NCBI GenBank assembly: GCA_029433345.1
Contig: JAQTHY010000001.1
Coordinates: forward strand, 682,001 to 746,000
Direction: 5' to 3'
DNA from: Orbaceae bacterium ESL0727
GTDB lineage: Bacteria > Pseudomonadota > Gammaproteobacteria > Enterobacterales > Orbaceae
DNA length: 64,000 nt
The translations under genes were made by a program, and so were the position numbers. Under the pieces are notes generated by a model. It was not told where the DNA came from and did not search any database. It was given only the letters and a program-made list of their open reading frames with translations. Position 1 is the first letter of the stretch, and the number at the start of each line of letters is the position of its first letter. Positions 1 to 64,000 of the stretch are shown here, one piece after another.

Positions 1-964
1 CCAAGCCTTGGCCAATAAGTTCACCATTGGAATTATGCTTAGTATGGGTCATTTCATCTAATACCACTGCGCAAAGTAGCGATTCAATGGCACACAGCAT
101 GGCCATAGTGAGCGAAATAGGGATAAGGGCGGATAACGTTGCCCAGCTCCACTCAAATCCTGATAATTGCCAAGGGATGACAAATTGCGGCAATACAGCG
201 GGAATCCCGTGCCCAACAGTGTCATCACTTAAGGTATAACTAAAGCGTGATCCTATTGTGGCCACTTGATAACCGAAATTATTGAGCAGTAGCATCACCA
301 GTACACCGATAATCAAGGCCGGTAGATGTCCAGGTAGATGAATGCGAAAAGCGGTACTGATCTTCGGCCAAATGAGCAACATGATTAAGGTAACAAGGCC
401 AACTAAGGTATCGGCGAACTGAATGGTTGGCAAAGTTGTGGCGAGCGCGGTAATTTTAGCAATATAGTTTTCGGGCATATGATCTAAAGTTAGCCCAAAA
501 AAATCCTTAATTTGCATTGTTGCAATGGTGATGGCGATTCCCGAGGTAAAGCCCAGTACGACAGGTAATGGAATATATTCGATTAATCGCCCTAACCGGA
601 TTATCCCCATTAAGACCAAAAAAATACCGGATAACAAGGTGGCAATTAATAAGCCTGATAAGCCAAATTGCATGGAGACCGGATAGAGGATCACTACAAA
701 CGCAGCTGTTGGCCCAGACACACTAAAACGAGAGCCCCCGGTTAAGGCGATCACCAGTCCAGCAATGATGGCGGTATAGAGCCCATGTTGTGGCGGAACG
801 CCGCTCGCAATAGCTAGCGCCATCGCTAATGGGATGGCAATAATTCCCACGGTAATACCCGCAATCAGATCCTTGCAAAAACGGTGTAACGTGTAAGGTG
901 TCTTAATACAAGCGGCAATAAATGCACTGCCGATAGTGACGTTGGTCAATCCATATAATTTCAT
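1..964 (-). CDS. dauA: DauA-type SulP transporter, N-terminal part (cut by window edge)
   Basis: The reading frame opens at ATG 964 and runs off the left edge without a stop, giving 321 residues. The translation follows E. coli DauA (YchM) closely: the stretches [40 protein letters not shown] and [12 protein letters not shown] are the SulP membrane core. DauA is an inner-membrane C4-dicarboxylate carrier active under aerobic, acidic conditions. Its C-terminal cytoplasmic STAS domain would lie outside the window. The gene is divergent from the phosphatase at 1447, with almost 500 bp between them. Family assignment is firm; the substrate is inferred from the E. coli protein. Confidence 0.9.
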
Positions 965-1289
965 TGTTGTTGTGAGCTCATTAGATGCAGAAAATTCCAG
1001 TGAACAAGAGGGTGATAAGGATAATCTTTTTTACAGAAAAAAAAAGAGTATATTAGTCATTGATGCTGTTTTTATTACAGTTATATCGATTTCCTTTTAA
1101 GGGTGTTGTGATGTGAGTTGTGGTTGAGAGATTGAAAAAAGTGGTTTTTAGCCAATTTTGCCTATACGGATGGGTGTTCTTTCCCTATTTTCAAGGCAGA
1201 TAGGACGATCGTGTAGGTTGATAATAGGATAGACGACATGCCATGGTATCGGCATCAGTCTACCTGAGCATAGTTGACATAAATCCATA

Positions 1290-1337
1290 ATATTTTAAAT
1301 AAACTATATTTTACATGAACTAGATTTTACATAAACG
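1290..1337 (+). repeat. Degenerate 16-bp tandem repeat, three units
   Basis: The units are ATATTTTAAATAAACT, ATATTTTACATGAACT and AGATTTTACATAAACG. They lead directly into the interspersed repeat at 1345, which itself contains ACATAAAC, so the tandem may have grown from that motif. Confidence 0.6.
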
Positions 1338-1344
1338 ATCGTTT

Positions 1345-1380
1345 TTTGACATAAACATAGTATAGTTCTGAAACATCCAA
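1345..1380 (+). repeat. 36-bp interspersed repeat, copy 1
   Basis: The skeleton is TTTGACATAAAC, then TAGTATAGTTCTGAAA, then CATCCAA. Near-identical copies lie at 51190, 54433 and 56667 in the opposite orientation, all between genes. Two diverged copies (9061, 27842) keep TTTGA-N14-AGTTCTGAAA. Confidence 0.85.
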
Positions 1381-1446
1381 ATATTACGATGAACAGTGGA
1401 AAGCGAGAAATTATGACGGATAGCTTAGCAATCATAGGTGTATTTT

Positions 1447-2814
1447 ATGGATTATTTTAAAACAGTTATCGTGACACTATCTTGCCTGCTGCCGATCATT
1501 GCCACGGCTCAGCCACCTATTTTATCCGGTTCGAAAACTGCCTATTATTACGATGTCGTGCAGATCCAGACACCTGCTCCGCAAGGTTATCAACCCTTTT
1601 ATATTGATCATGTCGGGCGGCACGGTTCGCGTTATATTAGTAGCGCAAAATCGGAACAGCGTGTTTATCAGCTCTTATTATTGGCCGATCAGGCGCAACA
1701 GTTGACGCCCAAGGGGCAACAGTTATTAACGCAAGTGATGACGTTGATGAAATTGAATCAGAATCATTACGGCGAACTTACTGATTTAGGGCGACAAGCT
1801 ATTCGCAGCATTGGTCAACGGATGTGGGATAACTATCCGACCGTGTTTACCGGGAAATCGATTGCGGTGCTTTCCTCGACAGTACCGCGTGCGCAAGAGA
1901 GCGCCGCTATTTTTCTGCAACCATTTAGCGCTAAATATCCTGGCGTAAAGGTCGAGCAACAACCGAATCATCAGCAGACATTATTGAGGTTTTTTGATTA
2001 TTCCCCCGCTTATTTGCAATATAAAAAGAGTCATGCCATCAAGCAACAACTGCAATCTATCGCGCAAACTCCTCAAATTAACGCGATGAGCAATGCGGTG
2101 GCTGAACGGATTTTTAGGGCGACATTTTTATCGCAACTCGAACAAGGCGCGGTAATGGTCAATCACGCCCCTATTCATACCAATGATTTTGTGATTGCGC
2201 TCTATACGCTATATCAGGCGTTACTCTCTTTTACACCACAAACGCTTCATGATCATCAGTTAGATCTGCAAAGCTATTTTGGGGATGACGAGAACAATGC
2301 CTTTGCAATCGTCGTGACGGCAAAAGATTACCTGCAAATTGGGCCAGCATTTGATGCGAATGGTATTCAGATTAAGATTGCGGCGCCTTTACTTTGGAAT
2401 ATTATTCATACCGCCGATAGCGCCATTACCGGAAATCGCCTAGCCGCAAATTTGCGGTTTGGTCATGCAGAAACGCTTTCGCCGTTAGCCACATTACTTG
2501 AGATCGAACATACGCATACGGTTGCCGATTCTTTGTTGACTTACCCCGCTGTGTGGCAAGCGGCGACAATTATTCCGATGGCAGCCAATATCCAATTTAT
2601 TTTTTATAAGCCAACTGATAGTCATGACATATCGGCAAACCACATTTTAGTTAAGCTTTTGCTTAACGAAAAAGAGGTGCATTTGCCTATTATCACAGAT
2701 CACTATCCTTATTATCGTTGGGATAAAGTGAAGCAATTTTATGTGAATAAATTAAATCGATTAGGACTAGCTGATAACCAGTCTGATCAGGCTTTGCTAG
2801 ACGCAATCCAATAG
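1447..2814 (+). CDS. Secreted histidine-acid phosphatase (MINPP/phytase-like)
   Basis: The 455-residue protein starts with a typical signal peptide (about residues 1-22, cleaved after ATA or AQ). It then carries the phosphohistidine motif RHGSRY near residue 57 of the precursor and the proton-donor motif HAE (FGHAETLSPL) in the C-terminal third. These are the two signatures of the histidine-acid phosphatase clan. RHGxRY without the usual Pro is the form seen in multiple inositol-polyphosphate phosphatases, so phytate or another inositol phosphate is a reasonable substrate, acting in the periplasm. A GTG nine bases upstream (1438) is in frame, but ATG 1447 is preceded by TAGGTG at good spacing. 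The gene stands alone. Family sure, substrate inferred. Confidence 0.82.
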   Translation: MDYFKTVIVTLSCLLPIIATAQPPILSGSKTAYYYDVVQIQTPAPQGYQPFYIDHVGRHGSRYISSAKSEQRVYQLLLLADQAQQLTPKGQQLLTQVMTLMKLNQNHYGELTDLGRQAIRSIGQRMWDNYPTVFTGKSIAVLSSTVPRAQESAAIFLQPFSAKYPGVKVEQQPNHQQTLLRFFDYSPAYLQYKKSHAIKQQLQSIAQTPQINAMSNAVAERIFRATFLSQLEQGAVMVNHAPIHTNDFVIALYTLYQALLSFTPQTLHDHQLDLQSYFGDDENNAFAIVVTAKDYLQIGPAFDANGIQIKIAAPLLWNIIHTADSAITGNRLAANLRFGHAETLSPLATLLEIEHTHTVADSLLTYPAVWQAATIIPMAANIQFIFYKPTDSHDISANHILVKLLLNEKEVHLPIITDHYPYYRWDKVKQFYVNKLNRLGLADNQSDQALLDAIQ

Positions 2815-3187
2815 CGTTTGTTGTGTGGCGAACCGTTACAAATATGTTATAGATCGCGAAACGCAGCTATCTTGCGCCATATTTTATCTTGTCGGATGGC
2901 GTTGCTAGATCGTGTTATCGGACAACATGATAAGCATGATGAGGTTGTCTGTCTTCTGTGGTTATCGCTGATGATTGCCCAAGGTAACGTCATTATCTCA
3001 AATGAGAATGAGTCTATATCGTAACAATGTTCGTCACTTGTTGACTCAAGTCAAATTTTAGATCTTTGCACAAGCTTTTCACTTTATTTCTGCTGTGTAA
3101 ACGATTATGATAAAAATATAGAAGGAGTCCTACTCCCCCTAATAAAAAAAATCAGATAATACAATGTCAGCTTTTTAAGGAGTTTAT
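2815..3187. other. Intergenic region upstream of fdnG
   Basis: This is a leader of over 300 bp between the phosphatase and fdnG. It holds an FNR-like palindrome at 3041-3054 and a ribosome binding site (AAGGAG) just before ATG 3188. A short frame at 2818-3024 has no recognisable features and is probably chance. Confidence 0.6.
3041..3054 (+). promoter_or_regulatory. FNR-like box upstream of fdnGHI
   Basis: TTGAC-TCAA-GTCAA is a perfect inverted repeat and differs from the FNR consensus TTGAT-N4-ATCAA by one base in each half. It lies about 134 bp upstream of the start of a formate dehydrogenase operon, a known class of FNR target. Binding is inferred. Confidence 0.55.
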
Positions 3188-6100
3188 ATGCTATTTAACC
3201 GTAGACAGTTCTTTAAGATCTGTGCTGGTGGTATGGCTGGAACAACCGTTGCAACACTAGGTTTTGCCCCCAATGTTGCATTAGCGCAAACACGTCAATA
3301 TAAATTATTAAAATCCAAAGAAACCCGTAATAACTGTACTTATTGTTCAGTGGGTTGTGGTATGTTGCTTTATAGTCGTGGTGATGGGGCAAAGAATGCT
3401 GAATCTTCAGTTTTTCATGTCGAAGGCGATCCAGATCATCCAGTAAGTTGTGGTTCACTTTGCCCAAAAGGCGCGGGTGTGCTTGACTATATTAAGAGTC
3501 CTAATCGACTACGTTACCCAGAATACCGTGCGCCAGGTTCGGATAAGTGGCAAAAAATTAGCTGGGATGACGCGATTGATCGTATTGCCCGTCTAATGAA
3601 AGATGATCGCGATAAGAATTTTGTTGAGAAAAATAGCAAAGGTGCGACTGTTAATCGTTGGACAACAACCGGTTGGCTTGTGACCTCGGCCGCGAGTAAT
3701 GAAACCGGCTGGCTTGCCTTTAAAGTGGCGCGTGCACTGGGTATGTTAAGTCTTGAAACACAAGCTCGCGTATGTCATGGTCCATCAGTGTCAAGTTTGG
3801 CGGCGACTTATGGTCGTGGCGCAATGACAAATAACTGGACAGATATTAAAAATGCCAATGTGATTATTGTGATGGGGGGGAATGCCGCCGAAGCTCACCC
3901 CGTTGGTTTTAAATGGGCGATGGAAGCAAAAATCCATAATGGTGCTGAAATCATTGCTATCGATCCCCGTTTCCACCGTACTGCGTCAGTTGCCGATTTA
4001 TATGCCCCAATTCGTGCCGGTTCTGATATCGCATTTCTATTAGGTGTGATCAACTATTTAATTACCAACAATGACGTTAATTTCGAGTATTTAGTTACGC
4101 ATACGAATGCCAGTTTAATCGTTCGTGATGATTTTGATTTTGATACTCATAATGGCTTATTTAGTGGTTATGATGTACAAACACATAAATATGAACAATC
4201 TAGCTGGGCTTATCAACTTGATGAACACGGTTATGCGTTACGTGATAAAACATTAGCGAATCCACGTTGTGTTTGGAACCTTCTGAAAAAACATGTTAGT
4301 CGTTATACACCTGAAGTGGTCAATAATGTGACAGGTACACCGGTTGATAAATTCTTGCATGTCTGTAAATCACTGGCCAGCACAAAAAGCAATGATCGTG
4401 TTGCGACATTTTTATATGCATTAGGTTGGACACAACATAGTTACGGTACCCAAATTATTCGTACTGCAGCGATGATTCAACTTATTTTAGGTAATGTCGG
4501 TATGATGGGTGGCGGCATTAATGCGTTACGTGGACACTCTAATATTCAAGGTTTGACTGATGTCGGTTTACTCTCTAACCGCTTGCCTGCTTATCTTGAG
4601 TTGCCAAAAGAGTCACAACTCTCGCTTGAACAATATTTAGCTGAAAAAACACCAAAACCACTTGGACCAACCGAAGTTAACTTTTGGGGTAATTACCCTA
4701 AATTCTTCGTTAGCTTTATGAAATCCATGTATGGAGATAAAGCCACCAAAGAAAATAACTGGGGATTTGATTGGTTACCTAAATGGGATAAAACTTACGA
4801 CGTATTGCAATTTAGCAATATGATGCGTAATGGACAAGCAAATGGTTTTATTTGCGAAGGCTTTAATCCATTAGCTTCGTTCCCTGATAAACAAAGTATT
4901 CGCGAAGGGTTATCTAAACTCAAATTCTTGATTAATATCGATCCATTACCGACCGAAACAGCTGAGTTTTGGAAAAATTATGGTGAATCTAACGATGTTG
5001 ATCCTAGCCAAATTCAGACCGAAGTCTTTAGACTACCGTCTAACTGCTTTGCCGAAGAAGAAGGGACTATTGTTAACTCCTCTCGTTGGTTACAATGGCA
5101 CTGGTCAGCTGCCGAACCACCTTACGAAGCACTTCATGATCCTGTCATTATTGCGCGTATCTTTTTAAGAATGAAAGAGCTTTATGCGCAAGAAGGGGGA
5201 AGTTACCATGAAGCGCTTGATAACCTTGCTTGGGATTATAAAATACCAAAAGCACCTGCAGCGGCAGAATTGGCAAGAGATTATAATGGCCGTGCATTAG
5301 CTGACTTAACCGATGCGAATGGTAATGTGATCGTTAAAAAAGGTCAGCAATTGAGCAGTTTTGCACAATTAAAAGCCGACGGCACTACGGCATCTGGAAT
5401 TTGGATCTTCTGCGGTTCGTGGACTGAACAAGGCAACCAAATGGCTCGACGTGATCCAAGTGATCCATCAGGTAAAGGTGTTCATCCAGGTTGGTCATGG
5501 GCTTGGCCACTTAACCGCCGTGTGCTTTATAATCGCGCATCTGCTGATGCAAAAGGTAATCCGTGGGATCCAAATCGTCTTTTGGTTAAATGGGATGGTT
5601 CGAGTTGGGTAGGTAATGATGTGGCTGACTTTACTGCAACATTATCACCAGAAAAAGGCGCCGGTGCATTTATCATGAACAATGATGGATTAGGCGGTTT
5701 ATTTTGCGTCAATCGTTTAGTTGATGGTCCATTCCCTGAACATTATGAACCATTTGAAACACCGATTTCGACAAATCCGTTGCATCCTAAACAGATCAAC
5801 AACCCAGTAACACGTGTTTTCAAAGAAGATTTGGCGCGTTTAGGTAATGCAGAAGAGTTCCCTTATGTGGGCACAACATACAGTATTACTGAACATTTCC
5901 ATTTTTGGACACAGCATTCCATCATCAATACCATCACTCAACCGGAACAATTTATCGAAATGAGTGAAAATCTTGCCAATAAAAAAGGCATTAAATTAGG
6001 TGATGTGGTGAAGGTAAGTTCTTATCGTGGATATATCAAGGCTAAAGCGGTGATTACTAAACGGCTTCCAACCTTAACTGTTGATGGTAAAGAAGTAGAA

Positions 6101-6262
6101 ACAATCGGTATACCTATTGTTTTTGGGTATACAGGTGTAGGGAAGAAAGGCTTTCTGATTAATGCATTGACGCCACATTTAGGTGACGCTAATTCACAAA
6201 CACCAGAATATAAAGCATTCCTGGTTAATATTGAAAAAGTTTCTAATTCATCAGCAGCGTAG
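3188..6262 (+). CDS. fdnG: Formate dehydrogenase (N/O type) catalytic subunit, cysteine form
   Basis: This is the molybdopterin subunit of the membrane-bound respiratory formate dehydrogenase, which oxidises formate to CO2 in the periplasm. The 1024 residues match the family length (about 1015). A Tat signal with RRQFFK at residues 5-10 marks folded export. The [4Fe-4S] cysteines are at about 50, 53, 57 and 92. The catalytic position 196, selenocysteine (TGA) in E. coli FdnG and FdoG, is an ordinary Cys codon TGT at 3773-3775, within RVCHGPS. The enzyme therefore needs no Sec insertion machinery. It is the first gene of fdnGHI-fdhE, an order like E. coli fdoGHI-fdhE, while the FNR-like box upstream suggests FdnG-like anaerobic use. 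The FdnG or FdoG name is therefore a choice. Confidence 0.95.
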   Translation: MLFNRRQFFKICAGGMAGTTVATLGFAPNVALAQTRQYKLLKSKETRNNCTYCSVGCGMLLYSRGDGAKNAESSVFHVEGDPDHPVSCGSLCPKGAGVLDYIKSPNRLRYPEYRAPGSDKWQKISWDDAIDRIARLMKDDRDKNFVEKNSKGATVNRWTTTGWLVTSAASNETGWLAFKVARALGMLSLETQARVCHGPSVSSLAATYGRGAMTNNWTDIKNANVIIVMGGNAAEAHPVGFKWAMEAKIHNGAEIIAIDPRFHRTASVADLYAPIRAGSDIAFLLGVINYLITNNDVNFEYLVTHTNASLIVRDDFDFDTHNGLFSGYDVQTHKYEQSSWAYQLDEHGYALRDKTLANPRCVWNLLKKHVSRYTPEVVNNVTGTPVDKFLHVCKSLASTKSNDRVATFLYALGWTQHSYGTQIIRTAAMIQLILGNVGMMGGGINALRGHSNIQGLTDVGLLSNRLPAYLELPKESQLSLEQYLAEKTPKPLGPTEVNFWGNYPKFFVSFMKSMYGDKATKENNWGFDWLPKWDKTYDVLQFSNMMRNGQANGFICEGFNPLASFPDKQSIREGLSKLKFLINIDPLPTETAEFWKNYGESNDVDPSQIQTEVFRLPSNCFAEEEGTIVNSSRWLQWHWSAAEPPYEALHDPVIIARIFLRMKELYAQEGGSYHEALDNLAWDYKIPKAPAAAELARDYNGRALADLTDANGNVIVKKGQQLSSFAQLKADGTTASGIWIFCGSWTEQGNQMARRDPSDPSGKGVHPGWSWAWPLNRRVLYNRASADAKGNPWDPNRLLVKWDGSSWVGNDVADFTATLSPEKGAGAFIMNNDGLGGLFCVNRLVDGPFPEHYEPFETPISTNPLHPKQINNPVTRVFKEDLARLGNAEEFPYVGTTYSITEHFHFWTQHSIINTITQPEQFIEMSENLANKKGIKLGDVVKVSSYRGYIKAKAVITKRLPTLTVDGKEVETIGIPIVFGYTGVGKKGFLINALTPHLGDANSQTPEYKAFLVNIEKVSNSSAA

Positions 6263-6279
6263 TCATAGGAGGCTAAATT

Positions 6280-7245
6280 ATGTCATTACAAACTCAAGAC
6301 ATCATTCGACGCTCAGCTACCAATGCGATTACGCCTGCGCCGCGAGCAAGAGACTTTCAACAAGAAGTCGCTAAATTGATTGATGTGACAACCTGTATTG
6401 GTTGTAAAGCATGCCAAGTTGCATGTAGTGAATGGAACGATCTGCGTGCCGATTTTGGTCAAAATGTGGGGATTTATGATAATCCTACCGATTTAGAGCC
6501 GAAAGCGTGGACCGTCATGCGTTATTCTGAAGTGGAAGTTAACGGTAAATTTGAATGGTTAATTCGTAAAGATGGTTGTATGCACTGTGCCGATCCAGGC
6601 TGTTTGAAAGCCTGCCCATCAGAAGGTGCGATTATCCAGTATGCTAACGGTATTGTCGATTTCCAATCAGAACATTGTATCGGTTGTGGATATTGTATTG
6701 CGGGTTGCCCATTTAATATCCCACGGGTGAGCAAAGAAGATAATCACTCTTACAAATGTACATTATGTGTTGATCGGGTGGCAGTTGGTCAAGAACCAGC
6801 TTGCGTTAAAACTTGTCCTACTGGTGCTATCCATTTTGGTACCAAAGCGGATATGATTCGTCACGCCGAACACCGCATTGAGGATTTGAAAAATCGCGGC
6901 TTTACTCATGCGGGACTTTATAATCCAGAAGGTGTGGGGGGTACACATGTTATGTATGTGCTTCATCATGCAGATCAACCTGAGTTATATCACGGATTAC
7001 CAAAAGATCCGCATATTAGTGAAGTGGTGAAATTCTGGAAAGGGGCATGGAAACCAATTTCTGCTGCTGCCTTTGTCGCAACCTTTGCCGGCTTACTCTT
7101 CCATTATATGGGGGTAGGACCGATCGAAGTCGATGAAGAAGATATTGAAGGTGAAAAAGAGTATGAAAAAAGTGCACGCGCTGCTTTTATAGCCAACAAA
7201 AGTAAATCAGCCGCACCTACAAGCGAGGAACATCGTCATGAATAA
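6280..7245 (+). CDS. fdnH: Formate dehydrogenase iron-sulfur (beta) subunit
   Basis: The 321-residue electron-transfer subunit carries four ferredoxin-type cysteine clusters in order: [35 protein letters not shown] and CTLCVDRV...CVKTC. They pass electrons from FdnG toward the membrane heme subunit. Near the C terminus one hydrophobic segment ([20 protein letters not shown]) is the single membrane anchor known for FdnH/FdoH. The tail beyond it is acidic and then Lys/Ala-rich, and makes the protein about 20-25 residues longer than the E. coli versions. It starts 17 bp after fdnG behind an AGGAGG-like site, and its end overlaps the start of fdnI by 8 bp, so translation is probably coupled. Confidence 0.95.
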
Positions 7246-7912
7246 GAAAGATCTCATTTTAAGAACGCCACTGATTATCCGTTTTTGTCATTGGGTCATG
7301 GTCTGTCTTTTTATTTTAACGGCGTTTTCTGGGTTATCGCTCTTTTTCCCATCGCTCTCAATATTTGGTCTCTTTCTTGGGACACCACAATTAGTTAGAG
7401 CGCTGCATCCAATTTTAGGTTGTATTGTGTTTGTGATACTGATCTTCATGGGGATTCGCTTAGCGCACCATAATATTCCTAATAAAGATGATCTATTGTG
7501 GATAAAAAATATGAAGCAAGTTATTGCGGGTCAAGAAGGGGGCATTCCTATTGGCAAATATAATGTTGGCCAAAAATTCCTTTTCTGGAGCATTATGAGC
7601 TTAATTACGGTACTGTTTATTACTGGATTGGTTATGTGGCGACACTATTTTTCCGACTATTTCCCAATCCCAGTCGTCCGTATCGCGATTTTCTTGCACT
7701 CTTTAGCCGCGATTGCCTTGATTTTGTTGGCTATTGGTCACGCTTATATGGCGATGTGGGTTACAGGTTCTATTAAAGGGATGATTACCGGGTATGTATC
7801 GCGTGCTTGGGCGAGAAAAAATCATTCTAAATGGTATCAGTCTGAAATGGAAAAAGTGTTCCAAAATGAAGAACTGAAATCAGAAACTGCACCTAAAACC
7901 GAGTCAAAATAG
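7238..7912 (+). CDS. fdnI: Formate dehydrogenase cytochrome b556 (gamma) subunit
   Basis: This 224-residue integral membrane protein has four strongly hydrophobic segments and several conserved histidines (RFCHWVMV near the N terminus, [14 protein letters not shown] and IGHAYMAMW). The pattern is that of the di-heme cytochrome b subunit that takes electrons from FdnH and reduces quinone at the cytoplasmic side of the inner membrane. The start overlaps the end of fdnH. The C-terminal tail is charged and presumably cytoplasmic. It is followed 31 bp later by fdhE. Confidence 0.93.
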
Positions 7913-7943
7913 TCAAAACAGTTGAAAAAAGAGTTATAACATT

Positions 7944-8879
7944 ATGAGCATAAAGATTCTTCCACAAACCGAATTAGAGCAGCAGTCCAACAAAAAGTCA
8001 GCCGGTCATGTTGTCAGAACGATTCCGCTGCTTTTCTATCCTGCCCCAAATGTGCTTTATGCTCATCGTTTAGAAAGATTGCAAGCACTGGCTAAAGAGA
8101 GTCCATTTGCCGATTATCTTCAGTTCTGTGCTAGCATTGTTGCTGAACAGTTAGAATTACTCAAACAGGATCCTATCCATGTCGATCTGACCAAAGCGCT
8201 TACTGCTGATACAGATTTACCGCCATTAAGTTTAGCTAATTATCCACTTAACCATGATTGGCAGCGATATTTGGAAAAATTATTGGCTTCATTACCGAAA
8301 ATGACAGACGAAATAGCCAAATTGATTGAGGAGTTGCAGAAAAATAGCCCTGAGCAATATCAAGAAAAGGCGTTACGATTGTTAAATGGTGAATTTGATA
8401 AAGTCAGCAGTAACGAATCCTTGTTTATTTGGGCGGCGTTATCACTTTATTACACACAGTTGGCTAGCCAAATCAAAGGTAAAGCCTTTGCTGAAAATAG
8501 TGATAAAAGCTGGCTCTGCCCCGTCTGCAATAGTTTACCTGTGGCAAGTACGATTCATATCGGCCAGAATCTAGGTCTGCGTTATTTACATTGTAGTTTA
8601 TGTGAAAGCGAATGGTATGTACCGAGAGTAAAATGTACCAGCTGTGATAATCTACAAGATATTCATTACTTTTCGTTAGATGACGAACGTGCCGCGACAC
8701 AAGCTGAATGTTGTGATCACTGCCATAGCTATCTAAAAATCTTTAATCAAGAACTTGCCCCGCACCTTGATGTGATTGCTGATGATATTGCCACACTGAT
8801 GCTGGATATGAAAACCGAAGAAGAAGGTTTTGCAAAAAGCGGTCTTAATCCATTTTTATTCGCACAAAAATTGGCATAA
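7944..8879 (+). CDS. fdhE: Formate dehydrogenase accessory protein FdhE
   Basis: The 311 residues match FdhE in length (309 in E. coli). The C-terminal half has the four CxxC pairs expected of this rubredoxin-like iron-binding factor: CPVC, CSLC, CTSC and CDHC. FdhE is a cytoplasmic protein needed to mature Tat-exported respiratory formate dehydrogenases, and its place directly after fdnGHI fits. It is the last gene of the operon; transcription meets amiC convergently about 300 bp further on. Confidence 0.93.
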   Translation: MSIKILPQTELEQQSNKKSAGHVVRTIPLLFYPAPNVLYAHRLERLQALAKESPFADYLQFCASIVAEQLELLKQDPIHVDLTKALTADTDLPPLSLANYPLNHDWQRYLEKLLASLPKMTDEIAKLIEELQKNSPEQYQEKALRLLNGEFDKVSSNESLFIWAALSLYYTQLASQIKGKAFAENSDKSWLCPVCNSLPVASTIHIGQNLGLRYLHCSLCESEWYVPRVKCTSCDNLQDIHYFSLDDERAATQAECCDHCHSYLKIFNQELAPHLDVIADDIATLMLDMKTEEEGFAKSGLNPFLFAQKLA

Positions 8880-9189
8880 ACCAAGCTGATTATTTATCGA
8901 CTTTGAAATTGGCGTGATTGAAATCGTTAGCCAATCTCAAGGTCAATTTGCTGTCTGATGTCGTTGATAATTGATTTGTAGTCCGCTTTCTACTCAGCCA
9001 TTGTTTTACTCAATAACTGTTCTTTTTAACCATTTTTCTCATTAAGAATATGTGTGCGATTTTGATTGAAATGGGTAGGAGTTCTGAAAGATTCTAACAC
9101 GCGGATACCTTATCTGTTTAATGGTAATTGTTATAATCGTGGCCTTATTTTTATTCTTGATTAACGTATTTTTATTATTCATCAATAAG
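8880..9189. other. Convergent gap between fdhE and amiC
   Basis: No gene and no convincing hairpin terminator was seen. The gap contains a diverged copy of the interspersed repeat at 9061-9099; a short frame on the minus strand (9042-9230) runs through it and looks like chance. Confidence 0.5.
9061..9099 (+). repeat. Interspersed repeat, diverged form, copy 5
   Basis: TTTGATTGAAATGGGTA, two variable bases, AGTTCTGAAA, two variable bases, TTCTAACA. The same sequence occurs at 27842-27878. It shares the TTTGA-N14-AGTTCTGAAA skeleton with the four-copy 36-bp repeat. Confidence 0.75.
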
Positions 9190-10416
9190 TTAGTTTTTTC
9201 GCTTCTTAATATAGTCTTTGATACCTTCAACGATCGCTTTGGACACTTTATTTTGGAAGTCGGCAGTCTTGAGTTTCTGCTCTTCAGCTGGATTACTGAT
9301 AAACGCCGTTTCGACTAATACTGATGGGATATCCGGTGCTTTTAATACAGCAAATCCCGCTTTTTCGATGGACGGTTTGTGCATTTTGTTCACTTTCTTC
9401 ATGCGATTTAGGATCGATGTTCCCAATAGTACGCCATTGCTCAGCGTCGTTTTTTGGACTAAATCTAAAATGGTATTATCTAAATATTTATCACCACTGC
9501 GGCTCACGCCGCCAATCTCGTCTGCTTCGTTTTGTGTTTGTGCTAAATAGCTAGCGGCAGAACTACTGGCACCACGGGTGGAGAGCGAAAATACTGACGA
9601 ACCATTGACCGAACGGCTAGCAAACGCGTCAGCATGGATAGAGATAAAAAGATCGGCACGTTGCGCACGTGCTTTGGCAACACGGACTTTTAAAGGCAGA
9701 AAGACATCTTCATTACGCGTCATATAGACTTTTATTTGTGATTCACTTTTTAATAAATTACGTACTCGCCTTGCAATTTGCAAGACAACATCTTTTTCGC
9801 GCGTTTTTTTATAACCAATTGCGCCGGGATCTTCGCCACCATGACCGGGATCGAGCATCACCACCACTTTATTGCTTTTTTTGGTTGTCGAGGTTGCTAC
9901 GTTGGTCGGTTTTTCGGTTAGGCTCCCTTTATTGTATTCTTCAAGAAGTGCTAATAAAGGATCATCATCAACCGCTTTAGGGTTGCTTGGGTACAGATCA
10001 ATCACTAACCGATTTTTAAATTCAGCGATGGGCTGCGAGGTAAAGAGATGGGGTTTCACGCCTTGTTTTAGGCCAATAACGAGACGAATTGTTTGCGGAT
10101 CATATTGCGCAACACGCAGCGTTTTTATGTAGGGATCGTCTTTAAAGAGTTGCGATTGTAATTTTTTGAGAACCGGATTTAGGCTGACATTGTCAACATC
10201 TACCACAATCCTATCAGGATTATTCATGGTGAAATGTTTATACGTCAATTTGACATTAGATTCTAACGTAATACGTGTATAGGTAGATGAAGGCCACACA
10301 CGCGCGGCTAATATTTGCGTGGGCGCCGCAAAACCAACTCGCGTGATCGAAAGTAAACACGTCGCGACAATTCCTTTAATTAAAAGACGTCTTGTGAGAT
10401 TCAATTCTTCGCGCAT
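9190..10416 (-). CDS. amiC: N-acetylmuramoyl-L-alanine amidase AmiC, Tat-exported
   Basis: This is a periplasmic zinc amidase that removes peptides from peptidoglycan and helps separate daughter cells. The 408 residues begin with a Tat signal (TRRLLIKG, then a hydrophobic stretch ending GFAAP). An AMIN domain follows at about 33-150, a low-complexity linker, and then an Amidase_3 domain from about residue 187, with zinc-binding motifs [12 protein letters not shown] and SIHADAF and the catalytic Glu in [13 protein letters not shown] plus Tat signal is the AmiC/AmiA layout; the AMIN domain favours AmiC. Amidase_3 enzymes of this class are normally switched on by EnvC or NlpD, neither of which is in the window. 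It is divergent from miaB. Confidence 0.92.
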
Positions 10417-10776
10417 ATCTACAAATACTTATACTAAAATTTTAATTGAATAATCATAACATAAAATAATTCACTTTTAAAAAGGATGGAAGCGAGTTTG
10501 CTTAATAATAGAGAGAAATACGGTTGTTATGTCGGTTAAAAAGAGCTGTTTTACCGCATGTTTGCGTTTATCGATAAACAGTCTATTTCCTTGATTGTTA
10601 TCTTAATGTGAGAAAAAGCGTAATAAAGATAATATGTTAGACACTATTTTGCAGAAAAATACCACTTCGTGACTTACACCTATAGACCCTATTATCACAA
10701 AGGATTACAATATAGTCCGCTAAAATCGCGGATTTTATAACCGTTTCCATTTTATCCATTACACATAGAGTCATTG
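10417..10776. other. Divergent promoter region amiC / miaB
   Basis: No gene is visible. A small hairpin, TCCGC-N7-GCGGA followed by TTTTAT (about 10717-10738), lies close upstream of miaB. It could be an attenuator-like terminator but is weak. Confidence 0.45.
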
Positions 10777-12273
10777 ATGAGCAAATTAGATTCCCAAACA
10801 CAACATAGCCAAAAGCCCGATCGCCAACATTCCCCAGCTGCCCCTATTCCACATAAATTGCATATTAAAACGTGGGGTTGCCAAATGAATGAGTATGATT
10901 CATCAAAAATGGCGGATCTGTTAGCGTCTACCCACGGTCTTACCTTAACGGATAATGCAGAAGAAGCCGATATTTTATTGCTAAACACCTGTTCGATTCG
11001 TGAAAAAGCGCAAGAAAAAGTTTTTCATCAGTTGGGCCGTTGGAAAAACCTTAAAAAGAAAAATCCACATACGATTATTGGTGTAGGTGGCTGTGTCGCT
11101 TCACAAGAAGGCGAACATATTCGTAAACGCGCCCCTTTTGTCGATATGATTTTTGGGCCGCAAACCTTCCATCGTTTACCTGAAATGATTGAAAAAATTC
11201 GTAGTGGTAAAGGTGATCATCTGGTGGATGTGAGCTTTCCCGAGATTGAAAAATTTGACCGTTTGCCTGAACCGCGTAGTGAAGGGCCGACAGCTTTTGT
11301 ATCGATCATGGAAGGCTGTAATAAATATTGTACGTATTGCGTGGTGCCTTATACCCGTGGAGAAGAGGTGAGTCGCCCGTGTGATGATGTGATTTACGAG
11401 ATTGCCCAACTGGCTGAACAAGGTGTGCGCGAAGTGAACTTGTTAGGGCAAAATGTTAATGCGTATCGTGGTCCTACTTTTGATGGCAATATCTGTTCAT
11501 TTGCTGAATTATTGCGCTTAGTTGCGGCAATCGATGGGATCGACCGTATCCGTTTTACCACGAGTCATCCAATAGAATTTACCGATGATATTATCGATGT
11601 CTATCGAGATACGCCGGAACTGGTCAGTTATTTGCATTTGCCTGTACAAAGTGGCTCGGATCGGGTGCTTAATCTGATGAAACGTACCCATACTGCGTTG
11701 GAATATAAATCGATTATCCGTAAATTGCGCAAAGTGCGTCCTAATATTCAGATTAGTTCTGATTTTATTGTCGGTTTCCCTGGCGAAACAGAGGATGATT
11801 TTGCCCAAACCATGAAGCTGATTGCCGATGTCAATTTCGATCTCAGTTATAGTTTTGTCTACTCAGCGCGCCCGGGGACACCGGCTGCAGAGATGGAAGA
11901 TAATGTCTCGGAAGAAGAGAAAAAGCAGCGTCTTTATATTTTACAACAGCGCATTAATCAACAAGCGATGCAATTTAGCAGACAGATGCTAGGTACGGTG
12001 CAACGTGTTTTAGTCGAAGGCCCTTCTAAGAAAGATGTGATGGAGCTCACCGGCCGTACGGAAAATAATCGCATCGTCAATTTTGAAGGTAGACCTGATA
12101 TGATTGGGCAATTTGTCGATGTTGAAATTACCGATGTTTACCCCAATTCATTACGTGGTAAGGTGATACGAACTGAAAATGAGATGAATTTACGCATTAA
12201 TGAATCGCCAATATCGGTTATTTCACGGACGCGTAAAGAAAATGCGTTAGGGGTCGGTTTTTATCAACCATAA
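10777..12273 (+). CDS. miaB: tRNA-2-methylthio-N6-dimethylallyladenosine synthase MiaB
   Basis: This radical-SAM enzyme methylthiolates i6A37 in tRNAs that read codons starting with U. In order it shows the N-terminal UPF0004 domain ([28 protein letters not shown]), the radical-SAM triad in [15 protein letters not shown], and a C-terminal TRAM domain. It is 498 residues, some 24 longer than E. coli MiaB because of an N-terminal Gln/His/Pro-rich extension before [14 protein letters not shown] three bases upstream is also in frame, but ATG 10777 with upstream AGAG is the natural start. It heads the miaB-ybeZ-mrdA-rodA-dacA run. Confidence 0.95.
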
Positions 12274-12301
12274 GATAACAGCATAATAAGAGGATTTTCC
12301 G

Positions 12302-13327
12302 TTGAATAATATAACCGATGAGATCACGCTGGAACCGGCTGACAATGAACGACTTAATAGCCTTTGTGGTCCTTATAACGACAACATCAAGCAGCTTGAA
12401 AAACGACTGGGTATTGAGATTAATCAACGAAGTCATCACTTTTCGTTAACCGGTGATGAAATATGCGTTAAGGCGGCGATAGCGATTTTGCAATCTCTGT
12501 ATAAACAGACAAAACAGCGAGGTCAATTAGTTGACATTGAGCCCGAACAGGTGCATTTGGCAATAAAAGAGTCGGGCGCACTCGAACAGTTACAACACCA
12601 TTTACCTGCCTATATCGATGCTAAAGGGGGTAAATTAGTGATGATCAAAACTAAACGGGGCGTGATAAAACCAAGAACGCCAAATCAAGCACACTATATT
12701 GCGAATATTTTGGATTATGATATTACCTTTGGTATTGGTCCAGCTGGGACTGGGAAAACCTATTTAGCGGTAGCCGCCGCTGTCGATGCTTTAGAAAAGC
12801 AGCAAGTGCGTCGTATTTTACTAACGCGCCCGGCTGTTGAGGCAGGGGAAAAATTGGGTTTTTTACCCGGCGATTTAAGCCAAAAAGTGGATCCTTACCT
12901 GCGTCCGCTTTATGATGCGCTATTTGAGATGCTTGGCTTTGAAAAAGTGGAGAAACTGATCGAAAAAAATGTGATCGAAGTTGCGCCACTCGCCTATATG
13001 CGCGGTCGTACGTTAAATGATGCGTTTATCATTTTAGACGAAAGTCAAAATACCACTATTGAACAGATGAAAATGTTTTTAACTCGTATTGGCTTTAATT
13101 CAAAAGCGGTGATTACCGGCGATATTACGCAGATTGATTTACCGCATCATCAAAAGTCGGGATTACGGCATGCCATTGAAGTTCTTGCTGATGTGGACGA
13201 TATTAGTTTTAACTTTTTCCAGAGTGATGATGTTGTGCGCCATCCAGTTGTTGCCAGGATCGTTAACGCGTATGACAAATGGGAAGAGAACCAGCAAGCG
13301 CGTAAAATTGCGCAGATAAAAGAATAA
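12302..13327 (+). CDS. ybeZ: PhoH-family ATPase YbeZ
   Basis: This cytoplasmic PhoH-like NTPase is linked with ribosome and RNA quality control together with YbeY. The 341 residues include the Walker A motif GPAGTGKT and the Walker B region AFIILDESQN, and match E. coli YbeZ along the whole length. The start is TTG 12302: the N terminus from there (EITLEPADNERL) aligns with E. coli, no ATG lies close by, and AAGAGGA sits just upstream. It follows miaB by 28 bp, as in E. coli, but the expected ybeY, ybeX and lnt do not follow; mrdA does. Confidence 0.93.
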   Translation: MNNITDEITLEPADNERLNSLCGPYNDNIKQLEKRLGIEINQRSHHFSLTGDEICVKAAIAILQSLYKQTKQRGQLVDIEPEQVHLAIKESGALEQLQHHLPAYIDAKGGKLVMIKTKRGVIKPRTPNQAHYIANILDYDITFGIGPAGTGKTYLAVAAAVDALEKQQVRRILLTRPAVEAGEKLGFLPGDLSQKVDPYLRPLYDALFEMLGFEKVEKLIEKNVIEVAPLAYMRGRTLNDAFIILDESQNTTIEQMKMFLTRIGFNSKAVITGDITQIDLPHHQKSGLRHAIEVLADVDDISFNFFQSDDVVRHPVVARIVNAYDKWEENQQARKIAQIKE

Positions 13328-13348
13328 AATTGCCAGTAAAGGAGTCAG

Positions 13349-15298
13349 ATTATCCCTATTGCACGTCAACGAAAACAGACCAATCGCACGACGATTCGAG
13401 ATCATTCAGCTGAAACGAATCTCTTTCTTCGTCGAGCGTTGTTTGCTTTTGTGATTATTATTGTATTAGTCATGGTGCTACTGGCTAATTTAGCTGATCT
13501 TCAGATATCAAATTTTAGCTATTACAGCACTAAATCGAATAATAATCGCATTGAAATTATTCCTATTCCTCCAAGTCGCGGCATGATCTATGACCGTAAT
13601 GGTACGCCGTTGGCGATCAATAATACGACTTATCAACTGAATGTGATTCCAGATAAAATTAAAAATCTAAATGAACAGTTTGCGGCGCTAAAAAAGATTG
13701 TTGATTTAACCGATGAAGATATTGAGAATTTTCAAAAAGAGAGGCGGAATTATAAAGCTCACCGTCCTGTACCACTTAAAGACAATCTCACGACTAAAGA
13801 GATCGCGCGATTTGTGGTTGATCAGCATCGTTTCCCTTTTGTGTCAATAACTGGTACGTTACATCGTTATTATCCTTATGGTGCCTCGTTAACGCATATT
13901 ATTGGCTATGTATCGAAAATCAATAGTCAAGATAAACAGCGCCTCGAAGACGAAGGTAAATCCAGCTATTATGTCGGTACCGCCAATATCGGTAAAATGG
14001 GCATTGAACGATTTTATGAAGATGTCTTGCATGGCCTACCCGGTTATGAAGAAGTGGAAGTGAATAGCCGTGGGCGTATTGTTCGTCAACTAAATCAACA
14101 CTCTCCGCAGGCCGGCGAAGATATCTATTTGTCGATCAACTTAAAATTACAGCTCTATATCGAACAATTATTAGCCGGGCGTAAAGCTGCGGTGGTGGCT
14201 TTAGATCCGAATAATGGTGAGATTTTAGCGTTAGTTTCCAGTCCGAGTTACGACCCTAACCCATTTGTGGGGGGAATTTCGTCAACGACCTATAACGGAT
14301 TGCTCAATGATCCGGATAAACCATTATTTAATCGCGTATTACTGGGTGCCTATCCTCCAGCTTCAACAGTCAAACCGTATATCTCTGTTGCGGCACTTAG
14401 TGAAGGGGTCGTGACGCCGAAAAGTGTTGTTTATGATCCGGGTTGGTGGCAATTGCCGGGAACCGATAAACGTTACCGTGACTGGCTACGTTGGGGGCAT
14501 GGTCGGGTGGATGTGTTAAAAGCGATCGAAGAGTCAGTCGATACCTATTTTTATCAAGTTGCTTATGATATGGGTATTGATCGTCTATCACAATGGATGA
14601 ATAAATTTGGCTATGGTGAACGAACCGGTATTGATATTTCGCCAAGCGAAGAGACGCGCGGTGTGATGCCAACACGGGAATGGAAAAAGCAGCGCCATAA
14701 AAAATCATGGCTGCAAGGTGATACGATTCCTGTCGGGATAGGGCAGGGCTATTGGACCGCGACCCCAATGCAGATGGCAAAAGCGTTAACTATTTTGATT
14801 AATGATGGCAAGGTTTATACGCCGCACTTCTTGTTATATAAAAAAAGCGATATTTTAAATTCGGAATTGCCACCAGCACCACGAGATCCGCATGTCGAAG
14901 ATAACAGTTTGGTGGATGTCAATCCAATGTATTGGAAGATCGCCAAAGAAGGTATGCATCGGGTCTTATTTGGTGTGCGAGGGACTGCGCGTAAAATTTA
15001 TGCTGATGCTAAATATCAAGCTGCCGGTAAATCAGGGACTTCACAAGTGTATGGTCTAAAACAAGATGAAGTTTACAATGCACACAAAGTCCCGGAACAT
15101 TTGCGTGATCATGCGTTATTTGTTGCTTTTGCGCCTTATGATAAACCGACCATTGCGTTAGCCATTGTGTTAGAAAATGGTGGTGGCGGTAGTTCTAATG
15201 GGGGAGCAATGGCCCGTAAAATTTTGGATTATTACCTTTTAGGTGATGATTCAACCGAACTCCCAGACGTCAATCCAAATACAGGGCATGAAGATTAA
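13349..15298 (+). CDS. mrdA: Penicillin-binding protein 2 (elongation transpeptidase), non-AUG start
   Basis: PBP2 is the transpeptidase of the cell-elongation complex, paired with RodA. The frame has the membrane anchor [17 protein letters not shown], the dimerisation/pedestal region ([16 protein letters not shown]), the active-site SxxK in PASTVKP and the KSGTS box. Conserved N-terminal residues that align with E. coli ([19 protein letters not shown]) lie upstream of TTG 13439, so coding begins earlier. Between the in-frame stop at 13337 and 13439 there is no ATG or GTG. A strong site TAAAGGAG (13337-13344) precedes ATT 13349 and ATC 13352. I place the start at ATT 13349 (649 residues; E. 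coli 633), with ATC 13352 as the alternative. The stop overlaps rodA by one base. Confidence 0.9.
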
Positions 15299-16407
15299 TG
15301 ATGACTAGTGATAAAAAATCTTTTTGGCAAAAAATCCATATCGATCCGCTCTTTATGTTATTCATTACGTTATTACTCGGTTATAGCCTGTACATTCTTT
15401 GGAGTGCGAGTGGGCAAGATATCGGTATGATGGAGCGGCGTGTTGGGCAAATTGTGCTCGGTTTTTCGGTAATGATTATTTTGGCACAATTTTCGCCACG
15501 GACTTATGAAACTTGGGCACCTTATCTCTATATTGTCTGTATTGTCATTTTGTTTGCCGTGGATCTTTTTGGTTATGCCAGTAAAGGTGCGCAGCGTTGG
15601 TTAGATCTCGGTTTTATCCGCTTTCAGCCTTCTGAAATTGCCAAAATTGCGGTACCGTTAATGGTGGCAAAATTTATTAATCGTGATGGTTGTCCACCGC
15701 CATTAAAAACCATATTACTGACATTGGTAATTATTGGCGTGCCAACATTATTAGTGGCTATGCAGCCTGATCTAGGTACCTCAATTTTGATTGCCATGTC
15801 GGGTATTTTTATTATCTTTTTAGCGGGCATTAATTGGAAATTTATATTATTAGCGATCGTATTAATCGGTGCCTTTGTGCCAATTATGTGGTTTTTCTTG
15901 ATGCATGATTATCAGCGTGAGCGAGTACTCACCTTATTTAATCCTGAACGCGATCCCCTGGGTACCGGTTATCATATCTTACAGTCGAAAACCGCGATTG
16001 GATCAGGTGGAATTTGGGGGAAAGGTTGGTTAGAAGGAACACAATCTCAGCTCGAATTTTTGCCGGAAAGACATACGGATTTTATTTTTTCGGTTATTGC
16101 GGAAGAATTTGGTTTTATTGGATCGATTATTTTACTGTTGTTATTCCTGTTTTTAATTGGTCGAGGATTGATTATTGCTGCGCAAGCACAAACGACCTTT
16201 GGGCGCGTGCTTTGTGGCGGATTAATACTGGTCTTTTTTGTCTATGTGTTTATTAATATTGGTATGGTCAGTGGAATCTTACCGGTGGTTGGTGTACCAT
16301 TACCGCTTATTAGTTATGGCGGCTCTTCCCTAGTGGTGTTGATGGCTGGTTTTGGTATCATGATGTCTATTCATACACATCGATATATGTTATCTAAAAA
16401 TATTTAA
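15298..16407 (+). CDS. rodA: SEDS peptidoglycan glycosyltransferase RodA
   Basis: RodA polymerises glycan strands for cell elongation, working with PBP2. The 369 residues are mostly membrane-spanning and match E. coli RodA (MrdB, 370). Family landmarks include the segment [20 protein letters not shown], the long periplasmic loop with [18 protein letters not shown], and [14 protein letters not shown] near the C terminus. Its ATG overlaps the mrdA stop (TAATG), so the pair is translated together, and a second ATG follows immediately. dacA starts 13 bp downstream. Confidence 0.95.
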
Positions 16408-16420
16408 CGGAATTCAAATA

Positions 16421-17602
16421 ATGAAGAAAAAATTTAAATTATCATTGGCTGTGTTGACATTAGCATTCTGTTCTTATGTCTCTGCAGATATGCCATTTCC
16501 TATTCCCAATATTCCGCAACTTGACGCTGAGTCATATATTTTAATCGATGCTAAATCAGGTGAAATTCTCGCCCAATATAATGCTGAACAGCAACGCGAT
16601 CCTGCCAGTTTAACCAAGATGATGACCAGTTATGTTGTAGGGCAAGCGTTGCAATCTGGTCGTATTAAAAATGATGATATGGTTGTGGTGAGTAAAGATG
16701 CTTGGGCGACAGGAAATCCTGTTTTAAAAGGATCATCTTTAATGTTTTTAGAAGTGGGGAAAACTGTATCGGTTGCTGATCTTAATAAAGGCATTATCAT
16801 CCAGTCAGGTAATGATGCCTGTATCGCGATGGCGGAACATGTGGCGGGCAGCCAAGGTGCATTTGTCAATTTGATGAATGAATATGCCAAAAAAATCGGC
16901 CTAGAACATTCGCATTTTGAAACAGTGCATGGCCTTGATGCCCCCGGTCAATATACAACAGCTAAGGATATGGCTTTTTTAGGTCGAGCGCTTATCCATG
17001 ATCTACCAACCGAATATGCGATTTATAAAGAAAAAGAGTTCACCTATACATTATCTAAACCTCAACTAAACCGTAATGGTTTACTTTGGGATACCTCTTT
17101 AAATGTGGATGGTATTAAGACAGGCCACACCAGTGCAGCAGGTTATAATCTGGTTGCTTCTGCCGTTGATGGTAATACACGTTTAATTTCAGCCGTATTG
17201 GGTGGACGTACATTTAAAGGCCGCGAAGAAGAGAGTAAAAAACTGTTAGTATGGGGCTTCCGATTTTTTGAAACCGCGAATCCAGTTAAATCCGATACAC
17301 CGTTAGCTATGGCACCTGTTTGGTATGGTGATGAAAACAGTGTTCAAGTTGGAGCGGTTGATGGTGCTTATGTGACGGTACCAAAAGGGCGCTCTGCCGA
17401 TGTAAAAGTGAAATATAATCTGGATGGTTATATTTATGCGCCGATTAGCAAGGGCACCAAAGTCGGTACAATGCAGTTTTTATTAGATGATAAAGTCATC
17501 AATGAACAACCGCTTGTTGCGCTGCAAAATGTCGATGAAGCTGGCTTTTTTGGTAAGATGTTAGATTGGATCGGCTTACTCTTCCACAAATTATTTAGTT
17601 AA
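16421..17602 (+). CDS. dacA: D-alanyl-D-alanine carboxypeptidase PBP5
   Basis: PBP5 trims the terminal D-Ala from peptidoglycan stem peptides in the periplasm. The 393 residues show a signal peptide (about 1-22), SLTK with the active-site Ser63 and Lys66, SGN at 129-131 and KTG at 234-236. A C-terminal beta domain follows, ending in an amphipathic helix ([18 protein letters not shown]) that binds the inner membrane. In E. coli rlpA lies between rodA and dacA; here dacA follows rodA directly. It closes the operon and is followed by a clear terminator. Confidence 0.94.
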
Positions 17603-17640
17603 TCATCACTAATTTGGATAGAAAAGCGCTACGATTACGG

Positions 17641-17676
17641 CCCCCAATAGTGTATTAGTCATCATTGGGGGTTTTT
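17641..17676 (+). terminator. Rho-independent terminator after dacA
   Basis: Perfect 8-bp stem CCCCCAAT / ATTGGGGG with a 15-nt loop, followed by five T. It ends the miaB-to-dacA transcript before the convergent heme locus. Confidence 0.85.
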
Positions 17677-17774
17677 CTATCAGCATGAAAAATAACTTTT
17701 TATAAAACAATATAATAAAACAGTCTTTATACTATATGTTTAGTAAAATAAGGCGTTATCAAAAAATCCTAATA

Positions 17775-18629
17775 TTACTTGGATGATGGATAAAACGCGT
17801 GATAGAGCCCATCAACAGCTTGCGCCACACGTGGTCCCATGCCTAACAAAATCGCTTGATCAAATGTGACAATGCGTTGATTTTTCCATGCTTTAGTTTG
17901 ATTCAAACCTTGGATTTTCCCTAACTGTTCAATGCCACCTAATGATTGTAATGCTTGGGTGGTTAACACGATCACATCTGGATCTGCCACAATAAAGGAT
18001 TCAGCACTAATAATTTGATAGTTTTTATGGTTAACCACATTATTGCCACCCGCTAAAGTCATCAGGCTATCGGCCACTGTCTCTTTCCCGGCTGCTTGTG
18101 CAGGCCCGCCAAACATACTAAATAGAAATAGGACATTGGGGGGATTGTGCTCTTTTTCGACCTGTTTAGTGATTGTATTTAATTGCGAAGTAATCGATTC
18201 AACCAATGCTTCACCTTTTGAGTCAATATTAAACGCTTGTGCGATGGTTTTGATATTGATCGCTAACTGTTCAGGTGTGGCAGGGATTCTATCGAGTTGT
18301 AATACCCGAATACCGGTTTTTTGCAATTGTTCTAATGTGCTTGCCGGTTTTGCTTCTTTCCAGGTGATAACAATGGATGGATTTAATGACAATATTCCTT
18401 CGCTACTAAGCGTTTTCCACGAGCCAACCGAGGGGACATTTTTTACTGCGTCGGGATAGGTGCTACTTTGATCAACGCCCACAACATCATCGCCTAATCC
18501 TAATTGATAGACCATTTCAGTAATGGATCCCCCTGCCGTAATAATCCGCGCTTTAGTTGGTAGTTGTGTGGCCTGTGTAGAGAAACTGATTGCCAAAAAT
18601 AGATAAAATAGAGTGAGATATTTTTTCAC
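17775..18629 (-). CDS. hmuT: Periplasmic heme-binding protein of an ABC importer (HmuT)
   Basis: The 284 residues carry a signal peptide (about 1-20) and the class III binding-protein fold of the BtuF/HmuT family: ARIITAGGSITEMVYQLGLG at the N terminus and VVGVDQSSTYP shortly after. It should take heme from the outer-membrane receptor to the HmuUV permease. The start codon is GTG 18629, with AAGGGA upstream. It lies 11 bp after the TonB receptor gene in the same orientation, while hmuU and hmuV are on the divergent transcript. Heme rather than cobalamin is inferred from the locus. Confidence 0.88.
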   Translation of the reverse strand: MKKYLTLFYLFLAISFSTQATQLPTKARIITAGGSITEMVYQLGLGDDVVGVDQSSTYPDAVKNVPSVGSWKTLSSEGILSLNPSIVITWKEAKPASTLEQLQKTGIRVLQLDRIPATPEQLAINIKTIAQAFNIDSKGEALVESITSQLNTITKQVEKEHNPPNVLFLFSMFGGPAQAAGKETVADSLMTLAGGNNVVNHKNYQIISAESFIVADPDVIVLTTQALQSLGGIEQLGKIQGLNQTKAWKNQRIVTFDQAILLGMGPRVAQAVDGLYHAFYPSSK

Positions 18630-18640
18630 GAGTCTGTCCC

Positions 18641-20734
18641 TTAGAAGTTCATACCGATACTAAAAATAGCACTAAATCCAGGCGAGGGAATGGATTCATT
18701 TGCTGTGATATAGCGTTGATCAAGAAGATTATTTAGTTGTAAACCCGCGCGATATTGACGCTCTGCTCCTAAATACGCATTTAATTCAAGATTGGCGGTT
18801 GTCCAGCCTGCATTGTGGCTATCATTAAGATTATTTGTCGAAGTATGATTATCTGCCTTACTGGCGACACGTGCATAAAGATCGCTTTCTAATTCCCATT
18901 TTTCAAAGAAGTGGCTATTTTTTAGGCCGATTTTACTGGTAAATCGAGGATCACCTGTTTTAGTCGTTTTGCGGGTTTCTAAATCAATTTCGCGACGCAT
19001 TAAATTCCCAGAAATATAAGGCACAATTTGCCATGCGTTGTATTCAACTTGGAATTCAAGGCCATAGGTTTTCGCTTTATTGGCATTATCATAATATTGT
19101 GATGGATCGAGATTACCATGGCAGATTTGTGCATTATCAACACCACATTTTCGGGTCGTAATATAGTCACGCGCTTTTGCGTAGTAGATTGCACTATCGA
19201 GTAACCAATTAGCGTTTTTATAACGGACGCCAAACTCAATATTATCCGACTGTTCAGCTTTTAATTTAGGATTACCATAAGTAATACCCTCATTGCCAGC
19301 ACTTGATTGGGCAAATTGTTTAAACAGTGTCGGATAAACATAACCTTGTGCATAAGATAAGCGTAATTCAGTATTTTCAAAACCGGAATACCGTAAACTG
19401 GTTGAGCCAACCATATGTTGATCAGAACTTTCGGTTTTACCTTGATCAGCGTTGTTATTTAATGATTTTGATTTTAGCCAATATTGACGAGCACCGACGG
19501 CCCATGTCCAGTTTTTAGCCAATCGCCACTCATCTTGTGCAAATGCAGACCAACTCTCTTGTTTCCACGCATCATAGGATTTCAAGGTGGTTTCGGGGCG
19601 TGGTCGGCCATTAATCGACGTCCCTTTTTTGGTGAGTGAATGTTGATCTACATGATCGCGTATATATTGCGTACCAATAATTAACTTATTGCCTTGGAAT
19701 AGTTCAAAGTCCGATTGAATATTGCCACCTTTGGTTGATTGTCTATCATCAACGGCATAATTTTGTTTGATTTGCAAAATCGGTATTGGCTGTAAAAGAA
19801 TATTATTGCGGAAATGGCGTTCAATTTGCTGATCATAATAATCAAGATGTAAATTCTTCCAGAATGTGCCATCAGCGTTATAATCATAAAACGTCCCCAC
19901 TTTTTTGTAGATCATGTTGGGAATATTCACATTAAATTTAATTAACGGCGGGGCTAGCATGTCTGCTGATGTGTAGGTTTGTGTGTTAAGCTGCAGCCGT
20001 TCTAATGAGAGACCAAATTTATGTTGATCAAACTGATAACCGAGCCAGCTACTGACACTATGATTAGCGAAATCAGTATCTTTTAATGTGCCATCTGGTG
20101 TGTGGCGGTCACCGTAGTTGTAGTTACTACCACTAATACGGTAATCGAAACCGTTGCTAGAACCATACAGTGAACCTGATTCGAAGTTCCCCCTTGCCGA
20201 TGTATCATAACCGGTTTTGATATCACCTTGGATCGCTTTTTTCCCTCCTTTGCGGGTAATAAAATTGACGACACCACCGATAGCGCGTGCACCATAAAGT
20301 ACAGAATGCGGCCCTTTTACCACCTCAATACGCTCAACCGATTCACTATCAATCAGTAAACCTGCTCCATAAAGGCGTTGATAAGAAAACTCCTGCCCAT
20401 CGATAAGAATCAAGACACGATCTGGTATCTCACCACGAATACGGATCTGTTTACGACCTGGCATACCCGAATCTGTGACGGTGACACCCGGAATATCGCG
20501 CAACGCTTCAGTAATGGAATCACCGCTAAATTTAGCAAGTTGTTCGCTATCAATAACTTGCATGGTGACAGGACTATCCCAAAGAGACGTTTCAGTACGA
20601 TTAGCGCTGATAACAATCACGTCATCTTTTTTTTCAGATTTTCCTGTTTGATGAGTACTATTTTCGCTATTAGCAAATGCGACGTGGCAAGGTAATAGCG
20701 AAAGTATGACGAAAAGAGAGTGTGTTTTTTTCAT
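18641..20734 (-). CDS. TonB-dependent outer-membrane heme receptor
   Basis: The 697-residue protein has a signal peptide (about 1-21), a TonB-box-like segment (DDVIVISANR), a plug domain (ITEALRDIPGVTV, VLYGARAIGGVVNFITRKGG) and a C-terminal 22-strand-type barrel ending in aromatic MNF, typical for outer-membrane insertion. The loop segment YGNPKLKAEQSDNIEFGVRY resembles the NPNL region of heme receptors. It heads a two-gene operon with hmuT and is divergent from hutW. A classic Fur box lies 27 bp upstream of its ATG. Receptor type is sure; heme as ligand comes mainly from the neighbours. Confidence 0.88.
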   Translation of the reverse strand: MKKTHSLFVILSLLPCHVAFANSENSTHQTGKSEKKDDVIVISANRTETSLWDSPVTMQVIDSEQLAKFSGDSITEALRDIPGVTVTDSGMPGRKQIRIRGEIPDRVLILIDGQEFSYQRLYGAGLLIDSESVERIEVVKGPHSVLYGARAIGGVVNFITRKGGKKAIQGDIKTGYDTSARGNFESGSLYGSSNGFDYRISGSNYNYGDRHTPDGTLKDTDFANHSVSSWLGYQFDQHKFGLSLERLQLNTQTYTSADMLAPPLIKFNVNIPNMIYKKVGTFYDYNADGTFWKNLHLDYYDQQIERHFRNNILLQPIPILQIKQNYAVDDRQSTKGGNIQSDFELFQGNKLIIGTQYIRDHVDQHSLTKKGTSINGRPRPETTLKSYDAWKQESWSAFAQDEWRLAKNWTWAVGARQYWLKSKSLNNNADQGKTESSDQHMVGSTSLRYSGFENTELRLSYAQGYVYPTLFKQFAQSSAGNEGITYGNPKLKAEQSDNIEFGVRYKNANWLLDSAIYYAKARDYITTRKCGVDNAQICHGNLDPSQYYDNANKAKTYGLEFQVEYNAWQIVPYISGNLMRREIDLETRKTTKTGDPRFTSKIGLKNSHFFEKWELESDLYARVASKADNHTSTNNLNDSHNAGWTTANLELNAYLGAERQYRAGLQLNNLLDQRYITANESIPSPGFSAIFSIGMNF

Positions 20735-20760
20735 AAGGAATAATAAATTTATTTTAAATG

Positions 20761-20777
20761 TTAATGATTCTCATTAA
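20761..20777 (-). promoter_or_regulatory. Fur box in front of the heme receptor gene
   Basis: TTAATGA-TTC-TCATTAA is a perfect inverted repeat. Read on the minus strand it contains AATGAGAATCATT, a standard Fur-box core. It sits 27 bp upstream of the receptor start, where Fur with iron would block transcription. Confidence 0.75.
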
Positions 20778-20815
20778 TGATAACGGTGTTATTGATAATT
20801 TGCCTAGTGAATAAA

Positions 20816-20829
20816 ATGATTTTTATCAA
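20816..20829. promoter_or_regulatory. FNR-like box in the heme divergent region
   Basis: ATGAT-TTTT-ATCAA matches the FNR consensus TTGAT-N4-ATCAA in nine of ten positions. It lies between receptor and hutW. A weaker half-matching site, TTGAT-CTGA-TTAAC, is at 20917-20930, nearer to hutW. Confidence 0.45.
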
Positions 20830-20832
20830 AAC

Positions 20833-20848
20833 TGTGATGTAAATCACA
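20833..20848. promoter_or_regulatory. CRP box in the heme divergent region
   Basis: TGTGA-TGTAAA-TCACA has both conserved half-sites at the 6-bp spacing of the CRP consensus. It lies 99 bp from the receptor start and 162 bp from hutW, so it could act on either promoter. Confidence 0.6.
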
Positions 20849-20951
20849 TTTTTATTTTTTATATTAAAAATAAGTAGATAAGTTGGTTAATTAATAAAAA
20901 TAGACAATATAAGGGTTTGATCTGATTAACTTGACACCCATATCTAAAAAT

Positions 20952-20984
20952 GGTAAATATTAATGATAATTATTATTATTTACA
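20952..20984 (+). promoter_or_regulatory. Fur box in front of hutW
   Basis: AATGATAATTATTATT follows the GATAATGATAATCATTATC consensus closely. It is framed by GGTAAAT and ATTTACA in inverted orientation, the same frame seen at the box before the IsdG-like gene (26056-26082). It lies 25 bp before hutW. Confidence 0.7.
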
Positions 20985-21009
20985 TTTATACAATAATAAA
21001 CCCTAACTT

Positions 21010-22347
21010 ATGACGTTAAATCTCTCAGCTTTTTTTGCTCAAGATAGTGAACTCCCTTTTCCAGATCGTAGAGCTGTTATGCCATGGCGCAACACTGCAC
21101 CGATTAGTCCTGATGATGTTCAAGCAACGTGGCGTTCAATCACACAATCAGTGACACCACACCGTAAGCGACTTTTCTATATTCATATTCCCTTTTGTGC
21201 GACACACTGTACGTTTTGTGGTTTTTACCAAAATAAATTGCAAAGTGACAGTACCGCACGTTATCACCACTATTTAACTAAAGAGTTTGAGTTAGAAGCG
21301 GAAAGTCAGTTACTACAATCGGCACCTATTCATGCCATCTATTTTGGTGGTGGCACACCAACCGCGATGTCAGCGCAAGAGCTTTACGCGATCATTTCGT
21401 TATTAAAAAAACGGTTGCCGTTAGCGCCGGATTGTGAAATTACCATAGAAGGGCGCATTCTTGATTTTACCGATGAAAAGATTGACGCTTGCCTCGCTGC
21501 TGGAGCTAACCGATTTTCTATCGGTATTCAGACTTTTAATTCTGCAATCCGCAAAAAACTGGCGCGTACAACCGATGGTGACGGGGCGATCCGTTTTTTA
21601 GACGATCTTGCTGCACGCGATCAAGCGGCCGTTGTTTGCGATCTCATTTTTGGTTTGCCGGATCAGACTGAGCAGACATGGCGCGATGATCTTGCCATTG
21701 TGAGCCAATTACCGATTGATGGGGTTGATTTATATGCAATGAATCTATTGCCCACGACACCGCTGTTTAAATCAGTCGAAGCAAAACGTATCGAACTTCC
21801 TGATGTGACTATGCGCCGTCGCCTTCACCATTTAGGTGCTGAGCATCTCACCGATATGGGCTGGCAACGATTGAGTAATAGTCACTGGGCGCGCACCACA
21901 CGGGAACGTAATCTCTATAATCTCTTGATAAAACAGGGTGCTGATTGTTTAGCGCTCGGCAGTGGTGCTGGCGGTAATATCCAGGGGCATAGTTATCTTA
22001 TGGAACGCAATCTGGATAACTACTATCACGCGCTTGATGAAGGACGTAAACCGATTGCGATGATGACTGCACCCAGTAAGGCGGTTATTAATGGGCAAAA
22101 TCCCAATAATGACGGTGGCCCTACGCCTAACTGGCAACATAAATTGCAAGCGGGTATCGAAGTTGGGCGTATCGATTTAACGCAACTTTCCGTCAATGCA
22201 AAACAGCTACAGCCGCTCTTACAACAGTGGTCAGAACGGGGGTTATGTCGTGATGATTCACTCTGTATTCGTCTAACCGAAGATGGACGTTTTTGGTCCA
22301 GTAATTTAATGCAAGCGTTGCAACAACTCATTCCACAACTTAATTAA
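21010..22347 (+). CDS. hutW: Heme-utilisation radical-SAM protein HutW/ChuW
   Basis: The 445 residues have the radical-SAM triad CATHCTFC (Cys63, 67, 70) and a HemN-like body (AIYFGGGTPTAMS, RFSIGIQTFN, CDLIFGLPDQTEQTW). The length and the neighbours hutX and chuY identify the HutW/ChuW/PhuW branch rather than coproporphyrinogen oxidase HemN. ChuW of E. coli O157 is an oxygen-independent enzyme that opens heme to a linear tetrapyrrole (anaerobilin) and frees iron. It is the first gene of hutW-hutX-chuY-hmuU-hmuV, behind a Fur box and FNR-like sites. Confidence 0.9.
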   Translation: MTLNLSAFFAQDSELPFPDRRAVMPWRNTAPISPDDVQATWRSITQSVTPHRKRLFYIHIPFCATHCTFCGFYQNKLQSDSTARYHHYLTKEFELEAESQLLQSAPIHAIYFGGGTPTAMSAQELYAIISLLKKRLPLAPDCEITIEGRILDFTDEKIDACLAAGANRFSIGIQTFNSAIRKKLARTTDGDGAIRFLDDLAARDQAAVVCDLIFGLPDQTEQTWRDDLAIVSQLPIDGVDLYAMNLLPTTPLFKSVEAKRIELPDVTMRRRLHHLGAEHLTDMGWQRLSNSHWARTTRERNLYNLLIKQGADCLALGSGAGGNIQGHSYLMERNLDNYYHALDEGRKPIAMMTAPSKAVINGQNPNNDGGPTPNWQHKLQAGIEVGRIDLTQLSVNAKQLQPLLQQWSERGLCRDDSLCIRLTEDGRFWSSNLMQALQQLIPQLN

Positions 22348-22366
22348 TATATTGTTTAGCTCTTCT

Positions 22367-22438
22367 TCTATAAAGCGTTCTATAAAGAGTTTTATAAACA
22401 GTTTGATAACGAATTTCACAAAAAATTTTACAAAGGAT
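22367..22438 (+). repeat. Degenerate 12-bp tandem repeat between hutW and hutX, six units
   Basis: The units run TCTATAAAGCGT, TCTATAAAGAGT, TTTATAAACAGT, TTGATAACGAAT, TTCACAAAAAAT and TTTACAAAGGAT. The last unit supplies the AAGGAT ribosome binding site of hutX, two bases before its ATG region. Divergence increases from the first to the last unit. Confidence 0.75.
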
Positions 22439-22440
22439 TT

Positions 22441-22938
22441 ATGATGACGACCCTTTCTCTTGTTGATTTTATGGCGACCGATCCAGATGGCACGCTCGAA
22501 AGTATTGCTGCTGATTATCATGTTTCACTGTTAGACGTGATAAAAGCATTACCCACGAAAACGTTAGTTTCAGGTGATAAATTTGATGAAATTTGGGCGC
22601 ACACAACCACGTGGGGCACGTTAACCACACTGGTACATACCGCTGATATTATTTTTGAAAGTAAAGGTGAGTTACCGACCGGTTTTCATCGACACGGCTA
22701 TTTTAATTTACGGGGTAAGGGGAGCTTATCGGGTCATATTAAAGCTGAAAATTGTCAAGCAATCGCCATGATTGAACGCCCATTTATGTCGATGAACACG
22801 GCGTCGATTATTTTCCTTAATCAGCAAGGGAACGCCATGTTTAAGATCTTTTTGGGTCGCGATAGCCATCGTCAATTATTAGCCGATCAGTTAACTGCCT
22901 TTAGATCATTGGCAACTAAATTAGCAAAAGAAGGTTAA
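22441..22938 (+). CDS. hutX: Intracellular heme carrier HutX/ChuX
   Basis: The 165-residue cytoplasmic protein matches the HutX/ChuX family in size. It has the family features DPDGTLESIAADYHVSLLDVIKALP at the N terminus, TTWGTLTTLVHTADIIFE in the middle and FRSLATKLAKEG at the end. These proteins bind imported heme and hand it to the degradation enzyme. It lies between hutW and chuY in one operon, with two ATG codons in a row; the first, at 22441, is used here. Confidence 0.9.
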   Translation: MMTTLSLVDFMATDPDGTLESIAADYHVSLLDVIKALPTKTLVSGDKFDEIWAHTTTWGTLTTLVHTADIIFESKGELPTGFHRHGYFNLRGKGSLSGHIKAENCQAIAMIERPFMSMNTASIIFLNQQGNAMFKIFLGRDSHRQLLADQLTAFRSLATKLAKEG

Positions 22939-22943
22939 TCTTG

Positions 22944-23567
22944 ATGGATTCACTGTTAATTTTTGGTGCGGGTCACGGTGTGGCTGCCCATCTGCTTGAC
23001 GAAGTCAAACAGGCTTATCGGCTCACTTTAGTTATCCGCAATGGCGAGCAGGCTAAACAGCTTTCCGAACGCGGTTTTACGGTCATAAAGGGCGATGCTA
23101 CTGATAAAATGATAGTGGCAGAAGCATGCCGCGTAGCAGGTAAAGGGGCAACGGTTGTGTCGACGTTAGGTGGTGAAAACGCAAACTATGAAGCACATCG
23201 ATTAATTATTGATAGTGCTGAGCAGGCAGGGCTAAGACGTATGCTATTGGTTACCTCAATTGGATGCGGCGATAGCTGGGTAACCCTTTCTACTGTTGCA
23301 AAGCAGGCATTTGGTCAAGCGGTGCGTGAAAAAACCTTAGCAGAAAGTTGGCTACAAACTAGCCAACTCGATTATCTCATTTTACGACCTGGCGGCTTGC
23401 AAGATGGTGAAGCAACGCATCAAGCAAAACTTTACCAAGAGGAGATTCATGGTTTTGTGCGGCGTCGTGATGTTGCCTTACTGATGGCACAACAATTATC
23501 ACAAGTCCATTTCGAACGACAAATTTATGCTGTCGTTGATCCGACGTTGGCGTTTAAGCGAAGTTAG
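22944..23567 (+). CDS. chuY: NAD(P)-binding protein ChuY-like (anaerobilin reductase)
   Basis: This 207-residue Rossmann-fold protein of the short-chain/NmrA type has the dinucleotide motif FGAGHGVAAHL at the N terminus, VVSTLGG after the third strand and RPGGLQDG later. Position, size and fold match ChuY of the E. coli O157 heme locus, which reduces the anaerobilin product of ChuW. An in-frame TTG is three bases upstream; ATG 22944 follows AAGG and is preferred. It begins 5 bp after hutX. Confidence 0.82.
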   Translation: MDSLLIFGAGHGVAAHLLDEVKQAYRLTLVIRNGEQAKQLSERGFTVIKGDATDKMIVAEACRVAGKGATVVSTLGGENANYEAHRLIIDSAEQAGLRRMLLVTSIGCGDSWVTLSTVAKQAFGQAVREKTLAESWLQTSQLDYLILRPGGLQDGEATHQAKLYQEEIHGFVRRRDVALLMAQQLSQVHFERQIYAVVDPTLAFKRS

Positions 23568-23621
23568 TTTTTCGCAAGTGTCCTTACGTTACCGTTTTGG
23601 CTGATAAAGAGAATATCTGTT

Positions 23622-24611
23622 ATGCATTGTGTTAAGCCTCCGCTTATGTTAATTGGATTGGCAATTTTATTGGTTATGTTGACATTTTTTGCTATCTGTG
23701 TGGGAGCGGTACCTATCTCTTGGCCTCTCTTATCGCAAACGCCTTTTAATCAAGGAGTATGGCAAGTCCTGTTATCGATTCGTTTACCTCGTATTGCCTT
23801 AACGCTTTTAATTGGCGCTGCTTTAGCTGTTTCGGGGGCAATTATGCAAGGGCTTTTTCGTAATCCGTTAGCCGATCCCGGTCTGTTAGGGGTAAGTACG
23901 GGAGCGTCATTAGCGGTAGCCTTTGCCATTATTTTGCCGTTTTCGCTTCCCGCTGCGTTGGCACTCTATGGACATGTTTTTGCAGCTTTTATTGGCAGTT
24001 TAGTTATCGGTCTGTTCATCTTTTCACTCAGTCAGCCAATGCATAGTTCATTAACAAAATTATTGCTGGCGGGTATTGCCATTAATGCACTCTGTGGCGC
24101 GATGATCGGTATTATCAGTTATTTAACCAATGAGCAGCAATTGCGGGAATTGTCGCTCTGGAGTATGGGTAATTTATCGCATGCACAGTGGCCTTTGGTT
24201 ATAGGTGCATTACTGGTTATTATGCCGACGCTGCTGCTCTCTTTTACCATGGCGAAATCGTTAAATTTACTGCAATTAGGTGAAGAAGAGGCGCACTATT
24301 TAGGCCTTAATATTAAGCGGACCAAATGCGCACTGCTATTACTTAGCGCATTATTGATTGCGGTGTCTGTCTCATTGACGGGGATAATTGGTTTTGTTGG
24401 CTTGGTGGTTCCCCATTTGATTCGTCTGCAATTTGGTGCTGATCACCGTTGGTTATTACCCGGTTCTGCACTCGGTGGTGCGATTCTTCTATTAGTTGCC
24501 GATACAATTGCACGTACTATTGTTGCGCCTGCCGAGATGCCTGTCGGGCTGTTGACCAGCTTATTAGGGGGACCTTACTTCTTATGGTTGATTTTACGAC
24601 AGAAAGGTTAA
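23622..24611 (+). CDS. hmuU: Heme ABC transporter permease (FecCD family)
   Basis: This 329-residue polytopic inner-membrane protein has the FecCD/BtuC signatures: RLPRIALTLLIGAALAVSGA, MQGLFRNPLADPGLLGVSTG, and near the C terminus ITGFVGL-type GFVGLVVPHLIRL and LLGGPYFLWLI. It forms the heme channel with HmuV as ATPase and HmuT as periplasmic donor. Its stop codon directly abuts the hmuV ATG. Confidence 0.9.
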   Translation: MHCVKPPLMLIGLAILLVMLTFFAICVGAVPISWPLLSQTPFNQGVWQVLLSIRLPRIALTLLIGAALAVSGAIMQGLFRNPLADPGLLGVSTGASLAVAFAIILPFSLPAALALYGHVFAAFIGSLVIGLFIFSLSQPMHSSLTKLLLAGIAINALCGAMIGIISYLTNEQQLRELSLWSMGNLSHAQWPLVIGALLVIMPTLLLSFTMAKSLNLLQLGEEEAHYLGLNIKRTKCALLLLSALLIAVSVSLTGIIGFVGLVVPHLIRLQFGADHRWLLPGSALGGAILLLVADTIARTIVAPAEMPVGLLTSLLGGPYFLWLILRQKG

Positions 24612-25382
24612 ATGATGATTAAAGCAGAAAATCTTTGTTATGATTTTGGCCAACACACGCTGATAAAATCTGTCAATTTAGATCTTGTTGCAGGACAATT
24701 GACGGTGCTAATTGGCCCTAATGGCGCCGGTAAAACAACACTGTTACGTCTCTTAACCGGTTATTTGCAGCCCAGTTCTGGGCAATGTGCGTTAAATGGG
24801 CGTAATCTTGAGCAATGGTCTTCGTCAGCATTAGCTAAGGTAAGAGCCGTTATGCAGCAGCATACGCAGCTTAGTTTTCCCTTTACGGTGCGGGAAGTGG
24901 TAACCATGGGGGCTGCACCTTATCGGCATTTTGATCAAAAGCAGCTTGATCAGATTATGCAACAGACAGATTGTGACAGTTTGCAGCATAAAGATTACCG
25001 TTATCTATCCGGCGGTGAACAGCAACGTGTACAACTGGCACGTGCATTAGTCCAACTCGGTATGACAAGTGATGAAGATAGATGGTTATTTTTAGATGAG
25101 CCAACCTCTGCTTTAGATCTCTATCACCAACAAAGTACCTTGCGATTAGTCAAACAGTTGACGAAAGATAACCATTTGGGTGTCTGTTGTATTTTGCATG
25201 ATCTTAATTTAGCCGCACTCTATGCCGATAATATTTTGCTGCTTTCTGGTGGGCAACTGGTAAAGCAGGGAACGCCACAAGCGGTGCTCACGCGGGAGTG
25301 TTTAACGCGTTGGTATGGGGCAGATCTGATTACTGTGCAACATCCTCATTATGCGCTACCGCAAATTCACTTATTACCTTAA
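24612..25382 (+). CDS. hmuV: Heme ABC transporter ATP-binding protein
   Basis: The 256 residues include Walker [10 protein letters not shown], the signature [16 protein letters not shown], Walker [13 protein letters not shown] and the switch His in [13 protein letters not shown]. It energises heme import through HmuU. The ATG follows the hmuU stop with no gap and has GAAAGG in the end of hmuU as ribosome binding site. It is the last gene of the hutW operon. Confidence 0.92.
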
Positions 25383-25690
25383 GATACAATAGGTTAAAAC
25401 AAAATACTGTAAGATAAAATGTCTTAAAACCCGATCCCTTAACACGATTTACCTTTTATCTTAAAATAAGACAACTTAAAACAATGCCATATAACAATAT
25501 AAGCATAAGCGCATTTTGTAATGAAAATCGGATGATGTTGGATATAACAAAGTATTTCATTGCGTTGAATACTTTATGTTGATTACTTTATCAAGTGGCG
25601 CACTATCTCTATTGATAGTGCACTTTTACAAGTTTTACCTATCACATCTTACTTATCAGTTTTTATTTATCAATGATTACTTATCAATTG
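25383..25690. other. Convergent gap between hmuV and the IsdG-like gene
   Basis: No gene is visible. The gap contains a probable terminator at 25593-25628 and a two-unit 28-bp tandem repeat (25651-25706, running into the next gene). The first 100 bp contain loose repeats of the type TAAGATAAAATGTCTTAAAA. Confidence 0.5.
25593..25628 (+). terminator. Probable terminator after hmuV
   Basis: Eight-bp perfect stem GCACTATC / GATAGTGC with a 6-nt loop. Four more pairs (AAGT/ACTT) lie beyond a small bulge, followed by a short T-run. Confidence 0.6.
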
Positions 25691-25706
25691 TTATTTATCA
25701 ATCAGT
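25651..25706 (+). repeat. 28-bp tandem repeat, two units
   Basis: Two neighbouring units begin ACTTATCAGTTTTTATTTAT and ACTTATCAATTGTTATTTAT and differ at a few positions. The second overlaps the last codons of the IsdG-like gene. Confidence 0.6.
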
Positions 25707-25999
25707 ACGTCAAAACATTCTAAATTAGGATGTTCGATATACATATGATGATCATTATTACCGCTATGCGCTTTTTTAAAGTGATCAGAACGTGTCCACG
25801 CCTGGAATGACGCTTTATTCTCCCATTCAGCATAAGAGGAAAAAAGCACATAGCCGTCTAGTTTTTTATCTAATCGGAAAAATTTAAAATCTAAAAAACC
25901 AGGGACATCTTTTAATTGAAAAGCACTATTTTGCCAAATTTTGGCATAGTCATCGGCATACTCGGGCTTAATTTTAAAACGGTTCATCGTAACGTACAT
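25691..25999 (-). CDS. IsdG-like heme-degrading monooxygenase (ABM domain)
   Basis: This is a 102-residue single-domain protein of the antibiotic-biosynthesis-monooxygenase fold. Aligned with Staphylococcus IsdG, it keeps the three residues of the heme-degrading active site: Asn6 (VTMNRF), Trp68 (SFQAWTRSD) and His78 (FKKAHSG), corresponding to Asn7, Trp66/67 and His76/77. Such enzymes cleave heme with O2 and free iron in the cytoplasm. A Fur-type palindrome 57 bp upstream shares its flanks with the box before hutW, so it probably belongs to the same iron regulon though on its own transcript. AAGAGG precedes the ATG. It could instead be a general ABM protein. Confidence 0.72.
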   Translation of the reverse strand: MYVTMNRFKIKPEYADDYAKIWQNSAFQLKDVPGFLDFKFFRLDKKLDGYVLFSSYAEWENKASFQAWTRSDHFKKAHSGNNDHHMYIEHPNLECFDVLIDK

Positions 26000-26055
26000 A
26001 AATACCTCTTTCTTATTATTTTAGTCAATAACAACTCATGACTCGGGAATGATTT

Positions 26056-26082
26056 GGTAAATAATAATAATTATCATTTACC
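26056..26082 (-). promoter_or_regulatory. Fur box in front of the IsdG-like gene
   Basis: GGTAAAT and ATTTACC frame an AATAATAATTATCATT core close to the Fur consensus. The outer frame matches that of the hutW box at 20952-20984. Confidence 0.7.
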
Positions 26083-26179
26083 ATTGTCATTCTAGCGTAG
26101 TCTTGTCAAAAAATCTCTAGCTGTTATGTGGTATTAAGGTATTTTTTAGCATATTTGCGTTAAACGCATCAATTAACGC

Positions 26180-27679
26180 TTAATCATGCATGATTGTCTG
26201 ATCCAACGCACCTAATTGCCAGCTATCTAACTGCGTAATTTTTGCCGAACCGTTTTCCGCAAAAAGATTAACTTTGCGTTCAGCCGGTAAAATCGGATAG
26301 ATACGACTGCTCATACTATATAAATCGTCATTAATAAAGACTTCGACTGATGAGGCATCGACATAAATATGGAATGACAATTTATTGTTTATTGCCGAAT
26401 CAGTTTTTGGTAAAGGTACGCTGCGATAACCTGTGACACCTTGTCCAGATAAGCTGCGATCTAACATAATGCGATTGGCTTGCAGGTCGACATAAAGCAG
26501 TGTGGCTTGTTTGCCATCTTTCGTGGCCGCCAGTTGCAGACCAAAACGTTCGGCATCGCAGTGATTGAGATCAAATTCGACTTTTAATTCACAGCTGATC
26601 GATTCAATATCGGTATTGATTAATTGATTGGTCAATGTGATATCAGTTAACGATACATGTGCTTTGCGTAACGCAGTCAGTTCTTTAATTGGGCGATTAC
26701 GAACGCGATTATCGTTATCTAAAATCAGTTCGCGCGGCAGGGTCAGTGCGCCTGCCCAATTATCCTTTTTAGTTGGCATGGCGGATTGCCACATATCCAT
26801 CCAACCAAAAATGAGACGACGACCATCTTTGGCAACAAAAGATTGCGGTGCATAAAAATCATGGCCAAAATCGAGCTCTTGAAACGCTGTGATCGGTGTG
26901 AATGGTTTACCTGGCTGCCAATCGCCGACGATATAACCTGATTGGAAAAGGTTGCGATATTGGTAACCTTTCGCCTTCATGCCTTGTGGTGAAAACATCA
27001 AAACCCATTTATCCCCTAGCGGGAAGAAGTCCGGACACTCAAGCATATATACATCGGGATCGATATGGCTAATGAGAATGCGATCAAATTGCCAGTTTTT
27101 AAGATCATCGGAACGGTAAAGCATAATTTGCCCGACATCATTTAGGCTACGTTCGCCAACCACCATCCAAAATTGTCCATCTTGTTGCCACACTTTCGGA
27201 TCCCGAAAATGCATAATGCCGGATTCTGGTGCCAGTACGGTGCCATGTTTTTCAAAATGGATGCCATCATCACTGGTTGCCAAGCATTGTGTTTCGCGAA
27301 TTTTTTCGTGTGGGCCTTCGCCACCAAGCGAAATATGCCCCGTATAAATCAAACACAATTTGCCATTATAGCCAACTGCTGATCCTGAAAAACAGCCGCT
27401 TTTATCAAACTCATCCCCTGGAGCAAGGGCGATAGGTAATCTTTGCCAAGTGACTAAATCATCACTCACCATATGTCCCCAATGCATTGGTCCCCAGTTT
27501 GCATCGTAAGGGTGATGCTGGAAAAAAACATGATAATGGTGATTAAAATAGATCAGCCCATTGGGATCATTCATCCAACCGGCAAGTGGTGCGATATGGA
27601 AATGGGGATAATACTGTTTATTCATCACTTGGCTGAGCGCTAAAACAGCTTGATCTGCCTTATCAGTAGCTATTGACAT
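26180..27679 (-). CDS. scrB: Sucrose-6-phosphate hydrolase (GH32 invertase)
   Basis: The 499-residue glycoside-hydrolase family 32 enzyme splits sucrose 6-phosphate into glucose 6-phosphate and fructose. The nucleophile motif is WMNDPNG near residue 36, the transition-state stabiliser RDP is in HFRDPKV, and the acid/base Glu lies in MLECPDFF. A C-terminal beta-sandwich follows. No signal peptide is present, so it is cytoplasmic, as expected after PTS uptake. It is divergent from the fructokinase gene scrK. AAGAGG precedes ATG 27679. Confidence 0.93.
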   Translation of the reverse strand: MSIATDKADQAVLALSQVMNKQYYPHFHIAPLAGWMNDPNGLIYFNHHYHVFFQHHPYDANWGPMHWGHMVSDDLVTWQRLPIALAPGDEFDKSGCFSGSAVGYNGKLCLIYTGHISLGGEGPHEKIRETQCLATSDDGIHFEKHGTVLAPESGIMHFRDPKVWQQDGQFWMVVGERSLNDVGQIMLYRSDDLKNWQFDRILISHIDPDVYMLECPDFFPLGDKWVLMFSPQGMKAKGYQYRNLFQSGYIVGDWQPGKPFTPITAFQELDFGHDFYAPQSFVAKDGRRLIFGWMDMWQSAMPTKKDNWAGALTLPRELILDNDNRVRNRPIKELTALRKAHVSLTDITLTNQLINTDIESISCELKVEFDLNHCDAERFGLQLAATKDGKQATLLYVDLQANRIMLDRSLSGQGVTGYRSVPLPKTDSAINNKLSFHIYVDASSVEVFINDDLYSMSSRIYPILPAERKVNLFAENGSAKITQLDSWQLGALDQTIMHD

Positions 27680-27706
27680 AAGAACCTCTTTTTTGATGTA
27701 TTTTCA

Positions 27707-27928
27707 TTATATTGGTTGTGCAGTAAGGTAAACAGCAAAATAGCTCAGCCATAATACCAGACTAAGAGTGATAACAATGTTTCGCCTATTGCCATTTTCG
27801 CTACCGACAGTCGTCGTACGCGTTAACTGATCAAAATGCACTGATTGAAATGGGTACCAGTTCTGAAACTTCTTAACATTAATCAGTGTGAGACTGCTTA
27901 TAATTAACGATATGCATTGTATTTTCAC
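27707..27928 (-). other. Short frame with one membrane segment, possible gene remnant
   Basis: A 73-codon frame running toward scrB. Its first part reads through the interspersed repeat. The second part (from about residue 33) has a polar stretch and then a hydrophobic segment, NIVITLSLVLWLSYFAVYL, before the stop. This looks like the N terminus of a transporter with one membrane helix. A lost sucrose carrier is one idea, but I cannot identify it and it may be chance. Confidence 0.25.
27842..27878 (+). repeat. Interspersed repeat, diverged form, copy 6
   Basis: Same as 9061-9099: TGATTGAAATGGGTA, CC, AGTTCTGAAA, CT, TCTTAACA. Confidence 0.75.
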
Positions 27929-28028
27929 CTATTATTGAGCGGCGGTAACGCGCCGCATATCTGTTTCACCATAAAGTCTAACTAACATCAACACATAATC
28001 CTATACGGTATAGTAACGCAATCGCATT

Positions 28029-28040
28029 GTTAACGTTAAC
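28029..28040. promoter_or_regulatory. Palindromic operator 1 (LacI-family type)
   Basis: GTTAACGTTAAC is a perfect 12-bp palindrome centred on CG, the usual form of LacI/GalR/ScrR operators. The repeat at 28086 has its centre 57 bp away. No repressor gene is in the window. Confidence 0.65.
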
Positions 28041-28062
28041 TAATTGCATTATTTATCACCAA

Positions 28063-28084
28063 ATTTGTGATTATCATCACAGAT
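28063..28084. promoter_or_regulatory. CRP box upstream of scrK
   Basis: TGTGA-TTATCA-TCACA (28066-28081) keeps both conserved half-sites at 6-bp spacing. Its place between the two operators suggests catabolite activation of the sucrose genes. Confidence 0.75.
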
Positions 28085-28085
28085 T

Positions 28086-28097
28086 TTTAACGTTAAC
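28086..28097. promoter_or_regulatory. Palindromic operator 2 (LacI-family type)
   Basis: TTTAACGTTAAC matches operator 1 at 11 of 12 positions. It overlaps the downstream edge of the CRP site region and lies 94 bp before the scrK ATG. Confidence 0.6.
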
Positions 28098-28190
28098 AAT
28101 GATTTTTGATGGAAATCCTCTAGTCTATGGCGCAGGACCTTTTAGGGTGAGTCTGTTATAAATATCAATATTAATCGAGTAACTATATAT

Positions 28191-29150
28191 ATGTCTAAAA
28201 CAAAAATTTGGTCGTTAGGCGATGCGGTGGTGGATCTTCTGCCTTTAGGGGAGATGAATTACCGTGCTTGTGCGGGTGGGGCACCTGCGAATGTTGCGAT
28301 TGGCGTCGCAAAATTGGGATTACCGTCAGCTTTTATTGGTCGAGTGGGGAATGATCCTTTTGGTCAATTTATGGAGAACACGTTTCTCGCCTATCAGGTG
28401 GATTGCCAAAGCTTAGAAAAGGATGAGGATCACCGCACAAGTACGGTAGTGGTTGATTTAGGCACCCAAGGTGAACGGAGTTTTACCTTTTTGGTTTCGC
28501 CTTCTGCTGATCAGTTTTTATCCACTGCGGCAATTCCTGATTTTAATCAAGATATTTTACATTTTTGTTCACTTGCTTTGGTTGGGAAAACCTGTCGTAC
28601 AACGGTCAAAACAGCCATCGAACGGCTAAAAGCAAAACACGGACTAATTAGCTTTGATGTGAATTTACGTGAGCAAATGTGGCAAGATAAAGCCGAAATG
28701 CGCACTGTTATTAATCAATTTTGCCATTTTGCAGATATTTTAAAGCTGTCTGATGATGAGTTATTGTGGTTAACGGAAACGCAAGATTTTGATGCGGCAC
28801 TCAAACGATTACAGGACAATTATCATGCCCCACTCAAATTGGTGACCAAAGGGGGGGAGGGGAGTTTAGTTTTTTTGCAAGATCAGTTATTTGTCTTTGA
28901 TGCTTATGGTGTAGAAAGTATCGATACGACAGGGGCAGGCGATGCATTTGTCGCCGGGCTGTTAAGTAGTATCGCCTTATCGGGATTGCCCGAGGATAAA
29001 CTGATGTTAGAAAGCATGATGACGATAGCCAGTGCGTGTGGTGCCTTGGCGACGACCCAAAAAGGTGCACTGACAGCGTTACCGGATAGTGCTTTTCTAA
29101 AACAATTTGTGAGCAAACAACCTGCACTTGTTGCTAAGTTAATCGGTTAG
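28191..29150 (+). CDS. scrK: Fructokinase (PfkB family)
   Basis: The 319-residue sugar kinase has the PfkB signatures CAGGAPANVAIGVAKLG near the N terminus and DTTGAGDAFVAGLL with the catalytic Asp near residue 250. It phosphorylates the fructose released by ScrB so it can enter glycolysis. The divergent scrB, operators and CRP box make fructokinase the best call over related ribokinase-type enzymes. Confidence 0.9.
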   Translation: MSKTKIWSLGDAVVDLLPLGEMNYRACAGGAPANVAIGVAKLGLPSAFIGRVGNDPFGQFMENTFLAYQVDCQSLEKDEDHRTSTVVVDLGTQGERSFTFLVSPSADQFLSTAAIPDFNQDILHFCSLALVGKTCRTTVKTAIERLKAKHGLISFDVNLREQMWQDKAEMRTVINQFCHFADILKLSDDELLWLTETQDFDAALKRLQDNYHAPLKLVTKGGEGSLVFLQDQLFVFDAYGVESIDTTGAGDAFVAGLLSSIALSGLPEDKLMLESMMTIASACGALATTQKGALTALPDSAFLKQFVSKQPALVAKLIG

Positions 29151-29178
29151 GCTCACGTTTTTTTATTGAAAGCAGAAT

Positions 29179-29208
29179 AACATTGCGCTGACATGAGTCG
29201 GCGCAATG
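29179..29208 (+). terminator. Hairpin after scrK
   Basis: A perfect 9-bp stem ACATTGCGC / GCGCAATGT with a 12-nt loop sits 28 bp past the scrK stop. There is no T-run, so it may be a processing stop rather than a classical terminator. Confidence 0.45.
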
Positions 29209-29271
29209 TGGAACCCAGATAGCGTTGATTGGTGTTTTTATCAGCGCAAATTCAAGAGGAAGTGAGTGGCG

Positions 29272-29616
29272 TTAAGATAGCATCATCACCTTTTGGAAGT
29301 TAATGGTTTTGGCTTTTCGGTAAGTTAAAAACCAATCGATAACAACCCATATCACGCCGATTAGAAAAAAGAAAGTAATCAGTTTTATAATACCGAGGCA
29401 AATATCACCAAGATAAAATCTATCTGCTGCCAATCCACCTAACAAAAGCGATAAGATAAGTGTGATAATCGGGCTTTTTAACGAGATAGTTTGGATGTCA
29501 GTCTGTCTCCCTTCTGGTAAATGTTCTAATTTATTTTTTAGCATAGGGATTTGATCTGAATTAAATTTATCAGCATTGATCATAACGTATTGATCAGCAA
29601 ATTGTTTCTGGTCCAA
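29272..29616 (-). CDS. TM2-domain membrane protein
   Basis: This small protein of 114 residues has a polar N-terminal part (MLKNKLEHLPEG) and two hydrophobic helices around GGLAADRFYLGD, the TM2-domain hallmark (short hairpin with a DRFYLG turn). TM2 proteins are common in bacteria but their role is not established. The start is TTG 29616 preceded by AAGGAA; the N-terminal segment after it (DQYVMINADKF) resembles other bacterial TM2 proteins, which supports this start over the internal Met12. It stands alone between scrK and polA. Confidence 0.75.
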   Translation of the reverse strand: MDQKQFADQYVMINADKFNSDQIPMLKNKLEHLPEGRQTDIQTISLKSPIITLILSLLLGGLAADRFYLGDICLGIIKLITFFFLIGVIWVVIDWFLTYRKAKTINFQKVMMLS

Positions 29617-29915
29617 AGTAAATTCCTTATTTTAGATAATTAAGTGTTAGATAATAATTATTGAAAAACTGTTATTGTTAGTGACTGCTTTTAAATCATT
29701 ATGTTATTGATATATGTTATTAATAATAGTATTTGTTAGCAACCAAGAATGATATTCATTTGCTCTGATGATAAGTCAAAATAGCTAATGGATATGTGAT
29801 CATTCTAGAAAGAATAAAAAATAAATCAAGCAGATGTTTGACGGCAAAATCAGCTAAGGAGAATATTTATTGCAATTAGGGTATACTGTATTTTATCTGT
29901 GTTAAATGAGATTGT

Positions 29916-32696
29916 ATGAATATTATGCCAACCAATGCCCCTATTATTTTAGTTGATGGATCATCTTACCTTTATCGCGCTTTTTTTGCCTGCCCACCTT
30001 TTACCAATGCACAAGGTGAACCGACTGGGGCAATTTTTGGTGTGGTGAATATGATTCGGAGTTTGATGAATCAGTACCAACCATCCCATATCGCGGTGGT
30101 ATTTGATGCGAAAGGGGGATCATTCCGTAATGAGATCTATAGTGATTATAAAGCAACGCGTGACGCGATGCCCGAAAACCTGCGCCCACAAATCGAACCG
30201 ATCCACACTATTTTAAGAACGATGGGATTACCGCTATTATGCGTGGAAGGTGTTGAAGCAGATGATGTGATTGGTACATTAGCAAGGCAAGCTGAGCAAG
30301 AAGGCCTTGATATATTGATTAGTACTGGCGATAAAGATATGGCGCAATTAGTCAGTGATAAGATTACTTTAGTAAATACCATGAATAATACGGTTCTTGA
30401 TCCTGCCGGTGTTAAAGCGAAATATGGTATTCCGCCCGAAAAGATTATCGATTATTTGGCACTGATGGGGGATGCTTCGGATAATATTCCTGGGGTGCCG
30501 GGTGTGGGCGAAAAAACCGCGCAATCTTTATTGGCTGAATTTGCAGGATTAAAAGATATTTATCACCGCCTCGATGATATCGAAAAATTATCGATTCGTG
30601 GTGCGAAATCTTTAAAACAGAAATTGCTCGACAATAAAGAAAACGCCGACTTATCCTATTTTTTAGCCACCATTAAAACTGATGTGAAATTAGATTTTAC
30701 CAATGATGATTTATTAATAGGTGAGATGGATGTAGAGAAATTGGCTGATCTCTTTGCTTATTATGGTTTTCAACGTTGGCAAAAAGAGTTGTTGGCTGGC
30801 GGCTTTCTAAAACAGCAAAATGGTATAGAAAATTCGGTCTTATCGGCAACAACGCAAGAACTGACCACGATGGCGAATCATACTCATAAAATTGATTATC
30901 AAACTATTTTGACGTCGGAACAGCTGGATAAATGGGTCGATAAATTGGCCAATTGCCAACAATTTGCTTTTGATACCGAAACCGATAGCCTTGATCATGT
31001 GCATGCTAATTTGGTCGGTCTATCATTATGTATTACCCCTAACGAGGCGGCTTATATCCCGGTTAATCATCACTATTTAGGTGTGCCAAAGCAGTTACCG
31101 ATTGAAGAAGTGATTGGTAAATTAAAGCCAATTTTAGAAGATGCGACGATTAAGAAAATTGGTCAAAATGCGAAGTTTGATTACAGTGTATTGGCTAATT
31201 ATGGTATTCATGTTAACGGTATTGCCTATGACACGATGCTGGAATCTTACGTGCTTAATAGTAATGATCGCCATGATATGGATAGCATGGCAAAACGTTA
31301 TCTTAATTATCAGACGATGACCTATGATGAACTGACTAAAATTGATAAAAAACGGTTTACGATTGATGAAATTGAGATTGAAAAAACAGCACATTATGCG
31401 GCCGAAGATGCCGATGTGACATTAAAATTGCATCAGCAATTATGGCCACGGCTAGAAAAAAACGATAAATTGCGCAAGCTATTTTCTGACATCGAAATGC
31501 CGCTGGCGATAGTGTTGGCCAAGATGGAACGGACAGGCGTGTTAGTGGATGTTAAGCTGCTAAATGCCTATTCAGCAGAGTTAGCGCAAAAATTACAGCA
31601 AACAGAAATCGCATTACATCAATTGGCTGGCGAAAAATTCAATCCAGCTTCGCCAAAACAGATTCAGACTATCTTGTTTGATAAGCTACAATTACCAGTT
31701 TTGAAAAAGACGCCAAAAGGTGATCCGTCAACGGGTGAAGAAGTATTAAGTGAATTAGCCAATGAGTATGAATTGCCGCGCATGATACTTTTTTATCGCG
31801 GATTGGCCAAACTGAAAAATACCTATACCGATAAACTGCCACAGATGATTAGCCCGAAAGATCACCGTATTCATACCAATTATAATCAGATTGGTACGGT
31901 AACGGGGCGTTTGTCATCTAATGATCCTAACTTGCAAAATATTCCGGTTCGTAATGAAGAAGGGCGACGAATTCGCCAAGCATTTATTGCGCCACAAGGT
32001 TATAAAATTATTTCGGCTGACTATTCGCAAATTGAGTTACGGATTATGGCGCATCTATCACAAGATAAAAGTCTTTTAACGGCGTTTGCGCATGATAAAG
32101 ATATCCACCGTGTGACCGCCAGCGAAATTTTAGGTAAAGCGGAATCGGATGTCACTACCGAAGAACGCCGCCGTGCGAAAGCGGTTAATTTTGGGCTGAT
32201 TTACGGCATGAGCGCGTTTGGATTATCTAAACAGATCAATATTCCCCGTAAAGAAGCGCAATTTTATATTGATCGTTATTTTGAACGTTATCCTGGTGTG
32301 CAAAAGTATATGGATGAGACACGTAAGCTGGCAGCCCAAAAAGGTTATGTCGAAACGTTATCGGGACGTCGTCTCTATTTACCTAAAATCACCTCGACCA
32401 ATGGTATTGAAAAACGTGCGGCTGAACGTGCTGCGATTAATGCACCTATGCAAGGTACCGCTGCGGATATTATCAAAACTGCAATGATTAAAATGAGCGA
32501 TTGGATCAAAAGCCAAGATAAACACAATGTGAATATGGTTATGCAAGTCCATGATGAACTTATTTTTGAGGTGAAAGAAGAGCTGGTCGAATCTTATCAG
32601 CAACAGATCAAATCAATTATGGAAAACTGCTACCAACTTTCTGTTCCATTGCGGGTGGATGTCGGTATCGGGGATAATTGGGACGAAGCGCACTAA
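29916..32696 (+). CDS. polA: DNA polymerase I
   Basis: This 926-residue repair and Okazaki-fragment polymerase (E. coli 928) has three domains. The 5' nuclease lies at about 1-290 (ILVDGSSYLYRAFF, VEADDVIGTLA, GDASDNIPGVPG). The proofreading 3' exonuclease follows at about 325-520 with its acidic residues intact (FDTETDSLD, YAAEDADVT). The polymerase domain contains DYSQIELRIMAHLS, RRRAKAVNFGLIYGMSAFGL and VHDELIFEV. Two ATG codons are close; the first is used, though its ribosome site is weak. The ribF gene follows 125 bp later. Confidence 0.96.
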   Translation: MNIMPTNAPIILVDGSSYLYRAFFACPPFTNAQGEPTGAIFGVVNMIRSLMNQYQPSHIAVVFDAKGGSFRNEIYSDYKATRDAMPENLRPQIEPIHTILRTMGLPLLCVEGVEADDVIGTLARQAEQEGLDILISTGDKDMAQLVSDKITLVNTMNNTVLDPAGVKAKYGIPPEKIIDYLALMGDASDNIPGVPGVGEKTAQSLLAEFAGLKDIYHRLDDIEKLSIRGAKSLKQKLLDNKENADLSYFLATIKTDVKLDFTNDDLLIGEMDVEKLADLFAYYGFQRWQKELLAGGFLKQQNGIENSVLSATTQELTTMANHTHKIDYQTILTSEQLDKWVDKLANCQQFAFDTETDSLDHVHANLVGLSLCITPNEAAYIPVNHHYLGVPKQLPIEEVIGKLKPILEDATIKKIGQNAKFDYSVLANYGIHVNGIAYDTMLESYVLNSNDRHDMDSMAKRYLNYQTMTYDELTKIDKKRFTIDEIEIEKTAHYAAEDADVTLKLHQQLWPRLEKNDKLRKLFSDIEMPLAIVLAKMERTGVLVDVKLLNAYSAELAQKLQQTEIALHQLAGEKFNPASPKQIQTILFDKLQLPVLKKTPKGDPSTGEEVLSELANEYELPRMILFYRGLAKLKNTYTDKLPQMISPKDHRIHTNYNQIGTVTGRLSSNDPNLQNIPVRNEEGRRIRQAFIAPQGYKIISADYSQIELRIMAHLSQDKSLLTAFAHDKDIHRVTASEILGKAESDVTTEERRRAKAVNFGLIYGMSAFGLSKQINIPRKEAQFYIDRYFERYPGVQKYMDETRKLAAQKGYVETLSGRRLYLPKITSTNGIEKRAAERAAINAPMQGTAADIIKTAMIKMSDWIKSQDKHNVNMVMQVHDELIFEVKEELVESYQQQIKSIMENCYQLSVPLRVDVGIGDNWDEAH

Positions 32697-32821
32697 AATA
32701 GCTAAAATTATCGCGCTTTTCTTGACTGTTTCTCTATTAACAGCATTAGTCAATATGGCAACTTGCTGTTATAATTTGCTACCATTTAAAAAGAAAATAA
32801 GATAAATACAGATTTGTCGTA

Positions 32822-33811
32822 ATGAAGATTATTCGTGGCATTGAAAACTTACATCATCAATTCGAGCAATGTGCAGTCACATTGGGAAATTTTGATGGGG
32901 TACATTTGGGGCACCAAAAGCTGATCGAACAGCTTGTTGCGAAAAGTAAAACGCTGAATTTGCCATCCGTTGTGATCTTATTTGAGCCACAACCCCTTGA
33001 GTTTTTTAAGCAAGATCAGGCCCCTGCGCGATTAACTTCGTTTCAAGAAAAATTAAAATTGATCGCACAATTAGGCGTGGATTATGTTTTAGCTGTGCCT
33101 TTTTCGCAAACGTTTGCTAATCTTTCGGCGGATGATTTTATTCAAGATTGGCTGATTAACCGTTTGCAAGCACGTTATATTATTATAGGTGATGATTTTC
33201 GCTTTGGCGCAGGCCGTAAAGGCAGTGCCGAATTACTTTCTTATTATGCGGATAATGCTAAATTCGCCGTTGATCAAAAGACAACACAAGCTGGTTTTAC
33301 CGTCGAAAGTATGCCAACGTTTATTTTACACGGTGCGAATAATCTACGGGTTAGCAGCACAGCGGTTCGGGAAGCGTTACAAGCAGATGATTTCGTGCGC
33401 ACGCGCTGTTTACTTGGCCGAGATTATCGCATTCAAGGTCGCGTGATACACGGTAATGCGCTGGCAAGGCAATTGGGTTTCCCGACGGCCAATATTTTGC
33501 TACATCGTAAAAAACCAGCACTGCAAGGTGTCTATCTAGTGCAAGTACGTGATCTCTGCGCTGACGTGGGGGGAATCAGTCAAACCTATTATGGTATTGC
33601 CAATATTGGTATTCGGCCCACCATTAATGGGAAAACGCCCATGCTAGAAGTGAATATTTTTAATTTTTCAGCTGATATTTACGGCCATTATTTAACGGTG
33701 CAATTTATCCAAAAATTGCGTGATGAACAGAAATTCAGCTCTCTTGATGCGTTAAAAGAACAGATTGGCCATGATGTTGCTGTGGCAAAAAAGATAATAA
33801 GTGCTAATTGA
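32822..33811 (+). CDS. ribF: Bifunctional riboflavin kinase / FAD synthetase
   Basis: This 329-residue enzyme makes FMN and FAD from riboflavin. The N-terminal FAD-synthetase domain has TLGNFDGVHLGHQKLI and, further on, RVSSTAVREAL. The C-terminal flavokinase domain has GRVIHGNALARQLGFPTANI, GIANIGIRPT and EVNIFNF. As in many gammaproteobacteria it precedes ileS and lspA, here by 36 bp. Confidence 0.95.
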   Translation: MKIIRGIENLHHQFEQCAVTLGNFDGVHLGHQKLIEQLVAKSKTLNLPSVVILFEPQPLEFFKQDQAPARLTSFQEKLKLIAQLGVDYVLAVPFSQTFANLSADDFIQDWLINRLQARYIIIGDDFRFGAGRKGSAELLSYYADNAKFAVDQKTTQAGFTVESMPTFILHGANNLRVSSTAVREALQADDFVRTRCLLGRDYRIQGRVIHGNALARQLGFPTANILLHRKKPALQGVYLVQVRDLCADVGGISQTYYGIANIGIRPTINGKTPMLEVNIFNFSADIYGHYLTVQFIQKLRDEQKFSSLDALKEQIGHDVAVAKKIISAN

Positions 33812-33847
33812 TTAACGAAAATCTAAACAATTAATTGGAATACAAGC

Positions 33848-36685
33848 ATGACAGACTATAAAAATACATTGAATCTACCGGAAACCGGCTTCCCAATGCG
33901 TGGCGATCTTGCCAAGCGTGAACCGGCAATGTTACAGAATTGGTACGATAAAGAACTCTATCGTAAGATTCGTCAGGCTAAAAAAGGCAAAAAAAGTTTT
34001 ATTTTGCACGATGGCCCTCCTTATGCGAATGGGAAACTCCATATCGGTCATGCGGTGAATAAAATTATTAAAGATATCATCATCAAATCGAAAACATTCA
34101 GCGGTTATGATTCGCCTTATATTCCGGGTTGGGATTGTCATGGTTTGCCAATTGAACAGAAAGTCGAAGAGCAAGTCGGTAAACCGGGCGTTAAAGTTTC
34201 ACCGGCTGAATTCCGAAAAATTTGTCGTGATTATGCAGCTTCACAAATTGAATTGCAAAAAGCTGATTTTATCCGTATGGGCGTGATGGGGGATTTCCAA
34301 AATCCTTATCGCACTATGGATTACAGTACTGAAGCAAATATTATTCGTGCACTTGGTAAGGTGATCGAAAATGGTCATTTAGTGAAAGGCGCTAAACCGG
34401 TTTATTGGTGTACCGACTGTATGTCAGCTTTAGCGGAAGCTGAAGTCGAATATTATGATAAATCCTCCCCTGCTATTGATGTAAAATTCAAAGCGGTGGA
34501 TAACGATGCTGTCGCGCAGAAGTTTGGTATCAGTACCCGTTTGCCGATTTATGCAGTTATCTGGACAACCACACCATGGACATTACCGGCTAGCCGTGCG
34601 ATCTCATTAAATCCAGAATTTGAGTATCAGCTGGTTGAAGTAAATCATCAAGAATGTCTGATTTTATCAACGGATCTAACAAAATCGGTGATGGAACGAG
34701 CAGGTATTACCGATTATCAAATTTTAGGTAAATGCCAAGGTAGTGCGCTTGAGCTATTGCGTTTTGCGCATCCTTTTTTACCTTTTGATGAGCCAATTAT
34801 TTTAGGTGATCATGTGACGAATGACGCCGGTACAGGTGCTGTCCATACTGCGCCGGGTCATGGTGCCGAAGACTTTGTGGTTGGGCAAAAATATCAGATC
34901 GAAGTGGCTAATCCGGTTGGGGGCAATGGGTGCTTTTTACCTGGTACTGGCGCAGGTTTAGATGGTCTATTTGTCTTTAAAGCCAATAAAGTGATTATCG
35001 ATATGTTGAGAGAAAACGCCTCACTATTGCACTTTGCTAATATTGAGCACAGTTACCCTTGCTGTTGGCGGCATAAAACGCCGGTTATTTATCGTGCCAC
35101 ACCGCAATGGTTTATCAGTATGGATAAGCCGAATAAACAAGGACAAGCTTTACGGGCACAGTCGTTAAAAGAGATCAAAGGCGTGCATTGGATCCCAGAG
35201 TGGGGACAAGCACGGATTGAAAACATGGTGGCCAATCGCCCCGACTGGTGTATTTCAAGACAACGCACGTGGGGTGTGCCAATGGCACTTTTTGTCCACA
35301 AAGAGACAGAAGCGTTGCACCCAGATACACAACAGTTAATTGAAAAAGTGGCCAAATTGGTTGAAAAAGATGGCATTCAAGCTTGGTGGGATGCTGATAT
35401 TAAAACATTACTCGGTCCTGATGCGGATAATTACCGCAAAGTGCCAGATACGTTAGATGTGTGGTTCGATTCAGGATCGACTTTCTATTCAGTAGTCCGT
35501 GTTCGACCTGAATTTGAAGGCCATTCACCGGATATGTATTTAGAAGGCTCTGATCAACATCGTGGTTGGTTTATGTCATCATTAATGCTCTCTACCGCTA
35601 TCGATAATAAAGCACCGTATAAACAAGTGTTAACGCATGGCTTTGTGGTAGATGGACAAGGCCGTAAGATGTCTAAATCACTGGGTAACATTGTGACACC
35701 GCAAGAAGTGATGAATAAACTGGGGGCAGATATTCTGCGTTTGTGGATTGCATCGACAGATTATTCGGGTGAAATGAGTTATTCTGATGAAATAATCAAA
35801 CGTTCGGCGGACAGTTACCGTCGTATTCGCAATACCGCTCGCTTTTTATTAGCCAATCTAAACGGTTTTAATCCTGACACGGATCTGATTAAACCTGAAG
35901 AGATGGTGGTGCTTGATCGCTGGGCAGTGAGTATGGCAAAAGAGGCGCAAGACGAAATCATCAATGCCTACGAAAATTATGATTTCCATAAAGTTGTCCA
36001 ACGAATTATGCAATTTTGCTCTATCGAAATGGGATCATTCTATTTAGATATTATTAAAGATCGTCAATATACCGCAAAAAGTGATAGTGTTGCGCGCCAT
36101 AGCTGCCAAACTGCGCTTTACCATATTGCGCATGCGATGGTACGTTGGATTGCACCAATATTATCCTTTACAGCAGATGAGATTTGGCAATACTTACCGG
36201 TGGCAAGTCAAGCGGTCAACAATAAAGCTGAGTTTATCTTTTTAGATGAGTGGTATCCTGCACTCTTTTCATTAGCAGAGCATGAAGCACTGAATAATGA
36301 TTATTGGGCGCATATTTTAGCGATTCGTAGCGAAGTGAATAAAGTGCTTGAGCAAGGGCGTAATGATAAAGTTATCGGTAGCGCATTAGAAGCCGCCGTC
36401 ACACTTTATGCCGATGAAAATATTGCCACTTTACTGACTAAATTGGGTGATGAATTGCGTTTTGTTTTGTTAACTTCGCAAGCTATTGTCAAACCGTTAG
36501 CAGAAGCGCCGGCGGATGCCGTTGTGACTGAAATAGCAGGACTGAAAATAGCACTCGCTAAAGCGCAAGGTGATAAATGTCCACGTTGCTGGCATTTTAC
36601 TGTTGATAATGATCCAAAAACGCATTTATGCAAACGTTGTGAATGTAATATTCATGGCCAAGGTGAAGTTCGTCATTTTGCGTAA
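33848..36685 (+). CDS. ileS: Isoleucyl-tRNA synthetase
   Basis: This 945-residue class I synthetase has the HIGH motif in [16 protein letters not shown] (about residue 58-73), the editing domain ([29 protein letters not shown]), KMSKS in [10 protein letters not shown] and a C-terminal zinc finger, CPRCWHF...CKRCECN. Length and domains match the E. coli enzyme, so it is a normal essential gene. It lies between ribF and lspA. Confidence 0.97.
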
Positions 36686-36763
36686 ATGAATTGATCACTA
36701 TGCATCCATCAAGGTGGATTTTGATTAAAGGATCAGCGGGTGGATGCCTATAAAACTTGTCAC

Positions 36764-36791
36764 TTAGCCGACGATGATAGTCGTTGGCTAA
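36764..36791 (+). other. Stable hairpin between ileS and lspA
   Basis: TTAGCCGACGA / TCGTTGGCTAA form an 11-bp stem (one G-T pair) with a 6-nt loop, about 60 bp before the lspA start. There is no T-run. Just upstream GCATCCA (about 36701) and TGGATGC (about 36741) can form a second arm. It may protect or divide the ileS-lspA message. Confidence 0.5.
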
Positions 36792-36849
36792 GGATTGTCA
36801 GAATAATGTCTGTCAGGATTATTACCTTCGGAGTTAATGAGAATAAAAG

Positions 36850-37347
36850 ATGAAAAAAGATAATGGACTCTATTGGTTAGCCATGGCTGGTTTGGTTTTT
36901 ATTATTGATATTGCGAGCAAATTCTGGATTATTAATCACTTCTTTCTATTTGAATCCATCAATCTTCTGCCTTTTTTCTCGATTACCTATGTGAGAAACA
37001 TTGGCGCAGCGTTTAGTATATTCGAAGGGCAACGTTTGCTGCTTGCTGCGGTTGCGGTGGTGATTAGTGGTGTGATTATTTATCTACTTTACCGTACACC
37101 ACGTGCTAAAAAATTGGAAAATTGTTCATTGTCACTTATTTTAGGCGGCGCATTAGGTAATTTATTTGATCGGCTATATCATGGTTTTGTGATTGATTTT
37201 TTAGATGTGAATTTTGGCGAATGGCATTATCCGACCTTTAATATTGCCGATTGTGCCATCTGTATTGGGATCGCTTTATTTATTTTGAGCAGCTGTATTA
37301 TCTATCCCAAAAAGAACGATAGACAAAAAAGGAATAAAGAAAAATAG
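36850..37347 (+). CDS. lspA: Lipoprotein signal peptidase
   Basis: This 165-residue aspartyl peptidase with four membrane helices cuts the signal peptide from diacylglyceryl-modified prolipoproteins. Family motifs are [38 protein letters not shown] with the first catalytic Asp, and FNIADCAI with the second. It comes 164 bp after ileS and one base before ispH; the peptidyl-prolyl isomerase gene fkpB, which separates them in E. coli, is absent. Confidence 0.95.
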
Positions 37348-37348
37348 T

Positions 37349-38359
37349 ATGCAGATAATTTTAGCCAATCCGCGAGGTTTTTGTGCGGGTGTTGATCGTG
37401 CCATTACGATTGTGGAACGGGCATTAGAGTTTTTCGGTGCGCCTGTTTATGTCCGCCATGAAGTGGTACATAATCGCTATGTGGTCAATCGTTTGGTTGA
37501 GTTAGGGGCTATTTTTATTGAAAATATTTGTGATGTTCCTGATAATGCGGTGTTAATCTTTTCAGCTCACGGTGTTTCTAAAGCTGTGCGCGCTGAAGCA
37601 AAACAGCGGCAGTTACGTATTTTTGACGCAACCTGCCCACTGGTAACGAAAGTACATATGGAAGTAGCAAGAGCCAGTTACCGTGGTGAAGAGGTGATTT
37701 TGATTGGCCATGCTGGTCATATTGAAGTAGAAGGTACCATGGGGCAATACAGTAATCCGCATGGTGGAATCTATTTGGTTGAATCGGTCAAGGATGTCGA
37801 AAACTTAGTTGTCAAACACGAGGATCATCTCTGTTTTACCACACAAACCACGTTATCGGTTGATGATACTAAAGAGATTATTACTGCGCTGCTTAAACGT
37901 TTCCCTTCGATTTCGGGACCACGTAAGAATGATATCTGCTATGCCACAACCAATCGGCAACAAGCGGTTAGGGATCTGGCAACAAAATCGGATATTGTTT
38001 TAGTTGTGGGGTCGAAAAACTCATCTAACTCTAATCGGCTTGCAGAATTGGCTAAGCGTGAAGGTAAACATGCTTATTTGATTGATTTTGCTTCTGATAT
38101 CAAACCTGAATGGTTGATTAATGCCGGTGTGATTGGGGTGACGGCGGGCGCTTCTGCCCCTGAAGTGTTAGTCCAAGATGTGATTAACCGTTTAAAAAGG
38201 CTGGGTTGCAGTTCACTGATAGAGATGGACGGTATTTTGGAAAATATCGTGTTTGAAATACCCAAAGAACTGGGACCTAAAGAACCAGGATCCAAAGAAC
38301 TCGAACCCAAAGAAGTAAATTCACCAGAACAACGTATTAAAGTGGTCACCATAGATTAA
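37349..38359 (+). CDS. ispH: 4-hydroxy-3-methylbut-2-enyl diphosphate reductase
   Basis: This enzyme is the last step of the MEP isoprenoid pathway, making IPP and DMAPP. The three iron-sulfur ligands are Cys12 ([11 protein letters not shown]), the Cys in DATCPLV and that in [11 protein letters not shown]. The 336 residues exceed the usual 316 because of a C-terminal tail made of repeated [18 protein letters not shown] units, encoded by a 15-bp tandem repeat (38261-38320). The catalytic core is complete, so the tail is probably tolerated rather than functional. Confidence 0.95.
38261..38320 (+). repeat. 15-bp tandem repeat in the 3' end of ispH, four units
   Basis: The units are CCCAAAGAACTGGGA, CCTAAAGAACCAGGA, TCCAAAGAACTCGAA and CCCAAAGAAGTAAAT. 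They encode the Lys-Glu/Pro-rich tail. The unit length is a multiple of three, so the frame survives. Confidence 0.85.
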
Positions 38360-38379
38360 TTAATCATTTTTGACGATTT

Positions 38380-39258
<879 letters not shown>

Positions 39259-39885
39259 ATGAAAATTGTTGAAGTAAAACATCCCCTAGTTCGTCATAAA
39301 ATTGGTTTAATGCGTGAACATGATATTTCGACTAAGGATTTCCGCGATCTTGCTAGCGAAGTAGGCAGCTTATTGACCTATGAAGCTACGGCTAATTTAC
39401 CTACAGAACAAGTCACTATTCAGGGTTGGTGCGGTCCTGTGCCAGTAGAGCGTATAAAAGGTAAAAAAATTACCGTGGTACCTATTTTACGTGCTGGACT
39501 TGGTATGATGGACGGCGTCCTTAAACATATCCCGAGTGCCCGTATTAGTGTAGTCGGTTTTTATCGTAATGAAGAATCACTCGAACCGGTACCGTATTTC
39601 CAAAAATTAACATCTGATATTTCTGATCGTATGGCGTTGGTTGTTGATCCAATGTTAGCTACCGGTGGATCTATGGTGGCCACCATTAATTTGCTAAAAG
39701 AAGCGGGTTGCAAGAATATTAAAGTATTAGTGTTAGTTGCGGCACCAGAAGGTATTCGAGCATTAGAAAAAGCACATCCTGATATTGAGCTCTATACCGC
39801 AGCAATTGATGAGCGGCTCAATGATAAAGGCTATATTTTGCCAGGACTGGGTGATGCCGGAGACAAGATCTTCGGAACTAAATAA
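39259..39885 (+). CDS. upp: Uracil phosphoribosyltransferase
   Basis: This cytoplasmic salvage enzyme joins uracil with PRPP to form UMP. The 208 residues match E. coli Upp (208): [16 protein letters not shown] at the start, [11 protein letters not shown], the PRPP loop [11 protein letters not shown], and the uracil-binding end [17 protein letters not shown]. uraA follows after a terminator, the usual salvage pair. Confidence 0.97.
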
Positions 39886-39901
39886 AAATCTCAAAAATTA
39901 G

Positions 39902-39921
39902 ACCGGTTAATCCGGTTTTTT
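39902..39921 (+). terminator. Terminator between upp and uraA
   Basis: Stem ACCGG / CCGGT with a 5-nt loop followed by six T. It probably attenuates read-through into uraA. Confidence 0.75.
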
Positions 39922-40042
39922 TATGTCTAAATTTATTACCGTTAACCGTGCGTAGCAGAATGCTGCATACGAAATACGAAATACGAAACAATAGACGTAC
40001 CTTTTTTATCGGAAAAATTTAATTTTATCAAGAGAGGATAAT

Positions 40043-41371
40043 GTGACAACGACAACAACCCCACCCATTGATAGTAACGAAATAAAAAATGAGACAGCGC
40101 CACCGGCATTGCCACCAGCGTCACCCAAAAATAGCTGGTATGATATTTTGACCGGTGCGCAAATGCTGTTTGTCGCGTTTGGTGCATTAGTTTTAGTCCC
40201 TTTATTGACAGGGCTTAATCCCAATGTGGCGCTATTTACCGCAGGCATGGGTACATTGATTTTCCAATTAGTTACGCGTGGGAAAGTACCTGTTTTTTTA
40301 GCTTCTTCCTTTGCCTTTATTGCGCCCATTTCGTTTGGTGTCGCGCAATGGGGAATTCCGGCTACCTTAGGGGGATTGGTTGCCGCCGGTTTGGTGTTTA
40401 TGTTTTTTGCTTTTTTGGTCAAAATCAATGGTAAACATGTTATTGATCGCATTTTACCGCCGGTTGTAACAGGACCGATTATTATGGTAATTGGTTTATC
40501 GTTAGCGCCTGTTGCGGTAGGTATGGCGATGGGCAAAGAGAGCCATCTTGCTGCGGAACATTACCAGCTGATTATCATCTCGATGACGGCATTACTGACC
40601 ACATTAATCGTCGCTATTTGGGCAAAAGGTTTTTTCAAGTTGATTCCCATTATTGCCGGGATTGTGGTCGGTTATGCGCTCTCTTGTTTTTACGGTATTG
40701 TTGATTTTCAGCCGATTATCGACGCACCATGGTTTTCATTACCCCATTTCACGTCACCCGTATTTCAGTGGCAAGCTATTTTATATATGATCCCAATTGT
40801 GATTGCCCCTACCATTGAACATGTTGGCGATATTATGGCGATTAGTGCAGTAACAGGTAAAGATTATACACGCGATCCCGGTCTACAACGAACGTTATTA
40901 GGGGATGGATTGGCAACGTCGATGGCCGGTTTTTTTGGCGGACCACCTTGTATCACATATGCCGAAGTGATTGGTGCGGTAACCTTAACCCGTAATTTCA
41001 AAACCAGAGTCATGACATGGGCCGCAATTTGGGCGATTTTAATGTCTTTTGTCGGCAAAATTGGTGCTTTTTTAAGTTCTATTCCAACCGTGGTAATGGG
41101 CGGGATTATGGTGTTACTCTTTGGCTCAATTGCATCCGTCGGTGTGAATATTCTCATTAAGCATAAAGTAGATTTATCGGTATCACGCAATATGTGTATT
41201 GTGTCATTAGTTTTAGTCTTTGGTATTGGTGGTATGATCTTTAATTTTGGTGCGTATGCCCTACAAGGTATTAGTTTGTGCGGTATTTTGGCGATTGTGT
41301 TGAATTTAATCTTGCCACATCAACCAAACAGTCATCTACAAAGTAATTGTCAACAAAGTATTGATCAATAA
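40043..41371 (+). CDS. uraA: Uracil:proton symporter UraA
   Basis: This 442-residue NCS2-family carrier in the inner membrane imports uracil for Upp. The core has the family motifs FGALVLVPLLTGLNP, VFLASSFAFIAPI, PIVIAPTIEHVGDIMAIS with the substrate-binding Glu, and GFFGGPPCITYAEVIGAV. It has an N-terminal Thr/Pro-rich extension of about 30 residues. The start is GTG 40043: the overlapping ATG 40041 is immediately followed by TGA in its own frame, and AGAGGA lies just upstream. The end is Gln/Asn-rich and runs into short repeats of CAACAAAGTATTGAT type. Confidence 0.93.
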   Translation: MTTTTTPPIDSNEIKNETAPPALPPASPKNSWYDILTGAQMLFVAFGALVLVPLLTGLNPNVALFTAGMGTLIFQLVTRGKVPVFLASSFAFIAPISFGVAQWGIPATLGGLVAAGLVFMFFAFLVKINGKHVIDRILPPVVTGPIIMVIGLSLAPVAVGMAMGKESHLAAEHYQLIIISMTALLTTLIVAIWAKGFFKLIPIIAGIVVGYALSCFYGIVDFQPIIDAPWFSLPHFTSPVFQWQAILYMIPIVIAPTIEHVGDIMAISAVTGKDYTRDPGLQRTLLGDGLATSMAGFFGGPPCITYAEVIGAVTLTRNFKTRVMTWAAIWAILMSFVGKIGAFLSSIPTVVMGGIMVLLFGSIASVGVNILIKHKVDLSVSRNMCIVSLVLVFGIGGMIFNFGAYALQGISLCGILAIVLNLILPHQPNSHLQSNCQQSIDQ

Positions 41372-41383
41372 AATCATTATCAA

Positions 41384-41414
41384 CAAAAAAGCCATTATCT
41401 TGGAGGTAATGGCT
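41384..41414 (-). terminator. Terminator of the thiEFSG operon
   Basis: On the minus strand, stem AGCCATTA / TAATGGCT with a 9-nt loop is followed by a six-T run. The plus strand has no T-run, so it serves thiG rather than uraA. Confidence 0.8.
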
Positions 41415-41451
41415 AACAACAGATGTTGATAAAAACGATATTGATTAAACA

Positions 41452-42216
41452 TTATGCGGATAAGAACGATGTGGATGGACTCGATGCCACCGCATGTTGA
41501 TGCTGTTCGGCCAATTTACTGGATTTGATGGCTACGCCAGCTTCGACAGCGAGTCGAAACGCGGTAGCCATTGCCACTGGTTTTTCGGCTTTGGCAATCG
41601 CGGTATTGACTAAAACTGCATCTGCACCGAGCTCAAGTGCCGCTAAAGCGTGACTTGGCGCACCAATACCGGCATCAACCACAACCGGCACATTGGCTTG
41701 TTCGACAATAATTTGCAAAAATGTTTTGGTTTGCAATCCTTGATTCGAACCGATAGGTGCGGCAAGTGGCATGACGGCTGCACAACCGACTTCTTCTAAA
41801 CGCCGACATAAAACAGGATCTGCGCTACAATATGGCAGAACGATAAAGCCTTCTTTTACTAAACTTTCTGCAGCTTTTAGCGTTTCTACCGGATCAGGCA
41901 GAAGATATTTCGCATCGGGATGCACTTCGAGTTTGATCCAATTTGTTTGTAACGCTTCTCTGGCTAAATGCGCGGCAAAGATTGCTTCTTGGACACTTTT
42001 TGCTCCTGCGGTATTGGGGAGGAGTTTAACACCTAATTGCGTTAATGGCGTTAAAATATCATCACGTTTATGTTGTAAATCTAAACGGTGTAATGCCAGC
42101 GTCACGAATTCCGAACCACTGGCTTTGATGGCATCGAACATCATTTGGGATGTAGAATATTTTCCTGTCCCTGTAAAAAGATGTGATGTAAATGTGGTAT
42201 CTGCAATAGTTAACAT
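41452..42216 (-). CDS. thiG: Thiazole synthase ThiG
   Basis: ThiG builds the thiazole phosphate half of thiamine from deoxyxylulose phosphate, a glycine-derived imine and ThiS thiocarboxylate. The 254-residue TIM barrel has the Schiff-base Lys in WIKLEVHPD, the phosphate-binding end [29 protein letters not shown], and the [10 protein letters not shown] start typical of the family. It begins 2 bp after the thiS stop and is the last gene of the operon. The imine-forming partner (ThiH or ThiO) is not here. Confidence 0.95.
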
Positions 42217-42218
42217 CT

Positions 42219-42419
42219 CTAACCCCCTGCAATTGCTTGAAATATGATAATTGAGTCATTATCCTGCACTTGATACGTTGCCCATTCATCTTTCGGAATA
42301 ATGGTTTGGTTGATCGCTAAGGCAATACCAATTGTTGGTTGTTTTAGCTGTTCAAGTAGCGCGATAATAGTTTGTGGTTGATAAAATTCGGTTTCGATAT
42401 CATTAATGGTTATGGACAT
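42219..42419 (-). CDS. thiS: Sulfur carrier protein ThiS
   Basis: This 66-residue ubiquitin-like protein ends in the required Gly-Gly (IFQAIAGG), which is adenylated by ThiF and then thiocarboxylated to carry sulfur to ThiG. The middle contains [13 protein letters not shown], as in other ThiS proteins. It is preceded by AAGGAA and lies 104 bp after thiF, a gap that can form a small hairpin (GGGAT-ATC-ATCCC). Confidence 0.94.
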
Positions 42420-42523
42420 ATTCGCTTCCTTAGATAACGGTATAGGTGGTTATGCACGGGGATATCATCCCGCTGACTGTGTCGGTTATGTATATAGCAG
42501 ACACGATTTGCATATTATTTGGT

Positions 42524-43303
42524 TTATCGGGTTGTCTCATTGTCACCTTCATTGGTAGGATGATGATTACAGACAGGACAATGGCGCGATCGACTCCGCA
42601 TTAACGTTTGCCAACTGAGATCTAAGCCATTAAATAACTGAATATGGGAATCTAACAGGGAGGGGATCTGGCAGATCTTCTTAATTGCTTCTAATGCTTG
42701 CAATGTGCCCATCATACCGACCACCGGTCCCAAAACACCTGCGGTTTGGCAGTTACGTGTCACTTCTTGTCCATCAGGATATAAACAGGCATAGCATCCA
42801 TGTTGGTAAGGTGGTTGGAAAATGGTAATTTGCCCGTGAAAGCCGATAGCGCTAGCACTAATGCAGGTTTTGCTTAAGCTTACGCACACTCGATTAATTA
42901 AGAGCCGACTTGGCATATTATCTGTACAATCTAAAACCACATCGGCTTGTTTGATCTGTTTGGTTAATTGCGCCTGATTGAGCCTTTGGGTAATAATCGT
43001 AATTTGGCAATCAGGATTAATGGCACGTAACCGTTTTTGGGCCGCTTCTGTTTTGAGTTTATCAATATCAAAGCTGTTATATAAGGTTTGTCGTTGTAGA
43101 TTTGAGATATGTACTATATCGTCATCGATTATCGTTAATTTACCGATTCCTGCACTGGCTAAATAGTGCGCAGCGGGTGATCCCAATCCACCTAGACCAA
43201 TAATGATGATGTGCGCATTGAGTAGTTGAGTTTGCCGGTTTTCGCCAATTTCGGCGATAAGTAATTGACGACTATACCGCATGAATTGTTGATCGGTTAA
43301 CAT
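42524..43303 (-). CDS. thiF: ThiS adenylyltransferase ThiF
   Basis: This E1-like enzyme activates the ThiS C terminus. The 259 residues carry the nucleotide-binding GLGGLGSPAAHYLASAGIG, the RQTLYNSFDIDKLKTEAA segment, DCTDNMPSR, and the zinc CxxC pairs CYAC and CPVC. These features fit ThiF as well as the closely related MoeB; the place between thiE and thiS decides for ThiF. The start follows the thiE stop by 9 bp. Confidence 0.92.
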   Translation of the reverse strand: MLTDQQFMRYSRQLLIAEIGENRQTQLLNAHIIIIGLGGLGSPAAHYLASAGIGKLTIIDDDIVHISNLQRQTLYNSFDIDKLKTEAAQKRLRAINPDCQITIITQRLNQAQLTKQIKQADVVLDCTDNMPSRLLINRVCVSLSKTCISASAIGFHGQITIFQPPYQHGCYACLYPDGQEVTRNCQTAGVLGPVVGMMGTLQALEAIKKICQIPSLLDSHIQLFNGLDLSWQTLMRSRSRHCPVCNHHPTNEGDNETTR

Positions 43304-43312
43304 GATTTTCCC

Positions 43313-44011
43313 TTACTCATGATCCTGAGGTAGTTTTTGATGTCGTTCTTGAGGCAGATATTGAGAAACTAATTTTTGTAGCTGCAAGGTTGCTTGCCGC
43401 CAATCAACAGCCTTGGTAATCGCACTGACAACCGCGATGCTGCCCACACCGGTTTTTAAGACTGCTTCGGCGCGATCAATCGATATGCCGCCGATAGCCA
43501 CAGTTGGTATCTGCTGTAATTTTTTTACTTGCTCAGCTAAGGCAATTAATCCTTGTGGTTTAGATGGCATCTGTTTAGTTTGGGTCGGGAAGATATGGCC
43601 TAAAGCGATATAAGAAGGATGAATAGCTAAAATATTGTCAATTTCGCGATCACAATGTGTCGAAATACCTAAGCGTAATTTTGCTTCAGCAATAGCGCTT
43701 AAATCGGCAGTTTGTATATCTTCTTGCCCTAAATGCACACCATAGGCATGATGTTTGATAGCAAGTTGCCAATAATCATTAATAAATAAGCGTGCTTGAT
43801 ATTGTTTGCCAAGTAAAATAGCCTGCATAATATCCGCTTCAACTTTAGCGGGTTGGCGGTTTTTGATGCGCAGTTGTATTGTTTTTATGCCCAGTGGTAA
43901 TAATTTAGCCAGCCATGCCACCGAATCAACAACAGGATAAAGGCCTAATTGGTGAGCCGTTGGTGGAAAATGCATTGCAGGTAAGCGAATTGCTGGATTA
44001 GTCGATAACAT
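43313..44011 (-). CDS. thiE: Thiamine-phosphate synthase ThiE
   Basis: ThiE couples the pyrimidine and thiazole halves into thiamine phosphate. The 232-residue TIM barrel shows [58 protein letters not shown] and [11 protein letters not shown], all family signatures. It is the first gene after the TPP riboswitch. Confidence 0.94.
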
Positions 44012-44104
44012 AACAAGATCCTTTTTTACAGATAACAGCCAATTTTAGTTATATGATTAAATCGGATTTACTTGTCGGAAAGCGAAAATTGAATGGTAAT
44101 AGAG

Positions 44105-44126
44105 GTGTAATTTGTACAGATTACAC
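44105..44126 (-). other. Hairpin directly after the TPP aptamer
   Basis: GTGTAAT / ATTACAC form a 7-bp stem with an 8-nt loop in the thiE leader. It touches the last base pair of aptamer stem P1, so it could be part of the expression platform. No T-run follows. Confidence 0.45.
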
Positions 44127-44238
44127 TTGTTTCCTTCGCAGGGACTAACCTGATCAGGTTCCACGGATTCCACCTTAGGTGATCTCAGCTGTATGATTTA
44201 GTTTTATTGGCTAAATCTTTTACGAGCACTCCGACAAG
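44126..44238 (-). ncRNA. TPP riboswitch (THI element)
   Basis: Read on the minus strand, the leader has P1 CTTGTC paired with ACAAG at the far end. It also has the conserved GGAGTGC and GCTGAGAT, then GGAACCTGATCAGGTTAG and the closing CTGCGAAGGAAAC. These are the invariant TPP aptamer elements in the right order. The region between the first and second conserved blocks forms the variable arm. It lies about 115 nt before thiE and should shut off the operon when thiamine diphosphate is plentiful. Confidence 0.93.
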
Positions 44239-44362
44239 ATACTTGTACGTCAGTTTGTCACTGATAAAAATGTTAGTCAATCGATTTTTACAAATGTTAG
44301 GGTTGGCTCAATGTACGGTTTATCTGTATAGATTGATTAATTACATCTTTATAACTGAGCCA

Positions 44363-45811
44363 TTAACTGCGCCAAAAAGTTGGGGTAAAAAGGACTAATA
44401 AGGTAAAAATCTCTAGGCGACCGAATAACATATCGATAACCATCACCCATCTTACCACATCGCTAACGCTGGCAAAGTTATCACTGAGATTCCCCAAGCC
44501 GACACCAAGATTATTTAGTGACGATGCAACAATATAAAATGAGTCGGTGGCATCAGTACCGGTTGCCATAATAATAAATAAGCTGACTAAAAAAACTAAG
44601 GCATAAGCCGAAAAAAATCCCCAGACTGCTTCGATAATACGTTCTGGTACCATGCGTTTATTGAGTTTTAATGTGTAAATCGCGTTAGGATGGATGAGAC
44701 GTTTTAATTCACGTGATCCTTGCATAAAAAGAAGTAGTACACGAACAACTTTTAAGCCGCCACCGGTTGATCCTGCACAACCACCGATAAAAGAGGCGCA
44801 TAACAGTAAAATAGGGAGAGAGGCGGGCCAGGTATTAATATCATCGACCATAAAACCGACGGTGGCAGCAATCGAAACGACTTGTAAGACAATCTTATCT
44901 AAACTTAGCTTCCTTTCCGGTTGATAAAAGTAGATGACGAGTGCACAAATGGTAATTAAGATTAGAAAGATAAAAATAAACGTACGGAATTCTTGATCAC
45001 GCCAATATACTTTGATCGAAAAACCACTTAATGCCGCAAAATGTAGGCCAAAGTTACAGCCTGATAAAATCAGAAAGAAGGTAACAATATAATTGATGGT
45101 GGGGCTGTTAAAATAGGCTAAGCTATTATCGTGCGTGGAAAATCCCCCCATCGAAATAGTGGAAAAACTGTGTGAAATAGCATCAAAGGTATCCATACCA
45201 GCAAACCAGAGACAGATTGCACAAAGCACTGTTAACAGAATATAGATTGACCATAATGTTTTTGCGGTTTGGGCGATACGCGGTCGCATTTTATTATCTT
45301 TTTGAGGCCCCGGAATTTCAGCGCGATAAAGCTGCATGCCCCCCACACCCAATAGCGGTAAAATAGCAACCGCTAAAACGATGATACCCATACCACCTAG
45401 CCACTGTAGTAATTGCCGATAAAAAAGCAGGGCTTTGGGTAAATAGTCCAAGCCAACAATAGTGGTTGCGCCCGTTGTGGTCAAGCTGGAAAAAGATTCG
45501 AAAAAGGCGGTGGTGAGATTGAGATTGAGATGATCATCAAAAATAAAAGGAAAGGCGCCAATTGTGCCAAGCACGACCCAAAATAGCACCACAATCAGAA
45601 AACCTGCGCGCGTATTAAGTTCATGATGTTGATGGCGATTAGGCAACCATAGCAGACAACCGAGCACTAACGCGGCGATAAAAGAACGCACAAAAATGGC
45701 GCCGGCACCATCACGATAAATCAGTGCGATTAATGCCGGAATCAGCATAAAGACAGATAATAAGGCGATAAGTAAACCGACAATACGGATGATGGAACGC
45801 CAATGCATCAT
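44363..45811 (-). CDS. trkH: Potassium uptake channel subunit TrkH
   Basis: This 482-residue membrane protein (E. coli 483) has the pore-loop signatures of the Trk/Ktr family: FFESFSSLTTTGATTI in the first repeat, FSTISMGGFSTHDNS in the second, VSIAATVGFMVDDI, and ASSLNNLGVGLG near the C terminus. It imports K+ together with cytoplasmic TrkA, which is not in the window. It lies 12 bp after djlA on the same strand and probably shares its transcript. Two ATG codons are adjacent. Confidence 0.94.
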   Translation of the reverse strand: MMHWRSIIRIVGLLIALLSVFMLIPALIALIYRDGAGAIFVRSFIAALVLGCLLWLPNRHQHHELNTRAGFLIVVLFWVVLGTIGAFPFIFDDHLNLNLTTAFFESFSSLTTTGATTIVGLDYLPKALLFYRQLLQWLGGMGIIVLAVAILPLLGVGGMQLYRAEIPGPQKDNKMRPRIAQTAKTLWSIYILLTVLCAICLWFAGMDTFDAISHSFSTISMGGFSTHDNSLAYFNSPTINYIVTFFLILSGCNFGLHFAALSGFSIKVYWRDQEFRTFIFIFLILITICALVIYFYQPERKLSLDKIVLQVVSIAATVGFMVDDINTWPASLPILLLCASFIGGCAGSTGGGLKVVRVLLLFMQGSRELKRLIHPNAIYTLKLNKRMVPERIIEAVWGFFSAYALVFLVSLFIIMATGTDATDSFYIVASSLNNLGVGLGNLSDNFASVSDVVRWVMVIDMLFGRLEIFTLLVLFTPTFWRS

Positions 45812-45823
45812 GATGTGCTTCTC

Positions 45824-46645
45824 TTATTTAAAGCCGCGTGATGTTTTTATCAAATCATAAGCGGCTTGGATTTCTTGCGCCCGTTTTTTCGCTGCTTCTA
45901 ACATCTCTTTGGGTAACCCTTTAGAAACCAGCTTGTCGGGGTGATGTTCATTCATTAATTTACGATAAGCGCGTTTTATTTCGGTAATTTCAGCCGAAGG
46001 TGAAATACCTAAAATCCGATAGGCATTTTTTAAATCTGATTCGGATGAACGCGGCTGATAATTGTTATAACCGCCATGCTGCCGTTGTTGATATTGCTGT
46101 TGCTGAAAATGGTAACTGCCCATCATCATCTGAATGTACATGGCCATCTGTTGTTGTGGTATATGGAACTCTTGTGCCACAATAAATAAGATCGCTTGTT
46201 CTTTTGGATGCAAAACACCATCGACCAATGCGACTTGAATGAGCTGTTCACAAAATACATTTAAGACATCAGGACGCAAACGGTATTGATTATACAACTC
46301 ACGCAAGCGCGCTTGGAGTGGATAATCACTTGCTTTACCGCGATTAAATGACGCTTCTGCAAGTTTACGTTTGTCATCGTTTAATTGCAGTTGATCCATA
46401 AACTGACGCGCCAGATTAATATCATCTCGGGTAATCACGCCTTTCGCTTTACTTAAGTGCCCCAAAACTTCGAAGACAACCATTAAATAAAGTTGTGGAT
46501 TAGCTTCTGTTTTTTGCTGGGTTATGGCGTGACAAAACTTCCGATATAGCATCGGACCAATAAAAAGGCCAAGAAAAAATCCCCACCCACTCTTTAAGAT
46601 AAGAGAGAGTACAAATCCGGTTATTATTGCCCACAAGAAAGACAT
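45824..46645 (-). CDS. djlA: Membrane-anchored DnaJ-like co-chaperone DjlA
   Basis: This 273-residue protein (E. coli 271) has an N-terminal Gly-rich transmembrane segment (about 5-32), a central TerB-like helical domain (about 55-175), a Gln-rich linker, and a C-terminal J domain (about 208-273) with the essential HPD in NEHHPDKL. DjlA stimulates DnaK at the inner membrane. It sits between parC and trkH. Confidence 0.93.
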   Translation of the reverse strand: MSFLWAIITGFVLSLILKSGWGFFLGLFIGPMLYRKFCHAITQQKTEANPQLYLMVVFEVLGHLSKAKGVITRDDINLARQFMDQLQLNDDKRKLAEASFNRGKASDYPLQARLRELYNQYRLRPDVLNVFCEQLIQVALVDGVLHPKEQAILFIVAQEFHIPQQQMAMYIQMMMGSYHFQQQQYQQRQHGGYNNYQPRSSESDLKNAYRILGISPSAEITEIKRAYRKLMNEHHPDKLVSKGLPKEMLEAAKKRAQEIQAAYDLIKTSRGFK

Positions 46646-46673
46646 AACTATTTATTTACCTCAATGACTGATT

Positions 46674-46741
46674 AACATTACTCATTTAGTAACATTGTCC
46701 ATTTATTAATATTGCCAATTTATTCATATTGATCATTCATT
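46674..46741 (+). repeat. 17-bp tandem repeat between djlA and parC, four units
   Basis: The units are AACATTACTCATTTAGT, AACATTGTCCATTTATT, AATATTGCCAATTTATT and CATATTGATCATTCATT, head to tail. Looser similarity (AACAACTACCATTAAC) continues to about 46760. Confidence 0.75.
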
Positions 46742-46819
46742 AACAACTACCATTAACAACGACAATGTATTTATAATAACTGTATTCATAATAACAGTTT
46801 ATTAATTGCGATAGTCCGT

Positions 46820-49066
46820 TTATGACGACTGTTCACTGACTTCAATACGATCAATCTTTTGTAATCCGCGCGGTAATAAGGTCCCTTTGCGGCCACGTTC
46901 GGTTCTAAATTTTTGTAAATCTGCCGGATATAACGTTAATTTACGCTTACCCACATAAAGTGTTAATGTCGTTTTAGTTGTAATTAGCATCATATACGAT
47001 AATGCATCGGTTGTATCTGCTGCTTTGGTTAGCGAAACGATCTTATTCCCTTTCCCTTTGGTTAATTCGGGAAGGTCATACACTGGGAATATCAGCATAC
47101 GGCCACTGGTTGTAATGGCTAATAATAAGTCATCTTGCGTTGCAATGATTAAAGGTGGCAAGATGGTCGCGTTATCGGATAGATTAATAATGGCTTTACC
47201 ATTACGGTTGCGTGCAATCAGTTCATTAAGTGGGCAGATAAAACCGTATCCGGCACTTGAGGCTAATAAAATCTTCTGATCATCTTCTGCAGCCATCAAG
47301 AGATATTCAATCGTTGCCCCAGCTGGCAGTGTGAGTTTACCCGTTAACGGCTCGCCTTGCCCACGGGCAGACGGTAAGGTATTTGGGTCTACTGCGTAGC
47401 TGCGCCCAGTCGAATCAATAAAAATAACCGATTGATTACTTTTACCTTTTACCGCTGCTTTGAAATTATCACCGGCTTTATAGTTGAGTCCTTGTGGATC
47501 GATATCATGCCCTTTGGCAGTTCTCACCCAACCCATTTCGGACAAAATAACGGTAACAGGTTCAGAGGGAATCAGTTCCTGTTCGGTAATCGCTTTGGCT
47601 TCACTGCGTTCGACAATAGGAGAACGGCGGGAATCACCATATTTTTCGGCATCATCTTGCAACTCTTTTTTGATAAGATGATTAAGTTTTTTAGGTGAAG
47701 CTAATAACGCTTGCAGATGATCACGCTCTTTAGCCAGCTCATCTTGCTCGCCTTTAATACGCATCTCTTCCAATTTGGCTAATTGACGTAACTTTAGCTC
47801 TAAAATAGCTTCAGCTTGGATTTCGGTTAATGCAAAATGGTGGATCAGTTCGGTTTTGGGATCATCTTGATTGCGAATTGTATCGATCACTTCGTCGATA
47901 TTTAAAAATGCGATGAGTAAGCCTTCTAAAATGTGCAATCGTTTAAGGACTTTTTCGAGTCGGTAATTTAGGCGGCGTGTGACTGTTGTTTGGCGATAAA
48001 CTAGCCATTCACGTAAAATCGTTAATAGATTTTTGACCGCTGGGCGATTATCTAAGCCAATGACATTCATATTAATGCGATAACTTTTTTCGAGATCAGT
48101 TGTGGCAAATAAATGATTCATCACTTGATCGATGTCAACACGGTTCGATCGCGGCACCACAACAAGGCGCGTTGGATTTTCATGATCAGATTCATCACGG
48201 AGATCTTCAATAAACGGCAGTTTTTTGGCGCGCATTTGTGCGGCGATCTGTTCTAAAATTTTAGCGCCTGAAACTTGATGCGGCAGATCGGTAATCACAA
48301 TTTCGCCATCTTCTTTATGCCATGTCGCACGCATGCGAATAGAACCGCGACCAGTTTCGTAGATTTTCACAATATCGGCGTGAGGCGTAATAATTTCCGC
48401 GGACGTTGGAAAATCAGGGCCTTGTATATGCATCATCACATCACGAAGTGAGGCGTTTGGGTTCTCTAATAGCAGCATGGCGGCATTGGCCACTTCGCGA
48501 ATATTGTGGGAGGGGATATCCGTTGCCATACCCACAGCAATACCGGTGGTGCCATTGAGTAAAATATTGGGTAATCTGGCCGGTAACGTTTTCGGTTCTT
48601 GCAAAGTGCCGTCGAAATTGGGCACATAGTCAACCGTGCCTTGCCCCAATTCCGTCAATAATAATTCAGCATATTTGGATAAACGCGATTCGGTGTAACG
48701 CATGGCGGCAAATGATTTAGGATCATCCGGAGCGCCCCAGTTCCCTTGGCCGTCCACTAAAGGATAGCGATAAGAGAAAGGCTGTGCCATTAATACCATG
48801 GCTTCATAACAGGCGCTATCACCGTGTGGATGGTACTTACCTAGTACATCCCCAACAGTACGCGCCGATTTTTTGAATTTGGCTTGTGCATTGAGCCCCA
48901 GTTCTGACATCGCATAGACAATGCGTCGCTGCACAGGTTTTAGACCGTCGCCAATAAACGGTAGGGCACGATCCATAATCACATACATGGAATAGTTCAA
49001 ATAGGCATTTTCGGTAAACGTGCGTAATGATTGCACCTCTACGCCGTCATGCGTAATCTCACTCAT
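46820..49066 (-). CDS. parC: DNA topoisomerase IV subunit A
   Basis: ParC is the cleavage/religation subunit that unlinks replicated chromosomes. The 748 residues (E. coli 752) include the active-site region [14 protein letters not shown] with the catalytic Tyr and the beta-propeller C-terminal domain. The quinolone-resistance region reads [13 protein letters not shown], so the positions equal to E. coli Ser80 and Glu84 are unchanged. It follows parE by 32 bp; in E. coli the two genes are apart. Confidence 0.97.
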
Positions 49067-49098
49067 TATTGTTCCTCTAAATCTAAATTTGTTATCTT

Positions 49099-50988
49099 TT
49101 AAACAGCAAGCTCAACTTGGTCACCGTTTTCTTGTAGCCATTCACGGCGATCTTCGGCCCGTTTTTTCGCCAGTAGCATATCCATTAATGTCATGGTTTC
49201 GTCGACATCATTTAAGGCTAACTGTACTAAGCGGCGGGTATTGACATCCATGGTGGTTTCACGCAGTTGTAGCGGATTCATTTCACCCAGTCCTTTAAAG
49301 CGTTGGACATTAGGTTTGCCTTTCTTGCGTTTGAGTTGCTCTAAGATACCTTCTTTTTCTTCTTCATCGAGTGCATAAAATACCTCTTTACCGAGATCAA
49401 TACGATAAAGTGGTGGCATGGCGACAAAAATATGGCCTTGTTCGACAACTGGTCGAAAGTGACGAACAAAAAGGGCACACAGTAAAGTGGCAATATGTAA
49501 ACCATCCGAATCGGCATCGGCTAAAATACAAATTTTGCCATAACGGAGTTGACTCAGATCATCACTGTCGGGATCGATACCAATGGCGACCGAAATGTCA
49601 TGAATCTCTTGCGAACCGAGGACTTCGTCGGATGACACTTCCCAAGTGTTGAGGATTTTACCTTTAAGCGGCATGATGGCTTGATATTCACGATCGCGCG
49701 CCTGTTTGGCTGATCCGCCCGCCGAATCACCTTCCACTAAAAACAGTTCGGTACGTTTTAAATCTTGTGACGAACAGTCGGCTAACTTGCCGGGCAAGGC
49801 TGGGCCACTGGTCAGCTTTTTGCGGACTACTTTTTTCGATGCGCGTAACCGTTTTTGTGCGCTGGCAATGACCATTTCGGCTAAGGATTCGGCCAGTTGT
49901 ACATTTTGATTTAGCCATAGGCTAAACGCGTCTTTCACGATAGCCGAAACAAATGCGGCACATTGGCGTGACGAGAGTCGTTCTTTGGTTTGCCCGGCAA
50001 ATTGGGGTTCTTGCATTTTGACTGAAAGCACATAAGCACAGCGCTCCCAGATATCATCTGCAGTGAGTTTTAATCCACGTGGCAGTAAATTACGGAATTC
50101 ACAAAATTCACGCATCGCATCCAATAACCCTTGCCTTAGGCCATTAACGTGCGTACCGCCTTGTACCGTAGGAATTAGGTTGACGTAACTTTCGGTTAAC
50201 AGCTCGCCCCCTTCAGGTAGCCATAATAGCGCCCATTCAACTGCTTCACTTTCGCCATTATGTTGACCGGTAAACGGTGGGTTCGGTAAGAGTGAGTAAC
50301 CACTTACTGATTCCAATAAATAATCTTTGAGGCCATCTGCGTAACACCAGATCTGTTTAGTCTCATTGATTTTATCTTCAAAAATGATCTCAAGTCCTGG
50401 GCATAATACAGCTTTTGCCTTTAACAGATGTGCTAACCGAGAGACGGAAAATTTAGGGGAATCGAAATATTTTTCATTGGGCCAAAAATGGACTTTGGTC
50501 CCGGTATTGCGACGACTGCAGCTACCGGTAACGTGTAGTTCTTCGACTTTATCGCCGTTTTCAAAGGCAATCTCATAGATCTGCCCATCACGGTAGACGG
50601 TCACCTCGACGCGCTGTGACAAGGCGTTGACGACTGACACCCCCACGCCGTGTAAGCCACCCGAAAATTGGTAATTTTTGCTCGAAAATTTGCCACCGGC
50701 ATGGAGGCGACAGAGTAATAATTCAATGGCAGGTACACCTTCTTCGGGGTGGATGTCGACCGGCATTCCACGGCCATCATCAATCACTTCGAGGGAGTTA
50801 TCACTGTAAAGTGTCACTTTTATTTTGTGTGCATAACCGGCAATGGCTTCATCGACACTGTTATCGATCACTTCCTGCCCAAGATGGTTGGGGCGGGCGG
50901 TATCGGTATACATGCCGGGACGATGACGGACGGGATCAAGTCCTTTTAGAACTTCAATATCAATGGCGCTATAACTAGATTGTGACAT
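49099..50988 (-). CDS. parE: DNA topoisomerase IV subunit B
   Basis: This is the ATPase subunit of topoisomerase IV, 629 residues (E. coli 630). In order it shows the GHKL ATPase domain ([41 protein letters not shown]), the transducer domain, and the TOPRIM region with [16 protein letters not shown] and [10 protein letters not shown]. The upstream gene-free stretch (50989-51372) should hold its promoter, from which parE, parC, djlA and trkH could all be transcribed. Confidence 0.97.
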
Positions 50989-51372
50989 GGTATTTTATAT
51001 GTTTTGCTAATGATTCTGACTATTAGCCCCTATTATACGGCAAATCTGAAAAAATGCGATTTACCGCAGGGATATTTCTTTTGCATTACCTTTATTAGGG
51101 CTGGCTAATGCCTTTTTATCACGGTTACCGATAGTGATTAAAGCATCGTATGGTGTATTTGGCATCTATTTTTTTAGAGATAGATTATATTGATGTTTCA
51201 GAACTGCTATACGTTTATGTCAAATATGTTAGGTCTCTTCTTTCGATCAGGTTGTCCTTTTTAGCGATAGATGACAGGTGACTATATATTTCATGGTAAT
51301 TTTGCGTGATAATAAAAAGATATCTAATCACATTTCCCAACCATTTTAGTTTATCAAAAGCAAGGAGCGACC
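50989..51372. other. Divergent gap parE / marC-like gene
   Basis: 384 bp with a copy of the 36-bp interspersed repeat at 51190-51224. Otherwise no gene and no site that I can name. Confidence 0.5.
51190..51224 (-). repeat. 36-bp interspersed repeat, copy 2
   Basis: Minus-strand copy reading TTTGACATAAACGTATAG, CAGTTCTGAAACATCAA. It differs from copies 1, 3 and 4 in the middle (TATAGC for TAGTAT). Confidence 0.8.
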
Positions 51373-51987
51373 ATGGGTGATTATTTTATTGAGTTTTTAG
51401 TCACCACCGTCAAGTTATTTGCCTTAATGACACCACCTGCGGTACTCAGTGCCTTTTTAAGTGGCACCAAGCATTACGACGAAGAGCGCAAGCGTAAAAC
51501 AGCCGTGAAAACGTCGGTAGTGGTCTTTATTATTGGGATTATTCTCTTTTTTATCGGCAATACCTTGTTTAGTGTCTTTGGCTTTACGTTAGATGCGTTC
51601 CGTATTGGCGCTGGTGCGTTGCTCTTTTTGACTGCGGTTTCGTTGATGAATGATTCGCCTGATAAAAATAAAATTCAGGAAGAAGATGACATTAGTGTGG
51701 TTCCTTTGGCTGTGCCACTTTGTATGGGACCGGCGTCAATTGGGACGATTATTGTTATGGGCACTGGAACTATTGGGCTGGCACCTAATATTATTGGGAC
51801 ATTAGCCTTGCTGGTGGCGTCGTTGGGTATCTGTGTCATGTTATTAACTGCACAAACGATTGCGCGAGTCCTCAAAAAATCAGGTATTGCCATTTTGTCC
51901 AAGTTGACCGGGCTATTAATTTCTGCCATTGCCGCACAAGTCATTTTTACCGGCATCGTCGCGTTTTTACGACCTGCTGTACTTTAG
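51373..51987 (+). CDS. MarC-family membrane protein
   Basis: This 204-residue protein has about six hydrophobic helices of the MarC/YchE/YhgN family. The typical pattern is an N-terminal LFALMTPPAVLSAFL helix and a central duplicated motif, VPLAVPLCMGPASIGTIIVM, in the second half. Members have been tied to amino-acid or other small-solute transport, but no general function is settled. A charged loop (NDSPDKNKIQEEDD) separates the halves. AAGGAGCG precedes the ATG. Confidence 0.82.
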   Translation: MGDYFIEFLVTTVKLFALMTPPAVLSAFLSGTKHYDEERKRKTAVKTSVVVFIIGIILFFIGNTLFSVFGFTLDAFRIGAGALLFLTAVSLMNDSPDKNKIQEEDDISVVPLAVPLCMGPASIGTIIVMGTGTIGLAPNIIGTLALLVASLGICVMLLTAQTIARVLKKSGIAILSKLTGLLISAIAAQVIFTGIVAFLRPAVL

Positions 51988-52724
51988 TTGTCTTGCTGTT
52001 TACGCGGAGGATAGTTGTCTATTGCGTCACCTATCAAAGTTATCTTCCCATTGCGCTTTTTATGCCGTCACATGGTGTTGACGAGGTAAAAAGCGTTTAT
52101 TGGGTTTTGTTTAACGATCGTCGGCAGCATTGCCTATCCTGATCAGCTGTTTTTGGTTCAAGCGCTGCGACTAAAATGGCATGGCACCACTTCTTTTCAG
52201 CACAACTCTTTATTTCAATACTTTCTATTTCAATCAACAGGTTGGTGTGAGTTGTGCACAACAGGTCATTCCCTTTTGGTAAAAACGCGTTGTTTCGATT
52301 GCTTGGCTCAATCGCGGGAACCGTCATATCAACGGCAAGCATGCTTTACGTTTCTTCACATTACGTCAGATTTTTACAAAAATGGTGGCGTTATTTTGAT
52401 ATAAATCACATTATAAAGTATTAATCTATGATTAAACTGGGTATGATAGTCAAAACGGAAAGTTGTTTTTTTATCTTTTAATAGAGACAATTAAACTGTT
52501 ATTTTGATAAAATATGATTTTTTTAAAATAAATTATTCATTGATAACCGCTAGTTAAAGGATTTTGTTTTAAAAAATATAATAAAATAATAAAAAATTTG
52601 AAATTATAATGGAATAACTGAGAATTTATAATGAAAATTCAAATCAATAATACTAACTAAAATTCTTTTATAGTGGCTTTATTATGCAATTTCAAACTTA
52701 TTTGCGTTTTAATTATTTGTTGTT
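51988..52724. other. Long gap before the first decayed paralogue
   Basis: 737 bp. Overlapping short frames at 52097-52342 (minus) and 52153-52404 (plus) resemble nothing known and are probably chance. From about 52340 onward the sequence is similar to the stretch at 54680-55020 before the second paralogue (shared CAAGCATG, TGATTAAAC, GTATGATA-like pieces), so the duplicated unit includes its 5' flank. Confidence 0.5.
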
Positions 52725-54189
52725 ATGCGTATTTCATCGTTTATATCGCCTTTTTTATCGGTTGCGGCAATCGTTATCTTGTTATTAACGATGAGCTGTG
52801 CGTTTAATGCCAATGCACTGTCGGCTATCACCGTGAATACCATGCAAGGGACGCCTCCTTATCTCACTTTTGATGGCGGCCAAACCAAAGCCACTAATTT
52901 TGATCAGTTACTATCGATCACACTATCAAATGGTGTGAGTTATAGTTTAACCAATAATCCGTCTTCGGCGGCTAATCCAATTGTGCTGCCGGCAGCAGGG
53001 CAAACGCTGGCTGATATCCAGATGGTGGTGCCGTCTAATCAAGATGGCATCACATTACAAAACGTCATTGCTGCACCCCATAATTATTGGGGGGATGATA
53101 ATGGTGATGGGCAAGGGGTAAATGGCATAACCGCCACTGGGACTATCATGGTAAAGTTGTATGACGCAAATAATGCCTTGCTGAGTCGCAATACTGCATT
53201 AAATCGGTGTGATTCCTCTTATTATCGCGTGGTGTTGAGTAGTCCCGCAGGAGTATTATCGACCAAATATGGTTACCCCCGAACCAGCAATTTTACTGCG
53301 TCAAGTGTCACCTATTATATTAGACCGTACACTGAGCGGCCCCCAGTCCTGTTACGTTCAACCTAATTTAGATTTTCAGAGTTATAGTTCAATAAGTATG
53401 GTTAATTTAGTTAATCAATGGCGTAAAGATAAAGGTTTTATTCTACAAGATATTGACAATCCGTCAGTTAACTTCCCGACCACGGGGATGAATAACGCCT
53501 TTTTTAATCTCACCTTAGTCGATATGACTGCGAGCGATATCAGCTATGAGGCTACGCCTGCTAATTCGGGGCTGCATCTTTCTATTAGTGGATCGGGTAA
53601 TGTGGCGAAAGTGATGTTGACCGGCCCTAAATCAGGCGCAACGGCTGCTGAAGCGGCGACCGCGGTGCCGACCACCTTTACCTTATACACGAATGATAAT
53701 GGCAGAAGAATGAAACTTTATAGTTTTAAGGTGAACCAATGGTTTATTGCCAGCGCCGACGAAAAAGCGATCTCGAGCAGCGATATTAATCGCAATTACG
53801 ATGAAAATTATTGTAATCGTTACGGCACGGGTTATCGTATTCCCCATATTGCTGAACTGACTAATGCCAATGGGACGAACTATGGTTGGTTTTGGGCTGG
53901 TAGCTTAGGGAGTCGAGGAACTATCTTCGCGACACGGCAAATTGGTGGTGGTCTATTTTCGGAGTGGGGAAATCTGTCAGTAGAATCACGTGATTATTAC
54001 CCTAATACTGATTTTCCTCACACGCCGTTACCTTCAGCCGGTCGTTTAGTGTAGGCGAAAGAGCGTCTTTATAAGGATACGTCGACACAAATCGATCATC
54101 CGGCTGAAATCCACACGTCGACAGGATGGATTACCACGGCAGCTAATTTGCCAGGCGGGTATGTGTCGTATATCTGCGTCACCCCGTAA
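52725..54189 (+). pseudogene. Decayed secreted protein, paralogue A
   Basis: A signal peptide (about 1-32, ending NANALSA) is followed by a domain with a calcium-loop-like DDNGDGQG. A conserved C-terminal domain begins at CNRYGTGYRIPHIAELTNAN and ends SYICVTP. The frame is broken twice. One extra C in a C-run (53340-53344) shifts the frame after IRPYTERP; removing it restores QSCYVQPNL. Then a TAG (54052-54054) stands where paralogue B has TGG (Trp). After both repairs the frame continues to TAA 54187-54189. The C-terminal Cys/RxPxxxEL/Trp pattern recalls lectin-like end domains of Gram-negative surface adhesins, which is only a suggestion. Function unknown. Confidence 0.8.
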
Positions 54190-54221
54190 TTGCGTTACAT
54201 GATTGAATAAATAATTATTGG

Positions 54222-54311
54222 GTGAACAGTTAGTCAGTCAATAAGTGTTCGGTAAACAGCTATTTAGTAAGCACTGACTTAGTAAACAGTTACTCAGTAA
54301 ACAAACATTCA
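54222..54311 (+). repeat. Degenerate 15-bp tandem repeat, six units
   Basis: Units of the type GTAAACAGTTACTCA, for example GTGAACAGTTAGTCA, GTAAACAGCTATTTA, GTAAGCACTGACTTA and GTAAACAAACATTCA. The region after paralogue B (about 56540-56582) has only two or three related units, so copy number has changed since duplication. Confidence 0.75.
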
Positions 54312-54316
54312 ATACA

Positions 54317-54353
54317 CAATAGTGGCTAACTAAACAGTTAGCCACTATTGTTT
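54317..54353 (+). terminator. Strong hairpin terminator after paralogue A
   Basis: A perfect 15-bp stem (CAATAGTGGCTAACT and its complement) with an AAAC loop, followed by TTT. The same structure with a few changes follows paralogue B. Confidence 0.75.
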
Positions 54354-54432
54354 GCTATGCATGTTAGCCATTATTTTTGCCTTTCATCTTTTAATAAAAG
54401 TTAGTTTTACCCCAAAATAGCAAATTATTGAG

Positions 54433-54468
54433 TTGGATGTTTCAGAACTATACTACGTTTATGTCAAA
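54433..54468 (-). repeat. 36-bp interspersed repeat, copy 3
   Basis: Differs from copy 1 mainly by ACGTAG for ACATAG. The preceding 80 bp or so are the same as before copy 4, so copies 3 and 4 were duplicated with the gene. Confidence 0.85.
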
Positions 54469-54628
54469 TATTTTAAAAATACCAAAATACCAAAATAGCT
54501 ATGACAATAACGCTCAATCGATCTTCACATCTTTATTCATGATACCAGTCATTATTTCTTGGTGAATTCGCCGAGTTTAGCTAACCTGGCAAAGGGTGTA
54601 CCTATATCTTTTTGCGTTAGGCATACTG

Positions 54629-54665
54629 TCTATATCTATATCTATATCTATATCTATATCTATAT
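54629..54665 (+). repeat. Hexanucleotide tandem repeat (TATATC)
   Basis: Five perfect TATATC units plus partial ones on both ends, 37 bp in all. It lies about 360 bp upstream of paralogue B and has no counterpart before paralogue A. Confidence 0.9.
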
Positions 54666-55022
54666 TGCGCCAATTGCGGTAACAGTTATGCCAAGCATGA
54701 ATGTGCTTTACCTTCCTTGACAGAAATAACGTGGTTATTTTCACATAAATTATATTATAAAGTACTATTCCACGATTAAACGAGATATGATAACCAACTT
54801 TAAAAGTTGTTTTTACTTTTGTTTTGTAACGATTAAGCTGTAATGCTAATGATTATTCGATTTTTTTAAAGCAAGTTAATGATAAATAATTGTTAATTAG
54901 ATAGATTTATTTTTATATAAATAAAAAATAATAAAAAATTGAGATTATTAAGGAATAAATTAAATGCATAACAAAAAGTCCAATCCGAAATTCAAACTAA
55001 AATTTTCTAAGGTGACTTTATT

Positions 55023-56494
55023 ATGCAGATTTCAACATATTTATGTTTTTATTCTTTGCTGTTATGCGTATTCTATCGTTTATTTCGTCTTTTTTTATCG
55101 GTCGTGGCAATAGTTATCGTGCCATTAACGGTGAGCTATGCGTTTAATGCTCATGCGCTGTCAGCCACCACGGCGAATGCCATCGAAGGGACGCCCCCTT
55201 ATCTCACCTTTGATGGTGGGGTAACCAAAGTGACCAATATTGATCAGTTACTCTCGATCACGCTATCGAATGGTGTGAATTATAGCCTAACGCATAATCC
55301 GTCTTCGGCGACTAATCCAATTGTGTTGCCCGTCGCTGGGCAGACGCTGGCTGATGTACAGATGGTGGTTCCGACTAATGTGGATAGCATTGCGCTCAAT
55401 AGCTTAATTGCTGCGCCTTATAACTATTGGCGTGATGATAATGGTGATGGGTAAGGCGCAAACGGCATAACCGCCACGGACACAGTCAGCCTACGTATCT
55501 ATGATTCCAATAATACTTTGCTTAATCGCAATGCGACATTAAATCTGTGTAATTCCCCTTATTATCGCGTGGTGCTGAGTAGTACAGCAGGGGAATTGTC
55601 GACCCAATATGGTTACCCCCGTACCAGCAATTTTACCGCGTCGAGTGCCACCTATTATATCAAACCGTACATTGATAACCCTTATGTCTGTTATGCACAA
55701 CCTAACTTAGCGTTGTCTACACCCGGTGTTGCTAATCAATGGAATAAAACAAAAGGCTTTATTGTACAAAATATTGACAATCCTATCGCTAACTTCCCAA
55801 CCACGGGAGTGAATAACGTCTTTTTTAATCTCACCTTAGTTGGTGCGACCGTGAGCGATGTGACTTACGAAGCGGAACCAGCCAGTTCGGGGTTGCATTT
55901 GGCCATTACTGGGAGTGGCAATGTGGCAAAAGTGACCTTAACTGGCCCGAAATCGGGGGCAACGCCTGCCGAAGCAGCGACCGCGGTGCCGACCACCTTT
56001 ACTTTATATGCCAATACCAATGGTAAAAAAACGAAGCTCTATAGTTTTACGTTGGGCAAATGGTTTATCGCCAGTCCCAATATAGAACATCAGACTAATT
56101 CTGGCGTCATCGTGGGTTATAATGCAACTTATTGTAATCGTTATGGCGCGAGCTATCGCTTTCCAACTATTGGTGAACTGACTAATGCTAATGGTGGTGT
56201 TCGGCCCAATAGTTGGACCTGGACAGGTAGTTTAGGAAGTCAAGGATCTCTGTACGATACCAGGCAAATTGGCGGTGGTTTGTTTGCAGAGTGGGGGATA
56301 TGTCAATGTACACTAATATTCATGATTATTACCCTAATACTGATTTTCCCCATCAGTTTGTGAGTGTTCTTGTATGGACCAATAACCGTATGAGTAATAA
56401 TTATGTTGCGCAAATTTCTAATTATAACGGCTATATTTCTACTGGAGATAAGACGAATAATGTTTATTTGTCACATATCTGTGTCACCCCTTAA
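55023..56494 (+). pseudogene. Decayed secreted protein, paralogue B
   Basis: Similar to paralogue A over the entire length, with the same domains. Three lesions are visible against A. A T-run in the signal peptide is seven long (55090-55096) where A has six; the frame is rescued only by starting upstream at ATG 55023 instead of the start equivalent to A (55064). A TAA at 55452-55454 replaces the Gln codon CAA in the DDNGDGQG loop. One G is missing in a G-run (56293-56297), shifting the frame after FAEWG; with it restored the protein runs on through DYYPNTDFPH to SHICVTP and TAA 56492-56494. The last in-frame piece could at most yield fragments. Function unknown. Confidence 0.8.
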
Positions 56495-56577
56495 TTGGGT
56501 TATACGATTTGGCGAACAATAATTGGATAAACGCTTACGCAGTCAATAAGTGTTCAGTAAATAGTGCTTTAGTAAAC

Positions 56578-56612
56578 AATAATGGCTAACTAAACAGTTG
56601 GCCATTATTTTT
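56578..56612 (+). terminator. Hairpin terminator after paralogue B
   Basis: A 14-bp stem (AATAATGGCTAACT with its complement, one G-T pair), an AAAC loop and a five-T run. Confidence 0.8.
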
Positions 56613-56666
56613 GCCTTTCATCTTTTAATAAAAGTTAGTTTTACCCCAAAATAGCAAATTATTGAG

Positions 56667-56702
56667 TTGGATGTTTCAGAAGTATACTATGTTTATGTCA
56701 AA
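56667..56702 (-). repeat. 36-bp interspersed repeat, copy 4
   Basis: Nearly identical to copy 1 (ACATAGTATA kept, one base changed in AGTTCTGAAA to CTTCTGAAA). It lies between paralogue B and the YhiN gene. Confidence 0.85.
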
Positions 56703-56749
56703 TTTTTTATATCAAATTGTTAGCGTAAAGTTAAATACCTGTGCGACTA

Positions 56750-57967
56750 TCAATCTGCTATTTCAGTGGCACAGGCAAAGGCACTGCTCCATGCCCATTG
56801 GAAGTTATATCCACCTAACCAACCACTGACATCGACCACTTCACCAATAAAATAGAGGTTGGCGACATTTTTTGCCATCATGGTTTTTGATGACAAGGCG
56901 TGCGTACTGACTCCACCCAATGTCACTTCGGCGGTACGATAACCTTCGGTACCGTTTGGGGTAATGGACCACTGGGTCAGCGCAATGTCGAGATCATGTT
57001 GTTGCTTATGATTAAGTTGTTTGACTAGCCGATCCGGAATCATACCTAGTTCACTTAGGCAATCGATTAATCGTTTGGGGAGAATTTGCGCCAAACAATT
57101 TTTAAGGTGTTGATTGCGATTTTGTGCTAATAGCGAAGCTAAATCTACCTCGGGAAGTAAATTAATGGTGATAGCTTGCCCGGGTTGCCAATAACTGGAA
57201 AGCTGTAAAATAGCCGGACCGGATAAGCCGCGATGGGTAAATAAGAGATTTTCTTTAAAGCTGATGTTGGGTAACGACACCTCGGCTTTCACTGCAATGC
57301 CGGCCAATGTGGCTAATTGGTCGAGTAGCGGCTTATGCAACGTAAACGGAACCAGCCCAGCACGTACCGGCACAATGGGCAGATGGAATTTTTCGGCAAT
57401 CTTATAGCCTATGGCGGTCATACCCAAAGCTGGCATGGATAACCCTCCTGTGGCAATAATTACTTTATCGCAACTAATCGTTTCGGGTAACGCTGCTTTT
57501 CCGTGTGAAAGGGTGAGAGCAAAACCGACCGCAGTTTGGCTGATGTCGTCTAAGGTTGTTTGCATTCGAAAGGTGACGTTTCCCTTTTCGCACTCGGCGA
57601 TTAGCATATCGACAATCGCTTGTGCAGAATCATCACAAAATAGCTGCCCGTGATCTTTTTCGTGATAAGCAATACGGTAATGGTTGATTAGCTGAATAAA
57701 ATCCCACTGATTAAAGCGTTTGAGCGCAGATTTACAAAAATGCGGATTTTGCGAAAGGTAATTATTTGCCTCAACGTAAAGATTGGTGAAATTACATTTG
57801 CCGCCGCCCGACATTAAAATCTTACGTCCTACTTTTTTACCGTTATCGATAACTGTGACAGCAAATCCCCTTTGCCCTAATAAACTGGCGCAAAATAGCC
57901 CGGCTGCGCCAGCACCGACAATAATAATTTTTGCTTGCTTTGATTGTGTTAATTGCATAGTGTGCAT
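56750..57967 (-). CDS. yhiN: HI0933/YhiN-family flavoprotein
   Basis: This 405-residue NAD(P)/FAD-dependent oxidoreductase has the FAD-binding GAGAAGLFCASLLGQRG at the N terminus, GRKILMSGGGKCNFTN shortly after, ATGGLSMPALGMTAIGY in the middle and GEVVDVSGWLGGYNFQWAW near the C terminus, all hallmarks of the HI0933/BaiN-like family. The physiological reaction is unknown. A second ATG lies nine bases inside. Single gene, opposite to gltB. Confidence 0.88.
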   Translation of the reverse strand: MHTMQLTQSKQAKIIIVGAGAAGLFCASLLGQRGFAVTVIDNGKKVGRKILMSGGGKCNFTNLYVEANNYLSQNPHFCKSALKRFNQWDFIQLINHYRIAYHEKDHGQLFCDDSAQAIVDMLIAECEKGNVTFRMQTTLDDISQTAVGFALTLSHGKAALPETISCDKVIIATGGLSMPALGMTAIGYKIAEKFHLPIVPVRAGLVPFTLHKPLLDQLATLAGIAVKAEVSLPNISFKENLLFTHRGLSGPAILQLSSYWQPGQAITINLLPEVDLASLLAQNRNQHLKNCLAQILPKRLIDCLSELGMIPDRLVKQLNHKQQHDLDIALTQWSITPNGTEGYRTAEVTLGGVSTHALSSKTMMAKNVANLYFIGEVVDVSGWLGGYNFQWAWSSAFACATEIAD

Positions 57968-58366
57968 AATTTATATGACTTCTATTCGCATAGCGGCTGT
58001 CTATGATTCGTAAAGTAAATGATTCATTATAACAGTAATTGATCCTGAAAATAGTGGTGCACCGACATCGACAAATAATCACCACACTATGCCCCAATAA
58101 ACGTCAATTCGCACTATATAGCAACAGCGTTGAATCAATGTGGTGCGGTAAGGTATTAGCTTCATTAATAAGTCAATATCGCGTTATTAAAAGATTGACT
58201 TATAAATAATATTTATTTGACCCATAGGCTATTTCCCGTTAATTTTTGCAGCCATAGGATGAAATTTTTATCTAATCCGATTCGTTTTACTTAATCTTAT
58301 TAAAAAATGATCAAATAAAGCGTCTAAAAAATAATTTAAAAAGAATCGCTACGAAGGGGCAATGAT
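57968..58366. other. Divergent gap yhiN / gltB
   Basis: 399 bp holding the promoters of both genes. GAAGGGG lies shortly before the gltB ATG. I see no gene, repeat or clear operator. Confidence 0.5.

Positions 58367-64000
<5,634 letters not shown>

Follow-up and report, generated by a model that had tools for sequence, protein, structure and literature searches.

The locus analyzed here raises the question of how a respiratory formate dehydrogenase came to carry Cys where the E. coli enzyme carries selenocysteine (Sec), and whether this form is confined to one genome or belongs to a wider lineage. The source organism, Orbaceae bacterium ESL0727, is a relative of the bee-gut bacterium Gilliamella, and the whole stretch of its DNA that was analyzed (64,000 nucleotides, positions 682,001-746,000 of contig JAQTHY010000001.1) is called the window below. 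An fdnG/fdoG-type gene encoding a formate dehydrogenase-N alpha subunit of 1024 amino acids starts with ATG and spans positions 3188-6262 (+), its product scoring above the curated TIGR01553 cut-off (1491.2 vs 814.2 bits). The initial annotation had reported TGT instead of TGA at codon 196 (3773-3775, +), which was borne out both by direct reading and by alignment, where Cys196 is paired with position 196 of E. coli FdnG in 1kqf, given there as X. TGA is found at this codon in the E. coli locus L108 and in all 44 named Sec loci listed. All surrounding residues had also been described as conserved. This holds for the core QARV-C-HGP, which is identical, but not for the wider 29-residue stretch around codon 196, which reads LSLETQARVCHGPSVSSLAATYGRGAMTN in the window and LAVDNQARVUHGPTVASLAPTFGRGAMTN in L108 and differs at 8 of the 28 other residues.

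The gene heads an intact fdnG-fdnH-fdnI-fdhE operon (3188-8879), in which fdnH (iron-sulfur beta subunit, 6280-7245, +; TIGR01582, 468.9 bits), fdnI (cytochrome b gamma subunit, 7238-7912, +; TIGR01583, 183.2 bits) and fdhE (formate dehydrogenase accessory protein, 7944-8879, +; TIGR01562) all exceed their model cut-offs. FdhD is required for formate dehydrogenase activity. FdnG keeps RR at residues 5-6 as well as C50, C53, C57, C92, H197 and R448, which we take to be the twin-arginine leader, the four 4Fe-4S cysteines, a key His and the active-site Arg, respectively. The operon would encode a standard periplasm-facing formate:quinone oxidoreductase of the FDH-N/O type, in which Cys196 instead of Sec196 serves as the protein ligand of the bis-MGD metal centre. 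The Cys enzyme is predicted to be active, with formate being oxidised and electrons passing via FdnH and FdnI to quinone without selenium. The best solved relative is E. coli FdnGHI (1kqf, 1624.6 bits), which belongs to the same family and agrees in length, operon order and the Fe-S and metal-site residues. The window's enzyme differs in having Cys at position 196 and, at 899 (896 in E. coli), Ser instead of Arg; in addition, no SECIS element over threshold is found in the window and no sel genes over cut-off in the genome.

The initial annotation had proposed that the Cys form frees the pathway from Sec insertion and had pointed to selA, selB, selC and selD as the genes to look for. Across the 2.15 Mb genome, which is 99.96% complete, no match over the curated cut-off was found for SelA, SelB, SelD or tRNA-Sec, in support of this proposal. 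A hidden Sec system was considered and rejected: all 8 SelB matches fall below the cut-off, and 8 of the 9 tRNA-Sec candidates (the 8 that were read) lie on ordinary tRNAs. Judged by their typical score pattern, the SelB matches are presumably EF-Tu and other translation GTPases. Three PF00384 candidates were scored, yielding two genes only, fdnG and a DMSO-reductase type (DmsA-type) gene, and no second formate dehydrogenase was found among the PF00384 proteins of this genome. The organism thus appears, as far as its gene content tells, to do without Sec insertion, and presumably encodes no other selenoprotein. It is extremely improbable that the window's fdnG is a spare Cys copy beside a selenoprotein that acts as the organism's main formate dehydrogenase. 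Cys and Sec pairs do exist in at least four genomes of the order sample described below (G237, G279, G351 and G394, all with SelB), but the mark of a spare copy named in the initial annotation, a complete Sec system together with a Sec-type fdnG, was not found here, because the genome holds no Sec machinery over cut-off and only two PF00384 genes, the other being DmsA-type.

Within the family, named FdnG matches include Gilliamella, Orbus, Schmidhempelia and Zophobihabitans, which is the basis of the Orbaceae label. The closest named match is from Orbaceae bacterium ESL0721 (88% identity; the search may omit the genome itself), and FdnG proteins of the same genus are 84-88% identical to that of the window. 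An fdnG gene without in-frame TGA was found in 43 of 44 Orbaceae genomes, the only one without an fdnG match being G034, which is 86% complete; the fdnG of G041 shows TAG. TGT or TGC was read directly at codon 196 in 42 of these 43 genomes, while G003 is known only to be stop-free. Because of these direct readings, Cys196 is not a sequencing accident. The comparison of residue 196 across the family, also suggested in the initial annotation, shows Cys family-wide, and a mutation private to this genome is ruled out. A decaying, non-functional enzyme in a host-restricted bacterium is very unlikely as well. Such decay could be expected from laboratory Sec-to-Cys variants, which are strongly impaired according to the accessible part of a review (PMC13397495), where the E. 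coli enzyme is described as significantly affected and the strong impact as confirmed by NvFdhAB. However, the reading frame is intact together with fdnH, fdnI and fdhE, key residues are kept, fdnH and fdnI are present in all 15 Orbaceae rows tested and fdhE in all 8 other Orbaceae loci scanned, and same-genus identity is high at the values given above.

The relation between the Cys form and Sec decoding was assessed in an order sample of 394 genomes, 104 of which had an FdnG match, with at most two candidates scored per genome. SelB exceeded the cut-off in 65 of 65 genomes with a TGA-containing fdnG and was missing in 35 of 39 Cys-only genomes, the other four being Orbaceae that carry sel genes; one genome, G230, was counted as Cys-only from the absence of TGA alone. 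It should be noted that these genomes share ancestry and that a Fisher value for this association is not a clean probability. A further 12 order-sample genomes encode SelB without an FdnG match. One genome, G331:C1, encodes SelB twice, with both copies above the cut-off (509 and 262 bits; L147, L190). Outside the order sample, TGA-free fdnG genes account for 1 of 12 class-sample matches (the window's own), 6 of 61 phylum-sample matches and 5 of 128 matches from the family to which G237 belongs.

FdnG trees were calculated with residue 196 masked, and groups were named after the first tree had been seen. The 68-row tree contains three Sec/Cys changes and unites 15 Orbaceae and 15 Enterobacterales Cys rows in one clade (100/99). 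Three changes are still found in a 117-row tree (40 Cys, 77 Sec), which keeps the large Cys clade at 100/99. Two Cys FdnG proteins from outside the order, one of them from another class (L196 of G986 and L197 of G1037, the latter a long branch in the 117-row tree), join the Enterobacterales Cys rows (100/99). G986 also carries a Sec fdnG copy followed by fdhE, selA and selB (L198). The Enterobacterales Cys clade, comprising Edaphovirga, Photorhabdus, Brenneria, Acerihabitans, Citrobacter youngae and others, contains the window's nearest Cys relatives on the FdnG tree. Its members share 90S, 216N and 242K and nearly always 427A and 899S with the window, but mostly carry QARLC instead of QARVC. 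Overall identity of the window's FdnG is about equal to both forms, namely 63-67% to the Enterobacterales Cys proteins (nine pairs) and 66-68% to the best Enterobacterales Sec proteins. A Pasteurellaceae-type Cys clade (L152, L217, L225, L231, L246) has several of the window's co-substitutions, but represents a separate Sec/Cys change. Forcing the Cys and Sec rows of Enterobacterales into one group lowers the likelihood by 43 log units (p-AU 0.008), and grouping Orbaceae with the Pasteurellaceae-type rows lowers it by 59 log units (p-AU 0.0015); both arrangements are rejected. The Cys trait is probably common to Orbaceae and the Enterobacterales Cys clade.

Alternatively, Sec could have been replaced by Cys in the ancestor of Orbaceae only, with the shared residues being convergent adjustments that pull the two clades together. 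We regard such a separate origin as rather unlikely, although part of the data is compatible with it. Nine shared derived columns link Orbaceae with the Enterobacterales Cys rows, compared with 2 and 5 for the other pairings, but four of the Cys-associated states (90S, 242K, 279S and 899S) recur in the Pasteurellaceae-type Cys clade, so convergence at these sites does happen. When 17 columns are left out, the tree expected from an Orbaceae-only origin is no longer rejected (p-AU 0.17); the union nevertheless persists at 96/89, and residues 91-400 by themselves yield it with 96 SH-aLRT support. That segment is the only one of four in which the union appears in the best tree; it is unrejected in the other three, and in two of these the tree with the union enforced outscores the free quick search. 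Three of the four segments recover the Enterobacterales Cys rows as a clade (82, 92, 98), residues 1-90 giving no resolution.

Several residues far from position 196 change together with Cys. The most consistent one is codon 899 (5882-5884, +), AGT for Ser in the window and equivalent to E. coli Arg896 in the alignment to 1kqf. Arg occupies this position in 72 of 77 Sec rows, the five exceptions being all five Sec rows of a third group, f6, and in 0 of 40 Cys rows, where Ser (37), Gly (2) or Cys (1) is found. Loss of Arg899 therefore accompanies Cys in two separate lineages, while the third, f6, lacks Arg in Sec and Cys forms alike. Codons 90 (3455-3457, +; Ser) and 242 (3911-3913, +; Lys) also show Cys-associated states, the corresponding residues being Ala and Arg in all 53 Enterobacterales and Pasteurellaceae-type Sec rows. 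Every one of the 37 Cys rows in the large clade and the Pasteurellaceae-type clade carries Ser90 and Lys242, and neither state is present in the 3 Cys rows of f6. In the 19 background Sec rows, position 90 is occupied by Thr or Ser and position 242 in most cases by Lys. Asp at codon 846 (5723-5725, +) is a weaker Cys-associated state, Sec rows being mixed for Glu and Asp. In the Pasteurellaceae-type Cys clade, 4 of 16 shared Cys states are found among its 57 derived columns, compared with 5 among 665 derived columns in seven Sec control clades (three of them in one clade) and 1 among 127 in the f6 Cys clade. The difference between the Pasteurellaceae-type Cys clade and the Sec controls gives a Fisher p of 0.003, a post hoc value from related rows in a test designed after the shared-column count had been seen. 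The data do not amount to statistical proof of compensation: only three Sec/Cys changes are available, the f6 Sec rows already lack Arg899, and 216N and 279S also occur in a Sec control clade. The co-substitutions may help the enzyme to work with Cys. The Sec-containing FdhF of G012, discussed below, has an Arg within a TVREVGHY stretch that, matched by eye, seemingly corresponds to position 899.

The former Sec insertion signal was analyzed as well. At a lax threshold, a degraded SECIS_3 (RF01989) region is found at 3770-3828 (+) with 38.4 bits (E 2.2e-7; gathering score 63). The same model scores 84.3 bits in the Sec loci L108 and L080, and nothing exceeds its gathering score in the window or in L118, L134 and L073. 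The initial annotation's view of a change specific to residue 196 is not supported, given the degraded SECIS region and the distant positions that change with Cys. Folding lends no support to a preserved hairpin: 3773-3815 folds no better than shuffled sequences (z 0.57). This test discriminates poorly, because the Cys locus L055 (z -1.38) folds like the Sec loci (-1.11). The weak RF01989 match may represent a SECIS remnant or coding conservation; an FdhA with a remnant SECIS has been described from Mannheimia (PMC1794560, accessible part). Upstream of the Sec fdoG of Serratia oryzae, an FdoG-1 5' UTR thermometer (RF02778) is located at 2824-3030 of L080, and no RF02778 match over the gathering score was found upstream of the window's fdnG. 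Elsewhere in the window, a TPP riboswitch (RF00059, 71.2 bits) at 44114-44243 (-) precedes a thiamine phosphate synthase gene (43313-44011, -) and, behind it, a ThiF/MoeB-type gene (42524-43303, -).

The genes for the other subunits tell a different story from fdnG. The union of Orbaceae and Enterobacterales Cys rows is rejected for fdnH (p-AU 3.6e-6), and this lack of support for the union could favor the rather unlikely Orbaceae-only origin. It arises mainly because the Enterobacterales Cys rows scatter in fdnH: taken alone, they are rejected as a clade both there (p-AU 3.1e-6) and in fdnI (p-AU 4.5e-48), a short row, L110, having been left out of the fdnH test and being absent from the fdnI set. 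Three Cys rows (L118 from Citrobacter youngae, L111 from Lelliottia, and L161) fall into the Sec FdnN group in fdnH (99/99) and, with weaker support, in fdnI (65/70), a placement that is rejected for FdnG by a margin of 416 log units (p-AU 8e-8). The Edaphovirga Cys operon (L097) is flanked on either side by sequence that matches the region around the Sec operon of Serratia oryzae (L080). This discordance apparently reflects exchange of the Cys catalytic gene into resident operons, which is the simplest reading of these trees and flanks for the Enterobacterales Cys members only. That the Citrobacter-type Cys operon occupies the E. coli fdn locus is unsupported, as the operon alone was matched and no flanks. 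G237 has two fdn operons (L152 and L153), one Cys and one Sec, with identical FdnH rows and FdnG proteins that are 73% identical; its fdnH looks like a case of recent gene conversion.

In some Sec relatives, unlike in the window, fdhE is followed by sel genes. Both selA and selB follow it in L143, L144, L145 and L198 (those of L144 being confirmed by curated models), and selA follows it in L095; within the stretches examined, neither was found after fdhE in the Sec loci L080, L084, L088, L098 and L120. In the window, fdhE is followed by a gene on the minus strand (9190-10416, -), which makes loss of selAB from that spot possible.

Four of the 44 Orbaceae genomes (G012, G013, G030 and G039) have SelA, SelD and tRNA-Sec over cut-off, and the same four exceed the SelB cut-off among those family genomes drawn into the order sample, where SelB was searched. 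Their fdnG genes still encode Cys (L026, L023, L025, L054). G012, G013 and G030 have their sel genes clustered in about 9 kb, and in G039 selA is found some 5 kb from a selB-selD pair with other genes in between. In the two regions that were translated (L154, L155), the neighbors of selA read, from their translations, as hyp genes and a regulator of the fhlA type. At a distance of 4 to 22 kb from the sel genes, all four genomes encode an FdhF-like protein (742-757 codons) whose frame contains a TGA in the motif CARVUHGPSVAG. The sel genes most likely serve this Sec FdhF. SelB of the four scores 287-303 bits, whereas the top SelB match in the 65 genomes with TGA-containing fdnG reaches about 409-917 bits, a gap that suggests a different origin. 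We infer that the four Orbaceae gained rather than retained their sel genes, probably through transfer of a formate-hydrogenlyase and Sec package (L154, L155, L156, L188, L193, L249, L251). Co-transfer of sel genes with a selenoprotein gene has been reported in the accessible part of Zhang et al. 2006 (PMC1794560).

That same text describes 15 Sec-to-Cys events, which mainly affect FdhA (46.7% of them) and SelD, and lists none in the opposite direction for FdhA. The basic finding made here is thus a known kind of change. A difference is that 11 of the Cys homologs treated there occur in Sec-decoding organisms, while in the window's genome decoding appears to be gone; the accessible part of that paper mentions neither Orbaceae nor exchange of a Cys catalytic gene between operons. 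A table in PMC1242214, as far as accessible, gives a formate dehydrogenase candidate for Photorhabdus luminescens, so a Cys FdnG does not by itself imply that Photorhabdus has lost Sec. The accessible text of PMC6558740 does not mention formate, and that of PMC5029168 has nothing on FdhA. Literature on Gilliamella and formate dehydrogenase exists. A search with most subscription journals outside its scope found no work joining Orbaceae with selenocysteine, none joining selenocysteine, formate hydrogenlyase and the honey bee, and none on a mobile Cys clade or the Arg899 association.

Taken as a whole, the locus is likely to encode a selenium-free Cys196 formate dehydrogenase of the N/O type that descends from an old shared Cys lineage of FdnG, with loss of the sel genes following later. 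The Cys form would be common to some Enterobacterales and a few other bacteria, and this lineage would have lost its SECIS element and acquired a few substitutions far from residue 196, the replacement of Arg899 by Ser being the most consistent. Once FdnG had become independent of Sec, most Orbaceae could do without sel genes and lose them, an order of events that we infer from their present distribution; the four sel-bearing members would carry theirs for the Sec FdhF. Further, we tentatively hypothesize that Cys fdnG, pre-adapted by Ser899 and a few permissive residues, is itself the travelling unit. By recombination it may replace Sec fdnG in resident fdnHI operons, coexist with a Sec formate dehydrogenase in some hosts and, upon takeover, allow its host to drop the Sec system. 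Orbaceae would then represent a complete takeover, with some members later gaining a Sec cassette for a different enzyme.

Cys enzymes that arose naturally from Sec forms point to residues that may allow a metal-dependent formate dehydrogenase to function without selenium, which is of practical interest for CO2/formate catalysis, and the change of Arg899 (E. coli Arg896) in two separate Cys lineages is a specific and testable candidate. The distribution also provides a natural series for the loss of a genetic-code expansion, comprising genomes with a Sec formate dehydrogenase alone, with both forms, with the Cys form alone, and with a Cys FdnG despite the presence of sel genes.

Follow-up and report, generated by a model that had tools for sequence, protein, structure and literature searches.

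The two broken genes A and B are most probably decayed members of an Opa-like contingency family of secreted proteins, a family that would combine slipped-strand switching with recombination between copies. From the sequences compared here, this reading is given a probability of roughly three in four. A and B themselves are ordinary decayed copies, yet through them a family came to light in bee gut symbionts that is Opa-like, recombines and appears to be phase-variable. Both lie in the window, a stretch of 64,000 nucleotides (bases 682001-746000 of the larger, 2.0-Mb contig, C1) from a genome of 2.15 Mb in total. This genome is assigned to the same genus as the Gilliamella genomes with which it was compared, and Gilliamella belongs to the core gut symbionts of social bees.

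Copy A (52725-54189, forward strand) has a signal-peptide-like start, an Ig-like middle and a C-terminal domain, and copy B follows on the same strand (55023-56494). The DNA identity between them, 75% over positions 1-1296 of A, identifies the two as paralogues. As originally predicted, they form a tandem pair of related genes, broken separately, each with its own nonsense codon and its own frameshift. In A, a one-base frame change near 53336-53350, in a C-run, is combined with an in-frame TAG at 54052-54054, and in B an in-frame TAA at 55452-55454 is combined with a frame change at a G-run near 56293-56297. The two copies thus have different lesions, and the reading frame of each is uninterrupted at the sites where the other is damaged. 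A further lesion ascribed to a T-run of B was not borne out, B being open from its ATG at 55023 through its T7 run.

Assembly error was considered as the source of these lesions. Of the rest of the window, 84% is covered by frames of 200 codons or more, among them frames of 763, 631 and 1494 codons. Because the remaining window consists of such long, intact frames, a poor assembly is unlikely and the lesions are probably real. The pair is flanked by two genes which, from their sequences, we take to be a MarC-like gene and an HI0933-like flavoprotein gene. An upstream ATG of A (52684-52724, forward strand) is out of frame with the body of A (T6) and is not followed by a 7/8-nt array, and a second ATG, at 52725, is in frame with the body. 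The array scan detected no 7- or 8-nt array at the start of A or of B. Between the two copies, a perfect hexanucleotide array, (TCTATA)6.2, occupies positions 54629-54665.

By sequence, A and B are decayed paralogues of a larger family and not an isolated pair. DNA and protein searches located about 25 family loci in the window's genome, with 11 full-length frames. An intact third copy, which the original prediction had proposed to look for in the rest of the genome and whose absence would have spoken against it, is present 280 kb away (C1:454.8-456.4k) and encodes 538 aa from its ATG. Other full-length frames include those at 318k, 354k, 124k, 1245k, 1283k and 865k of C1 and at 38k of C2, the 150-kb contig of this genome. 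The family also includes a 1556-aa protein (C1:1005k), in which the N-terminal domain is repeated.

Of the 44 Orbaceae genomes, 41 contain the family, at up to 52 matches each; none of the 113 genomes sampled from other families of the order contains it. On these searches, this paralogous family of predicted secreted proteins is Orbaceae-specific. A scan of the named genomes with a single protein gave no match; the alignment-based scan gave five loci. The state of the family differs between species. Full and partial frames number 37 and 0 in the Gilliamella genome G012, 29 and 2 in G006, and 20 and 2 in G016, against 11 and 25 in the window's genome, which indicates that the window's species is losing the family and its relatives are not. 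The suggestion of parallel decay is thus upheld, and it extends well beyond the pair.

Downstream of A (54405-54473) and of B (56639-56707), on the forward strand, lies the same module, common to other family copies. It holds a dispersed intergenic element of about 35-40 nt (GGATGTTTCAGAACTATACTACGTTTATGTCAAATTTTT), found here at 54437-54465 and 56671-56699. This element, the middle bases of which are variable, has 75 matches in the genome with up to three mismatches, on both strands (control 0).

Sequence comparison further indicates exchange between copies that lie far apart, whether or not they are intact. Over the tract 53674-54122 (forward strand, 449 nt), A differs from the intact copy at C1:454.8-456.4k only in the nonsense codon, and the flanks are 80-96% identical. 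The copies at C1:355k and C1:458k are identical over about 550 nt, and a runs test on polymorphic sites gave p=0.001 both here and for the pair of A and C1:454k. The identity save for the TAG implies that A and the intact copy exchanged sequence recently, and that the nonsense codon of A is younger than their last exchange. A and B had also been proposed as a reservoir from which a working gene could be rebuilt. The exchange visible between copies adds support to this idea, in which the rebuilding itself is a proposal. Several dispersed paralogues with segment exchange, as in an Opa-type family, are therefore present.

In many members of the family, a perfect 7- or 8-nt tandem array is placed directly after the ATG or within about 12 bases of it, before the signal peptide. 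The ATG is preceded by a Shine-Dalgarno-like sequence. Since the unit is 7 or 8 nt long, each unit gained or lost shifts the frame, and the length of the array sets the phase between the ATG and the body. At the family level, a non-triplet unit thus stands between start and body, the arrangement associated with slipped-strand switching. In Orbaceae bacterium ESL0721 (G029), 11 array genes with 7.4-23.1 units occur in all three phases, three in frame and eight out. In the window's genome, C1:355k (4.4 units) is in frame, as is C1:1386k (7.0 units), which is broken further on; C1:1151k (12.1 units) and the gene of the 1556-aa protein (8.4 units) are out of frame, and some arrays follow a lost start codon (c493k and p38k). 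Some members have no array and start in frame, and these may be expressed constantly.

The heptad genes of Gilliamella are strongly biased, 134 of 139 being out of frame and five in frame, although these OFF states are not independent because many arrays within a genome have near-identical 5' ends. Among six well-sampled genomes, exactly one in-frame gene each was found in G006 (of 19), G012 (of 35), G016 (of 15), G018 (of 7) and G020 (of 28), and none among the 30 heptad genes of G. apis NO3 (G017). Unit numbers are 4.4-4.6 in four of the five in-frame forms and mostly 3.3-3.9 in the silent ones. Near-identical leaders are found in an ON and an OFF form one unit apart (4.4 versus 3.4 in G018 and again in G012), and 2.4-, 3.4- and 4.4-unit forms all exist; one genome per species was compared, and these differences in copy number are between paralogues. 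There are 23 different heptad units, each perfectly repeated inside its own array, which fits repeated slippage. With about 3.4 units (24-25 nt), most of the Gilliamella arrays are short, and slippage in them is expected to be slow.

The arrays are concentrated at the starts of the family genes. The fetched DNA, about 845 kb, holds 157 distinct perfect 7-8-nt arrays of at least 3.3 units. Of these, 146 are no more than 260 nt away from the 5' end of a family frame, and the zone so defined covers roughly 124 kb. The regions had been picked around family genes, so that this is a local and not a genome-wide control.

Other arrays were observed as well. A related subfamily of about 520-655 aa (L145, L128 and L198; G018 and G017) has GCCA arrays of about 23-26 units after the start codon, and start and body are in frame in the G017 member and in one of those from G018. 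Two long 8-nt arrays, AAATAACC x13.6 (L015:4202-4310) and GTTATTTG x10.9 (L012:3556-3642), lie beside family copies, off their start codons. The 8-nt array TATTTATG, with about 11 units (L010:8889-8982, C1:324.9k), is not beside a family gene. It is located just past a small lipoprotein-like gene and is possibly another switch.

Translation probably starts at the ATG that precedes the array, because none of 76 Gilliamella array genes has an in-frame ATG within 40 codons past the array (GTG or TTG occurs in a few) and because the first codons of G020 vary synonymously (ATG CG(C/T) TA(T/C) CAT). A codon-position test of the leaders gave no clear third-position excess, which probably results from the gap-free comparison of fast-changing leaders. 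The ATG of array genes is straddled or overlapped by a near-consensus TTGACA-N16/18-TANAAT pair in G006, G012, G016, G017, G018 and G029, and several non-array members are without one half of this pair. Were TTGACA-N17-TATAAT a real promoter, the ATG would be untranscribed. This alternative is weakened by the -10-like part, which reads TATCAT or TACCAT in G020, and by the absence of a downstream ATG after the arrays.

Pfam and NCBIfam profiles gave nothing above the cut-off, and no family in them covers the protein. The same profiles gave no match to an outer-membrane barrel family, and an inverse-autotransporter barrel was matched neither in the members nor in the 1556-aa protein. The structural model of a relative (pLDDT 63) contains beta-sandwich domains, with generic Ig-fold matches at low TM-scores. 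An invariant Cys pair and an EWG motif mark the C-terminal domain, which also has weak Pfam matches to Intimin_C (2/41, best E 0.0016) and Lcl_C (5/41), and a weak similarity to invasin (1cwv) that a larger C-terminal profile did not recover. Together, these features point to a possible C-type-lectin-like fold; modelled separately, the domain reached a pLDDT of 36, a failed model. The secreted products are probably adhesins.

As an Opa-like contingency family, the system might operate as follows. Slipped-strand mispairing would change the length of the array and thereby turn each gene on or off at random, few copies would be made at any time, and the silent copies would form a sequence store. 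Copies also swap segments by homologous recombination. The product would be a variable surface adhesin or recognition protein in the insect gut, built of Ig-like domains with a possible C-type-lectin-like tip. In the window's species, the family is eroding, and A and B have independent lesions and no array.

It is unlikely that the broken copies, A and B among them, are only ordinary pseudogenes of a shrinking symbiont genome, and the arrays neutral microsatellites. The many partial frames of the window's genome would agree with such an origin, as would the array-less A and B and the lost start codons before the c493k and p38k arrays. However, neutral arrays would not cluster at the starts of the family genes, and the bodies are open despite an out-of-frame start: in G012, all 37 of 37 frames are full with 34 of 35 array genes OFF. 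That the bodies have stayed open behind such starts implies recurrent selection during in-frame phases. Translational control without switching, in which the Gilliamella arrays of about 3.4 units would be fixed and the protein made through ribosomal frameshifting or from a downstream start that escaped recognition, appears highly improbable. The unit sequences are very diverse and none is a recognised slippery site, the arrays of ESL0721 are long and found in all three phases, forms of 2.4, 3.4 and 4.4 units exist, and an in-frame ATG downstream is absent. These observations stand against the nearly uniform length class and phase of the arrays in six genomes and against the promoter-like pair straddling the ATG, both of which would suit a fixed arrangement.

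A stricter rule, under which exactly one array copy is kept in frame and the rest is a silent archive feeding it by recombination, is an improbable description of the family as well. It is favoured by the single in-frame heptad gene, among 7-35, in each of G006, G012, G016, G018 and G020; exactly one in at least five of six genomes has a chance of 0.017 at the pooled rate. The rule was drawn up post hoc, however, and at most one in all six genomes is not unusual at the same rate (0.25). Moreover, G. apis NO3 has no in-frame array gene and ESL0721 has three, and non-array genes are also in frame. Being post hoc, and with 5' ends shared within a genome, the exactly-one pattern is a lead only. 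A further doubtful proposal is a silent store in Gilliamella, with up to about 35 surface-protein genes in each genome and almost all of them one unit off, from which one array copy at a time would be expressed. This near-mutually-exclusive expression would be set only by the length of the heptanucleotide array and refreshed by recombination with the store.

If the Opa-like contingency family is real, a beneficial insect symbiont uses surface variation of a kind known from mucosal pathogens. This variation may be directed at the host, at phages or at rival strains. Through the pronounced bias towards OFF, which gonococcal opa has as well, a limit on how many copies are in frame could be tested in a harmless, culturable organism. 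In the open-access full texts that were searched, no paper was found that joins Gilliamella with such a phase-variable system.

Three known systems can be compared with this family. Intimin and invasin may share with it an arrangement of Ig-like domains and, behind them, a possible C-type-lectin-like tip, at weak scores, but the proteins described here are about 500 aa long, have their own signal peptide and show no inverse-autotransporter barrel. The repeats of hmw in Haemophilus influenzae sit in the promoter and tune transcription, whereas the arrays of this family come after the start codon and act on the frame. The likeness to the HMW adhesins lies in the 7-nt tandem repeats, which in HMW control a surface adhesin by heptanucleotide phase variation (PMC8262952, PMC2651432). 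Neisseria opa differs in its protein, which is unrelated to the one found here, where no outer-membrane barrel was detected, and in its 5-nt units, compared with units of 7 or 8 nt. Up to about 35 array genes per genome occur here, with Gilliamella arrays that are short and almost uniform in phase, and gonococcal opa has 9-12 loci, of which a mean of 1.7 are in frame versus 3.4 expected (PMC13183285). Both systems consist of dispersed paralogues that recombine with each other and whose frame depends on short non-triplet repeats in the 5' part of the coding region. In both, the in-frame copies are also fewer than the one third expected, the deficit of opa being weaker than that of the family described here.
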